Shown here piece after piece: positions 1-64,000 of a stretch of 64,000 nt of DNA. How positions within the stretch are numbered: position 1 is the first letter of the stretch; every line of letters begins with the position of its first letter. Under the pieces are notes generated by a model. It did not search any database, was not told where the DNA came from, and saw nothing but the letters and a program-made list of their open reading frames with translations. The position numbers were made by a program, and so were the translations under genes. The DNA is from Gluconacetobacter sacchari (GTDB lineage: Bacteria > Pseudomonadota > Alphaproteobacteria > Acetobacterales > Acetobacteraceae): assembly GCF_014174255.1 (NCBI RefSeq), contig NZ_JABEQJ010000013.1:62001-126000 (forward strand), read 5' to 3'.

Positions 1-980
1 ACGACGCGACCTCGGCCGTCATCCAGTTGCGGAAGCGCGCGAATTGCGGGCGGTTCCAGTTGCTTTCGGGTGCGATCAGGTAATAGCCGCCGATAAAGAC
101 CCGGCGGAACGCCTGCCCCGGCAGCGTGACCCGGACCAGCGTCCCGCGTTGCAGGTCGTCCCACGCCAGGAAGATGTTGGCCAGCGAGATCCCCTGCCCA
201 TGCCGCGCCGCCGCCAGGGTGATGCTGGCGTGCCCCAGCCGCCCGAACGGCACGAACAGCGCCGGGCTGACTTTGTGGCCCGACAGGAAGATGTGCCATT
301 CCTGGCTGTCCTCCGCCTCGATCAGCGGTTCGGCCAGCAGGTCGGTGATGGTCCGCAGGCGCCCCGCCACCTCGGTCGCCAGATCGGGGCTGGCCACCGG
401 AAACATCGCCGGCCGCGCCAGTTGCACCTTCTTGAAGCCGGGCGGGAAGCTTTCCAGCTCCTTGTCGCGGAGATAGCGGATATCGGCATGCAGATCGTCG
501 CGATCGAAATCGGGAAACCGGTCGAACGGCCGGACCACCAGATTGACCGACGGCTCGCTGCGCCGGAAGGCCCCGACCCGTCCCGCCAGCCAGAGCGAGG
601 CGAAGCCCGAGACGCAACTGATGCGGATCGACTCGTCCATGCGCGGGCGCAGCCGCTCGGTCGCGTGCGACAGGCCATCGAGCGCCCTGATGATCTCCTC
701 GTGATAGGCAAGGCCCTTTTGCGTCAGCGTGCCGCTGGCCCGGTCGATCAACGCGACCCCGACCCAGTCTTCCAGCGTGCGCAGGTGGCGGCCGACGATC
801 GTATGGCTGACGCCCAGATATTCCGCCGCCTTGCGTACGCCGCCGGCATGGCCATAGGCCGCAAAGGCGCGCAAGGCCCCGAAAGGGGGAAGCAGAAGCC
901 GTTTCTTCGTCGACACGATCTGGTCCGCCAGGCTGTCCGGGGCAAGCTTACGGGCCGGCGGCAGGCGCTGTAAAGCCATT
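1..980 (-). CDS. LysR-family transcriptional regulator (3' end beyond window)
   Basis: The reading frame starts at ATG 978-980 (complement) and stays open to the left edge, so the C-terminus and stop are outside the window; about 326 residues are visible. Residues about 35-90 form a LysR winged helix-turn-helix (PFGALRAFAAYGHAGGVRKA, then a GVSHTIVGRHLRTLE-type recognition helix). The rest is a LysR substrate-binding domain of GcvA-like type, with VSGFASLWLAGRVGAF and later PGQAFRRVFIGGYYLIAP. It is divergent from the TonB receptor at 1290 across a 309-bp AT-rich spacer, so it is the obvious candidate regulator of the receptor-aminotransferase-amidase-symporter operon; that link is inference. 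The effector is unknown. Confidence 0.9.
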
Positions 981-1289
981 GGAAACCCGGGGTGCCCACC
1001 CGCCGGCAGGACGTCATCCGTCCCGGCAAGGGGCCGAAACCATGGCCGGCACACGCGGGCCCCGGGTGGAAACTTTTTGTTTCCACGCACGAAGAAAAAG
1101 TCGCTATCGAAACATTTTCAGCCGATGATATCGTTGCTCGTAATGAGATGGATTTATTTTCTCATTGTATGAAATTCAAAATAAAAATCAAAAAATACCG
1201 TCGATGCGTCATTATTCATCGACCATTCCACGGAACGACCCTGTGCAGGCCGGATATGGCCAGACGCTTCACTTCCAGGAGGTCCTGTC
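981..1289. other. Divergent intergenic region between lysR-type gene and TonB receptor
   Basis: This 309-bp spacer carries no gene. Its middle (about 1090-1215) is strikingly AT-rich against the GC-rich surroundings, as expected for divergent promoters. It ends in a strong Shine-Dalgarno sequence (AGGAGG, about 1277-1282) just ahead of the receptor start. An inverted repeat lies at 1200-1223 and is listed separately. I could not fix -35/-10 boxes with confidence. Confidence 0.6.
1200..1223. promoter_or_regulatory. Inverted repeat upstream of TonB receptor operon
   Basis: GTCGATG (1200-1206) and CATCGAC (1217-1223) form perfect 7-bp arms around a 10-nt spacer, 66 bp before the receptor start. 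It could be an operator for the divergent LysR-type regulator or a leader hairpin. No T-run follows, so it is not a terminator. Confidence 0.4.
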
Positions 1290-3740
1290 ATGCGATCACC
1301 GACCCATCCGCGACGACGGCTTCTGATTTCCGGCCCCATCATTGCCTGTAGCGGCATCTGGGTAGTCGGGCCGGATGCCCGGGCCGCGACATCCGACACC
1401 CCCGCCCATCACGCACGCCACGCCACCGCCCAGGGTGCCGGCCCCATCGCCACCCGCGTCGCACCGGCCCCGCCGGCGGCCGAGACCGTTTCCGTCACCG
1501 GCGGCATCACCACGCCGACCGGCGTACGCAACACCACGCCCGGCGGCGGCATGATGCCGGTTCAGACCGCCCCGAAATCGCGCAGCGAGGTCACGCGCGA
1601 TTTCATCGCCAAGAAGCCGGCCAACACCACGGTGCAGGCGATGCTGGCCAGCATGCCCGGCGTGTCCTACGCGCGATCCGATCCATACGGCCAGATCTCG
1701 CGCGGGATCATGGTCCGCGGCCTGAACTACACGCAGGTCGGCTACCTGGTCGAAGGCATTCCGCTGACCGACGCCGTCTATCTCAGCCCCGATGCGATCG
1801 GCGGCAGCCCGGACATGGAAAACGTGTCGTCGGTGGCGCTGACCCAGGGTTCGCCCGACATCAGCAGCCCGGCCTATTATTCGGTGGGCGCCGAAATCCG
1901 CACCACATTGCGCGATCCGGCGCGAACGGCCGGCGGCCTGCTGGAATCCAGCTACGGCACCTGGAACATGAAGAAGGAATTCGCCCGGATCGATACCGGC
2001 GAAATCGGCCATACCGGCATCCGCGCCTTCATGTCCTATTCCTGGAGCTACAACCGGTTCTGGCAGACGCCCGGTTCGCTGACCCGCCACCATGTCGATG
2101 CCAAGGCGATCAAGGAGTGGGGCAACGGCAACAGCGCCGGCGTGACCTTCCTGTGGGGCCATTATACCTCAGCCGGCATCAACGCCAACGGCTCGGCCAA
2201 CCCGACCAAGGCGTCGTTCGAAAAACTCGGCACCTCGTCGCTGTATTACAATACCACCTATACGCCCGGCGTCGGCAGCTACTGGCCGCTGGCGCGCCTG
2301 CGCAACGACGTGCTGGCCATCGTCGCCCCCGTGCGTCTCAACCTGGGCAGCGGGCTGAAACTCTCGGTCACGCCCTATTTCATCAGTTGGGACAAATGGA
2401 CCAACTACGGCGAAACCATCAGCCAGGACCACAGCTATTACGGCACCCACCTGGTCGGTCCGCTCAGCCTGCCTGATGTCGGTGCCAACGGCAGGCAGAC
2501 GGTCGAGGTCGTCGACCCGCAGCACCAGCACATGCTCAGCCTGATGACGGACCTGGCCTGGACCCGTGGCCACAACACGCTGCGCGCCGGATACTGGTAT
2601 TCCTATCTCGACATGACCGAACGGGCCAACTACGCGGCGACCAGCGCCCAGGGCCTGCCGGCCAATGCCTGGGGGCGCTTTGGCGTGACCACCGCCGACG
2701 GACAGGTGATGTCGGGGTGGGACATCGTGTTCCGCCAGCAGACAAACGCCATATTCATCGAGGATACCTATACCGCCTTCGACGACCGGCTGAAACTGAA
2801 TGCCGGCTTCAAGGAAGTCATGATGCAGCGCTGGGTCAGCAACCTGATCCCCGGCGCCGCGACCTACAAGAACGGCGCGAACTATGCCGAGCCGCTGCCG
2901 CAGGTCTCGGCCAGCTTCGACATCACGCCCAACGACCAGATCTATGTCAACGGCACCACCAGCTTCAAGGCACCCGACCGCAGCGAAGCCTATATCGACA
3001 TCTATGACGCCGCGTCCCCCATCCCGATCCAGGGCCATCCGCAGGACATGAAGCCCGAATACGCGATCGGCGAGGAACTGGGCTATCGCCACAATGGACT
3101 GGTGCATCTGTCGGCGGCGCTGTTCAACTACAACATGGTCAATCACGACGTGCTGTCGACCGCCTTCGTCGGCGGATCGCTGGTCACGGCGCCGATCATT
3201 CTGGGCGGGCAGACCATTCGCGGCGCGCAGCTCGAAATCGGGCTGCGTCCCTGGCATCATTTCAGCCCGTATGCCTCGGGCTCGTACGTCCATGCGACGA
3301 CCGACAACGATTTCAAGGTCGGCAACGACGTGCTGCCCACGGCCGGCAAGATCGCGGTCAACACGCCCGCCTTCGCCGGGGCGATCGGGCTGGCCTATGA
3401 CGACGGCACCTATTTCGGAAATTTCAACCTGAATTACATCGGCAGCCGCTACAGCACCTTCATGAATGACGAGAGCATGCCGGGTTACCTGACATCCGAC
3501 ATCACGCTGGGCTACCGGATGCCGAACCTCCATGTCGCGCACGCCACGCTGTACCGGCCGCAGTTTCAGTTGAACCTGATGAATATCGGGAACAACATCT
3601 ACTATGCCCAGGCGGCGGGCCTGACATCCAATGCGCACACCATGACGGGCCTGCACGGCACGACCATCGCGGGCAAGAGCCCGACCTACCAGATCGGCGG
3701 CGGCTTCGCGATCGCCGGCGCCATCACGGTCGGATTCTGA
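1290..3740 (+). CDS. TonB-dependent outer-membrane receptor
   Basis: This 816-residue receptor would take up an unidentified substrate across the outer membrane using TonB energy. A signal peptide ends near residue 32. A TonB-box-like ETVSVTG sits at about 65-71, followed by the plug domain (AMLASMPGVSYARSDPYGQ, SRGIMVRGLNYTQVGYLVEG, then GSPDISSPAYYS). A long beta-barrel ends in the terminal Phe (ITVGF) expected for outer-membrane insertion. The start is fixed by AGGAGG eight bases upstream. The plug and C-terminus are paralogous to the two receptors at 47770-53487. A 42-bp gap leads to the aminotransferase, suggesting co-transcription with the amine/amide genes; that context implies an organic amine conjugate or chelate as ligand rather than proving it. 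Confidence 0.93.
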   Translation: MRSPTHPRRRLLISGPIIACSGIWVVGPDARAATSDTPAHHARHATAQGAGPIATRVAPAPPAAETVSVTGGITTPTGVRNTTPGGGMMPVQTAPKSRSEVTRDFIAKKPANTTVQAMLASMPGVSYARSDPYGQISRGIMVRGLNYTQVGYLVEGIPLTDAVYLSPDAIGGSPDMENVSSVALTQGSPDISSPAYYSVGAEIRTTLRDPARTAGGLLESSYGTWNMKKEFARIDTGEIGHTGIRAFMSYSWSYNRFWQTPGSLTRHHVDAKAIKEWGNGNSAGVTFLWGHYTSAGINANGSANPTKASFEKLGTSSLYYNTTYTPGVGSYWPLARLRNDVLAIVAPVRLNLGSGLKLSVTPYFISWDKWTNYGETISQDHSYYGTHLVGPLSLPDVGANGRQTVEVVDPQHQHMLSLMTDLAWTRGHNTLRAGYWYSYLDMTERANYAATSAQGLPANAWGRFGVTTADGQVMSGWDIVFRQQTNAIFIEDTYTAFDDRLKLNAGFKEVMMQRWVSNLIPGAATYKNGANYAEPLPQVSASFDITPNDQIYVNGTTSFKAPDRSEAYIDIYDAASPIPIQGHPQDMKPEYAIGEELGYRHNGLVHLSAALFNYNMVNHDVLSTAFVGGSLVTAPIILGGQTIRGAQLEIGLRPWHHFSPYASGSYVHATTDNDFKVGNDVLPTAGKIAVNTPAFAGAIGLAYDDGTYFGNFNLNYIGSRYSTFMNDESMPGYLTSDITLGYRMPNLHVAHATLYRPQFQLNLMNIGNNIYYAQAAGLTSNAHTMTGLHGTTIAGKSPTYQIGGGFAIAGAITVGF

Positions 3741-3782
3741 CGACAGGAAACACATGCTTACAGATCAGGAAATATCTATAGT

Positions 3783-5153
3783 ATGACGCAGGATATCATG
3801 ACAACGGAAATGCGCGACGCCCGCTACGTCATGCATCCGCTGACCGACGCCCGCGCGAATCTGCAAAGCGGGTCGCTCATCATCGACCGGGGCGAGGGGA
3901 TCCATGTCTACGACCTGGCGGGCAACCGCTATATCGAGGCGATGGCCGGCCTGTGGAGCGTCGGGCTGGGCTTCAGCGAGACCCGGCTGATCGAGGCCGC
4001 GACGCGGCAGATGGAACGCCTGCCCTATTACCACCCCTTCACCCAGAAGGGGCATGGTCCGATGGTCGACCTGGCGGAACGGCTGGTGACGATGGCACCG
4101 GTGCCGATGAGCAAGGCGTTCTTCACCAATTCGGGCTCCGAGGCCAACGACACCGTCATCAAGATGCTGTGGTATCGGGCGAATGCCCTGGGCCAGACGT
4201 GCCGCAAGAAGATCATCAGCCGGCATCGCGCCTATCACGGCATTACCGTCGCGGCGGGCAGCCTGACGGGTATCCCCGCCAACCATACCGGTTTCGACCT
4301 GCCGCTGCCCGGATTTCTGCACCTGACCACGCCGCATTATCGCCGCTTCGCGCAGCCGGGCGAAAGCGAGGAGGATTTCGCCACCCGCCTGGCCACGGAA
4401 CTGGAAGAACTGATCCTGCGCGAGGGGCCGGACACCATCGCCGCCTTTTTCGGCGAGCCGGTGATGGGCGCCGGCGGCGTGATCGTGCCGCCGCGCACCT
4501 ATTGGGAAAAGATCCAGGCCGTGCTGGCCCGGTACGAGATCCTGCTGGTCGCCGACGAAGTCATCTGCGGCTTCGGCCGCACCGGCCGCATGTTCGGCTG
4601 CGAAACATACGACATCCGCCCCGACGTCATGGTGCTGTCCAAGCAGTTATCGTCGTCCTACCTGCCGATTTCCGCCATCCTGCTGAACGGGAAACTGTTC
4701 GAACCGATCGCGGACCAGACGCATGCCATCGGCACGTTCGGCCATGGCTTTACCGGCGGCGGCCATCCGGTCGCCGCCGCCGTGGCGATCGAGACGCTGC
4801 GCATCATCGAGGAACGCGACCTGGTAGCCCACGCCGCCGCGATCGGCGAGCGGATGCAGCAGCGCCTGGCCACGCTGGCCGATCACCCGCTTGTCGACGA
4901 GATCCGGGGCGTGGGGCTGATGGCGGCGGTGGAACTGACGCCGTCGCGCGCTGCCGACCCCGCGTCATGGCCCGTGGGCGCGCTGGGGCGCCGGGCCGCG
5001 CTGCATCTACAGCAGCATGGGGTGATTGCGCGCTCCGTGGGCGACGCGCTGACCTTCTGCCCGCCGATGATCATCGACGGTGCGGGAATCGACGCCATCG
5101 TGACGGCGCTGCGCACCGCACTTGATCTCTGCCTGAAGGAAATGGCGCCATGA
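3783..5153 (+). CDS. Class III PLP-dependent aminotransferase (omega-amino acid type)
   Basis: The 456-residue protein is a fold-type I, class III aminotransferase of the omega-amino acid:pyruvate group. Visible features are the substrate-side GLWSVGLGF segment, the cofactor-phosphate motif FFTNSGSEANDTVIKMLW, ADEVICGFGRTGRMFGCE around the conserved Asp, and the PLP lysine at about K287 in VLSKQLSSSYLP. Such enzymes move the terminal amino group of beta-alanine, GABA, taurine or diamines to pyruvate; the substrate cannot be read from sequence. It overlaps the downstream amidase by ATGA, so translation is probably coupled. An acetylornithine aminotransferase is encoded separately at 33702, so this one is a catabolic paralogue. 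Confidence 0.88.
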   Translation: MTQDIMTTEMRDARYVMHPLTDARANLQSGSLIIDRGEGIHVYDLAGNRYIEAMAGLWSVGLGFSETRLIEAATRQMERLPYYHPFTQKGHGPMVDLAERLVTMAPVPMSKAFFTNSGSEANDTVIKMLWYRANALGQTCRKKIISRHRAYHGITVAAGSLTGIPANHTGFDLPLPGFLHLTTPHYRRFAQPGESEEDFATRLATELEELILREGPDTIAAFFGEPVMGAGGVIVPPRTYWEKIQAVLARYEILLVADEVICGFGRTGRMFGCETYDIRPDVMVLSKQLSSSYLPISAILLNGKLFEPIADQTHAIGTFGHGFTGGGHPVAAAVAIETLRIIEERDLVAHAAAIGERMQQRLATLADHPLVDEIRGVGLMAAVELTPSRAADPASWPVGALGRRAALHLQQHGVIARSVGDALTFCPPMIIDGAGIDAIVTALRTALDLCLKEMAP

Positions 5154-6565
5154 CCGATCTGTGCGATATCGACGCGACGACCCTGCTGGCGCTGTATGCG
5201 AGCGGCGCGGTCTCGCCGGTCGAGGTCACCCGTGCGGTTCTGGATCGCGCCGCCGCCATGCAGCCGGTGCTCAATCCGTTCGTGCGGATCGACGCCGAAC
5301 CCGCGCTGGCCGCCGCCGCCGCCTCGGAACGGGCTTGGCGCGCCGGCCTGCCGACCCGGCCGCTGGAGGGCGTGCCGGTCTCGATCAAGGATACCGCGAT
5401 GACGCGGGGCTGGGTTCTGGGGCGCGGGTCGCGCCTGTCGATCGGCCAGCCGGCGGCCACCGAGGACGCGCCGTCGGTGGCGCGGCTGCGTGCGGCGGGG
5501 GCGGTCATCTATGCCTGCACCACGACGTGCGAGGGCGGGTGGAAAGCGGTGACCGACAGTCCGCTGACCGGCATCACCCGCAATGCCCACGATCCGGCGG
5601 TCACCCCCGGCGGCAGCAGCGGGGGCGCCGGGGCCGCGCTGGCCTCGGGCTGCGGCCCGCTGGCGCTGGGCAGCGACGGCGGCGGCTCGGTGCGCGTGCC
5701 CGCTAGCTTCAGCGGCATCTTCGGCATGAAGGCGACCTTCGGCCGGGTGCCGCAATGGCCGATCGGACCCCATTATTCCGATCTGTCGCATTACGGACCG
5801 ATGACGCGTTCGGTCGCCGATGCGGCGCTGATGCTTTCGGTAATGGAAGGATACCATCCCAGGGACCCGTACAGCTTTCCGCCGGCGGCACCCGGCGCCT
5901 TTCTGGCCGGCCCGCTGGCGCTGACGGGCCTGCGCGTGGGCGTGACGGAGGATTTCGGCTGCCTGCCTGTCGATCCGGCAGTACGGACCGTCTTCCGCGC
6001 CGCCGTCGCGCGGGCCGAACTGGCGGGCGCGACCCTGGTGCCGGTACCGGATTTCGCGGATTGGCGGCCTACCTACCGCATATTGTGGCAGGCCGGCGCG
6101 TGGCAGGCGCTGCGCCACCTGCCGGCCGAGCGGCTGGACCTGGTCGATCCCGCGTTCCGCGCCGAGGCGTTCAAGGGCGCCGCCATCCCGACCGGCGACC
6201 TGATCGAGGCGCAGATGCGCCGCATCGCCTACCGGCAGGAGGCCGCGCGCCTGTACGAGACGATGGATGTCATGCTGTCGCCCAGCGTGTCGGTCCTGCC
6301 CTTCACCGCCGGACGGACCGTCCCCGATGCCTCGTGGCCCGACTGGCTGGAATGGGGCGGCTTCGCGTTCCTGGGCAATATGACCGGCCAGCCGGCGGCG
6401 TCGATCCCCGCCGGCTTCTCGGCGTCGGGCCTGCCGGTCGGGGTGCAGGTGTCGGGCCGTGGGCAGGACGACGTGACGGTCATGCGCGTCTGCCAGACCC
6501 TGGAGGGGCATCTGGCGGAGGGACGCCGCGCGCCGTCGCAGGTCGTGGAGCGGCTGAACGCCTGA
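5150..6565 (+). CDS. Amidase-signature family amidase
   Basis: The 471-residue protein belongs to the amidase signature family of Ser-cisSer-Lys hydrolases, which release ammonia or an amine from amides. The triad is readable: K80 in GVPVSIKDT, cis-Ser S156 in PGGSSGGAGAALASG, and nucleophile S180 in LGSDGGGSVRVPASFSGIFG. Length is normal for single-domain amidases. No GatB or GatC gene is nearby and the C-terminus differs from GatA, so a tRNA amidotransferase role is unlikely. It sits between the aminotransferase (ATGA overlap) and the symporter (31-bp gap), so it probably hydrolyses an imported amide whose amine product is then transaminated. The substrate is unknown. Confidence 0.88.
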   Translation: MTDLCDIDATTLLALYASGAVSPVEVTRAVLDRAAAMQPVLNPFVRIDAEPALAAAAASERAWRAGLPTRPLEGVPVSIKDTAMTRGWVLGRGSRLSIGQPAATEDAPSVARLRAAGAVIYACTTTCEGGWKAVTDSPLTGITRNAHDPAVTPGGSSGGAGAALASGCGPLALGSDGGGSVRVPASFSGIFGMKATFGRVPQWPIGPHYSDLSHYGPMTRSVADAALMLSVMEGYHPRDPYSFPPAAPGAFLAGPLALTGLRVGVTEDFGCLPVDPAVRTVFRAAVARAELAGATLVPVPDFADWRPTYRILWQAGAWQALRHLPAERLDLVDPAFRAEAFKGAAIPTGDLIEAQMRRIAYRQEAARLYETMDVMLSPSVSVLPFTAGRTVPDASWPDWLEWGGFAFLGNMTGQPAASIPAGFSASGLPVGVQVSGRGQDDVTVMRVCQTLEGHLAEGRRAPSQVVERLNA

Positions 6566-6596
6566 CGGCCAGGGCAGATCGAAGGGAGGAGCGCCG

Positions 6597-8114
6597 ATGG
6601 GCATCGCATTCGGAATCGTCGGCCTGTTCTGTGCCGGCCTGGTCGTGCTGTTGCAGGCCAGCTACCGCAAGGACCGGTCATTCTCGGACTATGCGGTCGG
6701 GGGCCGGTCGTACGGGGCATGGCTGCAATCCATGTCGTTCCTGAACAGTTGGTGGCCCGGCGGCCTTCTGCTCTCGCTGACCGGCATGGCGCTGGGCAGC
6801 GGCGTGGTCGCTTTCTACATGCCGATCTACAGCCTGCTCACCGTGCTGCTGATGTATCTGATGGCGCGGCGGGTCTGGCTGTGGGGGGCGGCGAACGACC
6901 TGAAGACCCAGGCCGACCTGCTGCGGCTGCGCTATGATTCCACGGCGCTGGCGGTCACATCGGCGGTCGTCAGCGTGGTGTCGATCATGCCCTGGCTGGT
7001 GTTGGGCTTCAAAAGCCTGGGCGCGATGTTTTCCGCCCTGTCGCTGGGCCGGCTGACGCCGGGCCAGGCGGTGGCCTGCGGTGTGGCGCTGATCCTGGCG
7101 CGGCAGGTCTGGACCATCCGCATGGGCATGCGCGGCCTGGTCATCTCGGACATGTATCAGGGGATCGTCGCCTATGTCGGCGGCACCGCGCTGATCCTGG
7201 GTCTGATCGCCTGGATGGCGGGACAGGGCCTGTCGCCGGCACGCCTGCCCGCGCATCTGCTGCGGGTGCCGGGTGCCGACGGTGCCGGCGGCGGCCCGCT
7301 GACCCTGTTCTCGATGATCCTGACCGGCACGCTCGGCGGCTGGTGCTGGCCGCCGATCTTCGTGCGGCTGTATACCGCCGACAGCGTCCGCAGCATGTTG
7401 CGCGCCGGAGTGTTCAGCGCGCCGCTGTCGCTGCTGTTCTCGATGGCGCTGGTGGTACTGGGCCTGATGGCCGCCGCCCTGCCCGGCCTGCATGGCGACG
7501 CGGACATGGCGTGGTTCGAGGTGGCCCGCCTGGCGGCGGGGCCGGTCGGGCTGGGCCTGGCCGGTACGGTGATGCTGGCGGCGACGATGGGCGGGGTGGA
7601 CGCCATCATCCAGGCCATGGGCACCCAGGTCGCCAACGACATCGTGGGCGCCGGCCGCGTGCTGCCCTACCGGACGTCGATCCTGACGGCCAAGGGCACC
7701 ATGGCCGTCGCCACCGCGCTGGCCGCCGGCATCGCCTGCCTGCCGATCGCGCATCTGTCGATGCTGGCGCTGCTGTCCTACCAGGGCATCATCCAGGTCG
7801 CGGTCGCGCAATATGGCGGACTGTTCTGGCAGCGGGGCACCGCCACCGCCGGCATCGCCGGCATGATCGCGGGCTTTGCCACCGCCATCCTGCTGGAAAC
7901 GGCGTTCCACGGCGCGGCAGGCCATTTCTGGGGGCTGAGTTCCGGCGTGATCGGGCTCGCGGTCAATGCCGCGACCTATATCGCCCTGTCGCTGCTGGCC
8001 CCCCACGGGGCAGCCGAAACCCGCCGGGTCGCCCTGTTGTTCGCCGGCACCGGGGAGCAGCGCGACACCCTGGCCGTTCCCTCCATTCCCCTGCCGCAGG
8101 AAGATACCGCATGA
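6597..8114 (+). CDS. Sodium:solute symporter (SSS family)
   Basis: This 505-residue inner-membrane protein has about 13 hydrophobic segments and the SSS hallmark after the first helix (SFSDYAVGGRSYGAWLQSMS), then GLVISDMYQGIVAYVGGTA mid-protein. Family members import solutes such as pantothenate, proline, urea, short acids or quaternary amines with Na+. A good Shine-Dalgarno (GGGAGG) precedes the ATG. Its stop overlaps the start of a 91-residue two-helix protein, an arrangement seen for SSS carriers with a small partner subunit. Operon position after the amidase suggests it imports the amide or amine used by this cluster. Confidence 0.88.
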   Translation: MGIAFGIVGLFCAGLVVLLQASYRKDRSFSDYAVGGRSYGAWLQSMSFLNSWWPGGLLLSLTGMALGSGVVAFYMPIYSLLTVLLMYLMARRVWLWGAANDLKTQADLLRLRYDSTALAVTSAVVSVVSIMPWLVLGFKSLGAMFSALSLGRLTPGQAVACGVALILARQVWTIRMGMRGLVISDMYQGIVAYVGGTALILGLIAWMAGQGLSPARLPAHLLRVPGADGAGGGPLTLFSMILTGTLGGWCWPPIFVRLYTADSVRSMLRAGVFSAPLSLLFSMALVVLGLMAAALPGLHGDADMAWFEVARLAAGPVGLGLAGTVMLAATMGGVDAIIQAMGTQVANDIVGAGRVLPYRTSILTAKGTMAVATALAAGIACLPIAHLSMLALLSYQGIIQVAVAQYGGLFWQRGTATAGIAGMIAGFATAILLETAFHGAAGHFWGLSSGVIGLAVNAATYIALSLLAPHGAAETRRVALLFAGTGEQRDTLAVPSIPLPQEDTA

Positions 8115-8386
8115 CCCCGCTCCGCCCCCGCGCCACGCCGATCGTCGCCTGGATGGCCGCGAACTTCGCCGCCGCCCTGCTGCCTCCGGTCTATCTTTCT
8201 CTGGGCATCGCCACCCTGGTGCTGCCCGGCCTGCCCTGGTCGATCGCCTATTTCCTGGGGCTGGGTCTGTCGATCGTCGGCTGCCTGCTGGCGGCCTATC
8301 GCGACGATGAAAGACGCGGCTATTTCACCACCTGTTCCGCGCAGGACGGAGATCGCGCCGGCAGACCGTCCGACCATCCCGTATGA
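8111..8386 (+). CDS. Small two-helix membrane protein, probable symporter partner
   Basis: A 91-residue protein whose ATG overlaps the symporter TGA (ATGA), so the two are translationally coupled. It has a short basic N-terminus, a first helix (about 12-35, WMAANFAAALLPPVYLSLG), a Pro-rich turn (VLPGLPWS), a second helix (about 45-65, IAYFLGLGLSIVGCLLAAY) and a charged tail. The pattern resembles the DUF3311/YhdT-like small proteins encoded beside SSS transporters. Family membership is by pattern only. Confidence 0.7.
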   Translation: MTPLRPRATPIVAWMAANFAAALLPPVYLSLGIATLVLPGLPWSIAYFLGLGLSIVGCLLAAYRDDERRGYFTTCSAQDGDRAGRPSDHPV

Positions 8387-8390
8387 AACC

Positions 8391-9347
8391 TCACGGTTCC
8401 ACCCGATCGGCGGCGGGGGGCATGCCGAAGGCATCGCGATAAGCGCGGGAAAAGCTCGACCGGCTTTCGAACCCCGTGGCGGCGGCGATTTCGGTCACCA
8501 TCAGGTCGGTCTCGCGCAGCATCGTGCGGGCGCGGGCCAGGCGCAGCCCGCGATGATGCGCCACCATCCCCCGGCCGAACGCCTGAAGGAATACCCGTTC
8601 CAGATGCCGTGCGGAGCAATGGGCGATGGCGGCCAGTTCGCCGATATCCAGTCGGCGGTCGGTCGTCTGTTCCATCAGGGCGACCACCCGCGCCAGCCGG
8701 CGGTTATGCGCCACCGAACGACCACGCTGCGGTGCCTTCTGCGCCGCGCCGGAGCGGCGGATGATCGTGTGGATGAACTGTTCCGACACACGCCGCGCGA
8801 AGCGCGCGCCGCGCAGGTCGGCGATGCGCGCGAGCATGAGGTCGATCGACGCCGTGCCACCCGCGCAGGTGAAGATGGCGCCGTGATCCTCGAACAATTC
8901 TTCCGACGCGATCCAGTCCGGAAACGCCTCGACGAAAGCGGGCCGGGCCTCCCAATGCATCGTCATCGGCGTGTCGCGCCCGACCCCGGCCCGCGCCAGC
9001 AGGAAGGCGCCGGTATCGATCCCGCCTAGTTGGGTACCGCGCCGCGCCAGCGCGCGCAGCGTCCGGTCATGCGCCCGCGCCGGCCCCGCCAGCGGCGAGA
9101 AGCCCGCGCAGACCACCAGCCAATCCAGCGACGGCGCATCCGCGCGCACCGCATCGGCCAGCGGCCGCGCCGCCTCCATGCGCATGGCGTTGGACGCCAT
9201 GACCGGCCCGCCATCCAGCGACAGGATATCCCACTGGTACAGCGCCTGCCCGGCCAGCCGGTTCGCGACCCGCAACGGCTCCGCCGCGCAGAGAAACCCC
9301 AGCGCCGAAAAGCGGGGAATCAGCAGGAAACCGATGCGGCATGTCAT
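8391..9347 (-). CDS. cdhR: GlxA-type AraC-family regulator, CdhR-like carnitine regulator
   Basis: The 318-residue protein has an N-terminal DJ-1/PfpI-like domain ([33 protein letters not shown]) and a C-terminal AraC double helix-turn-helix (about 215-318: [20 protein letters not shown] and [20 protein letters not shown]). This is the GlxA architecture of CdhR, the activator of carnitine catabolism in Pseudomonas. It is divergent from cdhC by 129 bp, the same neighbourhood as CdhR, and an inverted repeat lies in that spacer. The start was placed at 9347 because the reading frame upstream lacks family similarity. Probable ligand: carnitine or a catabolite (inference). Confidence 0.82.
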
Positions 9348-9427
9348 GGGCGCTACCGTATCGTGGCGGAAAGCGGCACGCAAAGGGCGGGAATGGTCAC
9401 GCATGCCGGGGCGGCGCGCGCGACACT

Positions 9428-9458
9428 CGATGCGGGACAGAATGCCGACTGTCCATCG
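9428..9458. promoter_or_regulatory. Inverted repeat in the cdhR-cdhC divergent promoter
   Basis: GGACAG (9435-9440) and CTGTCC (9449-9454) pair perfectly around 8 nt. CGAT (9428-9431) and ATCG (9455-9458) extend the symmetry on the outside with unequal spacing. It lies 19-49 bp before the cdhC start. Candidate binding site for the GlxA/AraC regulator or a repressor; function inferred from position. Confidence 0.4.
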
Positions 9459-9476
9459 GCACGAGGACGAACCCGC

Positions 9477-10370
9477 ATGAAGACCAGCCTGTTCATCACC
9501 TGCGCGGTCACGGGGGCCGGCGATACGGCCTCGCTCCATCCCGGCCTGCCGATCACGCCCAAACAGATCGCCCAGGCCGCGATCGAGGCCGCCCGGGCCG
9601 GCGCCGCCGTGGCGCATATCCATGTGCGCGACCCCGAAACGGGCAAGGCGGCGCGCGATGTCGCGCTGTATCGCGAGGTCGTCGAACGCATCCGCGACGC
9701 CGATACCGACGTGATCATCAACCTGACGGCCGGAATGGGCGGCGACCTGGTGCTGGGCGACGGCGAGACGCCTCTGCCGCCCGACGCGGCGCAGACGGAC
9801 ATGGCCGGCCCGACCGAACGGCTGGCGCATGTGGCGGAACTGCTGCCCGAGATCTGCACGCTCGATTGCGGGACGATGAATTTCTCGCTGGGCGATTACA
9901 TCATGGTCAACACGCCCTCGATCCTGCGCGCGATGGCGCGGCAGGTGCAGGCGCTGGGCGTGCGGCCGGAACTGGAAGTGTTCGATACCGGCCATCTCGC
10001 CTTCGCCAAACAGATGCTCAAGGAAGGATTGCTGGACGCGCCGCTGATGATCCAGCTCTGCATGGGCGTGCCCTATGGCGCGCCCAACGACCTGCTGACG
10101 CTGCAAGCGATGGTCAACGCCCTGCCGGCGGAGTGCGTGTACAGCATGTTCTCGCTCGGCCGCTTCCAGCTTCCCTATGTCGGGCTGGCGCCGATGGTCG
10201 GCGCGAATATCCGCGTGGGGCTGGAGGACAATCTCTATCTCGCGCGCGGCCGACTGGCCAGCAACGCCCAGCTCGTCGAGCGCGCGGCGACGATCCTGGG
10301 CGCGATGAATGTCGAGATCCTGGGCCCGCAGGCGGTGCGTGACCTTCTCAGACTGACGAAGCGGGGATAA
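9477..10370 (+). CDS. cdhC: BKACE enzyme, probable 3-dehydrocarnitine:acetyl-CoA transferase
   Basis: The 297-residue protein is a beta-keto acid cleavage enzyme (former DUF849). Visible features are the N-terminal [11 protein letters not shown], the zinc-binding [26 protein letters not shown], and the family C-terminus [20 protein letters not shown]. In carnitine degradation this family condenses 3-dehydrocarnitine with acetyl-CoA to give betainyl-CoA and acetoacetate. The substrate call rests on the neighbours: a CdhR-like regulator upstream and a carnitine dehydrogenase-thioesterase fusion 4 bp downstream. ATG 9477 is preceded by an ACGAGGACG Shine-Dalgarno; an upstream extension of the frame has no family similarity. 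Confidence 0.85.
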
Positions 10371-10374
10371 TGCC

Positions 10375-11853
10375 ATGACCGGACAGGATTTTTCTCCAAA
10401 ACGCTGCGCGCTGGTCGGCGGCGGGGTGATCGGCGCCGGCTGGGCGGCGCGTTTCGTGCTGAACGGCCGCGATGCCGTCCTTTACGATCCCAGCCCGGAA
10501 TCCCGCGTCCGCGCCGAGGCCATCCTCGCCATGGCGCGCGCCGCCTGGGCCAAGCTGCTGCCCGGCGCCCTGCCGCAGGAAGGGCGGCTGCACATCGCCG
10601 CGACGCTGGACGAGGCGCTGGACGGCGCGGATTTCGTGCAGGAAAGCCTGCCGGAGATCGAAACACTGAAATGCGCCGTGCTGGCGCGGATCGACGCCCT
10701 GCTGCCGGCCGGCGTGCCCATCGCGTCCTCCACCTCCGGCCTGCTGCCCACCCGCCTGCAAGCCGGGCTGCGTCACCCCGGGCGTTTCGTGGTCGGGCAT
10801 CCGTTCAACCCCGTCTATCTGCTGCCGCTGGTGGAAATCTGCGGCGGCGAACAGACATCGGCCGAGACCAGGACGCGCGTCGCCACCTTCTATCGCGCCA
10901 TCGGCATGCAGGTCCTGCATGTGCGCAAGGAGGTGGACGGCTTCATCGCCGACCGGCTGCTCGAAGCCCTGTGGCGCGAGGGGCTGTGGCTGATCGAGGA
11001 AGGTGTCGCGACCACCGCCGAACTCGACGACGCCATCCGCTATGGCGCGGGGCTGCGCTGGGCCTTCATGGGCACCTTCCTGACCTATCGGCTGGCGGGC
11101 GGCGACGCCGGGATGCGGCATTTCCTCGCCCAGTTCGGCCCGGCGCTGAAACTGCCCTGGACCAGGCTGGTCGCGCCGGAACTGACGCAGACGCTGATCG
11201 ACCGCGTCGCCACCCAGTCGGACGACCAGGCGGCCGGCGTGGCGGTGCGCGCTCTGGAAAGCCTGCGGGACGAGGCGCTGGTCAAGATCGTCCGCGCGCT
11301 CGCCACCGTCGGTCCGCAGGGCTACGGAGCGGGAGCGACGCTGAATGCCTTCGTCGCCGGCCGCGCGACCGTCCGGCAGGACGGCGCGCCGACAGGCTGG
11401 CAGGGCGTCGTGCCGCCGGATTGGATCGATTATAACGGCCACATGACCGAACATCGCTATCTCCAGTTGTTCGGCGAGGCGACGGACCGCCTTCTGCACG
11501 CGATCGGCGCCGGGATGGATTATGTCGCGGCCGGGCAGAGTTTCTATACGGTCGAGACCCATCTGCGGCATCTGGGCCAGGCGTATGGCGGCATGGCGAT
11601 CACGGTCCGGACCCGCATCCTGGACGCCGACGACAAGCGGCTGCACCTGTTCCACACACTGACCGAGGCTGGCGGCGACACGCCGCTGGCCACGGCGGAG
11701 CATATGCTGGTCCATGTCGACACGGCGCGGGGGCGCGGCGCACCGATGCCCGGTGCCGTGGCCGAAGCCATTGCCCTGCTGCGCGCGGCGCAGGGCGGAG
11801 AGCCGCGACCCGAGGGGGCGGGACGCGCCATCGCCATGCCGCGCCGGCCATGA
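10375..11853 (+). CDS. cdhA: L-carnitine dehydrogenase fused to betainyl-CoA thioesterase
   Basis: The 492-residue fusion has two enzymes. Residues about 1-320 are a 3-hydroxyacyl-CoA dehydrogenase-like NAD domain (LVGGGVIGAGWAARF near 13-27; ESLPEIETLK; VGHPFNPVYLLPLVEICGG) matching L-carnitine 3-dehydrogenases. Residues about 345-480 are a hot-dog thioesterase with PDWIDYNGHMTEHRYLQLFG. Together with the BKACE product this converts carnitine to 3-dehydrocarnitine and then betainyl-CoA to glycine betaine. In Pseudomonas these are separate genes (cdhA, cdhB); fused forms occur in alphaproteobacteria. The gene is 4 bp after cdhC, and its TGA overlaps the start of the decayed hydrolase. Substrate assignment is by family and context. 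Confidence 0.86.
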   Translation: MTGQDFSPKRCALVGGGVIGAGWAARFVLNGRDAVLYDPSPESRVRAEAILAMARAAWAKLLPGALPQEGRLHIAATLDEALDGADFVQESLPEIETLKCAVLARIDALLPAGVPIASSTSGLLPTRLQAGLRHPGRFVVGHPFNPVYLLPLVEICGGEQTSAETRTRVATFYRAIGMQVLHVRKEVDGFIADRLLEALWREGLWLIEEGVATTAELDDAIRYGAGLRWAFMGTFLTYRLAGGDAGMRHFLAQFGPALKLPWTRLVAPELTQTLIDRVATQSDDQAAGVAVRALESLRDEALVKIVRALATVGPQGYGAGATLNAFVAGRATVRQDGAPTGWQGVVPPDWIDYNGHMTEHRYLQLFGEATDRLLHAIGAGMDYVAAGQSFYTVETHLRHLGQAYGGMAITVRTRILDADDKRLHLFHTLTEAGGDTPLATAEHMLVHVDTARGRGAPMPGAVAEAIALLRAAQGGEPRPEGAGRAIAMPRRP

Positions 11854-12700
11854 AGCCGGGCCGCCTGATACGCGCCGCGTGGCTGGCCGCGGCCATGCTG
11901 GCCGCCCCGGCGGCGGCCGGTACCGAAACGCCGGCGCGGTTCGACGACGCGCGGCGGATCGCGTCCCTGCCGGACGGGATCGACATGGCCTATATCGATC
12001 GCGGCCCACGCGACGGGCGACCCGTGATCCTGGTCCATGGCTATACCGACAGCGCGCGGGACTGGCTTCCCGCCCTGTCCGCCTTCGCACCGCGCGACCG
12101 GCTGATCCTCATCGATCTGCGCGGGCACGGCCATTCTTCCAAACCCGAATGCTGCTACGCCCTGGTCGATTTCGCGTGGGATATCCGCCTGCTGATGGAA
12201 CGGCTCGGCCTGCAACGGGCCGACCTGGTCGGCCATTCCCTGGGCAGCCTGGTCGTCCAGGTCTTCGCCGAAAACCGGCCCGACCGCGTGAAGCATGTCG
12301 TGCTGATTGCCTCCACCGGCGGCCTGTCTCCCACACCCACGCCGCGCGAGCGTGCCGGACGCACGGCCGGTTTCGACTCCCGGACGCCCATCAGCCGGTT
12401 GCGCGAGCCGATCGATCCGGACTCCGCCTTCATGCGCGCCTGATGGTCGTCCCCCACGCCGGTCGATCCCGATTTCCTTCGACGCCTGCGCACGGACTCC
12501 GCCCGGATCCCCGCCGCCGTGTGGCGCGCCGTGCTGGACCAGACCCTGACCGGCTTCGACCCGCAACCCGGCCTGGCCCGGCTGAAGGCGCGCTGCCGGG
12601 CGCGCAGGTGGCGATCTATCCCGGGCTCGGCCATAATCCGTTCTGGGAACAGCCGCGCGCCGTCATGGCGCGGATTGATCGGTTTCTTGATCAACCTTGA
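11850..12700 (+). pseudogene. Broken alpha/beta hydrolase, HocS-like acylcarnitine hydrolase
   Basis: The reading frame starts by ATGA overlap with the dehydrogenase and encodes a signal peptide, the oxyanion-hole VILVHGYTDSARDW, and the nucleophile motif VGHSLGSLVVQVF, then stops at TGA 12441-12443 after 197 residues. The same frame continues after the stop with family-like sequence (SSPTPVDPDFL, DSARIPAAVWRAVLDQTLTG) to LARLKA near 12590. There the frame shifts and the acid-residue loop is missing. The end resumes in another frame with LPGAQVAIYPGLGHNPFWEQ, carrying the catalytic-His region, and stops at 12700. The two lesions are thus a probable TGG-to-TGA nonsense change and an out-of-frame deletion. 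In Pseudomonas hocS, an O-acylcarnitine hydrolase, occupies the same position after the cdh genes. Confidence 0.85.
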
Positions 12701-12711
12701 TTATTTCCGTT

Positions 12712-13659
12712 CTACGGCTCTTTCCCCAGCATCGCCTCGACAGCCGCGCGACCGGCGCGGCCGTCGCGCGTCACCACGTCGTCCAGCCACCCCGACCAGG
12801 CGTCGGGATGGTCACGCAGCCAGCGCCACGCGACGATGGACGGTTTGACGCGATCCCGCTGGATCGCCAGCATCATCGTATTTTCGTCCTGAACGCTGAA
12901 ACGGATGCGCGAAAGCAGGCGCGCGGCGTTGGGGCAGGCGGTGTCGTAGCCGGCGCGGACCACGGTATGGACCGATGCCCCGCCATCGGGCCCGAACACC
13001 GCCTCCCCCCCGGTCAGGTAGCGGATCGGAAAGCGCATGTTCATCGGGTGCGGTTCCCAGCCCAGGAACAGGATCGGCCGGTGGCTCTGCACGTCGCGGT
13101 CCAGTTGCGACAGCATGCCCTGCTCGCTGCTTTCGACCAGACGGAAGCGGCCCAGGTCGAACTGGTTGGTACGGATCATGTCCAGCACGAGGGCATTGCC
13201 GTCATTGCCCGCCTCCAGCCCGAAAATCATGTAGCCCAGTCGCCGGCCCCAGGATGCGATATCCTTGTAATCGCGCAATCCGGCATTCCAGACATAATCG
13301 GGCACCGCCAGCGTGTAATGCGCGCCGGACAGGTTGGTCGCGATGCGCTTGACACTCCCGTCGGCCAGGAACGGCGCGATCGCCGTATGGCCTGACGGTT
13401 CCCAATTGCTGAGGAAAGCATCCACCCGCCGGTCGCGCATGGCCACATACGTCATCGTCAGCGTCAACATCGGAACCTGCGGCCGGTAGCCCAGGGCGTC
13501 GAACAGCCGCTGGGCGACGGCGGTGACGGCCTCGGCATCGGTCCAGCCGACATCGGAGAGCCGCACCGGCGTGCAGGATGCGGGATCGGCGCCGCGCGCT
13601 CCCCGCGCCGAAACGCACAGGGCCACCAGCCCCGCGAGCAGGATTCGCGCCGCCCGCAT
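12712..13659 (-). CDS. Choline/betaine ABC transporter substrate-binding protein
   Basis: This 315-residue periplasmic protein has a signal peptide (MRAARILLAGLVALCVSARG) and an OpuAC-type glycine betaine/choline-binding domain. It resembles choline-binding ChoX/CaiX proteins in SNWEPSGHTAIAPFL, NLSGAHYTLAVPDYVWNAGL, LGWEPHPMNMRFPIRYLTGG and ASVHTVVRAGYDTACPN. No permease or ATPase gene is adjacent, so it must dock on an ABC transporter encoded elsewhere, as CaiX does in Pseudomonas. Its ATG overlaps the stop of the choline sulfatase, giving a two-gene operon. Ligand is choline, betaine or carnitine; sequence favours choline. Confidence 0.87.
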   Translation of the reverse strand: MRAARILLAGLVALCVSARGARGADPASCTPVRLSDVGWTDAEAVTAVAQRLFDALGYRPQVPMLTLTMTYVAMRDRRVDAFLSNWEPSGHTAIAPFLADGSVKRIATNLSGAHYTLAVPDYVWNAGLRDYKDIASWGRRLGYMIFGLEAGNDGNALVLDMIRTNQFDLGRFRLVESSEQGMLSQLDRDVQSHRPILFLGWEPHPMNMRFPIRYLTGGEAVFGPDGGASVHTVVRAGYDTACPNAARLLSRIRFSVQDENTMMLAIQRDRVKPSIVAWRWLRDHPDAWSGWLDDVVTRDGRAGRAAVEAMLGKEP

Positions 13660-15182
13660 CACGGCGGCCCCTCCGGCCCGGCGTGACCGGGCGCGGGAAA
13701 ACGCGCCCGGCGCTCCAGGCGTTCCAGATCCATATGGCTGCGGATATAGAGCGCGCGCGCGTCGCGCACGGGCTGATGGTCCCAGGCGGGCGGCGCGCCC
13801 TGGCGCAGGGCCTCGGCCACCAGCCGGCGGCGGCGCTGCGACGCCAGCACGTCGGCATGCAGCGCGGCCAGGTCCCACCGCTGCCCGATCTCGGCCAGGA
13901 ACGCCGCGCGCACGGCCTGACAGGCCGGGCCCGCCGCCAGGTTGCGACTCTCGCCCGGGTCGGCCCGAAGATCGTACAACTGGTCCGGATCGGCCGGACA
14001 ATGGACGAATTTCCAGCGCCCGCGCCGGATCATGACGATCGGCGCGATCGCGCCCTCGGCGGTGTATTCGCCCAGCGCCAGCCCGTCATCATCATCCCCC
14101 GCGCAATAGGGCAGCAGCGAGCGGCCTTCGCCGGGCAGGGAGTCCGGCCGGCCGGCCAGATCGCACAGCGTGGGCAGCACATCGACCAGGGACACGCAGG
14201 CCCGCACCCGGCGGGCGCCGAAGCGCGCGGGCGCGCTGACGATCAGCGGCACGCGGCAGGCATCGTCGAAGAAGCTCATCTTGTACCATTGCCCGCGCTC
14301 GCCCAGCATCTCGCCATGGTCGGCCAGCACGATCACGACGGTGTCGCGCGCCAGCCCGGTTTCGTCCAACGTGGTGAGAATCCGGCCGAACGAGTCATCG
14401 ACGAAGGAACAGGCGCCGTAATAGGCGCGGCGCGCCGCGCGGATCTGGGCCTGGGTCACCGGCTGCAAATCCGCGCCGTTGATGTGCCGCAGGCGGGCGG
14501 CATGCGGATCATCCGCGCTTGCCGGCAGCACCGGCATGTCGATCTCCTCGTCCGTGTAGCGGCTCCACCACGGATCGGGGATCGTGAAGGGATCGTGCGG
14601 ATGGGTCAGCGAGACCACCATGGCGAACGGCCGGCGATCGGGATCGCGCGCCAGGTCATACAGCTTCTGCCGGGCACTGAACGTTACTTCCTCGTCGAAA
14701 TCGAGCTGGTTGGTACGCACGCACGGCCCGGCCTCGGTGACCGAATTCATGGTATGGTACCATTCCAGCCGTTCGTCGAAGCGCGTCCAGTCGGGCGTCC
14801 AGTTGAAATCGGCGGGATAGATGTCGGTCGTCAGGCGGGTTTCGAACCCGTGCAACTGATCGGGACCGCAGAAATGCATCTTGCCCGTCAGGATCGTCTC
14901 GTACCCCGCCAGGCGCAGATGATGGGCGAAGGTCGGCGTCTGCGAGGGAAATTCGGCGGCATTGTCATACGCGCCGATCCGCGAGGCCAGCCGGCCGCTC
15001 ATGAAGGTCGAACGGGACGGCGCGCAGAGCGGAAAATTGCAATAGGCGTTCTCGAACACGACGCCGCGCCGTGCCAGCGCATCCAGATGCGGCGTCTTCG
15101 CGACCGTGCCGCCATAGGCGGACAGGGCGCCCGCCTTCAACTGGTCTGCCATCAGGATCAGGATATCGGGGCGTTCGCGCAT
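13659..15182 (-). CDS. betC: Choline sulfatase
   Basis: The 507-residue protein is an alkaline-phosphatase-superfamily sulfatase that hydrolyses choline-O-sulfate to choline and sulfate. The formylglycine site is C53-A-P-S-R57 in NFPLCAPSRSTFMSGRLAS. Metal ligands are suggested by D13 (LILMADQ) and by VIVLADHGEMLGERG. The choline-sulfatase signatures YDNAAEFPSQTPT, LTGKMHFCGPDQLHGFE and LTTDIYPADFNWTPDW are clear. I chose ATG 15182 because homologues begin with the RPDILILMAD strand; a GTG at 15212 with an upstream GGAG would add ten residues. Converting choline further would need betAB, not seen here. Confidence 0.9.
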   Translation of the reverse strand: MRERPDILILMADQLKAGALSAYGGTVAKTPHLDALARRGVVFENAYCNFPLCAPSRSTFMSGRLASRIGAYDNAAEFPSQTPTFAHHLRLAGYETILTGKMHFCGPDQLHGFETRLTTDIYPADFNWTPDWTRFDERLEWYHTMNSVTEAGPCVRTNQLDFDEEVTFSARQKLYDLARDPDRRPFAMVVSLTHPHDPFTIPDPWWSRYTDEEIDMPVLPASADDPHAARLRHINGADLQPVTQAQIRAARRAYYGACSFVDDSFGRILTTLDETGLARDTVVIVLADHGEMLGERGQWYKMSFFDDACRVPLIVSAPARFGARRVRACVSLVDVLPTLCDLAGRPDSLPGEGRSLLPYCAGDDDDGLALGEYTAEGAIAPIVMIRRGRWKFVHCPADPDQLYDLRADPGESRNLAAGPACQAVRAAFLAEIGQRWDLAALHADVLASQRRRRLVAEALRQGAPPAWDHQPVRDARALYIRSHMDLERLERRARFPAPGHAGPEGPP

Positions 15183-15420
15183 GATCAGGCTGTTCCGTTC
15201 GTTCAGCGGCACCGGCTCCGGTGACGATCGCCCAGGGCGGCATCATTATGCGTCGCGCCACGTCGCGCGTCGCAGACAATCGGCGCCCACGCGAGACAGG
15301 ATCGAACGCCATCCGATTATTCGAAGATGGCAAACGCCTGTTGTAGAAGATTTCAGACAGAATCTTGTATTGTTCTGACATCTGCCCCACGGGGGGCAGA
15401 AACACGCGGCCAGGCCGCGA

Positions 15421-16722
15421 TCAGCCCTCGTCCGGGGCATAGGACAGCCGGTTGCGGCCTGCCTGCTTGGCCATGTACAGCGCCTTGTCCGCGCGGGCCA
15501 GGACCTGCTCGCCATTCCGGTCGGTCGGCAGCATCCGGGCGATCCCGACACTGACCGTCAGCGAAATGGCCACGTCCTCGAACCAGGCCTGCGTCTCGGC
15601 AAGCTCGCAGCGCAGGCGGTCGCCGATCCGGCCGGCTTCCTCCGACCCGATATTGGGCAGGCAGACGGCGAATTCCTCGCCCCCCATCCGGCCGGTGATG
15701 TCGTTGGAACGCAGCACCGAACTCATGATCGCCGCGACATGACGGATCACCTCGTCGCCCGCCGCGTGGCCGTAGCGATCGTTGATCGATTTGAAATGAT
15801 CGACGTCGATCATCATGACCGCCACCCGGTCGATCCGTGCCTGGACCAGGCCGGACCATGTCTTTTCCATCCGCTCAAGGAACGCCCTGCGGTTCGGCAG
15901 GCCGCTCAGATGGTCCAGCCGCGCCAGGTCGTGAAGCTGCTGCTCCATCTCCATGCGCTCGGTCACGTCCGTCACCAGCCCGTGCCACAGCGTCTCGCCG
16001 TCCGGCAGCCGGGCCGGGCGGGCGTCGATCTGCCGCCAGAACACGCCCCGCGCCGGCAGATCGACACGAAAGATGCATTGCCAGGGCACCAGGTCCCGCT
16101 GGGACGCGTCGAGCGAGGCGCGATACATCGCCCGGTCGTCGGGATGGATGCGCGCATGAATGGGCGCGGTACTCGTCGCCACGTCTTCGGCGGTCAGCCC
16201 GAAGATCTCCCGGATGCCGGAACTGACATAGGTCATCCGCGCCATGCCGTCGGGCGTGCGCCGGGATTCGAAGATCAGCCCGGGAATCTGGTTGGTCAGG
16301 TTGGCCACCAGGCTGGTGCTCTGCTGCAACCGCTCGGCCATCAGGCGGGTCGAGGTGATGTCGGTGGTCGTGCCGACCATGCGCAGCGCCCGGCCCCGCG
16401 CATCGCGGCTGATGACCATGCCGCGGCTCAGCACCCATTTATAGTGTCCATCCTTGCAGCGCAGCCGATACTCGGCGGCGTAGACCGATGTGCGCGCGTC
16501 GAAATGATCCTGCATGGCCGCCTGGACATAGGCCAGGTCGTCGGGATGCACGCGATCGTAGCTATCGTCGATCCGCGACGGGAGTTCGCCCGGGGAATAG
16601 CCCAGTATTTCGAGCCAGCCGGAAGAATATCGGATTGTGCCGGTGACGACGTCGCGGTCCCAGATACCGGTCCCGCTCCCTTCGATCGCCAGCACCATGA
16701 TGTCATGAAAATCGTCCACCAT
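15421..16722 (-). CDS. PAS-PAS-GGDEF diguanylate cyclase
   Basis: The 433-residue protein has two PAS domains (about 10-125 and 145-265, each followed by a PAC-type segment such as RMVGTTTDITSTR) and a GGDEF domain (about 275-430). The active site is GGEEF at 347-351. The product-inhibition site RSND (338-341) is present five residues upstream. The C-terminal EAL domain found in many Acetobacteraceae paralogues is absent. It should make c-di-GMP from GTP in the cytosol in response to a small ligand or redox cue; no transmembrane segment is seen. c-di-GMP controls cellulose synthesis in acetic acid bacteria, but no link to that is visible here. Confidence 0.9.
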   Translation of the reverse strand: MVDDFHDIMVLAIEGSGTGIWDRDVVTGTIRYSSGWLEILGYSPGELPSRIDDSYDRVHPDDLAYVQAAMQDHFDARTSVYAAEYRLRCKDGHYKWVLSRGMVISRDARGRALRMVGTTTDITSTRLMAERLQQSTSLVANLTNQIPGLIFESRRTPDGMARMTYVSSGIREIFGLTAEDVATSTAPIHARIHPDDRAMYRASLDASQRDLVPWQCIFRVDLPARGVFWRQIDARPARLPDGETLWHGLVTDVTERMEMEQQLHDLARLDHLSGLPNRRAFLERMEKTWSGLVQARIDRVAVMMIDVDHFKSINDRYGHAAGDEVIRHVAAIMSSVLRSNDITGRMGGEEFAVCLPNIGSEEAGRIGDRLRCELAETQAWFEDVAISLTVSVGIARMLPTDRNGEQVLARADKALYMAKQAGRNRLSYAPDEG

Positions 16723-16814
16723 GCGCCATCAGACCCCGCCGCTCCCCATTCACACTCATAGCCGACCTTATCCTTCTCGAAAACCGGGGAAGGAGGTGCC
16801 GGCCCCTGGGGGCG

Positions 16815-18494
16815 TCAATCGCGCCCCGCCGCCCCGACGATGGCGCGCCCGGCGCGGATCGCGGGATGCAGCGCGGGGAAGCAGGCATCGGCGCCCGCGA
16901 CCGCCGTGATCCGGTGCCGGTCCATATCGGCGCGCAGATAGGGTGAAACGCGGCCGAACAGCACGCGCACCCCGCGCCCGCGCAGGTCCGCCAGCAGGTC
17001 GCGCAGCGTACCGGCGGCCGAGAAATCGATGTCGGTGATCGCACTGGCGTCGACGATCAGGCAGCGGAGGCGGGTCGGCGCGGTATCGGCCAGCAGGCGC
17101 GCATCCTCCGCGAAGCGCGAGCAGTTGGCATAGAACAGGTCGGCGCCGAACCGGTAGACGATCAGCCCGTCCTCCGTCTGTATCCCCGGCCTCACCGGCA
17201 CCGGCTCCAGCGCGCCGGTGGCGCCATCCACCAGCAGCACCATGCTGTGCGGGCGGTAGCTGTGGCGGACATGGCGGAACAGCGACAGCGCGATCGCCAG
17301 GAAGATACCCTGCTCCACCCCCACCCCCACCACGGCGGCGGCCGTGGCCACGGCCAGGCGGAATTCGCCGGGGCTTTCGCGGCGGATGGCCAGCAGGCCG
17401 CGCCAGTCGATCATGCTCGCCGCGACGGCAAAGACGATGGCGGACAGCACGCAGCGCGGCAGGTCGCGCAGCGGCCCGGTCAGCACCAGCAGCACGACCA
17501 GCGTGACCAGCGCGAAGACAAGCTGGGCGCGCTGGCTGCGCGCGCCCGCGCGCAGCGCCATCGCCGTCTGGGTAGGGCTGCCATTGACCACGAAGGCCCC
17601 GGTCAGCGCGGCGGCGGCATTGGCCGCGCACAGGCCCAGAATGTCGGCGTTCTCGTCCACGCTTTCGTGACAGCGCAGGGCGAAGGCGCGCGAAGTCGCG
17701 GCACTCTGCGCGATGATCACCACCACGCAGGAGGCGGCGACCGGCAGCAGGGCCAGCATCTCGTTCCACGTCACGTCGGGCAGGCGCGGCGATGGCAGGC
17801 CGCCCGCGATCGGGCCGATGACCGCCACCCCGCGCCCCGCCAGATCCAGCGCCCGGCTGGCGGCGATGGCGCCCACCACCGCGACCAGCGCCATCGGCGC
17901 GCGCGGCACAAGCCGCCCGCCCGCCAGGATCAGCGCCAGCACCAGCAGCGACAGCCCGCCGCACAGGATGCTGGCCCCCGGCAACCCGCGCACGACCTGC
18001 GCCAGTTGCGCCAACGGATTGTGCGCCGGCGCCGCCACGCCCACCATGTCGCGCGACATGGCGATGCAGACCTGCACCCCGACCCCGGTCAGGAAGCCGA
18101 CCAGCACGGTGCGCGAGAAGAAATCGGCCAGGAAGCCCAGCCGGAACAGCCGCGCGCCCAGCAGGAATGCCGACGCCAGCCATGCCACCGCGCCGACCAG
18201 CGCCACGTAGCGCGGGCTGCCGGCCACCGCCATGCCCGCCAGCCCGCTGGCGATGATGGCGGCGGTGGCGGAATCGGCCGCCACCACCAGGTGCCGCGAC
18301 GACCCCAGCACGGCGAAGGCCACCAGCGGCAGCAGCACGGTATACAGGCCCGTGACAGCCGGCATGCCGGCGATGGCGGCATAGCCCAGCACCTGCGGGA
18401 TGTTCATCGAGGCCAGCGTCAGGCCGGCCAGCGCGTCGCTCCAGCCGCCCGGCGCGCGCAGGCGCGCCAGCGGGCCCCCGGTTGCGGCCGCCAT
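16815..18494 (-). CDS. SulP-family anion transporter with STAS domain
   Basis: The 559-residue inner-membrane protein has the SulP fold: an N-terminal signature (AGLTLASMNIPQVLGYAAIA), about 10-12 membrane segments, and a C-terminal STAS domain (about 440-555) with the LRCLIVDASAITDIDFSAAG nucleotide/anti-sigma-like loop. Substrates in the family include sulfate, bicarbonate and dicarboxylates. It follows the DUF2252 gene by only 3 bp, so they form an operon. Proximity to choline sulfatase might suggest sulfate export or uptake, but the genes are separated by an independent cyclase gene, so this is weak. Confidence 0.88.
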   Translation of the reverse strand: MAAATGGPLARLRAPGGWSDALAGLTLASMNIPQVLGYAAIAGMPAVTGLYTVLLPLVAFAVLGSSRHLVVAADSATAAIIASGLAGMAVAGSPRYVALVGAVAWLASAFLLGARLFRLGFLADFFSRTVLVGFLTGVGVQVCIAMSRDMVGVAAPAHNPLAQLAQVVRGLPGASILCGGLSLLVLALILAGGRLVPRAPMALVAVVGAIAASRALDLAGRGVAVIGPIAGGLPSPRLPDVTWNEMLALLPVAASCVVVIIAQSAATSRAFALRCHESVDENADILGLCAANAAAALTGAFVVNGSPTQTAMALRAGARSQRAQLVFALVTLVVLLVLTGPLRDLPRCVLSAIVFAVAASMIDWRGLLAIRRESPGEFRLAVATAAAVVGVGVEQGIFLAIALSLFRHVRHSYRPHSMVLLVDGATGALEPVPVRPGIQTEDGLIVYRFGADLFYANCSRFAEDARLLADTAPTRLRCLIVDASAITDIDFSAAGTLRDLLADLRGRGVRVLFGRVSPYLRADMDRHRITAVAGADACFPALHPAIRAGRAIVGAAGRD

Positions 18495-18497
18495 GGT

Positions 18498-19931
18498 TCA
18501 GACCCTTCCGTCCCCCGTCGGCAGGCGCCCGGCGGCGATCGCCTGGCGGAATGTCGCCCAGTCACGATGGGTCTGCGCGGCGTAGAGCAGCGCGAAGCCG
18601 CCGATCGCATCGGCAAAGGCCCGGCCGCGCCCCAGATAGGCCGCCAGCGCCACCGCGTCGCCCGTCCGGGCGTGGGCACGGGCCAGCGTGCGGCCGCAGA
18701 GCGGCGCATAATCGGCCAGCCCCTGCTGCGCGACTTCGGTGCCGATGGCGGCAAGCCGGGAATCCTTGAGGCGGCGGACATAGAATTGCCGCCCGGCGCC
18801 CGAGAAATCGTGGCGGATGTCCTCGGCCTCGTCCTGCCCCTGGGTATGGGTCCAGCCGAGGAAAGTGTCGGACGCCGCCTGCATCATGCGCTGGCCGGTG
18901 ACCACCCGCTGCCCCTGGTTGCGGAAGACCGAGACCCCGGCATGGGCGGCGAGCACGGAGTCCTGCGCCTCCTTGATCTGGAGCAGCAGGCTGTCGCCAT
19001 CGGCGGTGGCGAACAGGCCGATGGCGCAGAACGTGCCCACGCTGCCCACGCCGACGACCTTGAAGATCACGTCGCGCAGACGGTACCGGGCGAGCAGGAT
19101 GCCGCGTTCGGGCGGCTGGGTGGCGACGTAGCGGGCGAAGGCGTGGCGCAGGACCTCGTCATGCTCGGGCAGGCGCATGACCAGCGGGGGCTTTTCGCGC
19201 AGCGAGGGCGCGCCGGTATCGTCGGCGACCAGGCCGAAATGGCGGCGGGCGCTCGCCATCCGTTCGGCCAGCAGGGTACGCGCCCGGCGCCGCGCCCGCG
19301 TGTCGTCGAAAGCCTCGATCGCGGCGGCGAGGTCGATCCGGTTGGTCCAGATTTCCAGCGGCGTCAGCGGGGCCAGCCGCGCCATTTCGGCCGCGTAGGC
19401 CCGAGCCGCCCGCACGGCCAGTTCTCGCGCCGCGCCGTCCGACAGCCCGGCCTCCTGCCCCGCCAGCACCAGCGAGGCCGCCAGACGCTTGATGTCCCAC
19501 TCGAAGGGCGCGGGCAGGGTTTCGTCGAAATCGTTGATGTCGAAGACCGGCGCGCCCTCGGGCGAGGCGTAGGCGCCGAAATTGGCCAGATGGCAGTCTC
19601 CGCAGGCCTGCACCCTCGGGCCGGTCCAGGCCGTCTGCGCCAGGTCCGCCGCCATCACGGCGGCCGCGCCGCGCAGGAAGGCGAAGGGCGAGGCCGCCAT
19701 GCGCTGGTAGCGGACCGGCAGCAGGGCGGCGATGCGGCCCTCCCCCTGCCGTTCGAGAATCGCCACCGGGTCGGCGCGGCCGGGGGCCGGAACCCAGTCG
19801 GCATGGGCGCCGCGCGGCAGGCTCTGCCGCAGGGCGCGGCCGCCGGCATGGCGGTCGCGCCGGGTGGACAGGGCGGTGGACAAGGCGCTGGCGTGGCCCA
19901 GGGTGGGGAAATCGGCTGGATAGGCGGTCAT
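18498..19931 (-). CDS. DUF2252 family protein
   Basis: This 477-residue protein is a DUF2252 member, recognised from RYQRMAASPFAFLRGAAAVM, the motif CGDCHLANFG at 110-119, FDINDFDETLPAPFEWDIKR just after it, and later VGVGSVGTFCAIGLF. The family resembles aminoglycoside-phosphotransferase or kinase-like folds, but its reaction is not established to my knowledge. No signal peptide or membrane helix is visible, so it should be cytosolic. It is transcribed with the SulP transporter (3-bp gap), implying a joint role. Confidence 0.85.
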   Translation of the reverse strand: MTAYPADFPTLGHASALSTALSTRRDRHAGGRALRQSLPRGAHADWVPAPGRADPVAILERQGEGRIAALLPVRYQRMAASPFAFLRGAAAVMAADLAQTAWTGPRVQACGDCHLANFGAYASPEGAPVFDINDFDETLPAPFEWDIKRLAASLVLAGQEAGLSDGAARELAVRAARAYAAEMARLAPLTPLEIWTNRIDLAAAIEAFDDTRARRRARTLLAERMASARRHFGLVADDTGAPSLREKPPLVMRLPEHDEVLRHAFARYVATQPPERGILLARYRLRDVIFKVVGVGSVGTFCAIGLFATADGDSLLLQIKEAQDSVLAAHAGVSVFRNQGQRVVTGQRMMQAASDTFLGWTHTQGQDEAEDIRHDFSGAGRQFYVRRLKDSRLAAIGTEVAQQGLADYAPLCGRTLARAHARTGDAVALAAYLGRGRAFADAIGGFALLYAAQTHRDWATFRQAIAAGRLPTGDGRV

Positions 19932-19998
19932 CGCCGGATGTTCGCAAGTCGCGGGGCCGCCGTCACGTGCAAAACATCGTCACCGGCCCCGCGCACGG

Positions 19999-20310
19999 TC
20001 ATCCCGGCGGCGTGGCCTGGTCCACCAGCCGCCGGAGCGCGTCGAGATAGGCGATGAAGGCGGAACGGCCGCTGTCGGTCAGGATCAGCCGCGTCAGGGG
20101 GCGCCGGCCGGCGAAGCCTTTGTTCTGCACCACATACCCGGCCTCTTCCAGCTTGCGCAGATGGGTCGACAGATTGCCGTCGGTCACGCCCAGATGGGCG
20201 CGCAGGGCCGTGAAATCCGCCATGCCGGCCGAGGACAGGTAGGCCATGATGCCCAGCCGCACACGGCCATGGATCACATCGTCGATCTGCCCGATATCGA
20301 AATGGTCCAT
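19999..20310 (-). CDS. Small winged-helix transcriptional regulator
   Basis: The 103-residue protein is a single winged helix of the MarR/ArsR-like HTH_34 type. IHGRVRLGIMAYLSSAGMAD leads into the helix-turn-helix LRAHLGVTDGNLSTHLRKLE, and the wing is GYVVQNKGFAGRRPLTRLIL. It starts 6 bp after the end of a membrane-protein gene on the same strand. This pairing of a small winged-helix repressor with a multi-pass membrane protein is common and suggests the regulator controls its own operon. No ligand-binding domain is present. Confidence 0.85.
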   Translation of the reverse strand: MDHFDIGQIDDVIHGRVRLGIMAYLSSAGMADFTALRAHLGVTDGNLSTHLRKLEEAGYVVQNKGFAGRRPLTRLILTDSGRSAFIAYLDALRRLVDQATPPG

Positions 20311-20316
20311 GACCGG

Positions 20317-20940
20317 TCAGGCCGCCCGGCCTTCGCGGCGCAGCAGGACCCAGCCCGGCAGCGCCACCAGCAGCAGGATCAGCAGCCCGTAGAGCAGCAG
20401 GACGGCGGAACTGTCGATCGTCGCCGCCACCGCCAGCGCGCCGGCGAAAGCCCCCGCCGCGACCAGCCGCAGCCAGGACTGGCCCGAGATGACGGCGGTG
20501 GCGCTCCATCCCGCCCCGTACAGCGCGAGGACCAGCGAGGGAAACATGACCCAGACGATCGGCGTGCCGCAGCGCCAGGCCAGGATCAGACCCGCGAGGA
20601 ACATGATGCCGACCCCTGTGCCGAGGCCGCTCCACATCATGCCGATGGCGCGATTGACCATGACCACACTGCCGGGGCGGCCGGGCTGCGCGCGGTTCAG
20701 GACCCAGATCACCGGCAGGTAGACGACCATGGCCGCCAGCCATACCCAGACCTGCGCCTGCGGCGGCAGGCCCGCCCGCCCGGTCGCGACCGCCCAGGCG
20801 ACGACGCTGGCCAGGCCGAACAGCAGCCCGGCACCGAGGAAGTAAGGGCCGCTGGTCAGCGGCGCGCTGCGTCCGGCCTCGGCCAGGGCACGCATGAAGG
20901 CCAGGTCGTCACGCAGCGACGTTTCGGGGCGGGTGGTCAT
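20317..20940 (-). CDS. Multi-pass membrane protein of unknown function
   Basis: A 207-residue protein with a soluble N-terminus (MTTRPETSLRDDLAFMRALA) and about six hydrophobic segments, among them LTSGPYFLGAGLLFGLASVV, VWVWLAAMVVYLPVIWVL and SSAVLLLYGLLILLLVALPG. Start 20940 is supported by GAGG upstream; a longer frame would add 31 non-conserved residues. I recognise no catalytic motif. It is the first gene of a two-gene unit with a winged-helix regulator. Confidence 0.75.
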   Translation of the reverse strand: MTTRPETSLRDDLAFMRALAEAGRSAPLTSGPYFLGAGLLFGLASVVAWAVATGRAGLPPQAQVWVWLAAMVVYLPVIWVLNRAQPGRPGSVVMVNRAIGMMWSGLGTGVGIMFLAGLILAWRCGTPIVWVMFPSLVLALYGAGWSATAVISGQSWLRLVAAGAFAGALAVAATIDSSAVLLLYGLLILLLVALPGWVLLRREGRAA

Positions 20941-21282
20941 GAAAGCCTCGCGAGATTGCGGTGGAAAGGACAGTCGGATGGAGAAAGCGGACGGCATCTC
21001 GCCGGCACGGTCCGGAACAGCGGCAAGATGCAAAACCCTCCCGGCGCGATGGGACCGTATCGACAGGAGGAGATGTAAAACAAATTACTCTCTAATTCAA
21101 AGTTAATTTTTTTGAAAATCCATCGGCATCGATCCCGGCCGCATTCCCGCGTCAGCGCCGCCCGCCCGACCGGCGCTCCATATCGTCCAGGAGACGAAAC
21201 CGCTTTCCCTCCCGCATGTTTATGCCTGCACGAGGCAGCCCCCGAAGGCACGGGAAAGACTTCCCATAGAAATATAAAGAAG
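20941..21282. other. Intergenic region ahead of the OprB-type porin
   Basis: A 342-bp spacer between a leftward membrane-protein gene and the rightward porin. An AT-rich patch at about 21070-21122 stands out and probably holds the porin promoter. A second AT-rich patch (about 21265-21285) lies at the start codon. No repeats or RNA gene were recognised. Confidence 0.5.
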
Positions 21283-22836
21283 ATGTGGAACATGAGACGC
21301 GGCAACACCCCCTCGGAGAAGAACTCGCCTTTCGCGATGTCCGTCCGGGCGGCATGGCGGCCCGCGGCGGCCCGGGCCCTGTGCGCGCTGGCGGTCGCCT
21401 TCGTCACGCATGCCGCCTTGCCGGCCCGGGCCGCCGATCCGGACCCCTTGGCCGCCTGGCCCTTCCAGCGGGAAGCCCAGACGGCGAACACCCAGCCGAT
21501 CGGCAGTCTCGAACAGACCATTCCCGGCTTCCTGCAATCGCCGTACGGCCCCCCGTCATTCGGCGCGCCCTACGGCACCACCCACGCATTCGGCGATTGG
21601 GGCGGCGTCCAGCCATGGTTGCAGAATCACGGCGTCTATGTCGCGCTCGGCCTCTATGAAGGCATTTCCGGCAATGTCTCCGGCGGCAAGCGGCAGAGCT
21701 ACACCCTGGCCGGCCAGGTGGGCGCCACGGTCGATATCGACTGGCAGAAATTGCTGGGCGCGGGGGCGTGGTCCGACGATTTGTGGCTGCACACGCTGGC
21801 GGTCAATGGCAATGGGCAGAATCTCAGCCGGCTGTTCGGCGACAACGGCAACCAGGTGCAGCAGATCTATGGCGCGCGCGGTAACGTGGTCGCGCACCTG
21901 GTCTGGGCCTATTTCGAAAAATCATGGTTGCACCACAAGGTCGATCTGGCCGCCGGCTGGATTCCGACCGGCACCTTCTTCAACAATTCGCCATGGGTGT
22001 GCAGCTTCATGAATGTGTGGCTGTGCGGCAACGTGACGCCGACCAAATATCTGGCAGGCGGGCGCGACTGGCCGTCGGGCAATATCGGCACCGTCCTGCG
22101 GCTGATGCCGAACCCGCAGGTCTATGTCATGGGCGGGCTGTTTGCCGTGTCGCCGCATAGCTACAATGGCGGCATTTCAGGCTGGGCGTGGGGCCAGGAC
22201 AATCTGGGCAAGCTGGCGACGGAAGTGGAAGTGGGCTGGATTCCCGAATTCGGGCCCAACCATCTGATCGGCCATTACAAGGTCGGCGCACTCTACGACA
22301 ATTCGCGCTATGACGATCTTTACGACGATGGCCACGGCCAGCCCTGGATCGTGACCGGGCGGCTTCCGCGCCGGCAGAGCGGGCAGACGTCGGTCTGGGT
22401 GCTGGCGGATCAGATGCTGATCCGCAACGGCGAGGGCCCGATGAACGGGCTGGTGCTGACCGGACAATATTCCTATGCCGATGGCAAGACGTCGCAGATG
22501 AACCATCATCTGGTCGCCGCCCTGCTGGATACCGGCGCGCTATGGGGCCGGCCGCTGGACAGTGTCGGCATCAATGTCCAGTGGGCCAATTTCAGCCGCA
22601 GCGCCATCCTGTCGCAGGAAGCGGCGGCGGCCCACGGCCTGCCGTTTCGCGGCGCGAATTTCGGCACGCCCTATGGCATCCAGGGCCATGAAACGATCTA
22701 TGAAGCCTTCTATTCGGTCCACCTGATGACCGGCGTGTCGCTTCAGCCCGATTTCCAGTACGTCAACCATGTCGGCGGCACCACGGTCTTCAAGGATGCC
22801 GTCGTCCTCAGCACCGTCGTCAGCGCGCTGTTCTGA
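21283..22836 (+). CDS. oprB: OprB-family carbohydrate-selective porin
   Basis: The 517-residue outer-membrane protein has an extended N-terminus with a signal peptide ending near ALPARAADPD. Its beta-barrel is of the carbohydrate-porin OprB family, with motifs such as GVYVALGLYEGISGNVSGG and HHKVDLAAGWIPTGTFFNNS. The two cysteines in PWVCSFMNVWLCGNV could form a disulfide. The barrel ends VVLSTVVSALF with a terminal Phe. The start is uncertain (21283, 21292 or 21337); I chose the first ATG, after AAAGAAG. OprB porins admit glucose and related sugars to the periplasm, where membrane dehydrogenases such as gcd oxidise them. A second family member lies at 31900. Confidence 0.88.
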   Translation: MWNMRRGNTPSEKNSPFAMSVRAAWRPAAARALCALAVAFVTHAALPARAADPDPLAAWPFQREAQTANTQPIGSLEQTIPGFLQSPYGPPSFGAPYGTTHAFGDWGGVQPWLQNHGVYVALGLYEGISGNVSGGKRQSYTLAGQVGATVDIDWQKLLGAGAWSDDLWLHTLAVNGNGQNLSRLFGDNGNQVQQIYGARGNVVAHLVWAYFEKSWLHHKVDLAAGWIPTGTFFNNSPWVCSFMNVWLCGNVTPTKYLAGGRDWPSGNIGTVLRLMPNPQVYVMGGLFAVSPHSYNGGISGWAWGQDNLGKLATEVEVGWIPEFGPNHLIGHYKVGALYDNSRYDDLYDDGHGQPWIVTGRLPRRQSGQTSVWVLADQMLIRNGEGPMNGLVLTGQYSYADGKTSQMNHHLVAALLDTGALWGRPLDSVGINVQWANFSRSAILSQEAAAAHGLPFRGANFGTPYGIQGHETIYEAFYSVHLMTGVSLQPDFQYVNHVGGTTVFKDAVVLSTVVSALF

Positions 22837-22872
22837 TATCGGAGCCCGTCCGACCAGCGCGGTCGCGCGCCG

Positions 22873-23652
22873 TCAGCGATGGGCATCCATCCATCGGCTG
22901 ATCGCGTCCACGGTCTGCGCCTCGATCCCGTCATAGCCATGCGGCGTGAGGGAATCGCAGTTTCGCGCCGCGCGCGTCAGGCCGCCGGACACCATCAGCA
23001 CGCGCACGTCGCGGCTGCCGGTCAGGGCCGCGGCGATTCTCGGGGCGGCGTCGGGAGGCGCGACCGCGCAGCGATCGTCGCGGTTGGCGACGATCAGGGC
23101 CGGACTGCGGACCAGCCGGGGATCGGCACTGAAGACGGTTTCGTGGCTGCCGCCCATGACCGACACCGATTCCGTCAGGATGACGCCGGCCACCCGACCC
23201 GCCGGCGCGTGCGCCGCGCCGTTCATGGCCGCGATCGATCCCTGGCTGGTCCCGAGCAGGAAGACCGCACCCGCCCCATGCGCCCGGACAAAGCCGATCA
23301 GCGCGTTCACGATGGCGGCATAGCGGGGAGAACTGCGGACGCCCCGCAGGCTCGCGCCGTCGATCGCATCCGGGATCAGGACCCCATAGCCCTGGGCGAC
23401 CCAGAGCGCGCGCGTCCGCACGACAAAATTGGTGCCGTGACGCAACCGCCCGTCCGGTTCCAGACCGATCTGTCCGGAGCCTCCGGGCAGCATGATGATC
23501 GTGCCCTTGGCGCCGGGCGGCACCCAAAAGAGAACGCGCTGGCGCGTGCCGTCCGGCAGACGGAGATCCAGCACCCGCTCGTCATGCCCGGACGCCGCCG
23601 CCGACACCCCCGCCGCGACCACGGGCATGAAGAGTGACGCGATCAAAGCCAT
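22873..23652 (-). CDS. Secreted alpha/beta hydrolase, unknown substrate
   Basis: A 259-residue protein with a signal peptide (MALIASLFMPVVAAGVSAAA) and an alpha/beta-hydrolase fold. It shows the oxyanion segment GTIIMLPGGSGQIGLE, nucleophile Ser in FLLGTSQGSIAAMNG, a probable acid in VANRDDRCAVAPP and a probable His in LTPHGYDGIEAQ. I cannot assign a substrate. The open frame continues upstream over the hflX start, but that extension is not signal-like, so 23652 was chosen. It is convergent with the porin gene and divergent from hflX. Confidence 0.75.
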   Translation of the reverse strand: MALIASLFMPVVAAGVSAAASGHDERVLDLRLPDGTRQRVLFWVPPGAKGTIIMLPGGSGQIGLEPDGRLRHGTNFVVRTRALWVAQGYGVLIPDAIDGASLRGVRSSPRYAAIVNALIGFVRAHGAGAVFLLGTSQGSIAAMNGAAHAPAGRVAGVILTESVSVMGGSHETVFSADPRLVRSPALIVANRDDRCAVAPPDAAPRIAAALTGSRDVRVLMVSGGLTRAARNCDSLTPHGYDGIEAQTVDAISRWMDAHR

Positions 23653-23767
23653 GACCAGGGCGTGACCGGCCGGTCGCCGGGACAGGAAGGCAAGACATGC
23701 CGGGCATCGGGTTTCCAGGCGGATACGATGTCCGAGCCACCGCCATATTCGTGCTATAGGCTTGGCG

Positions 23768-25120
23768 ATGGAGACCAGACCCCCCATTCCACTCGCCGTT
23801 CTTGTTGGCATCCAGACCCCCGATGTCGATGATGTCGCCCATGAAGCCAGCCTCGCCGAACTGGGGCGGCTGGTCAAAACGCTGGGCTACGAGGTGGTCG
23901 GCTCGGTGTCGCAGAAGCGCGAAGGCACGGGTGCCGCGTCGCTTCTGGGCGCCGGCAAGCTGGAGGAACTGGCCGCCCTGACCGGCGGCAGCGGCGTCGT
24001 CACCTCCATGGCCGCGCCCCCGATGACCAAGGCCCGCAAGCGGTTCGAAGGCGCCGCCGAGGCCGCGCGCCCGGCCGAACCCGATCCGGACGCCCCCCGC
24101 AGGCCCGAATGCGTCATCGTCGACCATGAACTGTCGCCCAGCCAGATCCGCAACCTCGAACGCGCCACCGGCGCCCAGGTGCTGGACCGCACCGGCGTCA
24201 TCGTCGAGATCTTTCACCGCCATGCCAACACCCGCGAGGCGAAATTGCAGGTGGAGATGGCGCGCCTGAAATATGTCGCCCCCCGCCTGCGCGAATCCGC
24301 CACCGGCGGCGGCCGCCAGCAGGGGCCGGGGGCCGGCGAAAGCAACCTCGCCCTCGACCGCCGCAAGATCCGCGACCGGCTGGCGGAACTGAAAACCCAA
24401 TTGGAGGCGGTGCAACGCGACAGCGACCATCGCCGGTCCGCCCGCCGCGACCAGTTGCGCGTTGCCCTGGTCGGCTACACCAATGCCGGCAAATCCTCGC
24501 TGATGCGCGCCCTGACCGGCAGCCAGGTCCTGGTGCAGGACAAGCTCTTCGCCACGCTCGACACCACCGTCCGCATCCTGCAACCCGAAACGCGCCCGCG
24601 TGTCCTCGTCTCCGACACGGTCGGGTTCATCAAGCAACTGCCCCACGATCTGGTCGCCTCGTTCCGCTCCACCCTGTCCGAAGCGCTCGAGGCCTCGCTG
24701 CTGCTCTACGTGGTCGATGCCTCGGACCCGACCTATGAAGCGCAACTGGAGGTCAGCCGCGGCGTGCTGCGCGACATCGGCGCGGATGCGGTGTCGTCCC
24801 GGCTGGTCCTGAACAAGATGGACCGGGTCGACGCCACCCGGCGCGCCGCCCTGCTGGAAAAACACCCCGACGCGATCATGCTCTCCGCCCACGCGCCCGA
24901 CGATGTCAGCATGCTGCGCGACACCATCGTCGCCTTCTTCGAGGCCGAGATGGTCGACGACGTGCTGGTGCTGCCCTACGCCAGGCAGGCGCTGATCGGC
25001 GAGATCTATGAAAGCGCGCGCGTCCTGTCCGAAGACCATGACGAGACCGGCCGCGTGCTGAAGGTACGCGGCCTGCCCGGCGCCATCGCGCGCCTGCGGC
25101 GAAGCCTCGCGGCCCGATGA
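23768..25120 (+). CDS. hflX: GTPase HflX
   Basis: The 450-residue protein is the ribosome-associated GTPase HflX. The N-terminal glycine-rich domain includes GAASLLGAGKLEELAAL and VDHELSPSQIRNLERATGAQ. The G domain has P-loop GYTNAGKSSLMRAL, G3 DTVGFIKQLPHDLVASFRST and G4 NKMD. An extra Pro/Ala/Glu-rich stretch of about 35 residues (around GVVTSMAAPPMTKARKRFEG) interrupts the N-terminal domain compared with E. coli. HflX rescues stalled ribosomes under stress. It is not next to hfq here. ATG 23768 was preferred over a TTG two codons upstream. Confidence 0.93.
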   Translation: METRPPIPLAVLVGIQTPDVDDVAHEASLAELGRLVKTLGYEVVGSVSQKREGTGAASLLGAGKLEELAALTGGSGVVTSMAAPPMTKARKRFEGAAEAARPAEPDPDAPRRPECVIVDHELSPSQIRNLERATGAQVLDRTGVIVEIFHRHANTREAKLQVEMARLKYVAPRLRESATGGGRQQGPGAGESNLALDRRKIRDRLAELKTQLEAVQRDSDHRRSARRDQLRVALVGYTNAGKSSLMRALTGSQVLVQDKLFATLDTTVRILQPETRPRVLVSDTVGFIKQLPHDLVASFRSTLSEALEASLLLYVVDASDPTYEAQLEVSRGVLRDIGADAVSSRLVLNKMDRVDATRRAALLEKHPDAIMLSAHAPDDVSMLRDTIVAFFEAEMVDDVLVLPYARQALIGEIYESARVLSEDHDETGRVLKVRGLPGAIARLRRSLAAR

Positions 25121-25187
25121 AGGCCACGGGGGAACACGGGTCGGCCCATCCGCGCAAACGACAGGCGCATGTCCGACGGCCTTCGCG

Positions 25188-25682
25188 TCACGCCGGCCCG
25201 TCGCCCCTGCGGGCAGCCTCGATCCGCGCGATATCGATCCGGCCCATGGTCATCATCGCGTCCATCGCCCGCCTCGCGGCGGCGCGATCGGGGTCCTTCA
25301 GCGCGGCCAGCAGCACGCGCGGCACGATCTGCCATGAAAAACCCCAGCGGTCCCTGCACCAGCTACAGACGCTTTCGCTGCCGCCATTGCCGACGATGGC
25401 ATTCCAGTAGCGGTCGGTTTCCGCCTGGTCTTCGGTGACGACCTGAAAGCTGACCGCCTCGTTCGGCTGGAAGGCACGGGTGCCGTTCAGGCCGACGAAT
25501 GCCTGCCCCAGAACCGTGAATTCCACGGTGAGTTCGCTGCCCTTGCTGCCGCCCGGATAGTCGGATGGCGCACGGGTCACCTGGCCGACCGCGCTGTCGG
25601 GAAAGGTGGCCGCATAGAATTCCGCCGCGTTCCGCGCCTCGCCCTGGTCGAACCAGAGACAGGTGACGATCTTACCGGACAT
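25188..25682 (-). CDS. PhnB/VOC-fold family protein
   Basis: A 164-residue protein of the glyoxalase/VOC fold, PhnB-like (3-demethylubiquinone methyltransferase-like Pfam) group. It shows KIVTCLWFDQGEARNAAEFY, VGQVTRAPSDYPGGSKGSEL, FVGLNGTRAFQPNEAVSFQV and WGFSWQIVPRVLLAALKD. Despite the family name, members are not established methyltransferases; many are small metal-binding proteins of unknown role. A GGGAG Shine-Dalgarno supports 25682. The gene stands alone between hflX and a pseudogene. Confidence 0.82.
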   Translation of the reverse strand: MSGKIVTCLWFDQGEARNAAEFYAATFPDSAVGQVTRAPSDYPGGSKGSELTVEFTVLGQAFVGLNGTRAFQPNEAVSFQVVTEDQAETDRYWNAIVGNGGSESVCSWCRDRWGFSWQIVPRVLLAALKDPDRAAARRAMDAMMTMGRIDIARIEAARRGDGPA

Positions 25683-25991
25683 GGCCGCTCTCCCACGTTT
25701 TGAGGCCGTCATGCGCCAGATGGTCCGCGCCGGACCGGGTTCAAGGCCCGTCGCGCCGATCCGCCGATCAGGTTGGCACCTTCGTGTCAGCATGACACAC
25801 ATGTGAAATATTTACGTATTCGTATCGTATTCTGCGTGACGCCTACACTGCGCGAGCCCTACGCCGCACGGACCCGACGCTGCATTATCGAGGGCATCCT
25901 CATGCCTGACGGGATGGAAATCCCGGACCAGGGGTTTCGTATCGCCGCGCGCAGATTCGAGGAAGAGGCCTTGTGGACATGGACTCCATCA

Positions 25992-26446
25992 TCCACCCTG
26001 CGCCCACAGACCGTCATGGACCTCGCGGCCCGGAACGGCGTCGGCCTTCCCGCGACGGATCCTGAAAAATTCCATCAATTTTTAGATTTTTATGATTTTA
26101 TTGCACGTCTTGAGGTCATCGGGATCGGAATGGATTGCGCGGAGTTCAAGGGGCCGCCGGACCTGTTCCAGCATGCGTACGCCCTGGCGCGCTCCGCCGG
26201 ATTGCGCCGCACCGCCCATGTTCCCGGTTTCCGCGATGGACGATCCGCCGATGTTCGGAACCGACATCGGCACCATCTATGTCACGATGGCGCAGGTTCT
26301 GTCGCTGGACATGCGCGAGGTCGCAACCATGTCCCCCCGCCATCGATGCGGCATGGCTTTCCGACGCGGAAAAATCGGCCATGAAAACGGATTTTCAGAG
26401 GGCCATGGACGCGCTGGTCACGGACATGCGGGATTTCGTCGCGTAA
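25992..26446 (+). pseudogene. Degraded adenosine deaminase family gene
   Basis: Four adenosine-deaminase fragments lie in order but in different frames. TLRPQTVMDLAARNGVGLP followed by EKFHQFLDFYDFIARL matches the N-terminus, and it joins directly, through a large in-frame deletion, to VIGIGMDCAEFKGPPDLF and LARSAGLRRTAHV. MDDPPMFGTDIGTIYVTMAQ (normally DDPxMFGT near the C-terminus) is in the next frame, and AWLSDAEKSAMKTDFQRAMD ends at the stop 26444-26446 in the third. The N-terminal metal-binding HxH region is itself disrupted. The catalytic core is missing, so no active enzyme can be made. Length is under half that of a normal gene. Confidence 0.8.
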
Positions 26447-26455
26447 TACGGCCGC

Positions 26456-28564
26456 CTACAGATGCCCTTCGGTCAGTTCGGTCGCCAGCGCCTGGTTTTT
26501 GTAAACCACCTTCAGCGCCTCGATGATGGCGGCGGTGTCCACCGCCACGGCGCGGTTGGTGCTTTCGTCGTAATAGAAATCACCGCCGATCGAATGGATG
26601 TTGCCGTCGAAGATCAGCCCGACCGCATGGCCCCGCGCATCGATGACGGGCGATCCGGAATTTCCGCCGATAATGTCGTTGGTCGTCACGAAGTCGAAAT
26701 GCGTCCCGAGATTCAGCTTGCCGCGTGCCGCCAGCCATGCCGGCGTCAGCTTGAACGGGTCGCTGCCCGTCGCCCGCGCATACAGACCGGCGAAATCGGT
26801 AAAGGCCGGCACCGGCTTGCCATGTTCGTCCCACCCTTTCACCACGCCATAGGAAATACGCTGCGTGAACGTCGCATCGGGGTAGGTATTGGCGCCGTCC
26901 CGGGCAAACCGCGCCTTCGCGATGGCCTCCGACGCCTGGCGCATCGGGGCATGCACCTCGTCGTCCATGCGGTCACGCAGGGCGCGCGCCGTGGGCTCGA
27001 TCGTCCGCGCCAGCACGATCATGGGGTCCGTCGAGGCCCTGATCGCCTCGGCCCCTCCCTTCCAGAGCGCCAGGCGCACCTTCGGATCGGCCAGCTTCGT
27101 GCCATGCACCAGCCGGGCGGCCAGGATTTCCGGATTGTCATGGCCCAGGACCAGATGCACCGTTTCATTATCCGCGCCCAGGACCTGGCGCAGCCTGGTC
27201 AATGACAGGGCCAGCATCATGTCGTCCAGGCCGGGATGCACCGGCGCCGGCGATCCCAGCATCGCCTCGATCGCCGGAAGGTTGGCGTCGTGCCACCCCG
27301 TCAGGCGCTTGGCGTCCGGCTTTTCCCGCTCGGCCGTGCCGCGCACCAGCAGCTTGGCATAATGAAACAGGTCGCCCTGAAAGCCCATTGGCGACCGGGC
27401 CCCCTCCAGCATGACGTACGGTATGAAAATATTCCGCTCGGTGGCCAGGGCCGCGTCGATCTTCCGCCACGGATCGCCATAATCCGCCTTGCGCGCGGCA
27501 TCCGCGGCAATCCAGTCGCGCAGGCCCTTTTCGAAGGCCTGCTTGCGCGCCAGCATGGTCGGGTCGGCCAGCGTTTCGACCCAGCCGGTAAACACTTTCA
27601 GGCTGTTCTCGACGCCGAACAGTTCCTCCTGTGCTTCCTGCCGCTGCGCGAGGCCCTGCCGCCCATACTGCCACAGCGCCCCATCCAGCGTGGAATAATA
27701 GCCGATCAGCAAAGGTACCGTGACATCGCGTTCGAACGCCAGTTCCGCGACGGTCTCCTCGCGGGAGGTCGAGCCCGGATTGCCCGAGGTAAAGACCAGT
27801 TGGCCGTCCCGCGGTCCCGCCGGGTCAAAGGGGAAATACTGCGTATGGGCCGGCTTGCCGTTCTCGTACACCCGCAGGAACGCCATATCCAGATCATAGC
27901 GCGGGAAATTGAAATTGTCCGGGTCGCCGCCGAAGAAGGCCGCATTCTGGTCCGGCGCCATGACCAGGCGCACGTCCTGGTAGCGCCTGTATCGGTACAG
28001 GGCCGTGCGGCCACCATGATACAACGTCACCACGTCACACCGCCACTGCTTGGGGTCACCGCCCACGCAGTCCTTCTCCAGGGCACTTTCCTCCGCCTGG
28101 CGGGCCTTGGTGTACTCCGCGCCCTGCCTGCCCGCCAGCGCCTTGTCCATCGCCTCGGTCACGTCGGTAATGCGGTTCAGCCCGTCCAGCTCCATCGCGG
28201 GGCATTTCGGCTCGCTCGGCTGCCCGTGCGGGGCACTGTATCCGTTGCTGAAATAATCGTGGTTCTTGTCCGACAATTGCTGCAAGCATTCGTTGGCGCA
28301 ATGATGATTCGTCATCACCAGGCCATCGGCGGAAACGAACGACGCCGAACAGCCCAGAGCCAGCCGGGCCGATGCCTGCGTCACCCGCGCGATCCACTCC
28401 GCCGACGGCGTAAAGCCGTATTTGTCTTTCAATGCGGTCAGCGGCAGATGGTCCATGGTCCACATGCCTTCATCCGCCCGGACAGGCAGCCCCCACACCG
28501 CGCTCGATAGGACAAGGGCCGCCGTGGCAAGCGTGCGTGGCAACATCATCGCGGAAAACTCCAT
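26456..28564 (-). CDS. S46 family serine peptidase (DPP7/DPP11-like)
   Basis: The 702-residue protein has a signal peptide (MEFSAMMLPRTLATAALVLS, cleaved near VRADEG) and the S46 dipeptidyl-peptidase pattern. The catalytic His lies in DGLVMTNHHCANECLQQL (H87/H88), the catalytic Ser is S636 in IIGGNSGSPVIDARG, and the family motif GGDPDNFNFPRYDLDMAFLR is present. These periplasmic enzymes release dipeptides from peptide N-termini. Specificity (DPP7 versus DPP11) cannot be called without alignment of the S1 residue. It is convergent with the deaminase remnant and stands as its own unit. Confidence 0.9.
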   Translation of the reverse strand: MEFSAMMLPRTLATAALVLSSAVWGLPVRADEGMWTMDHLPLTALKDKYGFTPSAEWIARVTQASARLALGCSASFVSADGLVMTNHHCANECLQQLSDKNHDYFSNGYSAPHGQPSEPKCPAMELDGLNRITDVTEAMDKALAGRQGAEYTKARQAEESALEKDCVGGDPKQWRCDVVTLYHGGRTALYRYRRYQDVRLVMAPDQNAAFFGGDPDNFNFPRYDLDMAFLRVYENGKPAHTQYFPFDPAGPRDGQLVFTSGNPGSTSREETVAELAFERDVTVPLLIGYYSTLDGALWQYGRQGLAQRQEAQEELFGVENSLKVFTGWVETLADPTMLARKQAFEKGLRDWIAADAARKADYGDPWRKIDAALATERNIFIPYVMLEGARSPMGFQGDLFHYAKLLVRGTAEREKPDAKRLTGWHDANLPAIEAMLGSPAPVHPGLDDMMLALSLTRLRQVLGADNETVHLVLGHDNPEILAARLVHGTKLADPKVRLALWKGGAEAIRASTDPMIVLARTIEPTARALRDRMDDEVHAPMRQASEAIAKARFARDGANTYPDATFTQRISYGVVKGWDEHGKPVPAFTDFAGLYARATGSDPFKLTPAWLAARGKLNLGTHFDFVTTNDIIGGNSGSPVIDARGHAVGLIFDGNIHSIGGDFYYDESTNRAVAVDTAAIIEALKVVYKNQALATELTEGHL

Positions 28565-28750
28565 TACATTCCCCGAACAGGCTGGCCCTGAACAGGCTGA
28601 CAGGCGGATCGTTCGAACACCGAACTTAAACCGGGATTGTCGAAATGACCTCGATCTCGTAGTAAAATCATGCTGTTATGTTATAATGTTGCACATGGCC
28701 GCGCGACGTGCAAGTGCCACGGCCCGTCATTGCGTCGGGCCCCGAAATGC

Positions 28751-28781
28751 AAAAAGCCCCCGCCGTCGGAACGGCGGGGGC
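28751..28781 (-). terminator. Rho-independent terminator of gcd
   Basis: Arms 28756-28766 and 28771-28781 form a GC-rich 11-bp stem with a 4-nt loop. A run of five T follows on the minus strand (A-run 28751-28755). It lies 20 bp after the gcd stop. Confidence 0.9.
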
Positions 28782-28800
28782 CCGGCTTGTCGTGTCCCGG

Positions 28801-31251
28801 TTATGGCGGATTGTCGGCGCCTTGCCGGCCCGCGCCTCCATCGGGGAGGGCGTAGGCGATCACGTCGTCGGCCACGTCGGGCGAATGGGCGGCGCCGCCG
28901 ACCGAGATCACGACATATTCCTTGCCCGTCCTGGGGGATTTGTAGATCAGCGGCGCCGCGACCGCCCCGGCCGGCAGGGTGGCCTTCCACAGTTCCCGGC
29001 CGGTCATGCTGTCCAGCGCGCGCAGATAGTAATCCTGCGTGCCGGCGAAGAAGACCAGGCCCGATGCCGTCGTCGTGGGGCCGCCCAGCGTAGGCATGCC
29101 CATCGGGATCGGCAGGTGGCTCTTGACCCCCATCGGCCCAAGCTGTTCGGCCGTGCCCATCGGCACCTGCCACAGCAGCTTTTTCGTGCGCAGGTCGATG
29201 GCGCTCATGGTGCCGAATGGCGGCGTGTTGCACGGCACCTGCAACGGAGATTGCAGGATGTCGATGCGCACGCCCGAATAGGGGCCGGCGATCTGCGGAC
29301 GCAGCGTGCCCATGAAGCCGGGGACCTCGTCCGTCGAGATCTTGTAATGTTTGGCGTCCTCATGGTTCACCAGCATCATCCGCAGCGGCATGCGCATGTC
29401 GTTGACGAACAGGATGTCGTTCGCCTCGTCGATCGAAATGCCGCCCCAGTTCATGCCGCCCAGCAGGCTGGGCCACTCGATATAGGGCTTCTCGCCGGGC
29501 GGGGTGAAGGGTCCTTCATAGACCGAATTCCTGAACATGATCCGGCAATAAAGCTGGTCGAAGGTGCTGACACCCCACATCGACCGCTCGGACAGCGGAT
29601 CGGCGCCGATGGTCGGCATGCCGACCGAGAACGGCTGCGTCGGCGACAGGTGCTCGCCCTGCGCGGCCGGCGCGGTCGGGACGGCCCGCTCTTCCACCGT
29701 GGTCACGAATTCGCCGGTGCGGCGGTCGATGACGAAGATATGGCCGGTCTTGGTGGTCTGGATCAGCGACGGGATCTTCTCGCCGCTCGCGTTGGTCACA
29801 TCGTACATCACCGGCTGCGACGGCAGGTCGTAGTCCCACACGTCATGATGGACCAGTTGCCGGACCCATCTGGTCTTGCCGGTCGTGGCGTCGACGGCGA
29901 CGACCGCCGCGCCGAACCTGTTCTTCACCGCGTCGCGGTCGCCACCCCAATAATCGGGCGGTCCGTTGCCGGTGGGCAGATAGACCTGGTTCAGCGCCTT
30001 GTCATAGGTCGGGATGGCCCAGACATTCGGCGTTTCCAGCGTGAATGCCGTGTCCGGATCGGGCGGAACCGGATTGTCGGGGTTGCCGACATCCCACGCC
30101 CAGGCCAGGGCGCCCGTGCGCACGTCATAGGCCCGGACCACGCCCGAGGGCTCGCCATGCACGATGTCGCGCACCCAGCCGCCGATCACGGCCAGATGGC
30201 CCATGACGACCGGCAACGCCGTCGGGTGATAGCGCCTGCCGCCTTCCGTCGGTCCCATGTTTTTCTTGACGTCGACATAGCCGTTTTCGCCGAAACCCGC
30301 GCAAAGCTGCCCGGTATGGGCATCCAGCGCGAACAGGCGGGCATCGACCGTCGAGACCAGGATACGCTGCCGGCAGGGCTGGTCCGCCGCCACCTGCCTG
30401 TCGGCGTCGCCCAGGCTGTCATCCCTGGTGACGTCGTAATAGCCGACGCCCCGGCACGAGACATGCTCGGCGGCATGGGCATGCGGGTCGAAGCGCCATA
30501 TCTGCCTGCCGCTATCGGCGTCGATCGCGGCAATCACGTCTTCGGGCGTGCAGGAATACAGCACCGGACCGACCTGCATCGGCGTGTTTTCATCGACGCC
30601 GGCGCCCGGGCCCGTGGTGCGGCGGCCGGTATGATACACCCAGGCCACCTTCAGGTCGGCAACGTTGCCCGGGCCGATCTGCGTGTAGGGCACGTAGCGC
30701 GTGCCGTTGATGTTGCGCCCGTAAAACTGCCAGTCATCCGGCTGGGGCGCCATGGCGGAGGCCACGCGCGCCTTGTCGGGCGCCTCGCCCCGGAATCCGC
30801 CATGGGGCGAGAACGCCTCGACCAGCGTCACGACCAGGCCGAGCAGGACGGCCACGCCGCCACCGGCGCTGATCCGCCGGGTGGTGGCGGGCACCTGGGG
30901 CAGCACCGCCGCCAGCAGCAGGCTGAGCATGAACAGGATGGCGGGCACGACCAGGCGCGGCAGCAGCGGCCAGTAGGACAGGTCAGGCGCGTCATGGAGC
31001 GCCCAGAGAACCGTCGCGACGAAAATCGCGACCGACAGGGAAATGGCCCAAGAGACGCGGCTCCGGACGAGAAAGAGCGCGCCCAGCGCCACATAGGCGA
31101 TGCCGGCCAGCAAATAATAGAAAGAGCCGCCCAGCGTAACGAGCTGAAACCCGCCAGCGACCAGGGCCAGCCCGACGGCGAGGCTGACCAGAACAAACGC
31201 AACCCGGCATCCGTCGCTGATCATCGATCGCTGATTCGCTTTATTGTCCAT
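28801..31251 (-). CDS. gcd: Membrane-bound PQQ-dependent glucose dehydrogenase
   Basis: The 816-residue enzyme oxidises an aldose, normally D-glucose to gluconolactone, at the periplasmic face and passes electrons to ubiquinone. Five membrane helices fill residues about 15-145. The PQQ beta-propeller (about 165-805) shows DDWQFYGRNINGTRYVPYTQ, AAEHVSCRGVGYYDVTRDD, NQVYLPTGNGPPDYWGGDRD, VRQLVHHDVWDYDLPSQPV and MGMPTLGGPTTTASGLVFFA. Quinate/shikimate dehydrogenases share this layout, so glucose is likely but not proven. It is divergent from an OprB porin over 648 bp, suggesting co-regulated sugar entry and oxidation. Confidence 0.9.
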   Translation of the reverse strand: MDNKANQRSMISDGCRVAFVLVSLAVGLALVAGGFQLVTLGGSFYYLLAGIAYVALGALFLVRSRVSWAISLSVAIFVATVLWALHDAPDLSYWPLLPRLVVPAILFMLSLLLAAVLPQVPATTRRISAGGGVAVLLGLVVTLVEAFSPHGGFRGEAPDKARVASAMAPQPDDWQFYGRNINGTRYVPYTQIGPGNVADLKVAWVYHTGRRTTGPGAGVDENTPMQVGPVLYSCTPEDVIAAIDADSGRQIWRFDPHAHAAEHVSCRGVGYYDVTRDDSLGDADRQVAADQPCRQRILVSTVDARLFALDAHTGQLCAGFGENGYVDVKKNMGPTEGGRRYHPTALPVVMGHLAVIGGWVRDIVHGEPSGVVRAYDVRTGALAWAWDVGNPDNPVPPDPDTAFTLETPNVWAIPTYDKALNQVYLPTGNGPPDYWGGDRDAVKNRFGAAVVAVDATTGKTRWVRQLVHHDVWDYDLPSQPVMYDVTNASGEKIPSLIQTTKTGHIFVIDRRTGEFVTTVEERAVPTAPAAQGEHLSPTQPFSVGMPTIGADPLSERSMWGVSTFDQLYCRIMFRNSVYEGPFTPPGEKPYIEWPSLLGGMNWGGISIDEANDILFVNDMRMPLRMMLVNHEDAKHYKISTDEVPGFMGTLRPQIAGPYSGVRIDILQSPLQVPCNTPPFGTMSAIDLRTKKLLWQVPMGTAEQLGPMGVKSHLPIPMGMPTLGGPTTTASGLVFFAGTQDYYLRALDSMTGRELWKATLPAGAVAAPLIYKSPRTGKEYVVISVGGAAHSPDVADDVIAYALPDGGAGRQGADNPP

Positions 31252-31899
31252 TCTTCCGTTCCAAGGTTGGCGGCTTCGCCGTCACACGCATCGCGTTCGG
31301 TCAAGCCGGATCGGCATTGGAAGCATCGCGAATGCTTTCGTCTTCCACCCGATAACTTTCGGGATGTCTACGCCCGTTCCTTCTGTATTTCCATAATGCG
31401 GCCCAAGACATCTTCGGAATTTTTATTAAAATTTATCAATCAACATTGACCGATCTTTATTTCCACGCCCCCTTTTGTGCCATGAATCCGGCCGCCGGCA
31501 CGACACGACACCGGCATTTCATGACGATGAGGGGGTAAGAAAATGACGCATCGGTAACTTCATCTCATATATTATTAATGAAATTTAATTTATTTACCGA
31601 CAATCAGGCCATGCGACGGCCTTGACCCGCACGGGCGATTCTCGCTGACCGATCGACGCGCGTGTGACGCCTCTTCGTACGCCACAATCGGAAAAATATA
31701 GATTTTTTCTCTATCCAGCGCGTTCCGCGATCGGCCGCGGCATGCCGGCGCGACCATGAGGGCCACGAGCGGACATCGCGCCCCCATAACAATTCCCCAA
31801 CATTAATGACCCCTGCCTCCTCTTGAAAATTTTCTGATTATAGTGTCCATGCTCGCACCAGACAGGTTGCTATATAAAAAATAATGGAGCCTCCTTGTT
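31252..31899. other. Long AT-rich divergent region between gcd and OprB porin
   Basis: This 648-bp spacer has no convincing gene on either strand. AT-rich patches at about 31410-31460, 31545-31605, 31680-31715 and 31800-31900 alternate with GC-rich DNA. The right-hand patch includes ATAGTG- and TATATAAAA-like boxes ahead of the porin GTG start. Promoters for both genes must lie here, and the length leaves room for shared operators. A 65-codon frame at 31590-31787 (minus) has no family similarity and was not called. Confidence 0.55.
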
Positions 31900-33504
31900 G
31901 TGATAACTACAATAGCCGAAATAAGCGGCAACACATTACTCCCTCATCCGTTCCGTCGATCGACCGTTCGTGGACTCTGGCTGGCCGCCCTTGTCGGGCT
32001 GACGGGCGGGGCCGCGACCCACGCCGCGGCGACCGCCGCCACCCTCGCCGATCCATCCCACGCCGGCGCGGCGGATCGACCGCATGTCCGGGCCGCGCGG
32101 CCCGCCCGGAGCGCCACGACCACCAACGCGCAAGGCTATGATCGCGGCAACCATCATCATGCGACCGAACTCGATGCCCTGAGCGACGGCGAGGGACCGT
32201 CCTGGCTGCTGCCGTCCGAACTGGACGCGCAGCGCCGCACCGACATGGCGGACCCCTATTACGTGCCAACGGGTGCCCCCGGACATCTGCTGCCGCCCAT
32301 CATGCCGTTCCGCGAGCGCCTGCGGAAAAAGGGCTTCACGTTCGCCCTGACCTACAAGAGCGAGGGGATGGCCGACATCCATGGCGGCATCCGGCGCGGC
32401 ATGGATTACGTGCATGAATTCACGCTGCAAATGAATTTCGACCTGGGCCGGATGGCGCCGGCCCTGCATGGCTGGACCATCCATACGCTGGTGATGAACC
32501 GCGCCGGGCGCGAGGTCTCGCATGATCTTGTCGGCGATTACTACATCAACCTGATGGAAGTGTACGGCCTGTCCGGCCATGTCGTCGCGCATCTCGTCGA
32601 TTTCTATGCCGAGAAGAAGCTGCTGGACAACCGGCTGGACGTCACGTTCGGCCGCATGTCGCTGACCCATGTCTTCGCCACCTCGCCGCTGCTCTGTTCG
32701 TTCATGGTCACCTGCTCGGCCCCGGTGGCGCTGAAGGTCGATCCCGCGTTCGCCGTGTATCCCAAGGCGACCTGGGGCGCGCGGGCACGCTTCCGCCCCA
32801 CGCGCGACACCGCGATCCAGGTCGGCGCCTACGAGGTCCAGCCGCTCGCCGCCGGCCCCAGCGGCTGGGCCTGGGCCAGCGAAAACGCCACCGGCCTGAT
32901 GCTGCCGACGGAATTCACGTGGGAGCCGTTCCTGACGCGCGACAAGCTGCCCGGCCATTACGTCCTCGGCTACGCGCACGACACCACGCGCTACGCCGAC
33001 GCCCTGGGGGCCCGGCCGTCTTACCTGGTCGCGCAGCCGGGGCGCGAGCGCAGCGCGCCGATGGACATGTTCTGGTTCGAGAGCGACCAGATGATCTATC
33101 GCACGGGCGGCCCCGGACAGATGGCCGGCGGCTACCTCATGGCCGGCTATATCCACAACACGCCCCATGTCGCGTCGATTTCCGACGAAGCCTATGGCGG
33201 CCTCTCGTTCAACGGGCTGATCCCCGGGCGCGCGACCGACCGGCTGGGCATCCTCTATTCCTGGTACCATGTCAGCGACCGCAGGCGCGAGGGCCAGACC
33301 ATCGCGCAGGATGCCGGCCTGTCGCTGGGCAGCCAGGTCCGCGGCCCGCAGACCGACTCCCACGTCATCGAGGCCTATTACGGGATCGCGACCTGTCCGG
33401 GGCTGCTGATCCAGCCCGAGTTCCAGTACATGATCCGGCCGGGCGAAACGTCGCATATTCCCGACGCCGCCCTCGTGGGCCTGAAAGTGGTCGCCTCGCT
33501 GTAG
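31900..33504 (+). CDS. OprB-family porin, divergent from gcd
   Basis: A 534-residue outer-membrane porin of the OprB family, paralogous to 21283-22836. The N-terminus has a signal region (STVRGLWLAALVGLTGGAAT) and a low-complexity Ala/His-rich linker to about residue 85. The barrel then includes FTFALTYKSEGMADIHGGIR, LVDFYAEKKLLDNRLDVTFG, the paired-Cys loop SPLLCSFMVTCSAPV, and LLIQPEFQYMIRPGETSHIP near the end. The start codon is GTG 31900; no ATG is in frame nearby. Its position facing gcd suggests it supplies sugar substrate to the periplasmic dehydrogenase. Confidence 0.86.
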   Translation: MITTIAEISGNTLLPHPFRRSTVRGLWLAALVGLTGGAATHAAATAATLADPSHAGAADRPHVRAARPARSATTTNAQGYDRGNHHHATELDALSDGEGPSWLLPSELDAQRRTDMADPYYVPTGAPGHLLPPIMPFRERLRKKGFTFALTYKSEGMADIHGGIRRGMDYVHEFTLQMNFDLGRMAPALHGWTIHTLVMNRAGREVSHDLVGDYYINLMEVYGLSGHVVAHLVDFYAEKKLLDNRLDVTFGRMSLTHVFATSPLLCSFMVTCSAPVALKVDPAFAVYPKATWGARARFRPTRDTAIQVGAYEVQPLAAGPSGWAWASENATGLMLPTEFTWEPFLTRDKLPGHYVLGYAHDTTRYADALGARPSYLVAQPGRERSAPMDMFWFESDQMIYRTGGPGQMAGGYLMAGYIHNTPHVASISDEAYGGLSFNGLIPGRATDRLGILYSWYHVSDRRREGQTIAQDAGLSLGSQVRGPQTDSHVIEAYYGIATCPGLLIQPEFQYMIRPGETSHIPDAALVGLKVVASL

Positions 33505-33701
33505 GCCGCCACCCGCCACATGGCTGTTCCGCCGCCGGGGGCCCATAGAGAATTTGACTTGAAGCCGCGCCCGCCCACATCATGCGGGTGAAGGCGAAAG
33601 AGCCCACCCGCCGCGGCGCGTGGGCCATTTCGTGTTCAACATAATCAACCTCGCCGACATCCGACGAAGCCGGACAACGAAACGATAAGGTTCCGATCTC
33701 C

Positions 33702-34904
33702 ATGATTCCCGCCCTGATGCCCACCTACAACCGTGCCGATCTCGCTTTCGAGCGGGGCCAGGGCGCTTGGCTGTACACGGCGGACGGGCGACGATTCCTC
33801 GATCTCGGGGCCGGGATCGCGACCTCGTCGCTGGGGCATGACCATCCGCAACTGGTCGCCGCCATCGCGGGGCAGGCGGCACGGGTGATGCATGTCTCGA
33901 ACCTGTACCGCGTGCCGCAGGCCGAGCGGCTGGCCGCGCGGCTGGTCGCCGCCAGCTTTGCCGACAGCGTCTTCTTCTGCAATTCGGGCGCCGAGGCGAA
34001 CGAAGGCATGGTCAAGATCATCCGTCGCGCGCAGGCCCATGGCGGCCACCCCGAGCGCTCGCGGATCATCTGCTTCAACGGCGCCTTCCATGGCCGCACG
34101 CTGGCCATGCTGTCCGCCACCGGCAATCCGAAATATCTCGACGGGTTCGGCCCGGTGGTCGAAGGGTTCGATCATGTGCCGATGAACAACATGAACGCCC
34201 TGCGCGCCGCGATCACGCCCGAGACCGCCGGCATCATGATCGAGCCGGTACAGGGCGAAAGCGGCGTCAATGCCGCCGATCCGCGCTTCCTCCAGGAACT
34301 CCGCGCCGCCTGCGACGAATTCGGCCTGTTCCTGGGCATGGACGAGGTACAGAGCGGCATGGGCCGGACCGGCCGGCTGTTCGCCCATGAATGGTCGGGG
34401 GTGACGCCCGACGTGCTGTCGACCGCCAAGGGCATCGCCGGCGGCTTTCCCATGGGGGCCATCCTGGCCACCGAGGCGACCGCGAAATACCTGACGCCCG
34501 GGTCGCACGCCACCACCTTCGGCGGCGGGCCGCTGGCCTGCGCCGCCGCCAACGCGGTGCTGGACGTGCTGCTGGCCCCCGGCTTCCTGGACCAGGTGCA
34601 GGCGCGCGGCACGCAACTGGCCCAGGTGCTGGATGCGCTGGTCGGCGACTTCCCCGACCTGTTCGCCCAGTGGCGCGGCCTGGGGCTGATGCTGGGCCTG
34701 CGCTGCATCGTCCCGGTCACGCTGATGCAGGAGGCGGCGATGCATGAAGGCGTGCTCACCGTCACCGCCGGCGACAACGTGCTGCGCCTGGTGCCCCCGC
34801 TGGTGCTGACCGAGGACGATTGCGCCGAGGCCGGCCGCCGCCTGCGCCGCGCGGCGGAACGCGTGCGGGCCCACCAGGCCGCCTCGGCGGAGAACGCGGC
34901 ATGA
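33702..34904 (+). CDS. argD: Acetylornithine aminotransferase
   Basis: The 400-residue PLP enzyme converts N-acetylglutamate semialdehyde to N-acetylornithine (and can serve in lysine synthesis). Motifs: [80 protein letters not shown] and PLP lysine K243 in [14 protein letters not shown]. The C-terminus overlaps argF by ATGA, the conserved alphaproteobacterial argD-argF arrangement. A TTGACT box lies at about 33555 upstream. Confidence 0.95.
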
Positions 34905-35896
34905 ACGCGCTGCCCGCCTCCGCCGCCACGCGGCCGGCGCCGCGCCATTTCCTGGAACTGCGCGATTTCGACGGCGCGACCCTGCGCGCCATCCTGGCAC
35001 TGGGCAGCCGCATCAAGCACATGCAGCATGGCAGGGCGCGCCCGCTGCACCCGCGCCTGCCGCTGCTGGGCCGCACGCTGGGCCTGATGCTGTCCAAACC
35101 CTCGACGCGCACCCGCGTGTCCTTCGAGGTCGGGATGCGCCAACTGGGCGGCGACGTGATCCTGCTGTCCCCCGCCGACATGCAGTTGGGGCGGGGCGAG
35201 ACGGTCGCCGATACCGCCCGCGTGCTGTCGCGCTTCGTCGATGCCATCGTGCTGCGCACCGGCAATGCGGCGGCGCTGCGCGAGTTGGCGCACTGGTCCA
35301 GCGTGCCCGTCATCAACGGCCTGACGCCGCATTCGCACCCGGTGCAGATCCTGGCCGACATCATGACGTTCGAGGAGCATCGGGGGCCGATCGCCGGCCG
35401 CACGATCGCCTGGGTCGGCGATGGCAACAATGTCGCCACTTCGTTCATCGAGGCGGCACGCCTGTTCGGCTTCCGCCTGCGCCTGGCGACGCCCGAGCGC
35501 CACGCGCCGCCGGCCGAGACCGTCGAGTGGGCCCGCCAGGGCGGTGCCGACATCACCCTGACCGCCGACCCGCGCGAGGCCGCGGCCGGGGCCGACTGCG
35601 TGGTGACCGATACCTGGGTCAGCATGTCCGACAGCGGGTCGGCGCAGCGGCTGCTCGCGTTCGATCCCTACCGGGTGACGGCCGGGCTGATGGCCCTGGC
35701 CGCGCCCGGCGCCCTGTTCATGCACTGCCTGCCGGCCCATATCGGCGAGGAAGTGACCGAGGAGGTGTTCGAAGGCCCCCATTCGGTGGTGTTCGACGAG
35801 GCCGAGAACCGCCTGCACGCGCAGAAGGGCCTGCTGGTCTGGGCGCTGGGCGGCGAACAGTGGCTGGAGTACGGAGAAGAGGAACCGCCGCGATGA
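34901..35896 (+). CDS. argF: Ornithine carbamoyltransferase
   Basis: The 331-residue enzyme joins ornithine and carbamoyl phosphate to citrulline. The carbamoyl-phosphate loop STRTR is at 68-72 in [20 protein letters not shown], followed by [19 protein letters not shown]. The ornithine-binding segments are [16 protein letters not shown] and [13 protein letters not shown] (HCLP 275-278). Start 34901 overlaps the argD stop; the longer open frame upstream lies inside argD. It also overlaps the next small gene by ATGA. Confidence 0.95.
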
Positions 35897-36213
35897 CCGG
35901 ACCGGCCGAGACGCCAGCCCACCCGACGACCACCGAGGAGGTCCCCTCCACCCCCGGCTGGGTGGAGGGCAGCGTCGAGGCCGCCTTCGCCACCCTGCCC
36001 TGCTCGGGGCCCGGGGTGATGGTCCTGCGCAACGCCTATCTGGACTGCCTGGCCAACGCCCCCCGGACCGAGGACCTGGACACCGCGCACGACCGTTGCC
36101 GCCAGGCGCTGCTGAAGGGGCTTGCGGCGCGGGAGAAGATCGGCCCCGAGGCCCTGCGCGCCTTCGAAACCCGGCTGGAAGCGATCGAAGCCGAAATCAG
36201 CGCCCGCATCTGA
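35893..36213 (+). CDS. Small conserved hypothetical protein in the argD-argF-hslO operon
   Basis: A 106-residue acidic protein starting within the argF stop (ATGA). The N-terminus is Pro/Thr/Glu-rich and disordered-looking ([16 protein letters not shown]). The rest is helical and charged, with [20 protein letters not shown] and [18 protein letters not shown] suggesting a short coiled coil. No enzyme motif or membrane helix is visible. Coupling to argF and a 23-bp gap to hslO suggest one transcript. Function unknown. Confidence 0.75.
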
Positions 36214-36236
36214 CGATGCCGTAACCGGAACCCAGT

Positions 36237-37196
36237 ATGATCGACACCCCCGCCTTTCTCGACGCCCATCGGCCGGACGTGCCCGACCTGGTGGTCCCCC
36301 AGGGCGTGACGCCGTTCTATCTGGCCGGGCGCCCGGTGCGCGGGCGGCTGGTCCGGCTGGGCGCGCTGGCGGACGCGCTGCTGAGCCGGCACGACAATCC
36401 CGACATCGTGCTGCGTCTGGCGGGCGAGGCGCTGGCCCTGGTCGGCGGCCTGGCCTCCGCCCTGAAATTCCAGGGCTCGTTCTCGCTCCAGGCCAAGGGG
36501 GACGGCCCGGTCTCGCTGCTGGTGGCGGACTGCACCCATGCCGGCGCGCTGCGTTTCCATGCCCATTCCGATGACGACGCGGTGGCGGCGCTGGCGGCGC
36601 GCGACCCCGATACCGACGCCGCGCGGCTGCTGGGCGGCGGCTACCTGGCCTTTACGGTCGACCAGGGACCGGACACCGAACTGCATCAGGGCATCGTCGC
36701 GATAACCGGCGCGTCCCTGTCGGACATGGCGGCCCATTATTTCGAAACCAGCGAGCAGCATGCCTGCTGGGTGCGCCTGGCCTGCGCGCATACCGACCTC
36801 GGCTGGCGGGCCGCCGCGCTGGTCCTGGAACGCATCGCCACCGAAGGCGGCCTCGCGGCCCAGACGCTGCCCCAGGGCGACGAGGCGGAGATGTGGTCCA
36901 CCGCCGTCACCCTGGCGGCAACGGTGACCGACGCGGAACTGCTGGACGACGGCCTGTCGTCCGAGGCCCTGCTCTATCGGCTGTTCCATGCCGAGGATGT
37001 CTGCGCCGACCGTCCCCGCGCCCTGGCATTCGGCTGCCGGTGCAGCCGGGCGCGGCTGTCGGGCATTCTCGAAACCTTCGGCCACGAGGACCTGGACCAT
37101 ATGGCCGAGGACGGCACCATCAGCATGCATTGCGCGTTCTGCAACATCAGCTTCCGTTTCGGCCGCGACGAAATCGGGGGCCCCGCACCGGATTGA
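36237..37196 (+). CDS. hslO: Hsp33 redox-regulated chaperone
   Basis: The 319-residue protein is Hsp33, a holdase activated by oxidative unfolding. The core has LALVGGLASALKFQGSFSLQ, ARLLGGGYLAFTVDQG and YFETSEQHACWVRLACAHTD. The C-terminal redox switch has the zinc-ligating cysteines C267-x-C269 and C299-x-x-C302 (FGCRCSR and MHCAFCN). Following argD-argF is a conserved order in acetic acid bacteria and relatives as far as I know. Confidence 0.93.
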   Translation: MIDTPAFLDAHRPDVPDLVVPQGVTPFYLAGRPVRGRLVRLGALADALLSRHDNPDIVLRLAGEALALVGGLASALKFQGSFSLQAKGDGPVSLLVADCTHAGALRFHAHSDDDAVAALAARDPDTDAARLLGGGYLAFTVDQGPDTELHQGIVAITGASLSDMAAHYFETSEQHACWVRLACAHTDLGWRAAALVLERIATEGGLAAQTLPQGDEAEMWSTAVTLAATVTDAELLDDGLSSEALLYRLFHAEDVCADRPRALAFGCRCSRARLSGILETFGHEDLDHMAEDGTISMHCAFCNISFRFGRDEIGGPAPD

Positions 37197-37264
37197 CCGG
37201 CCGGGCGGGGAGCGGCAGTTTTCCCCGACGTCCTGTGTCGACCCCAACGTCGGAGAACCCCGTC

Positions 37265-38095
37265 ATGCGTCCCTCCCGCCGGGCTGCCCGGTTGCCCCTG
37301 CTGCTCCTGCTCGCTTGCCCGCTGCTGCCGCTCGCGGCCTGCGAGGACACGCCGCCGCCGACCTTCGCGCCGATGCGCTACGACTACCTGCCGGTGCTCC
37401 GCCTGAACGTCGCCACCATCAACACGGTCGATAACGGGCAGCCCGGATCGGTGCCGGGCGATATTTCCGGCCGTGCCCCGACGCCGCCCGACCAGGCGCT
37501 GCAACATATGGCCGCCGACCGGCTGATGGCCGCCGGCAGCACCGGAACCGCCACCTTCACCATCGACCGGGCCTCGATCCTGCATCAGCCGGGCGGCACG
37601 CTGGCGGGCCAGATGGATGTGCATCTGGATGTCTCCAGCCCCAACGGCCAGCGCCAGGGCTATGCCGAGGCCCATGTCCGCCGCACCTTCGGCTCAAGCG
37701 CCACGGACAGCGACGGCAATGCCGATTCCCCGGCCAACCTCTATGCGCTGACCTCGCAGATGATGAAAGACATGAATGTCGAGCTGGAATTCCAGATCCG
37801 GCATCATCTGGCGGACTGGCTGGTCGATACCGCCGGCACCACGCCGAGCGCGATCCAGCAGCAGCAGCTCGGCCTGCCCGGCGCCGCCGACGCGGCGGCG
37901 CCCCCGGCCACGGCCACCGCCGCCTCGCCGGCACCGGTGCCCAGCGAGCCCAATGCGATCTTCCCGACCGGCGGCCCGGTGGACACCGGCGGCACCGCCG
38001 CGCCGACGCCCCAGGCGAAGTCGCCGCCGCCCGGCTATCTGACCCTGCCGCCCGGAACGGCGAGCAGCCCGCCCGCCGCCAGTTCCGGGTATTGA
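37265..38095 (+). CDS. Putative lipoprotein of unknown function
   Basis: A 276-residue protein with a lipoprotein signal (RLPLLLLLACPLLPLAAC, lipobox LAAC) and lipidated Cys at about 26. The middle (about 35-195) is a globular region with LPVLRLNVATINTVDNG, ATFTIDRASILHQPG and MKDMNVELEFQIRHHLADWL. The tail from about 200 is Pro/Ala/Ser/Thr-rich and disordered. No family recognised. It follows hslO by 68 bp and is followed by a palindromic repeat that may end transcription. Confidence 0.75.
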   Translation: MRPSRRAARLPLLLLLACPLLPLAACEDTPPPTFAPMRYDYLPVLRLNVATINTVDNGQPGSVPGDISGRAPTPPDQALQHMAADRLMAAGSTGTATFTIDRASILHQPGGTLAGQMDVHLDVSSPNGQRQGYAEAHVRRTFGSSATDSDGNADSPANLYALTSQMMKDMNVELEFQIRHHLADWLVDTAGTTPSAIQQQQLGLPGAADAAAPPATATAASPAPVPSEPNAIFPTGGPVDTGGTAAPTPQAKSPPPGYLTLPPGTASSPPAASSGY

Positions 38096-38128
38096 TTGGC
38101 GGATCTTTTTTCCGGCTGGGCAGACCCT

Positions 38129-38240
38129 CTTCTTTTTCTGAAGAAAAAGAAGCAAAAAGACCTTGATTCGTTCGGGGCCGCCGTGTGGACCGGCAGAAAA
38201 CCCCTGAACGAATCACGGTTTTTTGGTTCTTTTTTTAAAG
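38129..38240. repeat. Palindromic AT-rich repeat element
   Basis: A perfect inverted repeat with 11-bp arms at 38129-38139 and 38142-38152 (CTTCTTTTTCT). A second inverted repeat pairs 38165-38177 with 38201-38214 (GATTCGTTCGGGG, one bulged T). Then the string TTTTTTGGTTCTTTTTTT occurs at 38219-38236. The GAATCA-plus-TTTTTTGGTTCTTTTTT part recurs at 62073-62097. It lies between two convergent genes and probably terminates transcription on both strands. Confidence 0.7.
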
Positions 38241-38250
38241 AGAACGTCTC

Positions 38251-40371
38251 TTACTCCTTCAGTGCCTCCAGCACCAGCCCGCTGGTCAGGATCTGCGGCA
38301 GAACCCGCCCCTGCGTATTCCCCGGCGGATAATAGACGTAAAACGGCACCCCGGCCCGGCCATGCGCTTCCAGGAACGCGCTGATCGTGGTGTCGCGATT
38401 GGTCCAGTCGCCCTTCATGTAGACCACGTGCCGGTCGCGAAACGCCGCCTGCACGGGGGCGGAGGACAGGGCCACCCGTTCGTTCACCAGGCATGAGATG
38501 CACCAGGCAGCCGTCATGTCGACGAAGACCGGGCGCCCCTGCGCCTGGAGCGCCGCCAGCCGCGCGGGCGAAAAGGCCTCGGTGCCCGCCGGGCCGGACG
38601 CGACCAGCCCGGTGCCGGCCCGGCCCGCGCGCAGGCCGGGCAGCATCGCCACGGCCAGCGCCAGCGCCGTCAGGGCCAGGGCGCGGCACAGCCGCACCCG
38701 CCGCGCCGGCCCGTCGCCCATCGCCATCCCCTGGGCCAGCCCGGTCAGCCACGCCGCCAGCCCGACCAGCACCAGCCCGGCACCCAGCACCGCGATCGCG
38801 GTCGCGCCGGCCTGCAAGGCCAGCACCCACATCAGCCATACGCAGGTCGCCAGGATCGGAAAGGCCAGTGCCTGGCGCAGGATATCCATCCACGCCCCCG
38901 GGCGCGGCAGGTGGCGCGCCAATGCCGGCACCCCGGCAAGGACCAGATAAGGCGCGGCCAGCCCCGCGCCCATCGCGACGAACACCGCCATCGCCATCCA
39001 GGCCGGCGCCGTCAACGCGCCCGCGATCGCCGCCCCCATGAACGGCGCGGTGCAGGGCGTGGCCACCAGCACCGCCAGCACCCCGGTCATCGCGTCGCCC
39101 ATATAGCCGCCGCGCGTCACCCCGGCGCCGCCCAGCGCCGCAATCCCGTTGCCCATGCCGAACACGCCCAGCAGGTTCAGCGCCACGGCGAACAACAGCC
39201 AGCACACGGCGGCGACGAAGGCGGCGGACTGGAACTGGAACCCCCAGCCGGCCACAGCCCCGGCGGCGCGCAGGGCCAGCATGACGCCGCCCAGCACCAT
39301 GAACGCCCCGACCACGCCGGCGGCATAGGCCCCGGCCCCGGCCAGGCGGGCCATGACATGCGCGCCGGCCAGACGGGTCAGGGCCATCGCCTTCATCATC
39401 AGGACGGGAAACACGCAGGGCATCAGGTTCAGGATCAACCCGCCGGCGAAGGCCAGCAGCAGCATGCGCGCGCCGCCCACCGCCCTGTCCGGCGCGGGCA
39501 CGGCGGCCCCCGCGGATGCCATCGCCGGGCCCGGCCGGGCGGACACCGACAGCGCGCGCGTCTCGCCCGCCGGGTCCCGCAGCATCAGCACGCCGTCCAG
39601 CGTCGGGGCGGCATGAAAGGCGTCGCCGGGCTTCAACGCCAGGGTCAGCGTTCCGTCCGCGACGGTCAGGGCCTGGTCGGCATCCTGGTCGATGGCGCCG
39701 GTGGTCAGCGGCATGAACCACGCTTCGCGCACCGCCGCCCGGGTCAGGCCCTCGCCCGTCAGGCGCAGCGTGCCGTCGGGCGCGATCGTCGCGGCGAAGG
39801 GCGAGGCAACGGGCCGCGCCGCCGCCGCGCGCGCGAACAGCGGCGCCTCGGCCGAGGGCGCCGGCTCGCCGGGCGGCAGCGTCAGGGTGAACTGCCCCTG
39901 CTCGGGCACGCAGACGGCGGCACAGACCAGCCATTCGGCGGTGGCCTTCAGCACCATCGGCGCGTCGCCCGCCCCCGACGGCCGCAATTCGGCCGGCAGC
40001 AGCACGTCGCCCGTATAGCCGTAGGACATCAGCGGGCCGTCGCGCAGCCGCTCGGGCGCCGGCCAGGCGATGGCGCCCGAGGCCCCCCCGGCTCCGCCGC
40101 TGGCCTGCACCGACAGGCTCGGCGCCTCGCCCGCATCGCCGGGATTGATCCAGTAGGTATGCCAGCCAGGCTTCAGCCGCAGCAGCAGCCCGACATGCAG
40201 CGCCGCGCCCGGACGATAATGGTCGGTGTCGGCGACCAGGGTCGCGACGTCGCGCTCGCTCGTCTGCGCGGCGCTCTCGGCCGCCAGGGCCTGGGTCGCG
40301 ACAGCCTGGGCCAGGGACAGGACCGCCACCAGGGGCATGACGAACGCAGACACGAACCGGGACAGGATCAA
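38251..40371 (-). CDS. DsbD/ScsB-type thiol:disulfide interchange protein
   Basis: The 706-residue inner-membrane protein would carry cytosolic reducing power to the periplasm. The N-terminal periplasmic domain (about 40-260) is DsbD/ScsB-like, with GLLLRLKPGWHTYWINPGDA and the cysteine pair in EWLVCAAVCVPEQGQFTL. Eight central helices carry the redox cysteines in LNLMPCVFPVLMMKAMAL and VATPCTAPFMGAAIAG. A C-terminal thioredoxin-like domain has C-x-x-C in MTAAWCISCLVNE. The start is ambiguous: TTG 40371 gives a full signal peptide, while ATG 40338 gives a short one. Divergent from hrpB. Confidence 0.87.
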   Translation of the reverse strand: MILSRFVSAFVMPLVAVLSLAQAVATQALAAESAAQTSERDVATLVADTDHYRPGAALHVGLLLRLKPGWHTYWINPGDAGEAPSLSVQASGGAGGASGAIAWPAPERLRDGPLMSYGYTGDVLLPAELRPSGAGDAPMVLKATAEWLVCAAVCVPEQGQFTLTLPPGEPAPSAEAPLFARAAAARPVASPFAATIAPDGTLRLTGEGLTRAAVREAWFMPLTTGAIDQDADQALTVADGTLTLALKPGDAFHAAPTLDGVLMLRDPAGETRALSVSARPGPAMASAGAAVPAPDRAVGGARMLLLAFAGGLILNLMPCVFPVLMMKAMALTRLAGAHVMARLAGAGAYAAGVVGAFMVLGGVMLALRAAGAVAGWGFQFQSAAFVAAVCWLLFAVALNLLGVFGMGNGIAALGGAGVTRGGYMGDAMTGVLAVLVATPCTAPFMGAAIAGALTAPAWMAMAVFVAMGAGLAAPYLVLAGVPALARHLPRPGAWMDILRQALAFPILATCVWLMWVLALQAGATAIAVLGAGLVLVGLAAWLTGLAQGMAMGDGPARRVRLCRALALTALALAVAMLPGLRAGRAGTGLVASGPAGTEAFSPARLAALQAQGRPVFVDMTAAWCISCLVNERVALSSAPVQAAFRDRHVVYMKGDWTNRDTTISAFLEAHGRAGVPFYVYYPPGNTQGRVLPQILTSGLVLEALKE

Positions 40372-40468
40372 GGTATGGAGGCTCCGGACAACAGGGGAAA
40401 GGCGGATGGCGGAACGGCGATGCAGCCGGTGGATTGCCGGTTCCAGGCCATGGACGCATAAGCAGGAT

Positions 40469-43027
40469 ATGGAATTCGACCCCGCCCTGCAAAGCCCCGC
40501 CCATGCCGGGATCTCGATTCCGGCCGAATTGCCGGTCGGCGCGATCCTGCCCGACCTGTGCGCCAGCCTGGTGGAGACCCCGTCGGCCGTGCTGGTGGCC
40601 CCACCCGGCGCGGGCAAGACCACCACCGTCCCGCTGGCCCTGCTGGACGCCCCCTGGCGCGGCGACGGGCGGATCGTGATGCTGGAACCGCGCCGGCTGG
40701 CCGCCCGCGCGGCGGCCCAGCGCATGGCGGCCCTGATCGGCGAGGAAGCCGGCGGGCTGGTCGGCTATCGCACAAGGCTGGAAGCCGCCATGTCCGACCG
40801 CACGCGGATCGAGGTGGTGACGGAGGGGCTGATGGTGCGGCGCCTGCTGTCCGACCCGACGCTGGACGGCGTGGCCTGCGTGATCCTGGACGAAATCCAC
40901 GAACGCTCGCTGGATGCCGACGCGGCGCTGGCCTTCTGCCTGGACACCCAGCGCAGCCTGCGGCCCGACCTGCGACTGGTGGCGATGTCGGCCACCATGG
41001 ACGGCGCCGCCCTGTCGACGCTGATGGGCGCCACCCTGATCGAAAGCGCGGGCCGCGCCTTTCCGGTCACCATTCGCCATGCGCCGCGCGACATCACCCA
41101 TCTGCGCGAACTGCCCGACGCCATGGCGCGCGCCATCCGCGCGGCGCTGGCCGAGCATGAGGGCGACATCCTGGCCTTCCTGCCCGGCGTCGGCGAAATC
41201 CGCCGCGCGCAGACCGCCCTGGCGGGGGCACCCGCCGAGATCCTGCCCCTGTATGGCGACATGCCGCCGGGCGAGCAGGACCGGGTGCTGCGCCCCCGGC
41301 CGGGGGCCGGACGGCGGGTGATCCTGGCGACGTCGATCGCCGAGACCTCGCTGACCGTGCCCGGGGTACGGGTCGTGGTGGATGGCGGCTGGCGGCGCAG
41401 CCCGCGCCTGGACCCCGGCACCGGCCTGACGCGGCTGGACACGGTGCGGATCTCGCGCGCCGCCGCCACCCAGCGCGCCGGCCGCGCGGGGCGCGAGGCG
41501 CCGGGTGTGGCGATCCGCCTGTGGAGCGAGGCGACCGGGCGCGGCATGGCCCCGCACGACCGGCCGGAGATCCTGGACGCCGAACTGACCGGCCTGCGGC
41601 TGGACACCGCCGCGTGGCAGGCCGCCATGGGCACGCCGCCGGAGCAACTGCCCCTGCCCGATACCCCGCCCAACGGCGCGTTCGAGGCCGCCCGCACCCT
41701 GCTGGCCGCACTGGGCGCGATGGACGACGAGGCGCGCGTCACCCGGGACGGCGAGCGGATGGCGGCCCTCGGCGCCCACCCGCGCCTGGCGGCGATGATG
41801 CTGTCGGCCCGCGATGCGAACGAAGCCGCGCTGGCCGCCGATCTGGCCGCCCTGCTGGAGGAACGCGACCCGCTGCGCCCCCGGCCCGCGCCGGGCGGGC
41901 GCGGCGGCGCCCCCGCCGTGCCGCCGGCCGACATCGCCCTGCGGCTGGACCTGATCGCGGGCGGCGACCACGCGGATGCCGATCGCGGCGCGCTGGCGCG
42001 TATCCGCCAGGCGGCGACCCAGTATCGCCGCCGGCTGGGCCTGCGCGCCAATGTCGCGGCACAGGGCGACGCGGCGGCATTGCTGGCCGCCGCCTTCCCC
42101 GACCGCATCGCGCAACGGCGGGGCGAGGCCGGCAGTTTTCGCCTGTCGGGCGGCGGCGGCGCGCGGCTGGGTCGCACCGACCGGCTGGCGGATGCCGGCC
42201 TGCTGGCGGTGGCCACGCTGCATGTCCGCACCGCCGCCGAAATCCGCCTGGCCGCGCGGCTGGACCCGGACGACCTGCCCGAGACCATCCGCCGCCGTGC
42301 GACCGAACAGGTGGAGACGACGCTGGACCCGGTCAGCGGCGCGGTGCTGGCCCGGCGGCGCCTGCGGCTGGGGGCGCTGGTGTTGCGCGACCGCACGGTG
42401 ACGGCGGCGGCCGACGAGGTGGCGACATTGCTGCTGCGCCAGGCGGCCGACCGGCTGGACGCCACGCTGGGCTGGACGCCATCGGCGCGGCAGTTCCAGG
42501 CCCGCGTCGCACGGGCCCGCGCCCTGCCGGGGTACGAGGACCTGCCCGACCTGTCCGACACCGCCCTGGCGGCGGAGGCCGCCACATGGCTGGCCCCGTG
42601 GCTGGCCGGACTGAACCGCCTGTCCGAGGTCGCGGCGCTGGACGTGCTGGCGATGCTGCGGGCGCGGCTGGACCACAAGCGCCTGACCTGGCTGGAGCGG
42701 GCCCTGCCGCCGGCGCTGGACCTGCCCGGCGGACGGGTGCCGATCGACTATACCCAGCCGGTGCCCACCGCCTCGGCACGGGCCCAGACTTTCTATGGCG
42801 TGCGCGCCACCCCGCGCCTGGCCGACGGACAGGTGGCCTTGCAGATCGCGCTGCTGTCGCCCGCCGGGCGGCCGCAGGCCATCACCGCCGACCTGGCGGG
42901 ATTCTGGACCGGAGGCTGGGCGGACATGCGCCGCGACATGCGCGGCCGCTATCCACGACACGACTGGCCCGAGAACCCGGCCGACGCCGCGCCGCCGGCC
43001 GGGCCCCGGCGGCCGGCGCGCTCATGA
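40469..43027 (+). CDS. hrpB: ATP-dependent helicase HrpB
   Basis: The 852-residue DExH-box protein is HrpB. Walker A is APPGAGKTTT at about 44-53. Walker B is CVILDEIHERSLDADAALAF, motif III is LVAMSATMDG, and the C-terminal helicase segment includes ILATSIAETSLTVPGVRVVV and RAAATQRAGRAGREAPGVAI. The HrpB-specific C-terminus includes VPIDYTQPVPTASARAQTFY near the end. Its physiological RNA target is poorly defined. AGGAT precedes ATG 40469; the open frame extends upstream without family similarity. Confidence 0.93.
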   Translation: MEFDPALQSPAHAGISIPAELPVGAILPDLCASLVETPSAVLVAPPGAGKTTTVPLALLDAPWRGDGRIVMLEPRRLAARAAAQRMAALIGEEAGGLVGYRTRLEAAMSDRTRIEVVTEGLMVRRLLSDPTLDGVACVILDEIHERSLDADAALAFCLDTQRSLRPDLRLVAMSATMDGAALSTLMGATLIESAGRAFPVTIRHAPRDITHLRELPDAMARAIRAALAEHEGDILAFLPGVGEIRRAQTALAGAPAEILPLYGDMPPGEQDRVLRPRPGAGRRVILATSIAETSLTVPGVRVVVDGGWRRSPRLDPGTGLTRLDTVRISRAAATQRAGRAGREAPGVAIRLWSEATGRGMAPHDRPEILDAELTGLRLDTAAWQAAMGTPPEQLPLPDTPPNGAFEAARTLLAALGAMDDEARVTRDGERMAALGAHPRLAAMMLSARDANEAALAADLAALLEERDPLRPRPAPGGRGGAPAVPPADIALRLDLIAGGDHADADRGALARIRQAATQYRRRLGLRANVAAQGDAAALLAAAFPDRIAQRRGEAGSFRLSGGGGARLGRTDRLADAGLLAVATLHVRTAAEIRLAARLDPDDLPETIRRRATEQVETTLDPVSGAVLARRRLRLGALVLRDRTVTAAADEVATLLLRQAADRLDATLGWTPSARQFQARVARARALPGYEDLPDLSDTALAAEAATWLAPWLAGLNRLSEVAALDVLAMLRARLDHKRLTWLERALPPALDLPGGRVPIDYTQPVPTASARAQTFYGVRATPRLADGQVALQIALLSPAGRPQAITADLAGFWTGGWADMRRDMRGRYPRHDWPENPADAAPPAGPRRPARS

Positions 43028-43102
43028 CGGCAAGGCGATCCTGCGCTATCATGACGGCCGCACAACGCGCCGGCCAGGCGCCCTGATCAGGATTTCCAGC
43101 CC

Positions 43103-44209
43103 ATGCGGCGGACGGCAAGCCGGTTTTTCCTCCTCGCTCCGTCCGCATTGGCCGCGGCCCTGCTGGCCGGCCCGGCGCGCGGCGACGACGCGTCGCTGTT
43201 CGCGCCTCCGGTGCCGCCGCTCGTCGCGTCCGGGCCGCTGACCTTCGCGCCGCTGGTGCGCAAGGTGGTGCCGGCGGTGGTCAATATCGCCGTGACGCAG
43301 GATGCCGACGACCGGGCCAGGCGCCAGCCGGTGCCGCCGGGCGTGAAAGGCACGCCGTTCGAACACCGGTTCCGCGACCGGATGCGCTCGCGCGGCGAGG
43401 AGATGATCGGCGCCGGCTCCGGCTTCATCATCGACCCCAGCGGCGTGATCGTGACCAATACCCATGTGGTGGGCGAGGCCGACCGCATCACCGTCTCGCT
43501 GTCCGACGGCACCGAATATCCGGCGCGCCTGGTCGGCAGCGACGACCTGACCGATATCGCGGTCATCACCATCCAGGCGCCGCGTCCGCTGCCCTATGTC
43601 ACCTGGGGCGACAGCCGGCAGGTCAATGTCGGCGACTGGATCATGGCGGCGGGCAATCCGTTCGGGCTGGGGTCGTCGGTCACGGCGGGCATCGTCTCGG
43701 CGCGCGGACGTGATATCGGCGCCAGTCCGTTCGACGATTTCCTGCAACTGGACGCCCCGATCAATCCGGGCAATTCGGGGGGGCCGTCCTTCAATCTCGG
43801 CGGGCAGGTGGTGGCGCTGAATACCGCCATCGTGTCGCCGACCGGCGGATCGGTGGGAATCGGCTTCGGCATTCCCTCGGAAATCGTCGCCCCCATCGTC
43901 GCCGAACTGCGCCGCAGCGGGCATATCGATCGCGGCTGGCTGGGCGTCACTCTGGCGGATGACGACGGGCATGCCGGCGTGCGCATCACCGACATCGACC
44001 GGGGCGGCCCGGCGGAAAAGGCGAAGCTGAGGACCGGCGACATCGTGCTGAACGTGGGCGAGGAGCCGGTCGACAGCGCGCGGAGCCTGATCCGCGCGGT
44101 GGCGGCGGACCATCCGGGATCGGCCGTGCAGGTGCATATCCGCCGCCACAATACCGACCTCACGGTTTCGGTCGTCGTTGGCCATCGCCCCGCCGACATG
44201 GACGACTAG
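43103..44209 (+). CDS. DegP/HtrA-like periplasmic serine protease with one PDZ domain
   Basis: The 368-residue protein has a signal peptide (RFFLLAPSALAAALLAGPAR) and a trypsin-like domain with triad H121 (VIVTNTHVVGEAD), D151 (SDDLTDIAVI) and S225 (INPGNSGGPSF; the usual Leu after GGP is Ser). One PDZ domain follows (about 275-360: LGVTLADDDGHAGVRITDID and KLRTGDIVLNVGEEPVDSA). With a single PDZ it is DegS-like in layout but has no membrane anchor beyond the signal. It would degrade misfolded envelope proteins. The next genes are a two-component system, so it may belong to an envelope-stress set. Confidence 0.9.
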   Translation: MRRTASRFFLLAPSALAAALLAGPARGDDASLFAPPVPPLVASGPLTFAPLVRKVVPAVVNIAVTQDADDRARRQPVPPGVKGTPFEHRFRDRMRSRGEEMIGAGSGFIIDPSGVIVTNTHVVGEADRITVSLSDGTEYPARLVGSDDLTDIAVITIQAPRPLPYVTWGDSRQVNVGDWIMAAGNPFGLGSSVTAGIVSARGRDIGASPFDDFLQLDAPINPGNSGGPSFNLGGQVVALNTAIVSPTGGSVGIGFGIPSEIVAPIVAELRRSGHIDRGWLGVTLADDDGHAGVRITDIDRGGPAEKAKLRTGDIVLNVGEEPVDSARSLIRAVAADHPGSAVQVHIRRHNTDLTVSVVVGHRPADMDD

Positions 44210-44319
44210 CAATTTCCCCGCTCTGGCCAGCCCCCCGCAGGCCGGGTAAGGTCATGGATTGGTGCGGAGAAGCATGCTTCGACCGTGCCGATGCGAAGCC
44301 AGAGCGGAGCGGGACCGAC

Positions 44320-45000
44320 ATGCATATCCTGGTCGTCGAGGATGATCCGACCGTACGCAATTTCGTCGCCAAGGGCCTGCGCGAGGCGGGGCATCTGGTC
44401 GAACCGGTCGATAACGGCAAGGACGGGCTGTTTCTGGCCGTCAGCGAGAATTTCGACCTGATCATCCTGGACCGCATGCTGCCGGGCGGCATCGACGGGC
44501 TGCGGCTGCTGGAGACCATTCGCGCGCAGAACAATACCACGCCGGTGCTGCTGCTGTCGGCCCTGGCCGATGTCGACGACCGGGTCCAGGGCCTGAAGGC
44601 GGGCGGCGACGACTACGTGACCAAGCCGTTCGCCTTCAGCGAATTGCTGGCGCGGGTCGAGGCGCTGTCGCGTCGCGGCCGCAGCGAGAACGCGCCGCAG
44701 ACGCGCCTCGCGGTGGCGGACCTGGAGATCGACCTGCTGTCGCGCAGCGTGCGGCGCGGCGGCCAGCGGATCGACCTGCAACCGCGCGAATTCAGGCTGC
44801 TGGAATATCTGATGCGCCATGCCGGCCAGGTCGTGACCCGCACCATGCTGCTGGAAGGCGTGTGGGACTATCATTTCGATCCGCAGACCAACGTCATCGA
44901 CGTCCATGTCTCGCGCCTCCGGCAGAAGGTGGACAAGCCCTTCGACACCCCGCTGATCCACACGATCCGCAATGCCGGCTACATGCTGCGGGCGGATTAG
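44320..45000 (+). CDS. OmpR-family response regulator
   Basis: The 226-residue regulator has a receiver domain (about 1-115) with acidic pair E7/D8/D9, phosphoacceptor D51 in LIILDRMLPGG and the conserved Lys in DYVTKPFAF. A winged-helix DNA-binding domain follows (about 130-225: LQPREFRLLEYLMRHAGQVV and IDVHVSRLRQKVDKPF). Start 44320 fits the canonical MHILVVEDD N-terminus and follows GGAG. It is 21 bp before its cognate histidine kinase. Targets unknown; the operon also encodes two periplasmic proteins. Confidence 0.92.
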   Translation: MHILVVEDDPTVRNFVAKGLREAGHLVEPVDNGKDGLFLAVSENFDLIILDRMLPGGIDGLRLLETIRAQNNTTPVLLLSALADVDDRVQGLKAGGDDYVTKPFAFSELLARVEALSRRGRSENAPQTRLAVADLEIDLLSRSVRRGGQRIDLQPREFRLLEYLMRHAGQVVTRTMLLEGVWDYHFDPQTNVIDVHVSRLRQKVDKPFDTPLIHTIRNAGYMLRAD

Positions 45001-45021
45001 GGCGGAACGCGCGAACTGGCC

Positions 45022-46584
45022 ATGTCTCCCGCACCGCCGACACCCCCGGACCCGGCCCAGGGTTCAGCGGAACGGCCGCGGCGGCGTTTCCGCCTTCCGC
45101 GTTCGGCCGGCCTGCGCTTCTCGCTGGGCTATGGCCTGCTGTTCGCCCTGTCGTCGATCCTGTTCATGTCCTTCATCTGGTGGGGCACGATCGGGTTCCT
45201 GGAACGGCAGGTGGAAACCGCGATCAATGCCGACGCCCGGGCGCTGAGCCAGCGCTGGGCCGAGGGCGGGCTGCCGACGCTGGCCCTGACGATCGACGAC
45301 CGGCTGGAACAGAATCTGGACGACGACGCGATCTACCTGATGGTCGACCCGACCGGCCACCGGCTGGCCGGCAACCTGTCGGAATGGCCGGCGCGGGTGG
45401 TCCGGACCGACCGGTGGTACAGGCTGGACGTCACGCGCGCCGGCATGCGCGACACGGCGCAGATCCACGCCTTCACGCTGCCCGGCGGCTTTCGCCTGCT
45501 GGTGGGGCGCGATGTGCGCGCGCGCGCGGTGCTGCGTCGGCTGCTGACGGATTCGCTGCTCTGGGCATGGATGATGGTCACGCTGCTGGCGATCTGCGGC
45601 GCCGCGCTGGTCCACAGCATGTTCCGCCGCATGATCAAGTCGGTGGCCCAGACCACGCAGGCCATCGCGCATGGCGACATGTCGCGCCGCATGCCCCTGG
45701 TCGGCAATGGCGACGAACTGGATCAGGTGGCCGAGGCGATCAACGAGATGCTGGACCGCATCGTGCGCCTGATGGACGGGGTGCGCCAGGTGTCCAACGC
45801 CATCGCCCACGACCTGCGCACGCCGATCACCCGTGCCCGCACCCAGCTTGAAGACGCCGCCCTGCATGCCCGCGACACCGCCGAGCTGCGCGCGGCGGTC
45901 GAACGCGCGGTGGGCGACCTGGACAACGTGACCGCGGTGTTCGAGGCCCTGCTGCGCATCGCGCAGATCGAGGCCGGGTCCCGCCGCTCGGCCTTCGCGC
46001 CGTTCGACCTGGTGCCGCTGCTGACCGATATCGGCGACCTGTACGAGGCCGTGGCCGAGGAGCGCCAGATCCATCTGGTGCTGCGCCTGCCGCCCGACCT
46101 GCCCTTTTACGGCGACCGGGCGATGATGCAGCAGGCGGTGGCCAACCTGCTGGACAACGCCATCAAATTCTCGCCCCCGGGCGGCACCGTGACCCTGGCC
46201 GGCGCTCTGGGGCCGGCGCTGCCGGGGCTGGCCCCGGGCATGCCGACGCACGACGTGGTCTCGATCGCGGTCACCGACGAAGGGATCGGCATGAACGAGG
46301 CCGACCTGGCCCGGGCGTCGGAACGCTTCTTCCGCGCCGAGGCCGCGCGCAACACCCCCGGCGCCGGGCTGGGCCTGTCGCTGGTCCAGGCGATCGTCCA
46401 GTTGCATGGCGGCACGCTGCGCCTGTATCCGCGCCAGCCGGGGCTGGCGGTCCGCATGGTGATGCCGGTGCCGCGCGAAGCAGTCCCCCGGTCCGGCCGT
46501 CCGCTCCGGCGGGCCGCCGCCCCCGGCCGAAGGCCGGCGAGGGTAACGGAGACTTCACGATCGCCCCATGGGGGTGATACATGA
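45022..46584 (+). CDS. Two-component sensor histidine kinase
   Basis: The 520-residue kinase has an N-terminal membrane helix (about 30-55), a periplasmic sensor of about 110 residues, and a second helix (about 180-200, LLWAWMMVTLLAICGAALVH). A HAMP domain follows (about 205-255), then the H-box with H263 in NAIAHDLRTPITRARTQLE. The HATPase domain has N-box NLLDNAIKFSP, G1 VTDEGIGMNEAD and G2 PGAGLGLSLVQAIVQLHGG. The last 35 residues are Arg/Pro-rich and not part of the fold. It is partner of the OmpR-type regulator just upstream and overlaps the next gene by ATGA. Confidence 0.92.
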   Translation: MSPAPPTPPDPAQGSAERPRRRFRLPRSAGLRFSLGYGLLFALSSILFMSFIWWGTIGFLERQVETAINADARALSQRWAEGGLPTLALTIDDRLEQNLDDDAIYLMVDPTGHRLAGNLSEWPARVVRTDRWYRLDVTRAGMRDTAQIHAFTLPGGFRLLVGRDVRARAVLRRLLTDSLLWAWMMVTLLAICGAALVHSMFRRMIKSVAQTTQAIAHGDMSRRMPLVGNGDELDQVAEAINEMLDRIVRLMDGVRQVSNAIAHDLRTPITRARTQLEDAALHARDTAELRAAVERAVGDLDNVTAVFEALLRIAQIEAGSRRSAFAPFDLVPLLTDIGDLYEAVAEERQIHLVLRLPPDLPFYGDRAMMQQAVANLLDNAIKFSPPGGTVTLAGALGPALPGLAPGMPTHDVVSIAVTDEGIGMNEADLARASERFFRAEAARNTPGAGLGLSLVQAIVQLHGGTLRLYPRQPGLAVRMVMPVPREAVPRSGRPLRRAAAPGRRPARVTETSRSPHGGDT

Positions 46585-46934
46585 CGACCATTAGGCTCCA
46601 ATCCATGCATTCACAGCCCCTCGCGATCACGGCACTGGCGGTCATGGGCCTGTACCTGGGCGGCATGGCGCCGCCGCCGGACATGGACAGCCCGCTGGCG
46701 GCGGCCGGCCATGAAGCGGCCGACCCGAACCATCCCGTGATCGTCACCAGCGACAGCCGGGCCTTCTGCAACCAGTTGGCCGCCGTCATCGATGCCTACG
46801 GGCCGCCCCTGCGGCACGAAGTCGATGATTTGCGTGCCCAGGGCACGCATCTGTGCCATGAAGGCAAGGTGCGCTCGGGCATCGTTCAACTGCGCCGAGC
46901 CCTGATGGCCTTGAAGGAAGACACGCATTCATGA
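46581..46934 (+). CDS. Small exported protein of unknown function in the two-component operon
   Basis: A 117-residue protein beginning in the kinase stop (ATGA). A hydrophobic stretch (MHSQPLAITALAVMGLYLGG, about 9-28) looks like a signal peptide or anchor. The mature part has two cysteines (RAFCNQLAAVIDAYG and GTHLCHEGKVRSG) that could form a disulfide, and a helical end with GIVQLRRALMALKED. No family recognised. Its own stop overlaps the next start, so kinase, this protein and the SIMPL protein are probably one transcript. Confidence 0.72.
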   Translation: MTTIRLQSMHSQPLAITALAVMGLYLGGMAPPPDMDSPLAAAGHEAADPNHPVIVTSDSRAFCNQLAAVIDAYGPPLRHEVDDLRAQGTHLCHEGKVRSGIVQLRRALMALKEDTHS

Positions 46935-47677
46935 CCGAGTTCCGCCGTCATGCGCTGCGGGCTGGTGCCCTGGCAGCCGCCATTCTCCTGCCCCTCGCCG
47001 CCTCCGCGCAGGAGATGCCACCTGAGCCGGAGCCCGGCATGCCGGAAATGCTGCCCCGCCATGGCCCCTCCGGCACCGAGCTGACACTCTCGGGCACCGG
47101 CACCGTCCATGCCGCGCCCGACCGGCTGACGGCGACCCTGTTCGCCGAAGCCGGCGCCGCCAGTGCGGCGGCGGCACAGGCCCGCGTCAACGCCCTGGCC
47201 AATACGGCCATCGACGCCGCCAAGGCGGCCGGCGGGCTGACGACGGTGACCGAGGATTACTCGACCCAGCCGAACGAAGGCGGCAAGGGCCCGGCCTGGA
47301 CCGCCCGGCAGACCGTCCGCCTGACGGGGGCCGATGGCGCCGCGCTGCTGGCCCTGGTGGGGCAGCTCCAGGCGAAGGGGCTGGCGCTGAGCAGCCTCGA
47401 CTGGTCGCTGTCGGACGACCTGCGCCAGAGCCTGACCCGGCGGGCCGAAGCCGCCGCGCTGACCGACGCACGGCAACGGGCCGACGCTGCGGCGAAGGTG
47501 CTCGGGCTGAAGATCACCTCGATCCGCTCGATCACGCTGTCCGACCGTGGTGGCCCGCGCCCGATGCCGATGATGATGATGGCCCGCGCCGCCTCGGCCC
47601 CCGTGGCGCCCGGCGCCCCGGCCGAACAGCAGGACGTCTCGGCCTCCGCCTCGGCCACCTTCGTCCTCTCCCGCTAA
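46931..47677 (+). CDS. SIMPL (DUF541) domain periplasmic protein
   Basis: The 248-residue protein has a signal peptide (LRAGALAAAILLPLAASAQE) and a SIMPL/DUF541 domain with LTLSGTGTVHAAPDRLTATL, VTEDYSTQPNEGGKGPAWTA and ARQRADAAAKVLGLKITSIR. A Met-rich PRPMPMMMMARA stretch lies near the end. Bacterial SIMPL proteins form periplasmic or envelope-associated oligomers with poorly defined stress roles. It is last in the regulator-kinase-small protein operon and is followed by a strong terminator. Confidence 0.88.
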   Translation: MTEFRRHALRAGALAAAILLPLAASAQEMPPEPEPGMPEMLPRHGPSGTELTLSGTGTVHAAPDRLTATLFAEAGAASAAAAQARVNALANTAIDAAKAAGGLTTVTEDYSTQPNEGGKGPAWTARQTVRLTGADGAALLALVGQLQAKGLALSSLDWSLSDDLRQSLTRRAEAAALTDARQRADAAAKVLGLKITSIRSITLSDRGGPRPMPMMMMARAASAPVAPGAPAEQQDVSASASATFVLSR

Positions 47678-47699
47678 TCGTTCCAGCGGCGCGACCATG

Positions 47700-47732
47700 A
47701 AAAAAGCCCGGACGTCTGTCCGGGCTTTTTTT
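47700..47732. terminator. Bidirectional Rho-independent terminator
   Basis: GCCCGGAC (47706-47713), loop GTCT and GTCCGGGC (47718-47725) are flanked by six A on the left and seven T on the right. It can end the rightward SIMPL operon and the leftward TonB-receptor gene. The same stem sequence recurs at 50823-50842 after the second receptor. Confidence 0.93.
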
Positions 47733-47769
47733 GTCGCGGCATCGTTCCGCCTGGGTGGCGGAAACGACC

Positions 47770-50187
47770 TTAGAAATCGACGCTTGCCGTGCCGCCGACG
47801 AAGAAGGGCGCCGCAATCGTATAGGAGGTGCTGCCGCCGGCAATCCTCGTGCCATGCACGCCGATGGTCGAGAGACCATTGGCATTGGTACCGTTGACGA
47901 AGCCGAGATAATGCCTGTTCGTGATGTTTTGCAGGTTCAGCCGCAGGGTCGGCGCCTTCATCGGCCCGATATCCTTGAAGCGATACCCCGCATTCACGTC
48001 CATCGTCAGATAATCCGGGATAGACTGATCGTTGATGAAGGTCGAATACTGCTTCGCGACATATTTCAGTCCATAACCCGCGAAGAGATGACCATCGTCA
48101 TAATCGAGATGGAAGCCGAACTGATATTTCGGCGTCTGGGGCGCGAACTTGCCCTTGCTGAACACATAGTCGCCGTTGCCTGCGCCGACGTTGCTGTCCG
48201 TCCGCGCATTGACATATTCGGCCGAGAAATAGGGGCGCAGATGGTAGAGGATCGGCCGCGTCCCGATTTCGAAATCGACACCGTCGGCGTGTGACCCGCC
48301 CCCGTTGATGCTGCGCGAATAGGTATAGCCGGTCGGATCGATCACCGTCTGGCTGTAGAGGCGATTGGTGAAATTATAGTGGAAATACGTGATCGTGCTG
48401 CTGACCAGCGGCCCCTGGTAGCGCCACCCGAATTCTTCCGAAATCGAAATCTCCGGCTTGACGTTCAGGTTGGCCTTGGTGGCGTACCCCTGGCCTTTCT
48501 TGTAGGCGCCTGAATCAAACAGGGACGTGTTCTGCGGAATGCGGAAATTCGTCGTGGAAGAAGCAAAAAGCTGGTTTTCGTTGTTGATCTTGTAGCGGAT
48601 CGAAACGGCGGGCAGCGGCTCCTGCCACGATCCGTTGACGTAGGGGCCGGTCGACGTATCCGGCAGGAAATTATGTCCCTGGCGATTGATGAACGTGTAT
48701 TTCAGACCGCCTTCCAGCGTCAGCCGGTTGTTCAGCAGCGACAGCGAATCGTCGATAAACAGGGTATTGACGCGCGTCTGCGTCATCCAGTCGCGATATT
48801 GCGCCGTGATGCCATTGGACAGGACCAGGTTCGGGCCACCGCCGTACTCGTTGAGCGGCGCGCCGGTTTCCATGTTGACCAGGCTGTACGGTCCGGTCTG
48901 GATCTGCTTGGAATATTCGAACCAGTAGCCGACCGTCAGGCGATTGATGCCCGTATGCAGGCTGAGCTTCGTGACCGAGCCGGGGCGGTAGGTCTGCGTA
49001 TTGGACGGGTTATAGAGCAGCAGCGACGAGGTGTTGGACGCGTTATAGGGCCCGATGGACGCCGAAAGCGACTGCGCTCCGTATTGCTGGCTCTTGAGGC
49101 TTTCGTTATACGCGCCGCCGCCATTGCCGTTGCCGTACCAGAAATAGGGCGTTTCCGTCAGCGTCAGATTGTCCGTCAGCGTGAAGGTGGACGGCGCCGA
49201 GGCGTAAATGTTGGTGAACGGGTTGCGATGCAGCTTGTAATAGTTGCCGCTTGGGCTCTTCGGATTCCATGTGTCGCTGTAGGTGTTGTGAATCCCGAGC
49301 GATTTCCAGGTCGCGAGCGTGCTGGTCGGGAACAGGATGCTTTCGCTCTGGTTGCCGATCAGCGAGAACGAAATGACATTGCCGTCACCCCAGGCATTCA
49401 CCCATTTGGTCTCGCCGTGGAACTTGGTCTGGTTGCCGGGGCCGCGCCACGAATGCTCGTCGGCGTACGAGAAGGACATGAAGCCCTTGAGGTGGCTCCG
49501 TCCGATCAGGCCCGTATTGACGCGCGCGAAGATCCGCTTGGAATCGTAATTGCCGTACGTGCCGTCCAGATGGGCACCGAAGCGATCGGTCGGGTCGATC
49601 AGATACATGTCGACCGCGCCACCCGTCGCGCTGATATGCGGGCTGTCGAGATCGGCCGAACCCTGCTCGACATTGATCATGCGCAGGTTTTCGGAATCGA
49701 CGATTTCCTGCGGGTAGACGGCGTAGTTTCCGATATCGTTGATCGGAAACCCTTCGAGCGTAAAGCCGATCTGGGTCTGGTTCAGGCCGCGCATCGTCAT
49801 CTGGCCGCCGTTGATACCCAGCGGATCGACCGACGACGTGTTCACGCCCGGCAGATACTGGATCAACTGCATCGGGTTCAGGCCCGGCGTCTGCTTCTCG
49901 ATGAATTCGGAGGTGACGGTCGAACGGGACTTCGCCGCGTCTTCATGGACCATCATGCCGCCACCGACCGCGGTATGACGCTGGCCATGCACTTCCAGCA
50001 CTTCGGAACGCGTGTCCGTCGGCGCCGTCGCCCCCATCATCGACGGAGCGTTATCGCCCTGACGCGCGGCCTGATCCGGCACCTGAACTGCGGCGGGTGC
50101 CGCCGGTGCCGTCGCCGTCTGAGCCATCGCATGGGATGTCAGAATCGTCGAACAACACAAGGCCGCCCATATCGAACGAAAACGCAT
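47770..50187 (-). CDS. TonB-dependent receptor, first of a tandem pair
   Basis: The 805-residue outer-membrane receptor has a signal peptide (MRFRSIWAALCCSTILTSHA) and a plug domain (about 60-215: FIEKQTPGLNPMQLIQYLPG, QMTMRGLNQTQIGFTLEGFP). The 22-strand-type barrel ends [18 protein letters not shown] precedes the ATG. It is strongly paralogous to 50884-53487 from signal peptide to C-terminus and more distantly to 1290-3740. No TonB, ExbBD or sigma/anti-sigma genes are adjacent. Expression is probably controlled through the long 5' leader described at 50368-50630. Ligand unknown. Confidence 0.92.
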   Translation of the reverse strand: MRFRSIWAALCCSTILTSHAMAQTATAPAAPAAVQVPDQAARQGDNAPSMMGATAPTDTRSEVLEVHGQRHTAVGGGMMVHEDAAKSRSTVTSEFIEKQTPGLNPMQLIQYLPGVNTSSVDPLGINGGQMTMRGLNQTQIGFTLEGFPINDIGNYAVYPQEIVDSENLRMINVEQGSADLDSPHISATGGAVDMYLIDPTDRFGAHLDGTYGNYDSKRIFARVNTGLIGRSHLKGFMSFSYADEHSWRGPGNQTKFHGETKWVNAWGDGNVISFSLIGNQSESILFPTSTLATWKSLGIHNTYSDTWNPKSPSGNYYKLHRNPFTNIYASAPSTFTLTDNLTLTETPYFWYGNGNGGGAYNESLKSQQYGAQSLSASIGPYNASNTSSLLLYNPSNTQTYRPGSVTKLSLHTGINRLTVGYWFEYSKQIQTGPYSLVNMETGAPLNEYGGGPNLVLSNGITAQYRDWMTQTRVNTLFIDDSLSLLNNRLTLEGGLKYTFINRQGHNFLPDTSTGPYVNGSWQEPLPAVSIRYKINNENQLFASSTTNFRIPQNTSLFDSGAYKKGQGYATKANLNVKPEISISEEFGWRYQGPLVSSTITYFHYNFTNRLYSQTVIDPTGYTYSRSINGGGSHADGVDFEIGTRPILYHLRPYFSAEYVNARTDSNVGAGNGDYVFSKGKFAPQTPKYQFGFHLDYDDGHLFAGYGLKYVAKQYSTFINDQSIPDYLTMDVNAGYRFKDIGPMKAPTLRLNLQNITNRHYLGFVNGTNANGLSTIGVHGTRIAGGSTSYTIAAPFFVGGTASVDF

Positions 50188-50367
50188 ATGTTACCCCTCT
50201 CCCGAGCAAAATCGCCCCAAAAGCTGTCTGCCCGGTCAGTCTGTTGCAGACCGACCCTATAATAAAACTCTCTCCACTTTTCACGTGCTTATTATGGATT
50301 TCATAAAATGTTCAAAAACATATTCAACGTTCACAATAAATCACAATAAAATTTTGCACTGCGCACG

Positions 50368-50399
50368 AAAAAGCACTCCGCCATTTCAGAAATGGCGGA
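50368..50399 (-). terminator. Terminator-like hairpin inside the receptor leader (attenuator candidate)
   Basis: Arms 50377-50386 and 50390-50399 make a perfect 10-bp stem with a 3-nt loop. On the minus strand GTGC and five T follow. The stop codon of the upstream frame lies at the loop (50386-50388). The equivalent hairpin at 53681-53701 has a changed but still paired stem. Confidence 0.6.
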
Positions 50400-50520
50400 T
50401 CCTCCCATGGGTCCGGACCGTCCCGATGGGCGGTCCATCCGCGTTCCATATCCATATGGAACGCTTAAGTAACGATATTGCAGCGCGATGATAGAGTCGA
50501 GGTTTCTTCATCCCAGCCAT
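50386..50520 (-). CDS. Candidate leader peptide (44 residues) upstream of first receptor
   Basis: The ATG at 50518-50520 opens a 44-codon frame about 18 nt after the predicted transcription start. It begins MAGMKKPRLYHRAAISLLKR, then reads SIWIWNADGPP, and ends in the loop of the attenuator-like hairpin. The frame at 53729-53824 aligns codon for codon without gaps over 31 codons (MAGxKKxR, then AISLLxRSIWxW). Rare codons ATA and TTA recur, unlike the GC-rich genes around. No clear Shine-Dalgarno precedes this copy, so translation is uncertain. Confidence 0.45.
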   Translation of the reverse strand: MAGMKKPRLYHRAAISLLKRSIWIWNADGPPIGTVRTHGRIRHF

Positions 50521-50544
50521 GCTTGCGGCGCAATGGCAGACGTC

Positions 50545-50573
50545 ATCTGCCCGGCTCATCCTGCCCTTGTCAA
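50545..50573 (-). promoter_or_regulatory. Predicted sigma-70-type promoter of the receptor leader
   Basis: On the minus strand TTGACA (50573-50568), a 17-nt spacer and GCAGAT (50550-50545) resemble -35 and -10 boxes. The same arrangement (TTGACA, 17 nt, ACAGAT) occurs at 53876-53848 before the second receptor. The -10 is weak, consistent with an activated promoter. Confidence 0.55.
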
Positions 50574-50630
50574 CGCACTTCCTGACCGATCGCACAACAA
50601 AGCGCCGACCTTTGATATCTTTGCAACAGT
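50567..50630 (-). promoter_or_regulatory. Conserved upstream block shared by both receptor promoters
   Basis: About 64 bp here match 53870-53932 with only a few changes and one 1-nt gap, including 35 consecutive identical bases directly at and upstream of the -35 box. Conservation beyond the core promoter suggests an activator or repressor site common to both receptors. Confidence 0.6.
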
Positions 50631-50782
50631 TCGGGGCGTGCCGTTCGCGGGTGAAAAACCCCCACTGCTCGCGCGATGGGACACGGCCGATCCGGTCCCG
50701 CCAGTCCCCGGAAGACCGTCCCCCGGCATGTCTCGCAGGTGGTCCTGCATCGAACCGCCGCGGCGCGCGGAATACCGCAAAA

Positions 50783-50842
50783 ACAAACCCCGCCACGGCG
50801 GCGGGGTTTGTCAGCAGTCCCAGCCCGGACAACGGTCCGGGC
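50783..50842 (-). terminator. Double terminator after the second tandem receptor
   Basis: The nearer hairpin pairs GCCCGGAC (50823-50830) with GTCCGGGC (50835-50842). The stronger one pairs 50783-50794 with 50800-50811 (12-bp stem) followed by a T-run on the minus strand. The first stem repeats that of the 47700 terminator, so the terminator was duplicated with the gene. Confidence 0.88.
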
Positions 50843-50883
50843 GTTCTTGTTGAGCAGGCGGTCGTCCCGCCCGCCCTTTGACG

Positions 50884-53487
50884 TCAGAACCCCGTGCTGA
50901 TCGACGCAAGCGCAGCGAAGGGCGAGGCGATCGTATAGGTCGGCGCGGCCGGTGTGATCTTGGCCCCATTGGTCGCCGTGGTGCCAAGGGCGGTAACCCG
51001 CGGGCTGGACACCGAGCCCAGATACCGGTTGTCCGAGATATTCTGCAGGTTCAACTGGATATGCGGGCTCTTGAAGAAGCCCCAGTCGCGGAAGCGATAG
51101 CCGACCGAGATGTTCATCCTGACATAGCCCGGAATGGACTGGTCGTTGATGAAGGTCGAATATTGCCGGGCAACGTATTTGAGGTTGAAGCTGCCATATT
51201 CATGGCCGTTATCGTAATCCAGCCCGAACCCGAACTGATATTTCGGCGCCTGCGGGGCGACCTTGCCCTTCGTCGCGGCGGCGCCCGACGTCGTGTAGGT
51301 CTTGGTTCCGACTTTTATGGTTGCCGTATCCACGAGGTTGCTGTCGGTCCGCGCGTCGAGATATTCGGCCGAGAAGTAGGGGCGGATATTATAGAGCGGC
51401 CGCGTGCCGATTTCGAAATCCACGCCGTTGCTGTGCGCGCCACCCGCGTTCAGGTTCGTCGTCCAGTAGTTGGCCGGATTCTCCGGATCCACCGTGGTCT
51501 GCGAATACAGGCGGTTGGTGAAGTTGTAGTGGAAATAGCTCAGCGAGGACGCCACGAGCGGCCCCTGGTAGCGCCAGCCGAATTCCTCGGAAATCGAGAT
51601 TTCCGGCCTCACCGTGCTGGAACCATGCGTGCTGTAGCCGCCGTTGCTGTAATAGGTGCCGGCGTCATACAGGCCGTAATTGGCCGGCTCGCGGAAGTTG
51701 GTCGACACCGACGCGAAGAGCTGGTTCTCGTTGTTGACCTTGAAGCGGAAGGCCGCCGTCGGCAGCGCCGTGGCCCAATGCTGCGTGATATACGGGCCGG
51801 TCGAGGTATCCGGCAGGTTGTTCTTTCCACGCCGCGAAACGATCGCGTATTTCAGCCCCGCATCGATCGTCAGGCGGTTATGAAACAGCGACAGCGTATC
51901 GCCGATGAACGGAACATGGATCGTCGTCTGGGTCACCGAATCGCGATACTGGGCGGTCATCCCGTTGGACAGCACCAGATGCGGGCCGCCACCCCACACA
52001 TCCACCGGGCTGCCGTCCGGCGCGATCATGCCATAGGGGCTGGTCATCATCTGCTTCGAATATTCGAACCAGTAGCCGATCATCAGCCGGTTCACGCCAT
52101 TCGTCAGCGTCACCTTGGTCACGCTGCCCGGACGATAGGTTTCCGTGATCGTCGGACCATATAGCAGGATATCGTTGGCGGCCCCCTTGGCGCTGGAACT
52201 GGTATAGCCGCCGATCGATCCGGTTACCTTATGCGATCCATATTGCTGGCTTGCCAGATTTTCCGAATAGGCGCTGCCACGGCCACCGTCGCCGTACCAG
52301 AAATATGGGGTCTCGGTCAGCACAAGGTGATTGGTCAGCGTAAAAGTCGAGGGTGCGCTGGCATAGATGTTGGTGAACGGATTCTGGTTCAGCTTGTAGT
52401 AATTATAGTTCGCGGCCGTGACGGTGTCCTGGGGCGACTTGTAGACGGTCGGCAGGTTCGTCCCCGTCCATTGCGACGCATAGACGGTATTCGAAACCGT
52501 GGCGCCGTTCGCGTCCTTGCTGGTCGCGATCGGGCCACCCATGACGCCGATGCCGTATTTCTTCCAACTGGACATGTTGACGGTGGGGAAAGCGCTGCTG
52601 ACACCCGTATTGCCGACGATGGCCAGCGAGATGCGGTTGCCCTGCCCCCAGTCATTCACCACCTTCATTTCGGCATGCTTGCGGCTGGAATGGCCCGGGC
52701 CGCGCCACATATCCTGCTCCGCATCCGAGAACGAGAAATAGGCGCGCATATTGGTATTGCCGATCAGGCCGGTATCGATGCGCAGAAAGCCCCGGGTGGC
52801 GCCATAGGACCCATAGGTAAAGTCCGTCCTGCCGCCGAACCTCTTCTTGGGGTCGATCATGTACATGTTCACCGCCCCGCCCGTGGCGTTGATCGACGGG
52901 CTGTCCAGGTCGGCCGACCCCTGCTCCAGATGGACGGTGCGCAAATTCTCGGAATCCACGATCTCCTGCGGATATACCTGGAAACTGCCGATATCGTTGA
53001 TGGGAAAGCCTTCGAGGGTGAAGCTTATCTGCGCCTGGGTCATGCCGCGCACGGTCATGTTGCCACCCGTCAGGCCCAGCGGATCGCTGTCCGAGGTGTT
53101 CACGCCCGGCAGAAGCTGGATCAACTGCATGGGGTTCAGGCCGGGCGCCTGCTTTTCGATATAGTCGCGCGTGATCGTCGATACCGATTTCGGCGCGTCT
53201 TCCTTCACCATCAGGCCGCCCCCCAGGGCCTGACGATTCACGCCGTCGGAATAGGTATGGCCGACGATATCCACGTCTTCGTTACGGACGTCGGTCGGTG
53301 CCGTGGCCCCCAGCATGGACGGCTCGGCCTGCGTCTGGTCCTGCCCCTGGTTCCCGGTGCCCTGCCCCTGGACCGATCCAGCGGCGCCGGGCGCAACGGG
53401 CACCGCCGGCGCCGTCGCCTGGGCCAGCGCGTGAGACGTCAGAATCGTCGAACAACACAAGGCAGCACAAATCGAACGAAAACGCAT
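50884..53487 (-). CDS. TonB-dependent receptor, second of a tandem pair
   Basis: The 867-residue receptor starts with a signal peptide nearly identical to its neighbour (MRFRSICAALCCSTILTSHA). A Gln/Gly-rich linker precedes the plug (YIEKQAPGLNPMQLIQLLPG, NMTVRGMTQAQISFTLEGFP). The barrel ends AALASISTGF with a terminal Phe. It is about 60 residues longer than its neighbour, partly in extracellular loops (for example SWKKYGIGVMGGPIATSKDA). Such loop differences within conserved barrels suggest different ligands. ATG 53487 was chosen over 53523 because it matches the paralogue's start. A paralogous leader lies upstream. Confidence 0.92.
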   Translation of the reverse strand: MRFRSICAALCCSTILTSHALAQATAPAVPVAPGAAGSVQGQGTGNQGQDQTQAEPSMLGATAPTDVRNEDVDIVGHTYSDGVNRQALGGGLMVKEDAPKSVSTITRDYIEKQAPGLNPMQLIQLLPGVNTSDSDPLGLTGGNMTVRGMTQAQISFTLEGFPINDIGSFQVYPQEIVDSENLRTVHLEQGSADLDSPSINATGGAVNMYMIDPKKRFGGRTDFTYGSYGATRGFLRIDTGLIGNTNMRAYFSFSDAEQDMWRGPGHSSRKHAEMKVVNDWGQGNRISLAIVGNTGVSSAFPTVNMSSWKKYGIGVMGGPIATSKDANGATVSNTVYASQWTGTNLPTVYKSPQDTVTAANYNYYKLNQNPFTNIYASAPSTFTLTNHLVLTETPYFWYGDGGRGSAYSENLASQQYGSHKVTGSIGGYTSSSAKGAANDILLYGPTITETYRPGSVTKVTLTNGVNRLMIGYWFEYSKQMMTSPYGMIAPDGSPVDVWGGGPHLVLSNGMTAQYRDSVTQTTIHVPFIGDTLSLFHNRLTIDAGLKYAIVSRRGKNNLPDTSTGPYITQHWATALPTAAFRFKVNNENQLFASVSTNFREPANYGLYDAGTYYSNGGYSTHGSSTVRPEISISEEFGWRYQGPLVASSLSYFHYNFTNRLYSQTTVDPENPANYWTTNLNAGGAHSNGVDFEIGTRPLYNIRPYFSAEYLDARTDSNLVDTATIKVGTKTYTTSGAAATKGKVAPQAPKYQFGFGLDYDNGHEYGSFNLKYVARQYSTFINDQSIPGYVRMNISVGYRFRDWGFFKSPHIQLNLQNISDNRYLGSVSSPRVTALGTTATNGAKITPAAPTYTIASPFAALASISTGF

Positions 53488-53666
53488 GGAATCCCCCCCT
53501 CGCCCGCGTGACGAAAGCGTCAAATGCTGTCCGCGCGGTCAGTTTGTTACAGGTTCATCCTATAATGAAATTTCCTTCACTTTCCATCCATTCATTACGA
53601 AATTCACTCAATTTTCCAAAAAAATATTCGGCAACATACATAAATTGAAATAAATATCTATACAGA

Positions 53667-53701
53667 CAAAATAAAACGCACCACCATTAGAGAAATGGTG
53701 G
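53667..53701 (-). terminator. Terminator-like hairpin in the second receptor leader
   Basis: CCACCATT (53681-53688) pairs with AATGGTGG (53694-53701) around a 5-nt loop, followed on the minus strand by TGCG and a broken T-run (TTTTATTTT). Compared with 50377-50399 one stem pair changed from G-C to A-T on both sides, a compensatory substitution. Confidence 0.58.
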
Positions 53702-53728
53702 AGACCTCTATCGGGCCTGAACGGCCCA

Positions 53729-53824
53729 TTATCGACGGCCCATCACGCGCCATAGCCATATGGAACGATCAAGTAACGATATTGCGCCACAAAGGCAGCG
53801 TCGGCTTTTTTTCAGCCCAGCCAT
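53729..53824 (-). CDS. Candidate leader peptide (31 residues) upstream of second receptor
   Basis: The ATG at 53822-53824 follows AGGA at close spacing and opens a 31-codon frame (MAGLKKSRRCLCGAISLLDR, then SIWLWRVMGRR) ending at TAA 53729-53731, 28 nt before the hairpin. It is colinear without gaps with the frame at 50386-50520. Shared residues cluster in the start and in AISLLxRSIWxW. DNA identity over that second block is almost complete, so selection could be on RNA structure or an operator instead of peptide. Confidence 0.5.
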   Translation of the reverse strand: MAGLKKSRRCLCGAISLLDRSIWLWRVMGRR

Positions 53825-53847
53825 TCCTATGCTGCAAGGCAGGCGCA

Positions 53848-53876
53848 ATCTGTCCGGCGCATCCCGTTCTTGTCAA
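53848..53876 (-). promoter_or_regulatory. Predicted promoter of the second receptor leader
   Basis: TTGACA (53876-53871) with a 17-nt spacer to ACAGAT (53853-53848) on the minus strand. The predicted start is about 17 nt before the upstream frame, matching the spacing in the paralogous copy. Confidence 0.55.
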
Positions 53877-53957
53877 CGCACTTCCTGACCGATCGCACAA
53901 CAAATCGCCGACCTTGGCATCTTTGCAACAGTGTGGTTACACGCGCCTTCGGCGCAC

Positions 53958-53990
53958 AAAAAAAACCCCGCCGCGCACGCGGCGGGGTTT
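53958..53990 (-). terminator. Rho-independent terminator of infC
   Basis: A 13-bp stem, 53963-53975 with 53978-53990, and a 2-nt loop. The T-run on the minus strand is 53958-53965 read in complement. It lies 28 bp after the infC stop. Confidence 0.9.
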
Positions 53991-54017
53991 CCCCGATTAC
54001 CAAGGAAGGCCGGACGA

Positions 54018-54554
54018 TCAGCGGGGCGAGAGCACCATGATCATCTGACGGTTTTCGAGCTTGGGCATCTGCTCGACCTTCGCCTGCTCGTCCATTTCGG
54101 TCCGGATGCGTTCCAGCACCTTGATGCCCAGATCCTGGTGAGCCATTTCGCGCCCGCGGAATCGCAGCGTCACCTTGACCTTGTCGCCCTCGCCGATGAA
54201 CGACTTCATGGCGCGCATCTTCACCTGATAGTCGTTCTCGTCGATATTCGGCCGGACCTTGACCTCTTTGATCTCGATGACCTTCTGCTTCTTTCGGGCC
54301 TCGTTCCGCTTTTTCTGCTGCTCGTACTTGAACTTGCCGTAGTCGAGGATCTTGGCGACCGGCGGTTCGGCGTTCGGGCTGATTTCCAGCAGGTCGAGGC
54401 CGACGGCATAGGCACGGCCCAGCGCGTCCCGCGTGGCCATCACACCCAGCATTTCCCCATCGGCATCGATCAGACGCACCTGGGGAACGCGGATTTCCTC
54501 ATTGACACGGGGGCCCTCGCGGTTAGGCGGAGTGGGCATCGGGGGTCTGGCTAT
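54018..54554 (-). CDS. infC: Translation initiation factor IF-3, probable AUA start
   Basis: IF-3 binds the 30S subunit and checks initiator tRNA and start codon. The sequence shows the N-terminal [19 protein letters not shown], the linker [18 protein letters not shown], and the C-terminal domain [20 protein letters not shown] and [17 protein letters not shown]. The first ATG (54539) has no Shine-Dalgarno. An in-frame ATA at 54552-54554 is preceded by AGGAG at 6-nt spacing and adds MARPP-, a common IF-3 N-terminus. infC uses non-AUG starts (AUU in E. coli) for autoregulation, so I placed the start at ATA, giving 178 residues. thrS lies upstream on the same strand. Confidence 0.9.
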
Positions 54555-54752
54555 GGTCGGCTCCTGTATTTGTCTTCGCGCCCGGACACCCCGTCACCCG
54601 CCCCGCCGGGACAGGGGTACGAGGGGTTTTTCCCGAGCCTGCCGTTTCTGACGCAAACCACCCGCCCAGATCAAGCATTCTCGTCGCATGGCGGTTCGAT
54701 TCAGCCATGCGCCGCCAGCAGGCAACCCGGGCCAGCCCTGCGTAAGACGTCC

Positions 54753-56699
54753 TTATCCCTCGCGAATCTGCGCCGCGCGCCGCAGGTCCGGCGGCAGGGC
54801 TTCCTGCACCAGACCGTCCACCGCCGCGTCCAGCGACAGGATCTCCTGCGCCGCGCCGCCCAGCCGGCGCATCGCGACCGTGCCGTCCTCGGCCTCCTTG
54901 CGGCCCACCACCAGGATCACCGGCACGCGGGCCAGGCTGTGCTCGCGCACCTTGGCGTTGATCTTGTCGCTGCGGGTGTCGGTCTCGACCGTCAGGCCGG
55001 CCTCGCGCAGTTCGGCCGCCACCTGCTCGGCATAGGGCGCGGCGTCGGTGACGATCGAGGCCACCACCACCTGCACCGGCGCCAGCCACAGCGGGAACCG
55101 GCCGGCATATTGCTCGATCAGGATGCCGAGGAACCGCTCGAACGAGCCCAGGATGGCCCGGTGCAGCATCACCGGGCGATGGCGGGCGCTGTCCTCGCCG
55201 ATATAGCTGGCGTCCAGCCGCTCGGGCAGCACGTAATCGACCTGCATCGTGCCGCATTGCCAGTCGCGGCCGATGGCGTCGCGCAGCACGAATTCCAGCT
55301 TCGGGCCATAGAACGCGCCCTCGCCCGGATTGTGCTCGTACTCCACCCCGGCCAGGCGGCACGCCTCGACCAGCGCCGCCTCGGCCTTGTCCCAGCTCTC
55401 GTCGCTGCCGGCGCGCTGCTCCGGCCGGTCGGCGAACTTCACGCGGAAACTGTCGAAGCCCAGGTCGGCATAGACTTCGGCCAGCATCGGCACGAAGCGC
55501 GCGATCTCGGCCGCGACCTGGTCCTCGGTGCAGAAGATGTGCCCGTCATCCTGCGTGAACCCCCGCACGCGCATGATGCCGTGCAGCGCCCCCGAGGGCT
55601 CGTAGCGGTGGCACCCCCCGAATTCCGCCATGCGCAGCGGCAGCTCGCGGTAGGAGCGCAAGCCGTGGCGGAAGATCTGCACATGGCACGGGCAGTTCAT
55701 CGGCTTCAGCGCGAGGGTCTTGTCCTCGTCCTCGACCGTCGCGACGAACATGTGCTCGCGATATTTGTCCCAGTGGCCCGAGGCCTCCCACAGCGAACGG
55801 TCGACGAGCTGCGGGGTGCGCACTTCCTCGTAGCCGCCCCGCACCTGGGCGCGGCGCATATAGTCCTGCAACACGGTATAGAGCCGCCAGCCCTTGGCGT
55901 GCCAGAACACCTGGCCCACGGCTTCTTCCTGGATATGGAACAAGTCCATCTCGCGGCCGATGCGGCGATGGTCGCGGCGCTCGGCCTCCTCCAACTGCAC
56001 CAGATAGGCGTCCAGCTCCTTCTGGTCGCGCCAGGCGGTGCCGTAGATGCGGGTCAGCATCGGGTTGCGGTGGTCGCCGCGCCAGTAGGCCCCGGCCACC
56101 TTCATCAGCTTGAAGGCGGTGCCGATGTCGCCGGTGCCGCGCATATGCGGGCCACGGCACAGGTCCAGCCACTCGCCCTGGCGATAGATCGAGATCGGCG
56201 CGCTCTCCGGCAGGTCGCGGATCAGCTCGGCCTTGAAGCGCTCGCCCCTGTTCTCGAAGAAGCGGATCGCCTCGTCGCGGGGCCACACCTCACGCGCGAA
56301 GGGGGCGTTGGCCGCCACGATCTCGCGCATCCGGGCCTCGATGGCCGGAAAATCCTCGGGCGAGAAGGGCTCGTTGCGATAGAAATCGTAATAGAAGCCG
56401 TTCTCGATCGACGGTCCGATCGTGACCTGGGTGCCCGGCCATAGCGACTGCACCGCCTCGGCCAGCACATGGGCGGCGTCATGGCGGATCAGTTCCAGCG
56501 CCGCCGCGTCCTTGCGGGTGATGAAGCGCACCGACGCATCGTCCGCGATCTCGCGCGACAGGTCCATCTCCACCCCGTCGACCACCATCGCCAGGGCGGC
56601 GCGGGCCAGCCCCGGCCCGATCGCCGTCGCCACCGTCGTCCCCGTCACCGGCCCATCGAAATGGCGAACGGATCCGTCAGGCAGGGTGATGGCAGGCAT
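54753..56699 (-). CDS. thrS: Threonyl-tRNA synthetase
   Basis: The 648-residue class II synthetase charges tRNA-Thr. Domains in order: N-terminal TGS (about 1-62, [16 protein letters not shown]); editing domain (about 65-220: [13 protein letters not shown] and [19 protein letters not shown]); catalytic core with motif 2 ([12 protein letters not shown], the zinc Cys, and [20 protein letters not shown]) and motif 3 ([20 protein letters not shown]); and the anticodon-binding domain ([20 protein letters not shown]). GGAG precedes ATG 56699. thrS-infC is a classic order. Confidence 0.96.
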
Positions 56700-56740
56700 G
56701 ATGGCGATGCTCCGATAAACAGGAAGAGCCTGTAATGGCG

Positions 56741-57643
56741 TCAGGCGACCGAGGCCGCAACCCTCTCCACACTCAGAAAGGCCAGATCGTCGGCCCGCAG
56801 CACCCGCACCTGCCCCGGCGCACGGCCCTGCGGCGCGGTGCGGGCCGGCTCGCTGTCGCGCGAGAACAGCACCGTGCTGGGGCACCCCATGGCGGCGGCC
56901 AGGTGCATCGGTCCCGTATCGTTGCCCACCGCCAGCGCCGCGCGGGCCGCCAGTCCCGCCAGTTCACCCAGGCTGGTGCGGCCCGTCAGGTCCATCGCCC
57001 CGGGGCAGGCGGCGCGGATGATCGCCGCCAGGCCGGCCTCGCCCGCCGTGCCGACGATGACCGGCGTCACGCCCCGCGCCGCCAGCAGGCGGGCCAGGGC
57101 GCCGAACCGCTCGGCGGGCCAGCGCTTGGCCGGCCGGTGCGGGGCGGCACCCGGCACCAGCAGGGCATAGGGCGCCGCCAGCACCGGCCCACCCCCGGCG
57201 AGCCAGGACAGGTCGGGGTCGGGCACATGGTCGATCCCGGCGCGGCGCAACTGGTCGCGCTGGCGGGCGCGGGTATGCATGAAATCGCGCTGCGGGTTGT
57301 CATGCGGCCAGCAGGCCCCGGCCGCGATCCCCGACCAGCGCGGCCGTCCGGCCAGCCGGAAATAGCGCGACGACCGGCCGGAGGTCTGGAGATCGTACAC
57401 CGCGTCGAACCCGCCCATCAGCCGGCGCAGCCGCGCCAGACCGCGCAGGTCCCGCCATGCGGGCCGCGAATCCACCACCACATGGTCGAACCACGGGGCG
57501 GCCCGCATCAGCGGCGCGAACGGGGCGGTGGTCATCAGGGTGATGTCGGCATCGGGATGATGCGCGCGGATCGCCGCGAAGGGCGCGAAGGCCAGGACGA
57601 GGTCGCCCAGTGCCCCAAGCTTGATCACGAGAACGCGGGTCAT
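56741..57643 (-). CDS. Glycosyltransferase family 9 (heptosyltransferase-like)
   Basis: The 300-residue cytosolic enzyme is an ADP-heptose:LPS heptosyltransferase-type GT9 protein, shorter than typical WaaC/WaaF (about 320-350). Signatures: [19 protein letters not shown] at the N-terminus, the central [20 protein letters not shown], and the donor-binding [20 protein letters not shown]. It would add heptose or a related sugar to the LPS core. It lies upstream of thrS by 41 bp on the same strand and may share its transcript. A GT4 gene faces away on the other strand, so the two may both act on surface glycan. Confidence 0.87.
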
Positions 57644-58059
57644 GCCCCCTGATTAATCCAGAACATCCCGCCAGAACATCCCGGATGCGAACAACACCGC
57701 GCGGCATCCCATCGGCAGGGACTGCCAGGACGGAAGAACGGGGGGATGAAAGAGCACCGGGAACGACGGATAGCCCGGCACCGCCCCCTGCGCCGAGACA
57801 TGTCGGTCACAATCGGGGCAGCACCGGGAAAAGGGACGGCAGCGAACGCACGCCCTTCTTCATGAAGGTTTCCGCTTCTTCTTGGTTCTTCTTGTTCTTC
57901 TATCTTCTTGGAGGCGCTTCGGCCCCTTGGCCATCCTCATAGCACAGATGACATGCCTGTCCATGTTACACGATCACATTTCACGCGATCGTGATAATCG
58001 CACGGAAGCGGTGCCGAGCGGCCGATGCGCGGACGGCCCTTTCATGCTAGACGGGCCCT
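57644..58059. other. Divergent intergenic region between the two glycosyltransferase genes
   Basis: A 416-bp gap without a recognisable gene. It contains a 13-bp tandem repeat (57658-57683), a pyrimidine-rich CTTCTT-type stretch at about 57860-57905, and an inverted repeat CACGATC (57969-57975) with GATCGTG (57987-57993). Promoters for both genes are expected here. Confidence 0.5.
57658..57683. repeat. 13-bp tandem repeat
   Basis: Two adjacent exact copies of CCAGAACATCCCG (57658-57670 and 57671-57683), 15 bp from the GT9 start codon, where they could overlap its ribosome-binding or operator region. Confidence 0.75.
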
Positions 58060-59325
58060 ATGGACATGCCTGCCGCCCGCCCTGTCATTCTTCAGGTTCT
58101 GCCCGCGCTCGACGCCGGCGGAATCGAACAGGGCACGATCGACATGGCCCAGGCGATCACGCGGGCCGGGGGCGTGGCGCTGGCGGCCTGCGCCGGGGGG
58201 CGCATGCTGCCGCGCCTGGGCCATGCCGGCGGCCAGCACGTCCCGCTGGACCTGCGGTCCAAGAACCCGGTTTCGATCCTGCTGAACGCGCGGCGGCTGG
58301 CGCGGGTGATCCGCGCGCGCGGCGTGCATCTGGTCCATGCGCGCTCGCGCGCCCCGGGCTGGTCGGCGGCGCTGGCCTGCCGGCTGGCGGGCGTGCCGCT
58401 GGTCACCACCTGGCACGGCGTCTATCGCGAGACCGTCCCGGGCAAGCGCCGCTACAACGCCGTCATGGCGTCGGGCCGGCGGGTGATCGCCATCAGCGCC
58501 TTCATCGCGCGGCGCCTGGCCCGCGACTATCGGGTGGGGCCCGACCGGCTGCGCGTGATCCCGCGCGGCGCCGACACCACGCGTTTCGACCCCGCCGCCG
58601 TGCGCGGCCCGCGCATCCAGGCGCTGGCCGAGCAATGGGGCCTGCCCGAGGGCGCGGCGGTCATCATGCTGCCGGGCCGGCTCACCCGGTGGAAAGGCCA
58701 GACCCTGCTGCTGGAGGCCCTGACCCGCCTGGGCGCCGACGGCGGATGCGACCGTCCCTTCGTCTGCGTCTTCGTCGGGCCGGGCCGCCGGCGCGACCGG
58801 TTCGGCGACAGCCTGAAACAGATGGTGCAGGCCCGTCCTGCCCTGCGCGGGCGGGTCTTCTTCGCCGGCCACTGCACGGACATGCCGGCGGCGCTGGCCA
58901 TGGCGGACGTCGTGGTCGTGCCCTCGCTGGAGCCCGAACCGTTCGGCCGCGTGGTGGTCGAAGCCCAGGCGATGGGGCGCCCCGTCGTGGTCGCCGCCCA
59001 TGGCGCGGCGATGGAAACCGTGATGGACGGAGAAACGGGCCTTCTGGTGCCGCCGGGCGACGCCGACGCGCTGGCAACGGCAATCGGCACCATGCTGCGC
59101 CTGACGCCGGAACAGGCCGCCACCCTGGGAGCCGCCGCCCGCGCCCATGTCCTGGCCCATTATACGACCGAAGCGATGCAGCACGCGACCCTGGCGGTCT
59201 ATGATGAAATCCTGGGCTCCAGCCTGGCCGACTGGTTCGCCTGGCAGACGGCCCAGCCCGCCGACGACCCCTCCCATGCCCCCACCGACCGACAGGAAGC
59301 GAGCGTACAGACCCATGGCCAATGA
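58060..59325 (+). CDS. Glycosyltransferase family 4 (GT-B fold)
   Basis: The 421-residue protein has the GT-B layout. The N-terminal acceptor domain includes ILQVLPALDAGGIEQGTIDM and ARSRAPGWSAALACRLAG. The C-terminal nucleotide-sugar domain includes INAV-type VIMLPGRLTRWKGQTLLLEA and the ExxxxxxxE motif in PEPFGRVVVEAQAMGRPVVV. Family members build LPS core, O-antigen or exopolysaccharide; the sugar is unknown. Two small genes follow closely, the first overlapping its stop by 11 nt. Confidence 0.88.
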   Translation: MDMPAARPVILQVLPALDAGGIEQGTIDMAQAITRAGGVALAACAGGRMLPRLGHAGGQHVPLDLRSKNPVSILLNARRLARVIRARGVHLVHARSRAPGWSAALACRLAGVPLVTTWHGVYRETVPGKRRYNAVMASGRRVIAISAFIARRLARDYRVGPDRLRVIPRGADTTRFDPAAVRGPRIQALAEQWGLPEGAAVIMLPGRLTRWKGQTLLLEALTRLGADGGCDRPFVCVFVGPGRRRDRFGDSLKQMVQARPALRGRVFFAGHCTDMPAALAMADVVVVPSLEPEPFGRVVVEAQAMGRPVVVAAHGAAMETVMDGETGLLVPPGDADALATAIGTMLRLTPEQAATLGAAARAHVLAHYTTEAMQHATLAVYDEILGSSLADWFAWQTAQPADDPSHAPTDRQEASVQTHGQ

Positions 59326-59560
59326 CCCCTTCCGCGCCGCGCCCGCGCGCAGGCCCCCCACGCCGCGCCTGGTGTCATGGGCCCAGAGTGCCGCCCTGTT
59401 CTGCTTCGGCGCCAGCATCCTGCTGGAAGTCGGACAGTCGCAATGGCACTGGCCGCTCCTGGGCCGGGGCTGGCCCATCCTGGGGCTGGATATCGCCGGC
59501 GCGCTGCTGATGGCGGCCTCGCTGGTCCTGTTGTGGGCCACGCGCCGCCGCGGCCGCTGA
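59315..59560 (+). CDS. Small two-helix membrane protein
   Basis: An 81-residue protein starting 11 nt inside the glycosyltransferase end. A basic N-terminus ([17 protein letters not shown]) precedes two hydrophobic segments (about 22-40, AQSAALFCFGASILLEVGQS; about 50-74, GLDIAGALLMAASLVLLW) and an Arg-rich end. Function unknown; translational coupling suggests a role with the glycosyltransferase. Confidence 0.65.
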   Translation: MANDPFRAAPARRPPTPRLVSWAQSAALFCFGASILLEVGQSQWHWPLLGRGWPILGLDIAGALLMAASLVLLWATRRRGR

Positions 59561-59585
59561 TCCTTCAGTCGACGGAACCCCTGTC

Positions 59586-59783
59586 ATGACCACCGACCCT
59601 TCCCCTCCCCAGACCAAGGTCGAAAAGGCCGAGATCGCGCGGCAGGCGCGCCTGGCGCGCGAGGCCGCGGCCCTGCGGGCGAATCTGCGCCGCCGCAAAC
59701 AGCAATCCCGCGCCCGCGCCGAGACCGCCGCCGGCGAAACGGCGCCCGCGCCCGCCCCGGGCACGACAAACGGCGCGAGTTGA
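59586..59783 (+). CDS. Small basic coiled-coil protein, unknown function
   Basis: A 65-residue protein in which residues about 10-48 are charged helix (KVEKAEIARQARLAREAAAL, then RANLRRRKQQSRARAE), followed by an Ala/Pro/Thr tail. It lies 25 bp after the two-helix protein and 83 bp before dcd on the same strand. No family recognised; composition alone makes a real gene likely but not certain. Confidence 0.55.
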   Translation: MTTDPSPPQTKVEKAEIARQARLAREAAALRANLRRRKQQSRARAETAAGETAPAPAPGTTNGAS

Positions 59784-59866
59784 TTGCGGTCGGGCCCGGC
59801 CTTCGCTAGTGGTCTGGGCGGATACGGGAGGCGACTCGCCCCTCCACGCGACGCAAGGGACCCCAT

Positions 59867-60421
59867 ATGCCCATTATGCCCGATAGCTGGATTCGACGCA
59901 TGGCCCAGGAGGGCGGGATGATCGAACCCTTCGTGGAACAGCAGAAGCGCGAGGGCGTGATTTCCTACGGCCTGTCGTCCTACGGCTACGACGCCCGGGT
60001 GGCCGAGGAATTCAAGATCTTCACCGATGTCGACAACGCCCTGGTCGACCCCAAGGATTTCGCGTCCAACAGCTTCGTCACGCGTACGGGGCCGACCTGC
60101 ATCATCCCGCCCAACAGCTTCGCCCTGGCGCACACGATCGAATATTTCCGCATTCCGCGCGATACGCTGGTGGTCTGCCTGGGCAAATCGACCTACGCCC
60201 GCTGCGGCATCATCGTGAACGTGACCCCGCTGGAACCGGAATGGGAAGGCCAGGTGACGATCGAGATCAGCAACACCACCCCGCTCCCGGCGCGCATCTA
60301 CGCCAACGAGGGCATCTGCCAGTTCCTGTTCTTCCAGGGTGCCTCCCCCTGCGAGGTCAGCTACGCCGACCGCGCCGGCAAGTATATGGGCCAGCGCGGC
60401 GTCGCCACCCCCCGCATGTAG
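59867..60421 (+). CDS. dcd: dCTP deaminase
   Basis: The 184-residue enzyme deaminates dCTP to dUTP for thymidylate synthesis. Family motifs are complete: [60 protein letters not shown] and [20 protein letters not shown]. The C-terminal tail [13 protein letters not shown] is present. It stands 10 bp before murA, so they are probably co-transcribed. Confidence 0.96.
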
Positions 60422-60431
60422 GAGACCCGTC

Positions 60432-61694
60432 ATGGATCGTTTCATCATTCACGGCGGCCACCGGCTGCGCGGCGACATCGTCATCGGCGGCGCCAAGAAC
60501 GCGGCGCTGAAGCTGCTGGTCGCCGGCCTGCTGACCTCGGAGCGGCTGGTGCTGCGCAACGTGCCGCGCATCGCCGACATCACGACCATGCGCCGCCTGC
60601 TGGAACAGCACGGCGTGACGGTCGAGGACGTGGAGGGCGACGGCGGCACGCTGGCCGTCGGCGGCACCATCACCAACACCGTCGCCCCGTACGACATCGT
60701 GTCGCAGATGCGCGCCTCGATCCTGGTGCTGGGCCCGCTGCTGGCCCGCTGCGGCGAGGCCCGCGTGTCGCTGCCCGGCGGCTGCGCCATCGGCACCCGC
60801 CCGGTGGACATGCACCTGAAGGGGCTGGAGGCGCTGGGCGCCGAAATCGCGCTGGAAGGCGGCTATATCAACGCCCGCGCCCCGCGCGGGCTGGTGGGTG
60901 ATCGCATCGTCCTGCCCTTCGCCTCGGTCGGCGCCACCGAGAACCTGCTGATGGCCGCCTGCCTGGCGCGCGGGCGGACCGAGATCATCAACGCGGCGCG
61001 CGAGCCGGAAATCGCCGACCTCGTCGCCTGCCTCAACGGCATGGGCGCGCGCATCACCGGCTCGGGCTCCGGCACGCTGACGATCGAGGGGGTCGAGGCC
61101 CTGCACGGCACCACCCATCGCGTGATGCCCGACCGGATCGAATGCGGCACCTATGCCTGCGCCGCCGCCATCACCGGCGGCGAGCTGCGCCTGCTCGGCG
61201 GCCGGGTCGACCATCTGGGCGCGGTGGTCCGCACGCTGGAGGAAGCCGGCGTGGAAGTGTTCCAGGAGGACGACGCCCTGCGCGTCCGCCGCACCGGGGC
61301 CCTGCGCGGCGTGGACATCATGACCGAGCCCTATCCCGGCTTCCCCACCGACATGCAGGCCCAGTTCATGGCCCTGCTGTCGGTCGCGGAAGGGGCCTCG
61401 ATGGTCACCGAAACGATCTTCGAAAACCGCTTCATGCATGTCCCGGAACTGAACCGCATGGGCGCGCGCATCAACGTCCACGGCTCATCGGCCATCATTC
61501 GCGGCGTGCATTCGCTCTCGGGCGCCCCCGTGATGGCGACCGACCTGCGGGCCTCGTTCTCGCTCATCCTGGCCGGACTGGCCGCGCATGGCGAGACGAT
61601 CCTGAGCCGGGTCTATCATCTGGACCGCGGATACGAGGCCGTGGAGCGCAAGCTGGCGCAATGCGGGGCGCAGATCGAGCGGGTGCGGGAATGA
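60432..61694 (+). CDS. murA: UDP-N-acetylglucosamine 1-carboxyvinyltransferase
   Basis: The 420-residue enzyme makes the first committed step of peptidoglycan synthesis, moving enolpyruvate from PEP to UDP-GlcNAc. The fosfomycin-target Cys is C118 in [20 protein letters not shown]. Other signatures are [16 protein letters not shown] at the N-terminus, [20 protein letters not shown], and [20 protein letters not shown]. The TGA overlaps the ATG of a broken GFA-family gene. Confidence 0.96.
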
Positions 61695-62018
61695 TGGAAG
61701 GCGGATGCCTTTGTCGCGCTGTACGCTATATCGCCGAGGGCGAGCCGACCAGCAGCGGTATCTGCCATTGCGAAACCTGCCGGCGCGCCGGTCGAGTACA
61801 GCTCTTCACCCGGTGTCATCCGGAGTTTCTGCGGCCGATGCGGGTCACCCCTGACCTATCGCCGGAATGACGCGCCCGGCGAATTGGACATCATGACCGT
61901 GAGCCTGGATAATCCGCGCCTCGTTCCGCCCAGCTTCCACGTCTGGACGGACGACGCTCTCGACTGGGACTGGAACACGGAGACTCTCACACGCTACCCG
62001 CGCTCCCGTAACGGATAA
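61691..62018 (+). pseudogene. Broken GFA-family (Mss4-fold, zinc-binding) gene
   Basis: Starting in the murA stop, the frame encodes the GFA N-terminus [20 protein letters not shown] and GICHCETCRRAG, with the first zinc cysteines. It then shifts and stops at about 61870 after 59 codons. From about 61800 the next part of the family is readable in another frame: SSPGVIRSFCGRCGSPLTYR, DIMTVSLDNPRLVPPSFHVW, ending at TAA 62016-62018. Residues normally between CRRA and the SSPG segment are missing, so an out-of-frame internal deletion is inferred. Intact relatives are glutathione-dependent formaldehyde-activating-like proteins of about 130 residues. Confidence 0.85.
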
Positions 62019-62074
62019 GCTGGAGCAATGGCGGGGTCCGCTCCCCCGCGCACCAGGAAAACCCCCCGACAGAA

Positions 62075-63439
62075 TCAGAGTTTTTTGGTTCTTTTTTGCA
62101 AAAAAGAACCCTCACCCCCGGCCGGCAGCGCAATGACGCCCCCCACGAATGCCACGGCGACTCCCAGCGCGACCGGGTGAAACACGCCCATCAGGACCAG
62201 CGCCCCGCATGCCGCCAGCAGGGCGAAAGCGGGCACATAGGGAAATCCCGGCACTTTCCACACCAGATGCGCGCTGCCATCGCGCCGGCGCAGCCTGAAC
62301 AGGCTGGCCATGGTCAGCACATAGACGATCAGCGCGCCGAATACGGATAGCGTCACCAGCGAGGCCGTCAAAGACTGGCCACCGAAACTGGCGAAATCGT
62401 CGCACAGAATGGCGACGATGCCGATCGCGCCGCCCGCCAGGGTCGCCACCCACGGCGTGCCGAGCCGGGGGTGGCGACGGGCGAGCAGGCGCGGCAGGCC
62501 GCCGTCGCGGGCCAGGGCATAGATCTGCCGCGAATAGCCCATGATGATGCCGTGCAGCGAGGCGACCAGCCCGAACAGGCCGAGCCAGACCAGCATATGC
62601 ACATATCCGCTGTGCGGCCCGACGACGATGCGCATGGCCTGCGGCAGCGGGTCGTTGCGGTCGGCCAGCGCGCGCCAGTCGCCCACCCCGCCGGCCAGGA
62701 CCATGACGCCTAGCGCCAGCGCGACCAGCGTGAAGATCGACGCGACATAGGCCAGCGGCAGGGTGCGATGCGGGTCGCGCGCTTCCTCCGCCGTCAGCGC
62801 CACGCCCTCGATGGCCAGGAAGAACCAGATGGCGAACGGCACGGACTGCGCGATGCCGCCGAAGGCCGCGACCGACAGGTGCCCGCTGCCCGCCCAGCCG
62901 CCGTCGGTGAAGCGCGCCAGCGAAAATCCGGGCCAGACGACGGCCATGAAGACCAGAAGTTCGATAATCGCCGCCACCGTCACGAACAGTTCGAACCGCG
63001 CGGCCAGATGCACGCCCGCGATATTCAGCGCCATGAACGCGCAGAACGCGCCCGCGGCGGCCATGGTCGGCGACAGAAAGGGATATTGCACATGCAGATA
63101 CGCCCCGATCGCCAGCGCGATGGCCGGCGGCGCGAAGACGAATTCCATGACCGAGGCGATGCCCGCGACCAGCTCCGCCCGCCGCCCGAACGCGGCGGTC
63201 ACATAGACGAAGGGGCCGCCCGCGCGCGGCATGGCGGTCGTCAGTTCGGTATAGGAGAAGATCAGCGACAGGTACATCAGCGCGACGGCGAGGGTCGCCA
63301 CCAGGAAGCCGAGCGTGCCGGCACTGGCCCAGCCATAGCTCCAGCCGAAATATTCGCCCGAGATGACGAGCCCCACCGCGATGGCCCACAGATGGACGAT
63401 GCCCAGATGACGGGGCAGCGCGTCTGCTTCGCGGGTCAT
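62075..63439 (-). CDS. eat: APC-family ethanolamine permease
   Basis: The 454-residue inner-membrane protein has about 12 helices and resembles ethanolamine permeases of the APC family: LGIVHLWAIAVGLVISGEYF, AMPRAGGPFVYVTAAFGRR, VPFAIWFFLAIEGVALTAEE and GIIMGYSRQIYALARDGGLP. Its ATG overlaps the eutC stop, so uptake and cleavage of ethanolamine are co-expressed. This pairing is the main support for the substrate. The last residues (SFLQKRTKKL) come from an AT-rich palindromic repeat, implying the original stop was lost or the repeat inserted at the gene end. Confidence 0.87.
   Translation of the reverse strand: MTREADALPRHLGIVHLWAIAVGLVISGEYFGWSYGWASAGTLGFLVATLAVALMYLSLIFSYTELTTAMPRAGGPFVYVTAAFGRRAELVAGIASVMEFVFAPPAIALAIGAYLHVQYPFLSPTMAAAGAFCAFMALNIAGVHLAARFELFVTVAAIIELLVFMAVVWPGFSLARFTDGGWAGSGHLSVAAFGGIAQSVPFAIWFFLAIEGVALTAEEARDPHRTLPLAYVASIFTLVALALGVMVLAGGVGDWRALADRNDPLPQAMRIVVGPHSGYVHMLVWLGLFGLVASLHGIIMGYSRQIYALARDGGLPRLLARRHPRLGTPWVATLAGGAIGIVAILCDDFASFGGQSLTASLVTLSVFGALIVYVLTMASLFRLRRRDGSAHLVWKVPGFPYVPAFALLAACGALVLMGVFHPVALGVAVAFVGGVIALPAGGEGSFLQKRTKKL
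62079..62110. terminator. AT-rich palindrome, shared repeat, at the 3' end of the ethanolamine permease gene
   Basis: GGTTCTTTTTT (62087-62097) pairs with AAAAAAGAACC (62100-62110), preceded by six T. The left half matches 38211-38235 (GAATCA, then TTTTTTGGTTCTTTTTT). It overlaps the permease coding end, so its last residues (LQKRTKKL) are encoded by the repeat. Confidence 0.7.
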
Positions 63440-64000
63440 GGCGCGGCGGGCGGCAGTCGGGCGGACATGCTGTCATCCTTGAGGGAAATGCCGCTGCGGC
63501 CCAGCGCACGAGCGCCGCGCAGCAGCCATCCGAGGCGAAAGGCGGCCTCGTCATGGTCCATGCCGCCATGGGCATGGATGTTCGAGATGCAGTTGCGTTC
63601 GGAATCCATGCGGCCGACCTTCGGGTCCCACGTCAGATAGAGGCTGAGACTGTCGGCGGCGCTCAGGCCCGGCCGCTCGCCGATCATCATGACGACGCAG
63701 CGCGCGCCGATCCGCTCCCCGATCTCGTCTCCCAGCGCGACCCGCGCATTATGCGCGACGATGACGGGCCCGATGGACCAGCCCGGCAGGGCCGCGCGCG
63801 CCGCCTCCAGCACGCCGGGCGCCTGCCGCGCCGCCGCCAGCGCCGAAAGCCCGTCGGCGATGACGAACAGGACGTCGCACGGCGCACAGGGCAGGCGCTC
63901 CGCGTCCGGCGCGGCCAGCCGACGGCCCAGATCCGGCCGGCGCACGAACACGCCGCGATCCGGCGCGCGGCTCCGCACCGCGATAAATGGCGCGCCGAGC
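63436..64000 (-). CDS. eutC: Ethanolamine ammonia-lyase small subunit (5' end beyond window)
   Basis: About 187 C-terminal residues are present; the frame is open to the right edge (FIAVRSRAPDR), so the start lies outside. EutC-type motifs: RSRAPDRGVFVRRPDLGRRL, VLFVIADGLSALAAARQAPG, NARVALGDEIGERIGARCVV, MMIGERPGLSAADSLSLYL and GRMDSERNCISNIHAHGG. With EutB (expected just upstream, outside) it forms the B12-dependent lyase converting ethanolamine to acetaldehyde and ammonia. No microcompartment genes are seen, and a permease follows directly. Confidence 0.93.
   Translation of the reverse strand, partial: LGAPFIAVRSRAPDRGVFVRRPDLGRRLAAPDAERLPCAPCDVLFVIADGLSALAAARQAPGVLEAARAALPGWSIGPVIVAHNARVALGDEIGERIGARCVVMMIGERPGLSAADSLSLYLTWDPKVGRMDSERNCISNIHAHGGMDHDEAAFRLGWLLRGARALGRSGISLKDDSMSARLPPAAP

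Follow-up and report, generated by a model that had tools for sequence, protein, structure and literature searches.

Ribosome-mediated attenuators of the trp type consist of a promoter, a short frame, a terminator-like hairpin and the structural gene. RutR (YcdC) proteins are TetR-family regulators of pyrimidine catabolism, and the RutR box has the letters TTGACCA-NN-TGGTCAA. In Gluconobacter oxydans, a cobalamin riboswitch precedes the TonB-dependent receptor gene GOX_RS06220, according to PMC5756330. The alphaproteobacterial sRNAs CrfA and SisA-D of the alphaR8 family are described as acting in trans on TonB-dependent receptors in PMC12559287, and the RutR consensus is given as a palindrome of about 16 bp in PMC10891134.

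We compared with these systems the leaders of two tandem TonB-dependent receptor genes, R1 and R2, in a window of Gluconacetobacter sacchari DNA (the whole stretch of 64,000 nucleotides that was analyzed). Like a trp-type attenuator, each leader has a promoter-like block, a short frame and a terminator-like hairpin before the receptor gene; it differs in that the frame is not kept as a peptide and stops at different places in the two copies, and in that there is no conserved antiterminator. With the riboswitch of G. oxydans the leader shares the position of a structured region upstream of a receptor gene in an acetic acid bacterium, but it has no Rfam match at the gathering threshold: the window yielded 0 matches at this threshold and 20 below it (E up to 5), none of them to a cobalamin riboswitch. 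Most of the sub-threshold matches fall on C+G-rich terminator-like repeats around 50779-50867 and 53927-54020 and were taken as chance. The likeness to CrfA and SisA-D, which are short RNAs controlling receptors in the same bacterial class, concerns a leader RNA that is predicted only; moreover, those sRNAs act in trans in the published description, whereas the leader RNA has no Rfam match and pairs with neither receptor start clearly better than shuffles do (20, 140, 134 and 110 of 200 shuffles were equally good). With the RutR box, the leaders have in common a 16-bp palindrome of equal geometry. Among the best matches listed from the open-access literature, no leader of such kind was recognizable.

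The two receptor genes and their upstream regions

The genome (G000) comprises 4.83 Mb and the genus group 14 genomes. The gene order on the minus strand is a threonyl-tRNA-synthetase-like gene, infC (IF-3), R2 and R1. R1 (47770-50187) encodes 805 aa (PF00593 E 2.6e-33, PF07715 E 4.1e-12) and R2 (50884-53487) 867 aa from the ATG (PF00593 E 5e-30, PF07715 E 2.1e-12, both computed on a longer frame starting at 53523). The proteins are 60% identical (480 of 802 positions). In the receptor tree R1 clusters with receptors of G004 (83%) and G005 and R2 falls outside; despite this branching, the signal peptide of R2 is like that of R1. A plus-strand cluster adjoining R1 (43103-47677) encodes a trypsin/PDZ protease, a response regulator, a histidine kinase and a SIMPL-domain protein, and includes a small ORF that matched no Pfam family.

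About 50 nt on the 3’ side of the R2 stop (50822-50870, including GCCCGGAC...GTCCGGGC) match the sequence directly 3’ of the infC stop in relatives. Eight of 13 relatives could be aligned there, each scoring above its own 300 shuffles; the strongest matches (L123, L125, L126 and L133) scored 43-46 with shuffle maxima of 20-23, and the present 3’ flank of the own infC scored just 22 against L125 and 19 against L126. Judging by these alignments, leader 2 and R2 apparently came in as an insertion that separated infC from its original 3’ flank. A similar C+G-rich terminator-like repeat is found 5’ of both leaders (50779-50809 and 53960-53990; 71% identity over 31 nt).

An earlier reading of the window from its letters alone (the sequence-only reading) had reported the same ordered elements before both receptor genes. 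The two upstream regions are indeed colinear on the minus strand and 73% identical over about 410 nt, with 88% identity over one stretch of 78 nt and a block of 36 identical nt that contains the distal box and the -35 (50566-50601 in copy 1, 53869-53904 in copy 2, minus strand). Its estimate of some 180 nt from hairpin to receptor ATG also holds, the distance being 189 nt for R1 and 193 nt for R2. The duplicated control region is partly confirmed.

Since fourfold-degenerate sites of R1 and R2 are identical in just 53% of cases (135 of 253; 41% is expected for unrelated sites), the block is conserved beyond the neutral expectation. The first 24 codons are unusually alike (88% identical as DNA, with the same base at 14 of 20 synonymous third positions, which is above most later segments), so that the 73% over the rest of the leader is perhaps close to neutral. 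On this comparison, the 5’ ends of R1 and R2 may have been shared after the genes separated. Inside the presumed transcript, the segment GCAATATCGTTACTT...CGTTCCATATGG (50452-50481 and 53756-53785, minus strand) has runs of 15 and 12 identical nt. On both strands of the own genome it was found, at up to two mismatches, in the two leaders and at one site with a single mismatch on C48; the reversed-pattern control gave two matches.

Promoter-like elements, hairpin and short frame

The upstream edge of the distal block is marked by CTGTTGCAAAGAT, the same in both copies (50617-50629 and 53919-53931), which is colinear with CTGTTGCATATAT before another receptor family in G003, G007 and G011. It is followed by a palindrome-like box, TTGTGC-GATC-GGTCAG, matching at 9 of 12 positions (50582-50597 and 53885-53900), and by TTGACA-17-GCAGAT in copy 1 (50545-50573) with its counterpart TTGACA-17-ACAGAT in copy 2 (53848-53876), all on the minus strand. 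Taken alone, the boxes are not significant (shuffle P 0.087 and 0.060); they align colinearly with TTGTCC-GGAC-GGTCAG in the L039 receptor family. As to the promoter proposed in the sequence-only reading, its hexamers and spacing are present in both copies, but the -10 is poor (2 of 6 matches to TATAAT, counted by eye) and a promoter scan called no sigma-70 promoter on the minus strand.

A profile of the two leaders was searched against about 129 kb of receptor upstreams and the window. Its best non-self matches were the colinear promoter blocks of one other receptor family with members in G003, G007 and G011 (L039 E 0.024, L041 E 0.24, L046 E 0.87), and the reverse search from this family returned leaders 1 and 2 as best non-self matches (E 0.078 and 0.16); the likeness was first spotted by eye, and these E-values are not blind. 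L039 and L041 have TTGAGG-17-AATACT (read by eye) in place of TTGACA-17-GCAGAT, and their GGTCAGG starts, by our own reading, about 80 nt upstream of the putative start codon. In the 14 genus genomes, the distal-block model R1 reached E <0.01 only at the two leaders and at three L039-type upstreams. Twelve further matches (E 0.002-0.05) came from 397 family genomes, searched with stricter filters and 12 candidates scored per genome, and tblastn detected no receptor-like sequence at these 12 loci.

Nearer to the ATG, a -10-like element (TATTATAGG at 50256-50264 in copy 1, CATTATAGG at 53559-53567 in copy 2, minus strand) has no recognizable -35. This element lies within a stretch of about 95 nt that resembles the sequence upstream of the closest receptor orthologue (L029 in G004). 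The AT-rich upstream of L029 was the best non-self match (E 0.023, or 0.035 in a larger set; profile columns 41-137) of a proximal profile. Because this profile covered no more than the 185 nt adjacent to the ATG, it does not by itself show how far upstream the homology extends. No distal part was found upstream of L029 by blastn, and the profile of the distal part gave E 18 there. The previous reading had missed that the closest orthologue has a recognizable proximal part and no distal one, which points to a second promoter on the downstream side of the hairpin.

The intrinsic-terminator-like hairpins lie at 50377-50399 in copy 1, with a T-run after it, and at 53681-53701 in copy 2, both on the minus strand. 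Pairing of the stem had been said to persist between the copies, and this is true of its core: eight of the ten pairs are common, seven unchanged and one with a compensatory change from G-C to A-T; the two end pairs, however, are lost. A single compensatory pair between two sequences supports the hairpin only weakly, and with that pair the hairpin is the only leader structure that has any comparative support. The T-run begins about 4 nt past the stem. A scan of both strands found two terminator-like sites compared with 0.9 and 0.8 in shuffles, which is near the chance number. Helices H1 and H2 of copy 1 each lose two pairs in copy 2 without compensation; between the two copies, whose predicted folds differ, no conserved mutually exclusive antiterminator was found. 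The whole leader folds better than shuffles in copy 1 (z -2.9) and not in copy 2 (z -0.9). Internal terminators do not appear as a general habit of receptor genes, since 7 of 109 upstreams have one in the sense direction (the two leaders included) and 7 of 109 in the antisense direction. A promoter-like block, a short region and a terminator-like hairpin are supported as anatomy, which leaves room for a small RNA ending at the hairpin.

As DNA, leader 1 was found in its own genome only among the 14 genus genomes, and leader 2 likewise among 200 family genomes, apart from six short matches of 20-30 nt with no receptor-like sequence (tblastn) at their loci. A covariance search across Acetobacteraceae, suggested in the sequence-only reading, produced no convincing homologue in 396 other family genomes or at 67 related receptor loci, and the model has one covarying pair; the outcome of this check goes largely against that reading. 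In 396 other family genomes, searched with stricter filters above 40 genomes and at most 6 candidates scored per genome, model R2 gave two weak matches; such filtered searches would miss strongly diverged copies. Both matches were rejected, one lying inside an EamA-like transporter ORF (by our reading of the translation) and the other covering an ORF end plus the gap next to it, which lies between convergent ORFs. Among the 67 receptor loci, which come from named genomes, model R2 had one match (E 1.8), some 4 kb past the L168 receptor start, and model R1 had none at E up to 5. Leader 2 was unmatched in plasmids and leader 1 in phages, so no horizontal carrier was found there, and a 20-nt core of the leader was absent from a genome collection that perhaps leaves out the own genome. 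The leader is restricted to one species in everything searched.

These results bear on whether the region is a true attenuator leader, in which the distal promoter would be the receptor promoter and the hairpin a conditional terminator within a 5’ UTR of about 350 nt, with read-through set by a signal other than the short peptide. We consider this unlikely. It could account for the perfect TTGACA within the most conserved block, for the similarity of that block to one directly before another receptor family, for the persistence of the hairpin in both copies, where one pair is compensated, and for the weak T-run, which would favor read-through; but it sits poorly with the closest orthologue, which lacks the distal part and has kept a recognizable proximal part, with the lack of a conserved antiterminator, H1 and H2 each being short of two pairs, with the non-coding short frame and with the failure to find a convincing homologue in 396 other family genomes.

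A second possibility is that nothing beyond the promoter block has a function, the segment between this block and the receptor having been copied between the genes together with the signal-peptide codons and now drifting. In our judgment this explanation is rather improbable. It fits the restriction of the leader to one lineage, the partial breakage of H1 and H2, and the lower identity of the leader (73%) next to that of the first 24 codons (88%, with 14 of 20 synonymous sites matching); the 36 identical nt, the runs of 15 and 12 identical nt and the hairpin core with its compensated pair argue against it.

The short frame runs for 44 codons in copy 1 (50386-50520), ending inside the hairpin loop, and for 31 codons by our own reading in copy 2 (53729-53824), ending before the hairpin, both on the minus strand; reading revealed no clear Shine-Dalgarno sequence before it. 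Twelve of the 27 aligned codons are changed, with 6, 7 and 6 changes at the three codon positions. Attenuation, one of the two inferences of the sequence-only reading, is rejected in the form of a leader peptide encoded by this frame: 11 of the 12 changed codons are nonsynonymous and one is synonymous, which shows no coding constraint, the stop position is not conserved, and neither is an alternative structure.

A palindrome shared by receptor upstream regions

Each proximal region contains a palindrome on the minus strand, CTGACC-GGGC-AGACAG in copy 1 (50224-50239; 10 of 12 positions, shuffle P 0.002) and CTGACC-GCGC-GGACAG in copy 2 (53527-53542; 11 of 12 positions, with none of 1000 shuffles equally good). 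The closest orthologue L029 has no such box, its best site reaching 8 of 12. For a survey, 110 non-redundant receptor upstreams were used, after removal of near-duplicates and with each leader entered as a distal and a proximal piece. At least 10 of the 12 positions of CTGACC-N4-GGTCAG were matched in 23 of these 110 upstreams, compared with 30 of 1626 flank chunks. Because some of the upstreams belong to orthologues, the independent cases number roughly a dozen by our count, and the template was picked after some sites had been seen. Without the leader pieces, 21 of 106 upstreams had the palindrome (shuffle mean 0.81 and maximum 4 in 100 rounds). With spacers of N3, N5 and N6 the counts were 2, 3 and 4 of 110, and none of the 110 upstreams matched any of four alternative half-sites.

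The 7-mers over-represented relative to shuffles in 107 receptor upstreams were TATGACA, CCTGACC, CGGTCAG and CTGTTGC. The half-site word CCTGACC occurs in 19 of 110 upstreams and in 156 of 1626 flank chunks, an excess of about twofold and under threefold; CTGTTGC shows a modest excess, again about twofold (16 of 110 and 98 of 1626). The top word was TATGACA/TGTCATA, present in 23 of the 107 upstreams (L029-L097 and L149-L215) against 2.6 expected, and in 23 of 110 against 44 of 1626 flank chunks.

The lead to RutR came from L134, one of the 12 further weak matches of the distal model, which lies in the intergenic region between a PF08362 regulator gene and a gene that resembles dihydropyrimidine dehydrogenase by our reading of its translation. 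Leaving out L134, sites matching at least 11 of 12 positions were found at 4 of 16 PF08362 loci of the genus and at 2 of 8 further ones (8 of 21 matches, 17 of 24 genomes having matches), whereas one of 65 flank stretches, each 3.4 kb long, had such a site (Fisher p 0.0013). At three of the four genus loci with a site, it lies between the regulator and the dihydropyrimidine-dehydrogenase-like gene, again by our own reading. The motif beside PF08362 genes of several relatives, three times before that gene, adds to the likeness to RutR. The differences are that the sites described here, which are candidate operators judged by their sequence, precede TonB-dependent receptors, that the outer base is often C/G and not T/A, and that the 3’ half, GGTCAG, is apparently better kept than the 5’ half by our reading.

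For co-occurrence, 24 genomes of unstated completeness were picked by us from those behind the 67 receptor loci. The box was present at the tested receptor locus in seven of them, all of which have PF08362, and in none of the seven genomes without PF08362; ten of the 17 genomes without the box still have PF08362 (one-sided Fisher p 0.056, uncorrected for kinship). G004 and G005 are without PF08362. In G001, G002 and G010, a second PF08362 gene (L229, L230 and L231) is located directly downstream of a TonB-dependent receptor gene, with a 10/12 box in between. Thus far the features of a RutR-type operator are present in G. sacchari in that the proximal boxes have the palindrome geometry and a RutR-family protein is encoded in the same genome, with two PF08362 matches (L218 and L228); the same box was not found at these regulator genes, the flanks examined containing no site of at least 10/12. 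Among the matches listed from the open-access literature, no RutR regulon of TonB receptors in Acetobacteraceae was recognizable.

Proposed layered control before each receptor gene

From the anatomy, conservation and partial homologies of both modules, and from the enrichment of the palindrome, we infer two stacked control modules before each receptor gene, with transcription possible from either promoter. The proximal module, about 150 bp before the ATG, would be the ancestral receptor promoter and operator, comprising the AT-rich sequence, the -10-like TATTATAGG and the RutR-type palindrome; a TetR-family regulator of the RutR kind may bind near its transcription start. G. sacchari would have an extra upstream module, consisting of a promoter block like that before another receptor family and then about 165 nt to the terminator-like hairpin. 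The distal promoter would mostly yield a short RNA of about 165 nt terminated at the hairpin, with some read-through, and any action of this RNA is conjectural; the receptor mRNA would start mainly at the proximal promoter. We give about even chances to this layered arrangement, in which an added promoter that makes a terminated RNA would lie upstream of an ancestral receptor promoter carrying a RutR-type operator. The simplest reading of the region is that a receptor-type promoter with a terminator was placed upstream of the ancestral receptor promoter, and the interpretation of the leader given by the sequence-only reading is partly supported.

The leader amounts to a modest form of promoter stacking and, being found in one species only in everything searched, carries less weight; the palindrome shared by receptor upstreams may be the more general lead. 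More tentatively, and with considerable doubt, we suggest that acetic acid bacteria have an unnamed regulon in which a RutR-like nucleobase-sensing repressor acts on a set of TonB-dependent receptors through a AAACCTGACC-N4-GGTCAGGTTT operator, and that two such receptors in G. sacchari gained an upstream promoter for a short terminated RNA as a second input. The searched genomes have many TonB-dependent receptors, most of them without a known substrate. An operator found in about a fifth of the tested receptor upstreams and tied to a family of pyrimidine-sensing regulators would give a handle on the induction of these receptors and perhaps on the substrate that they import.
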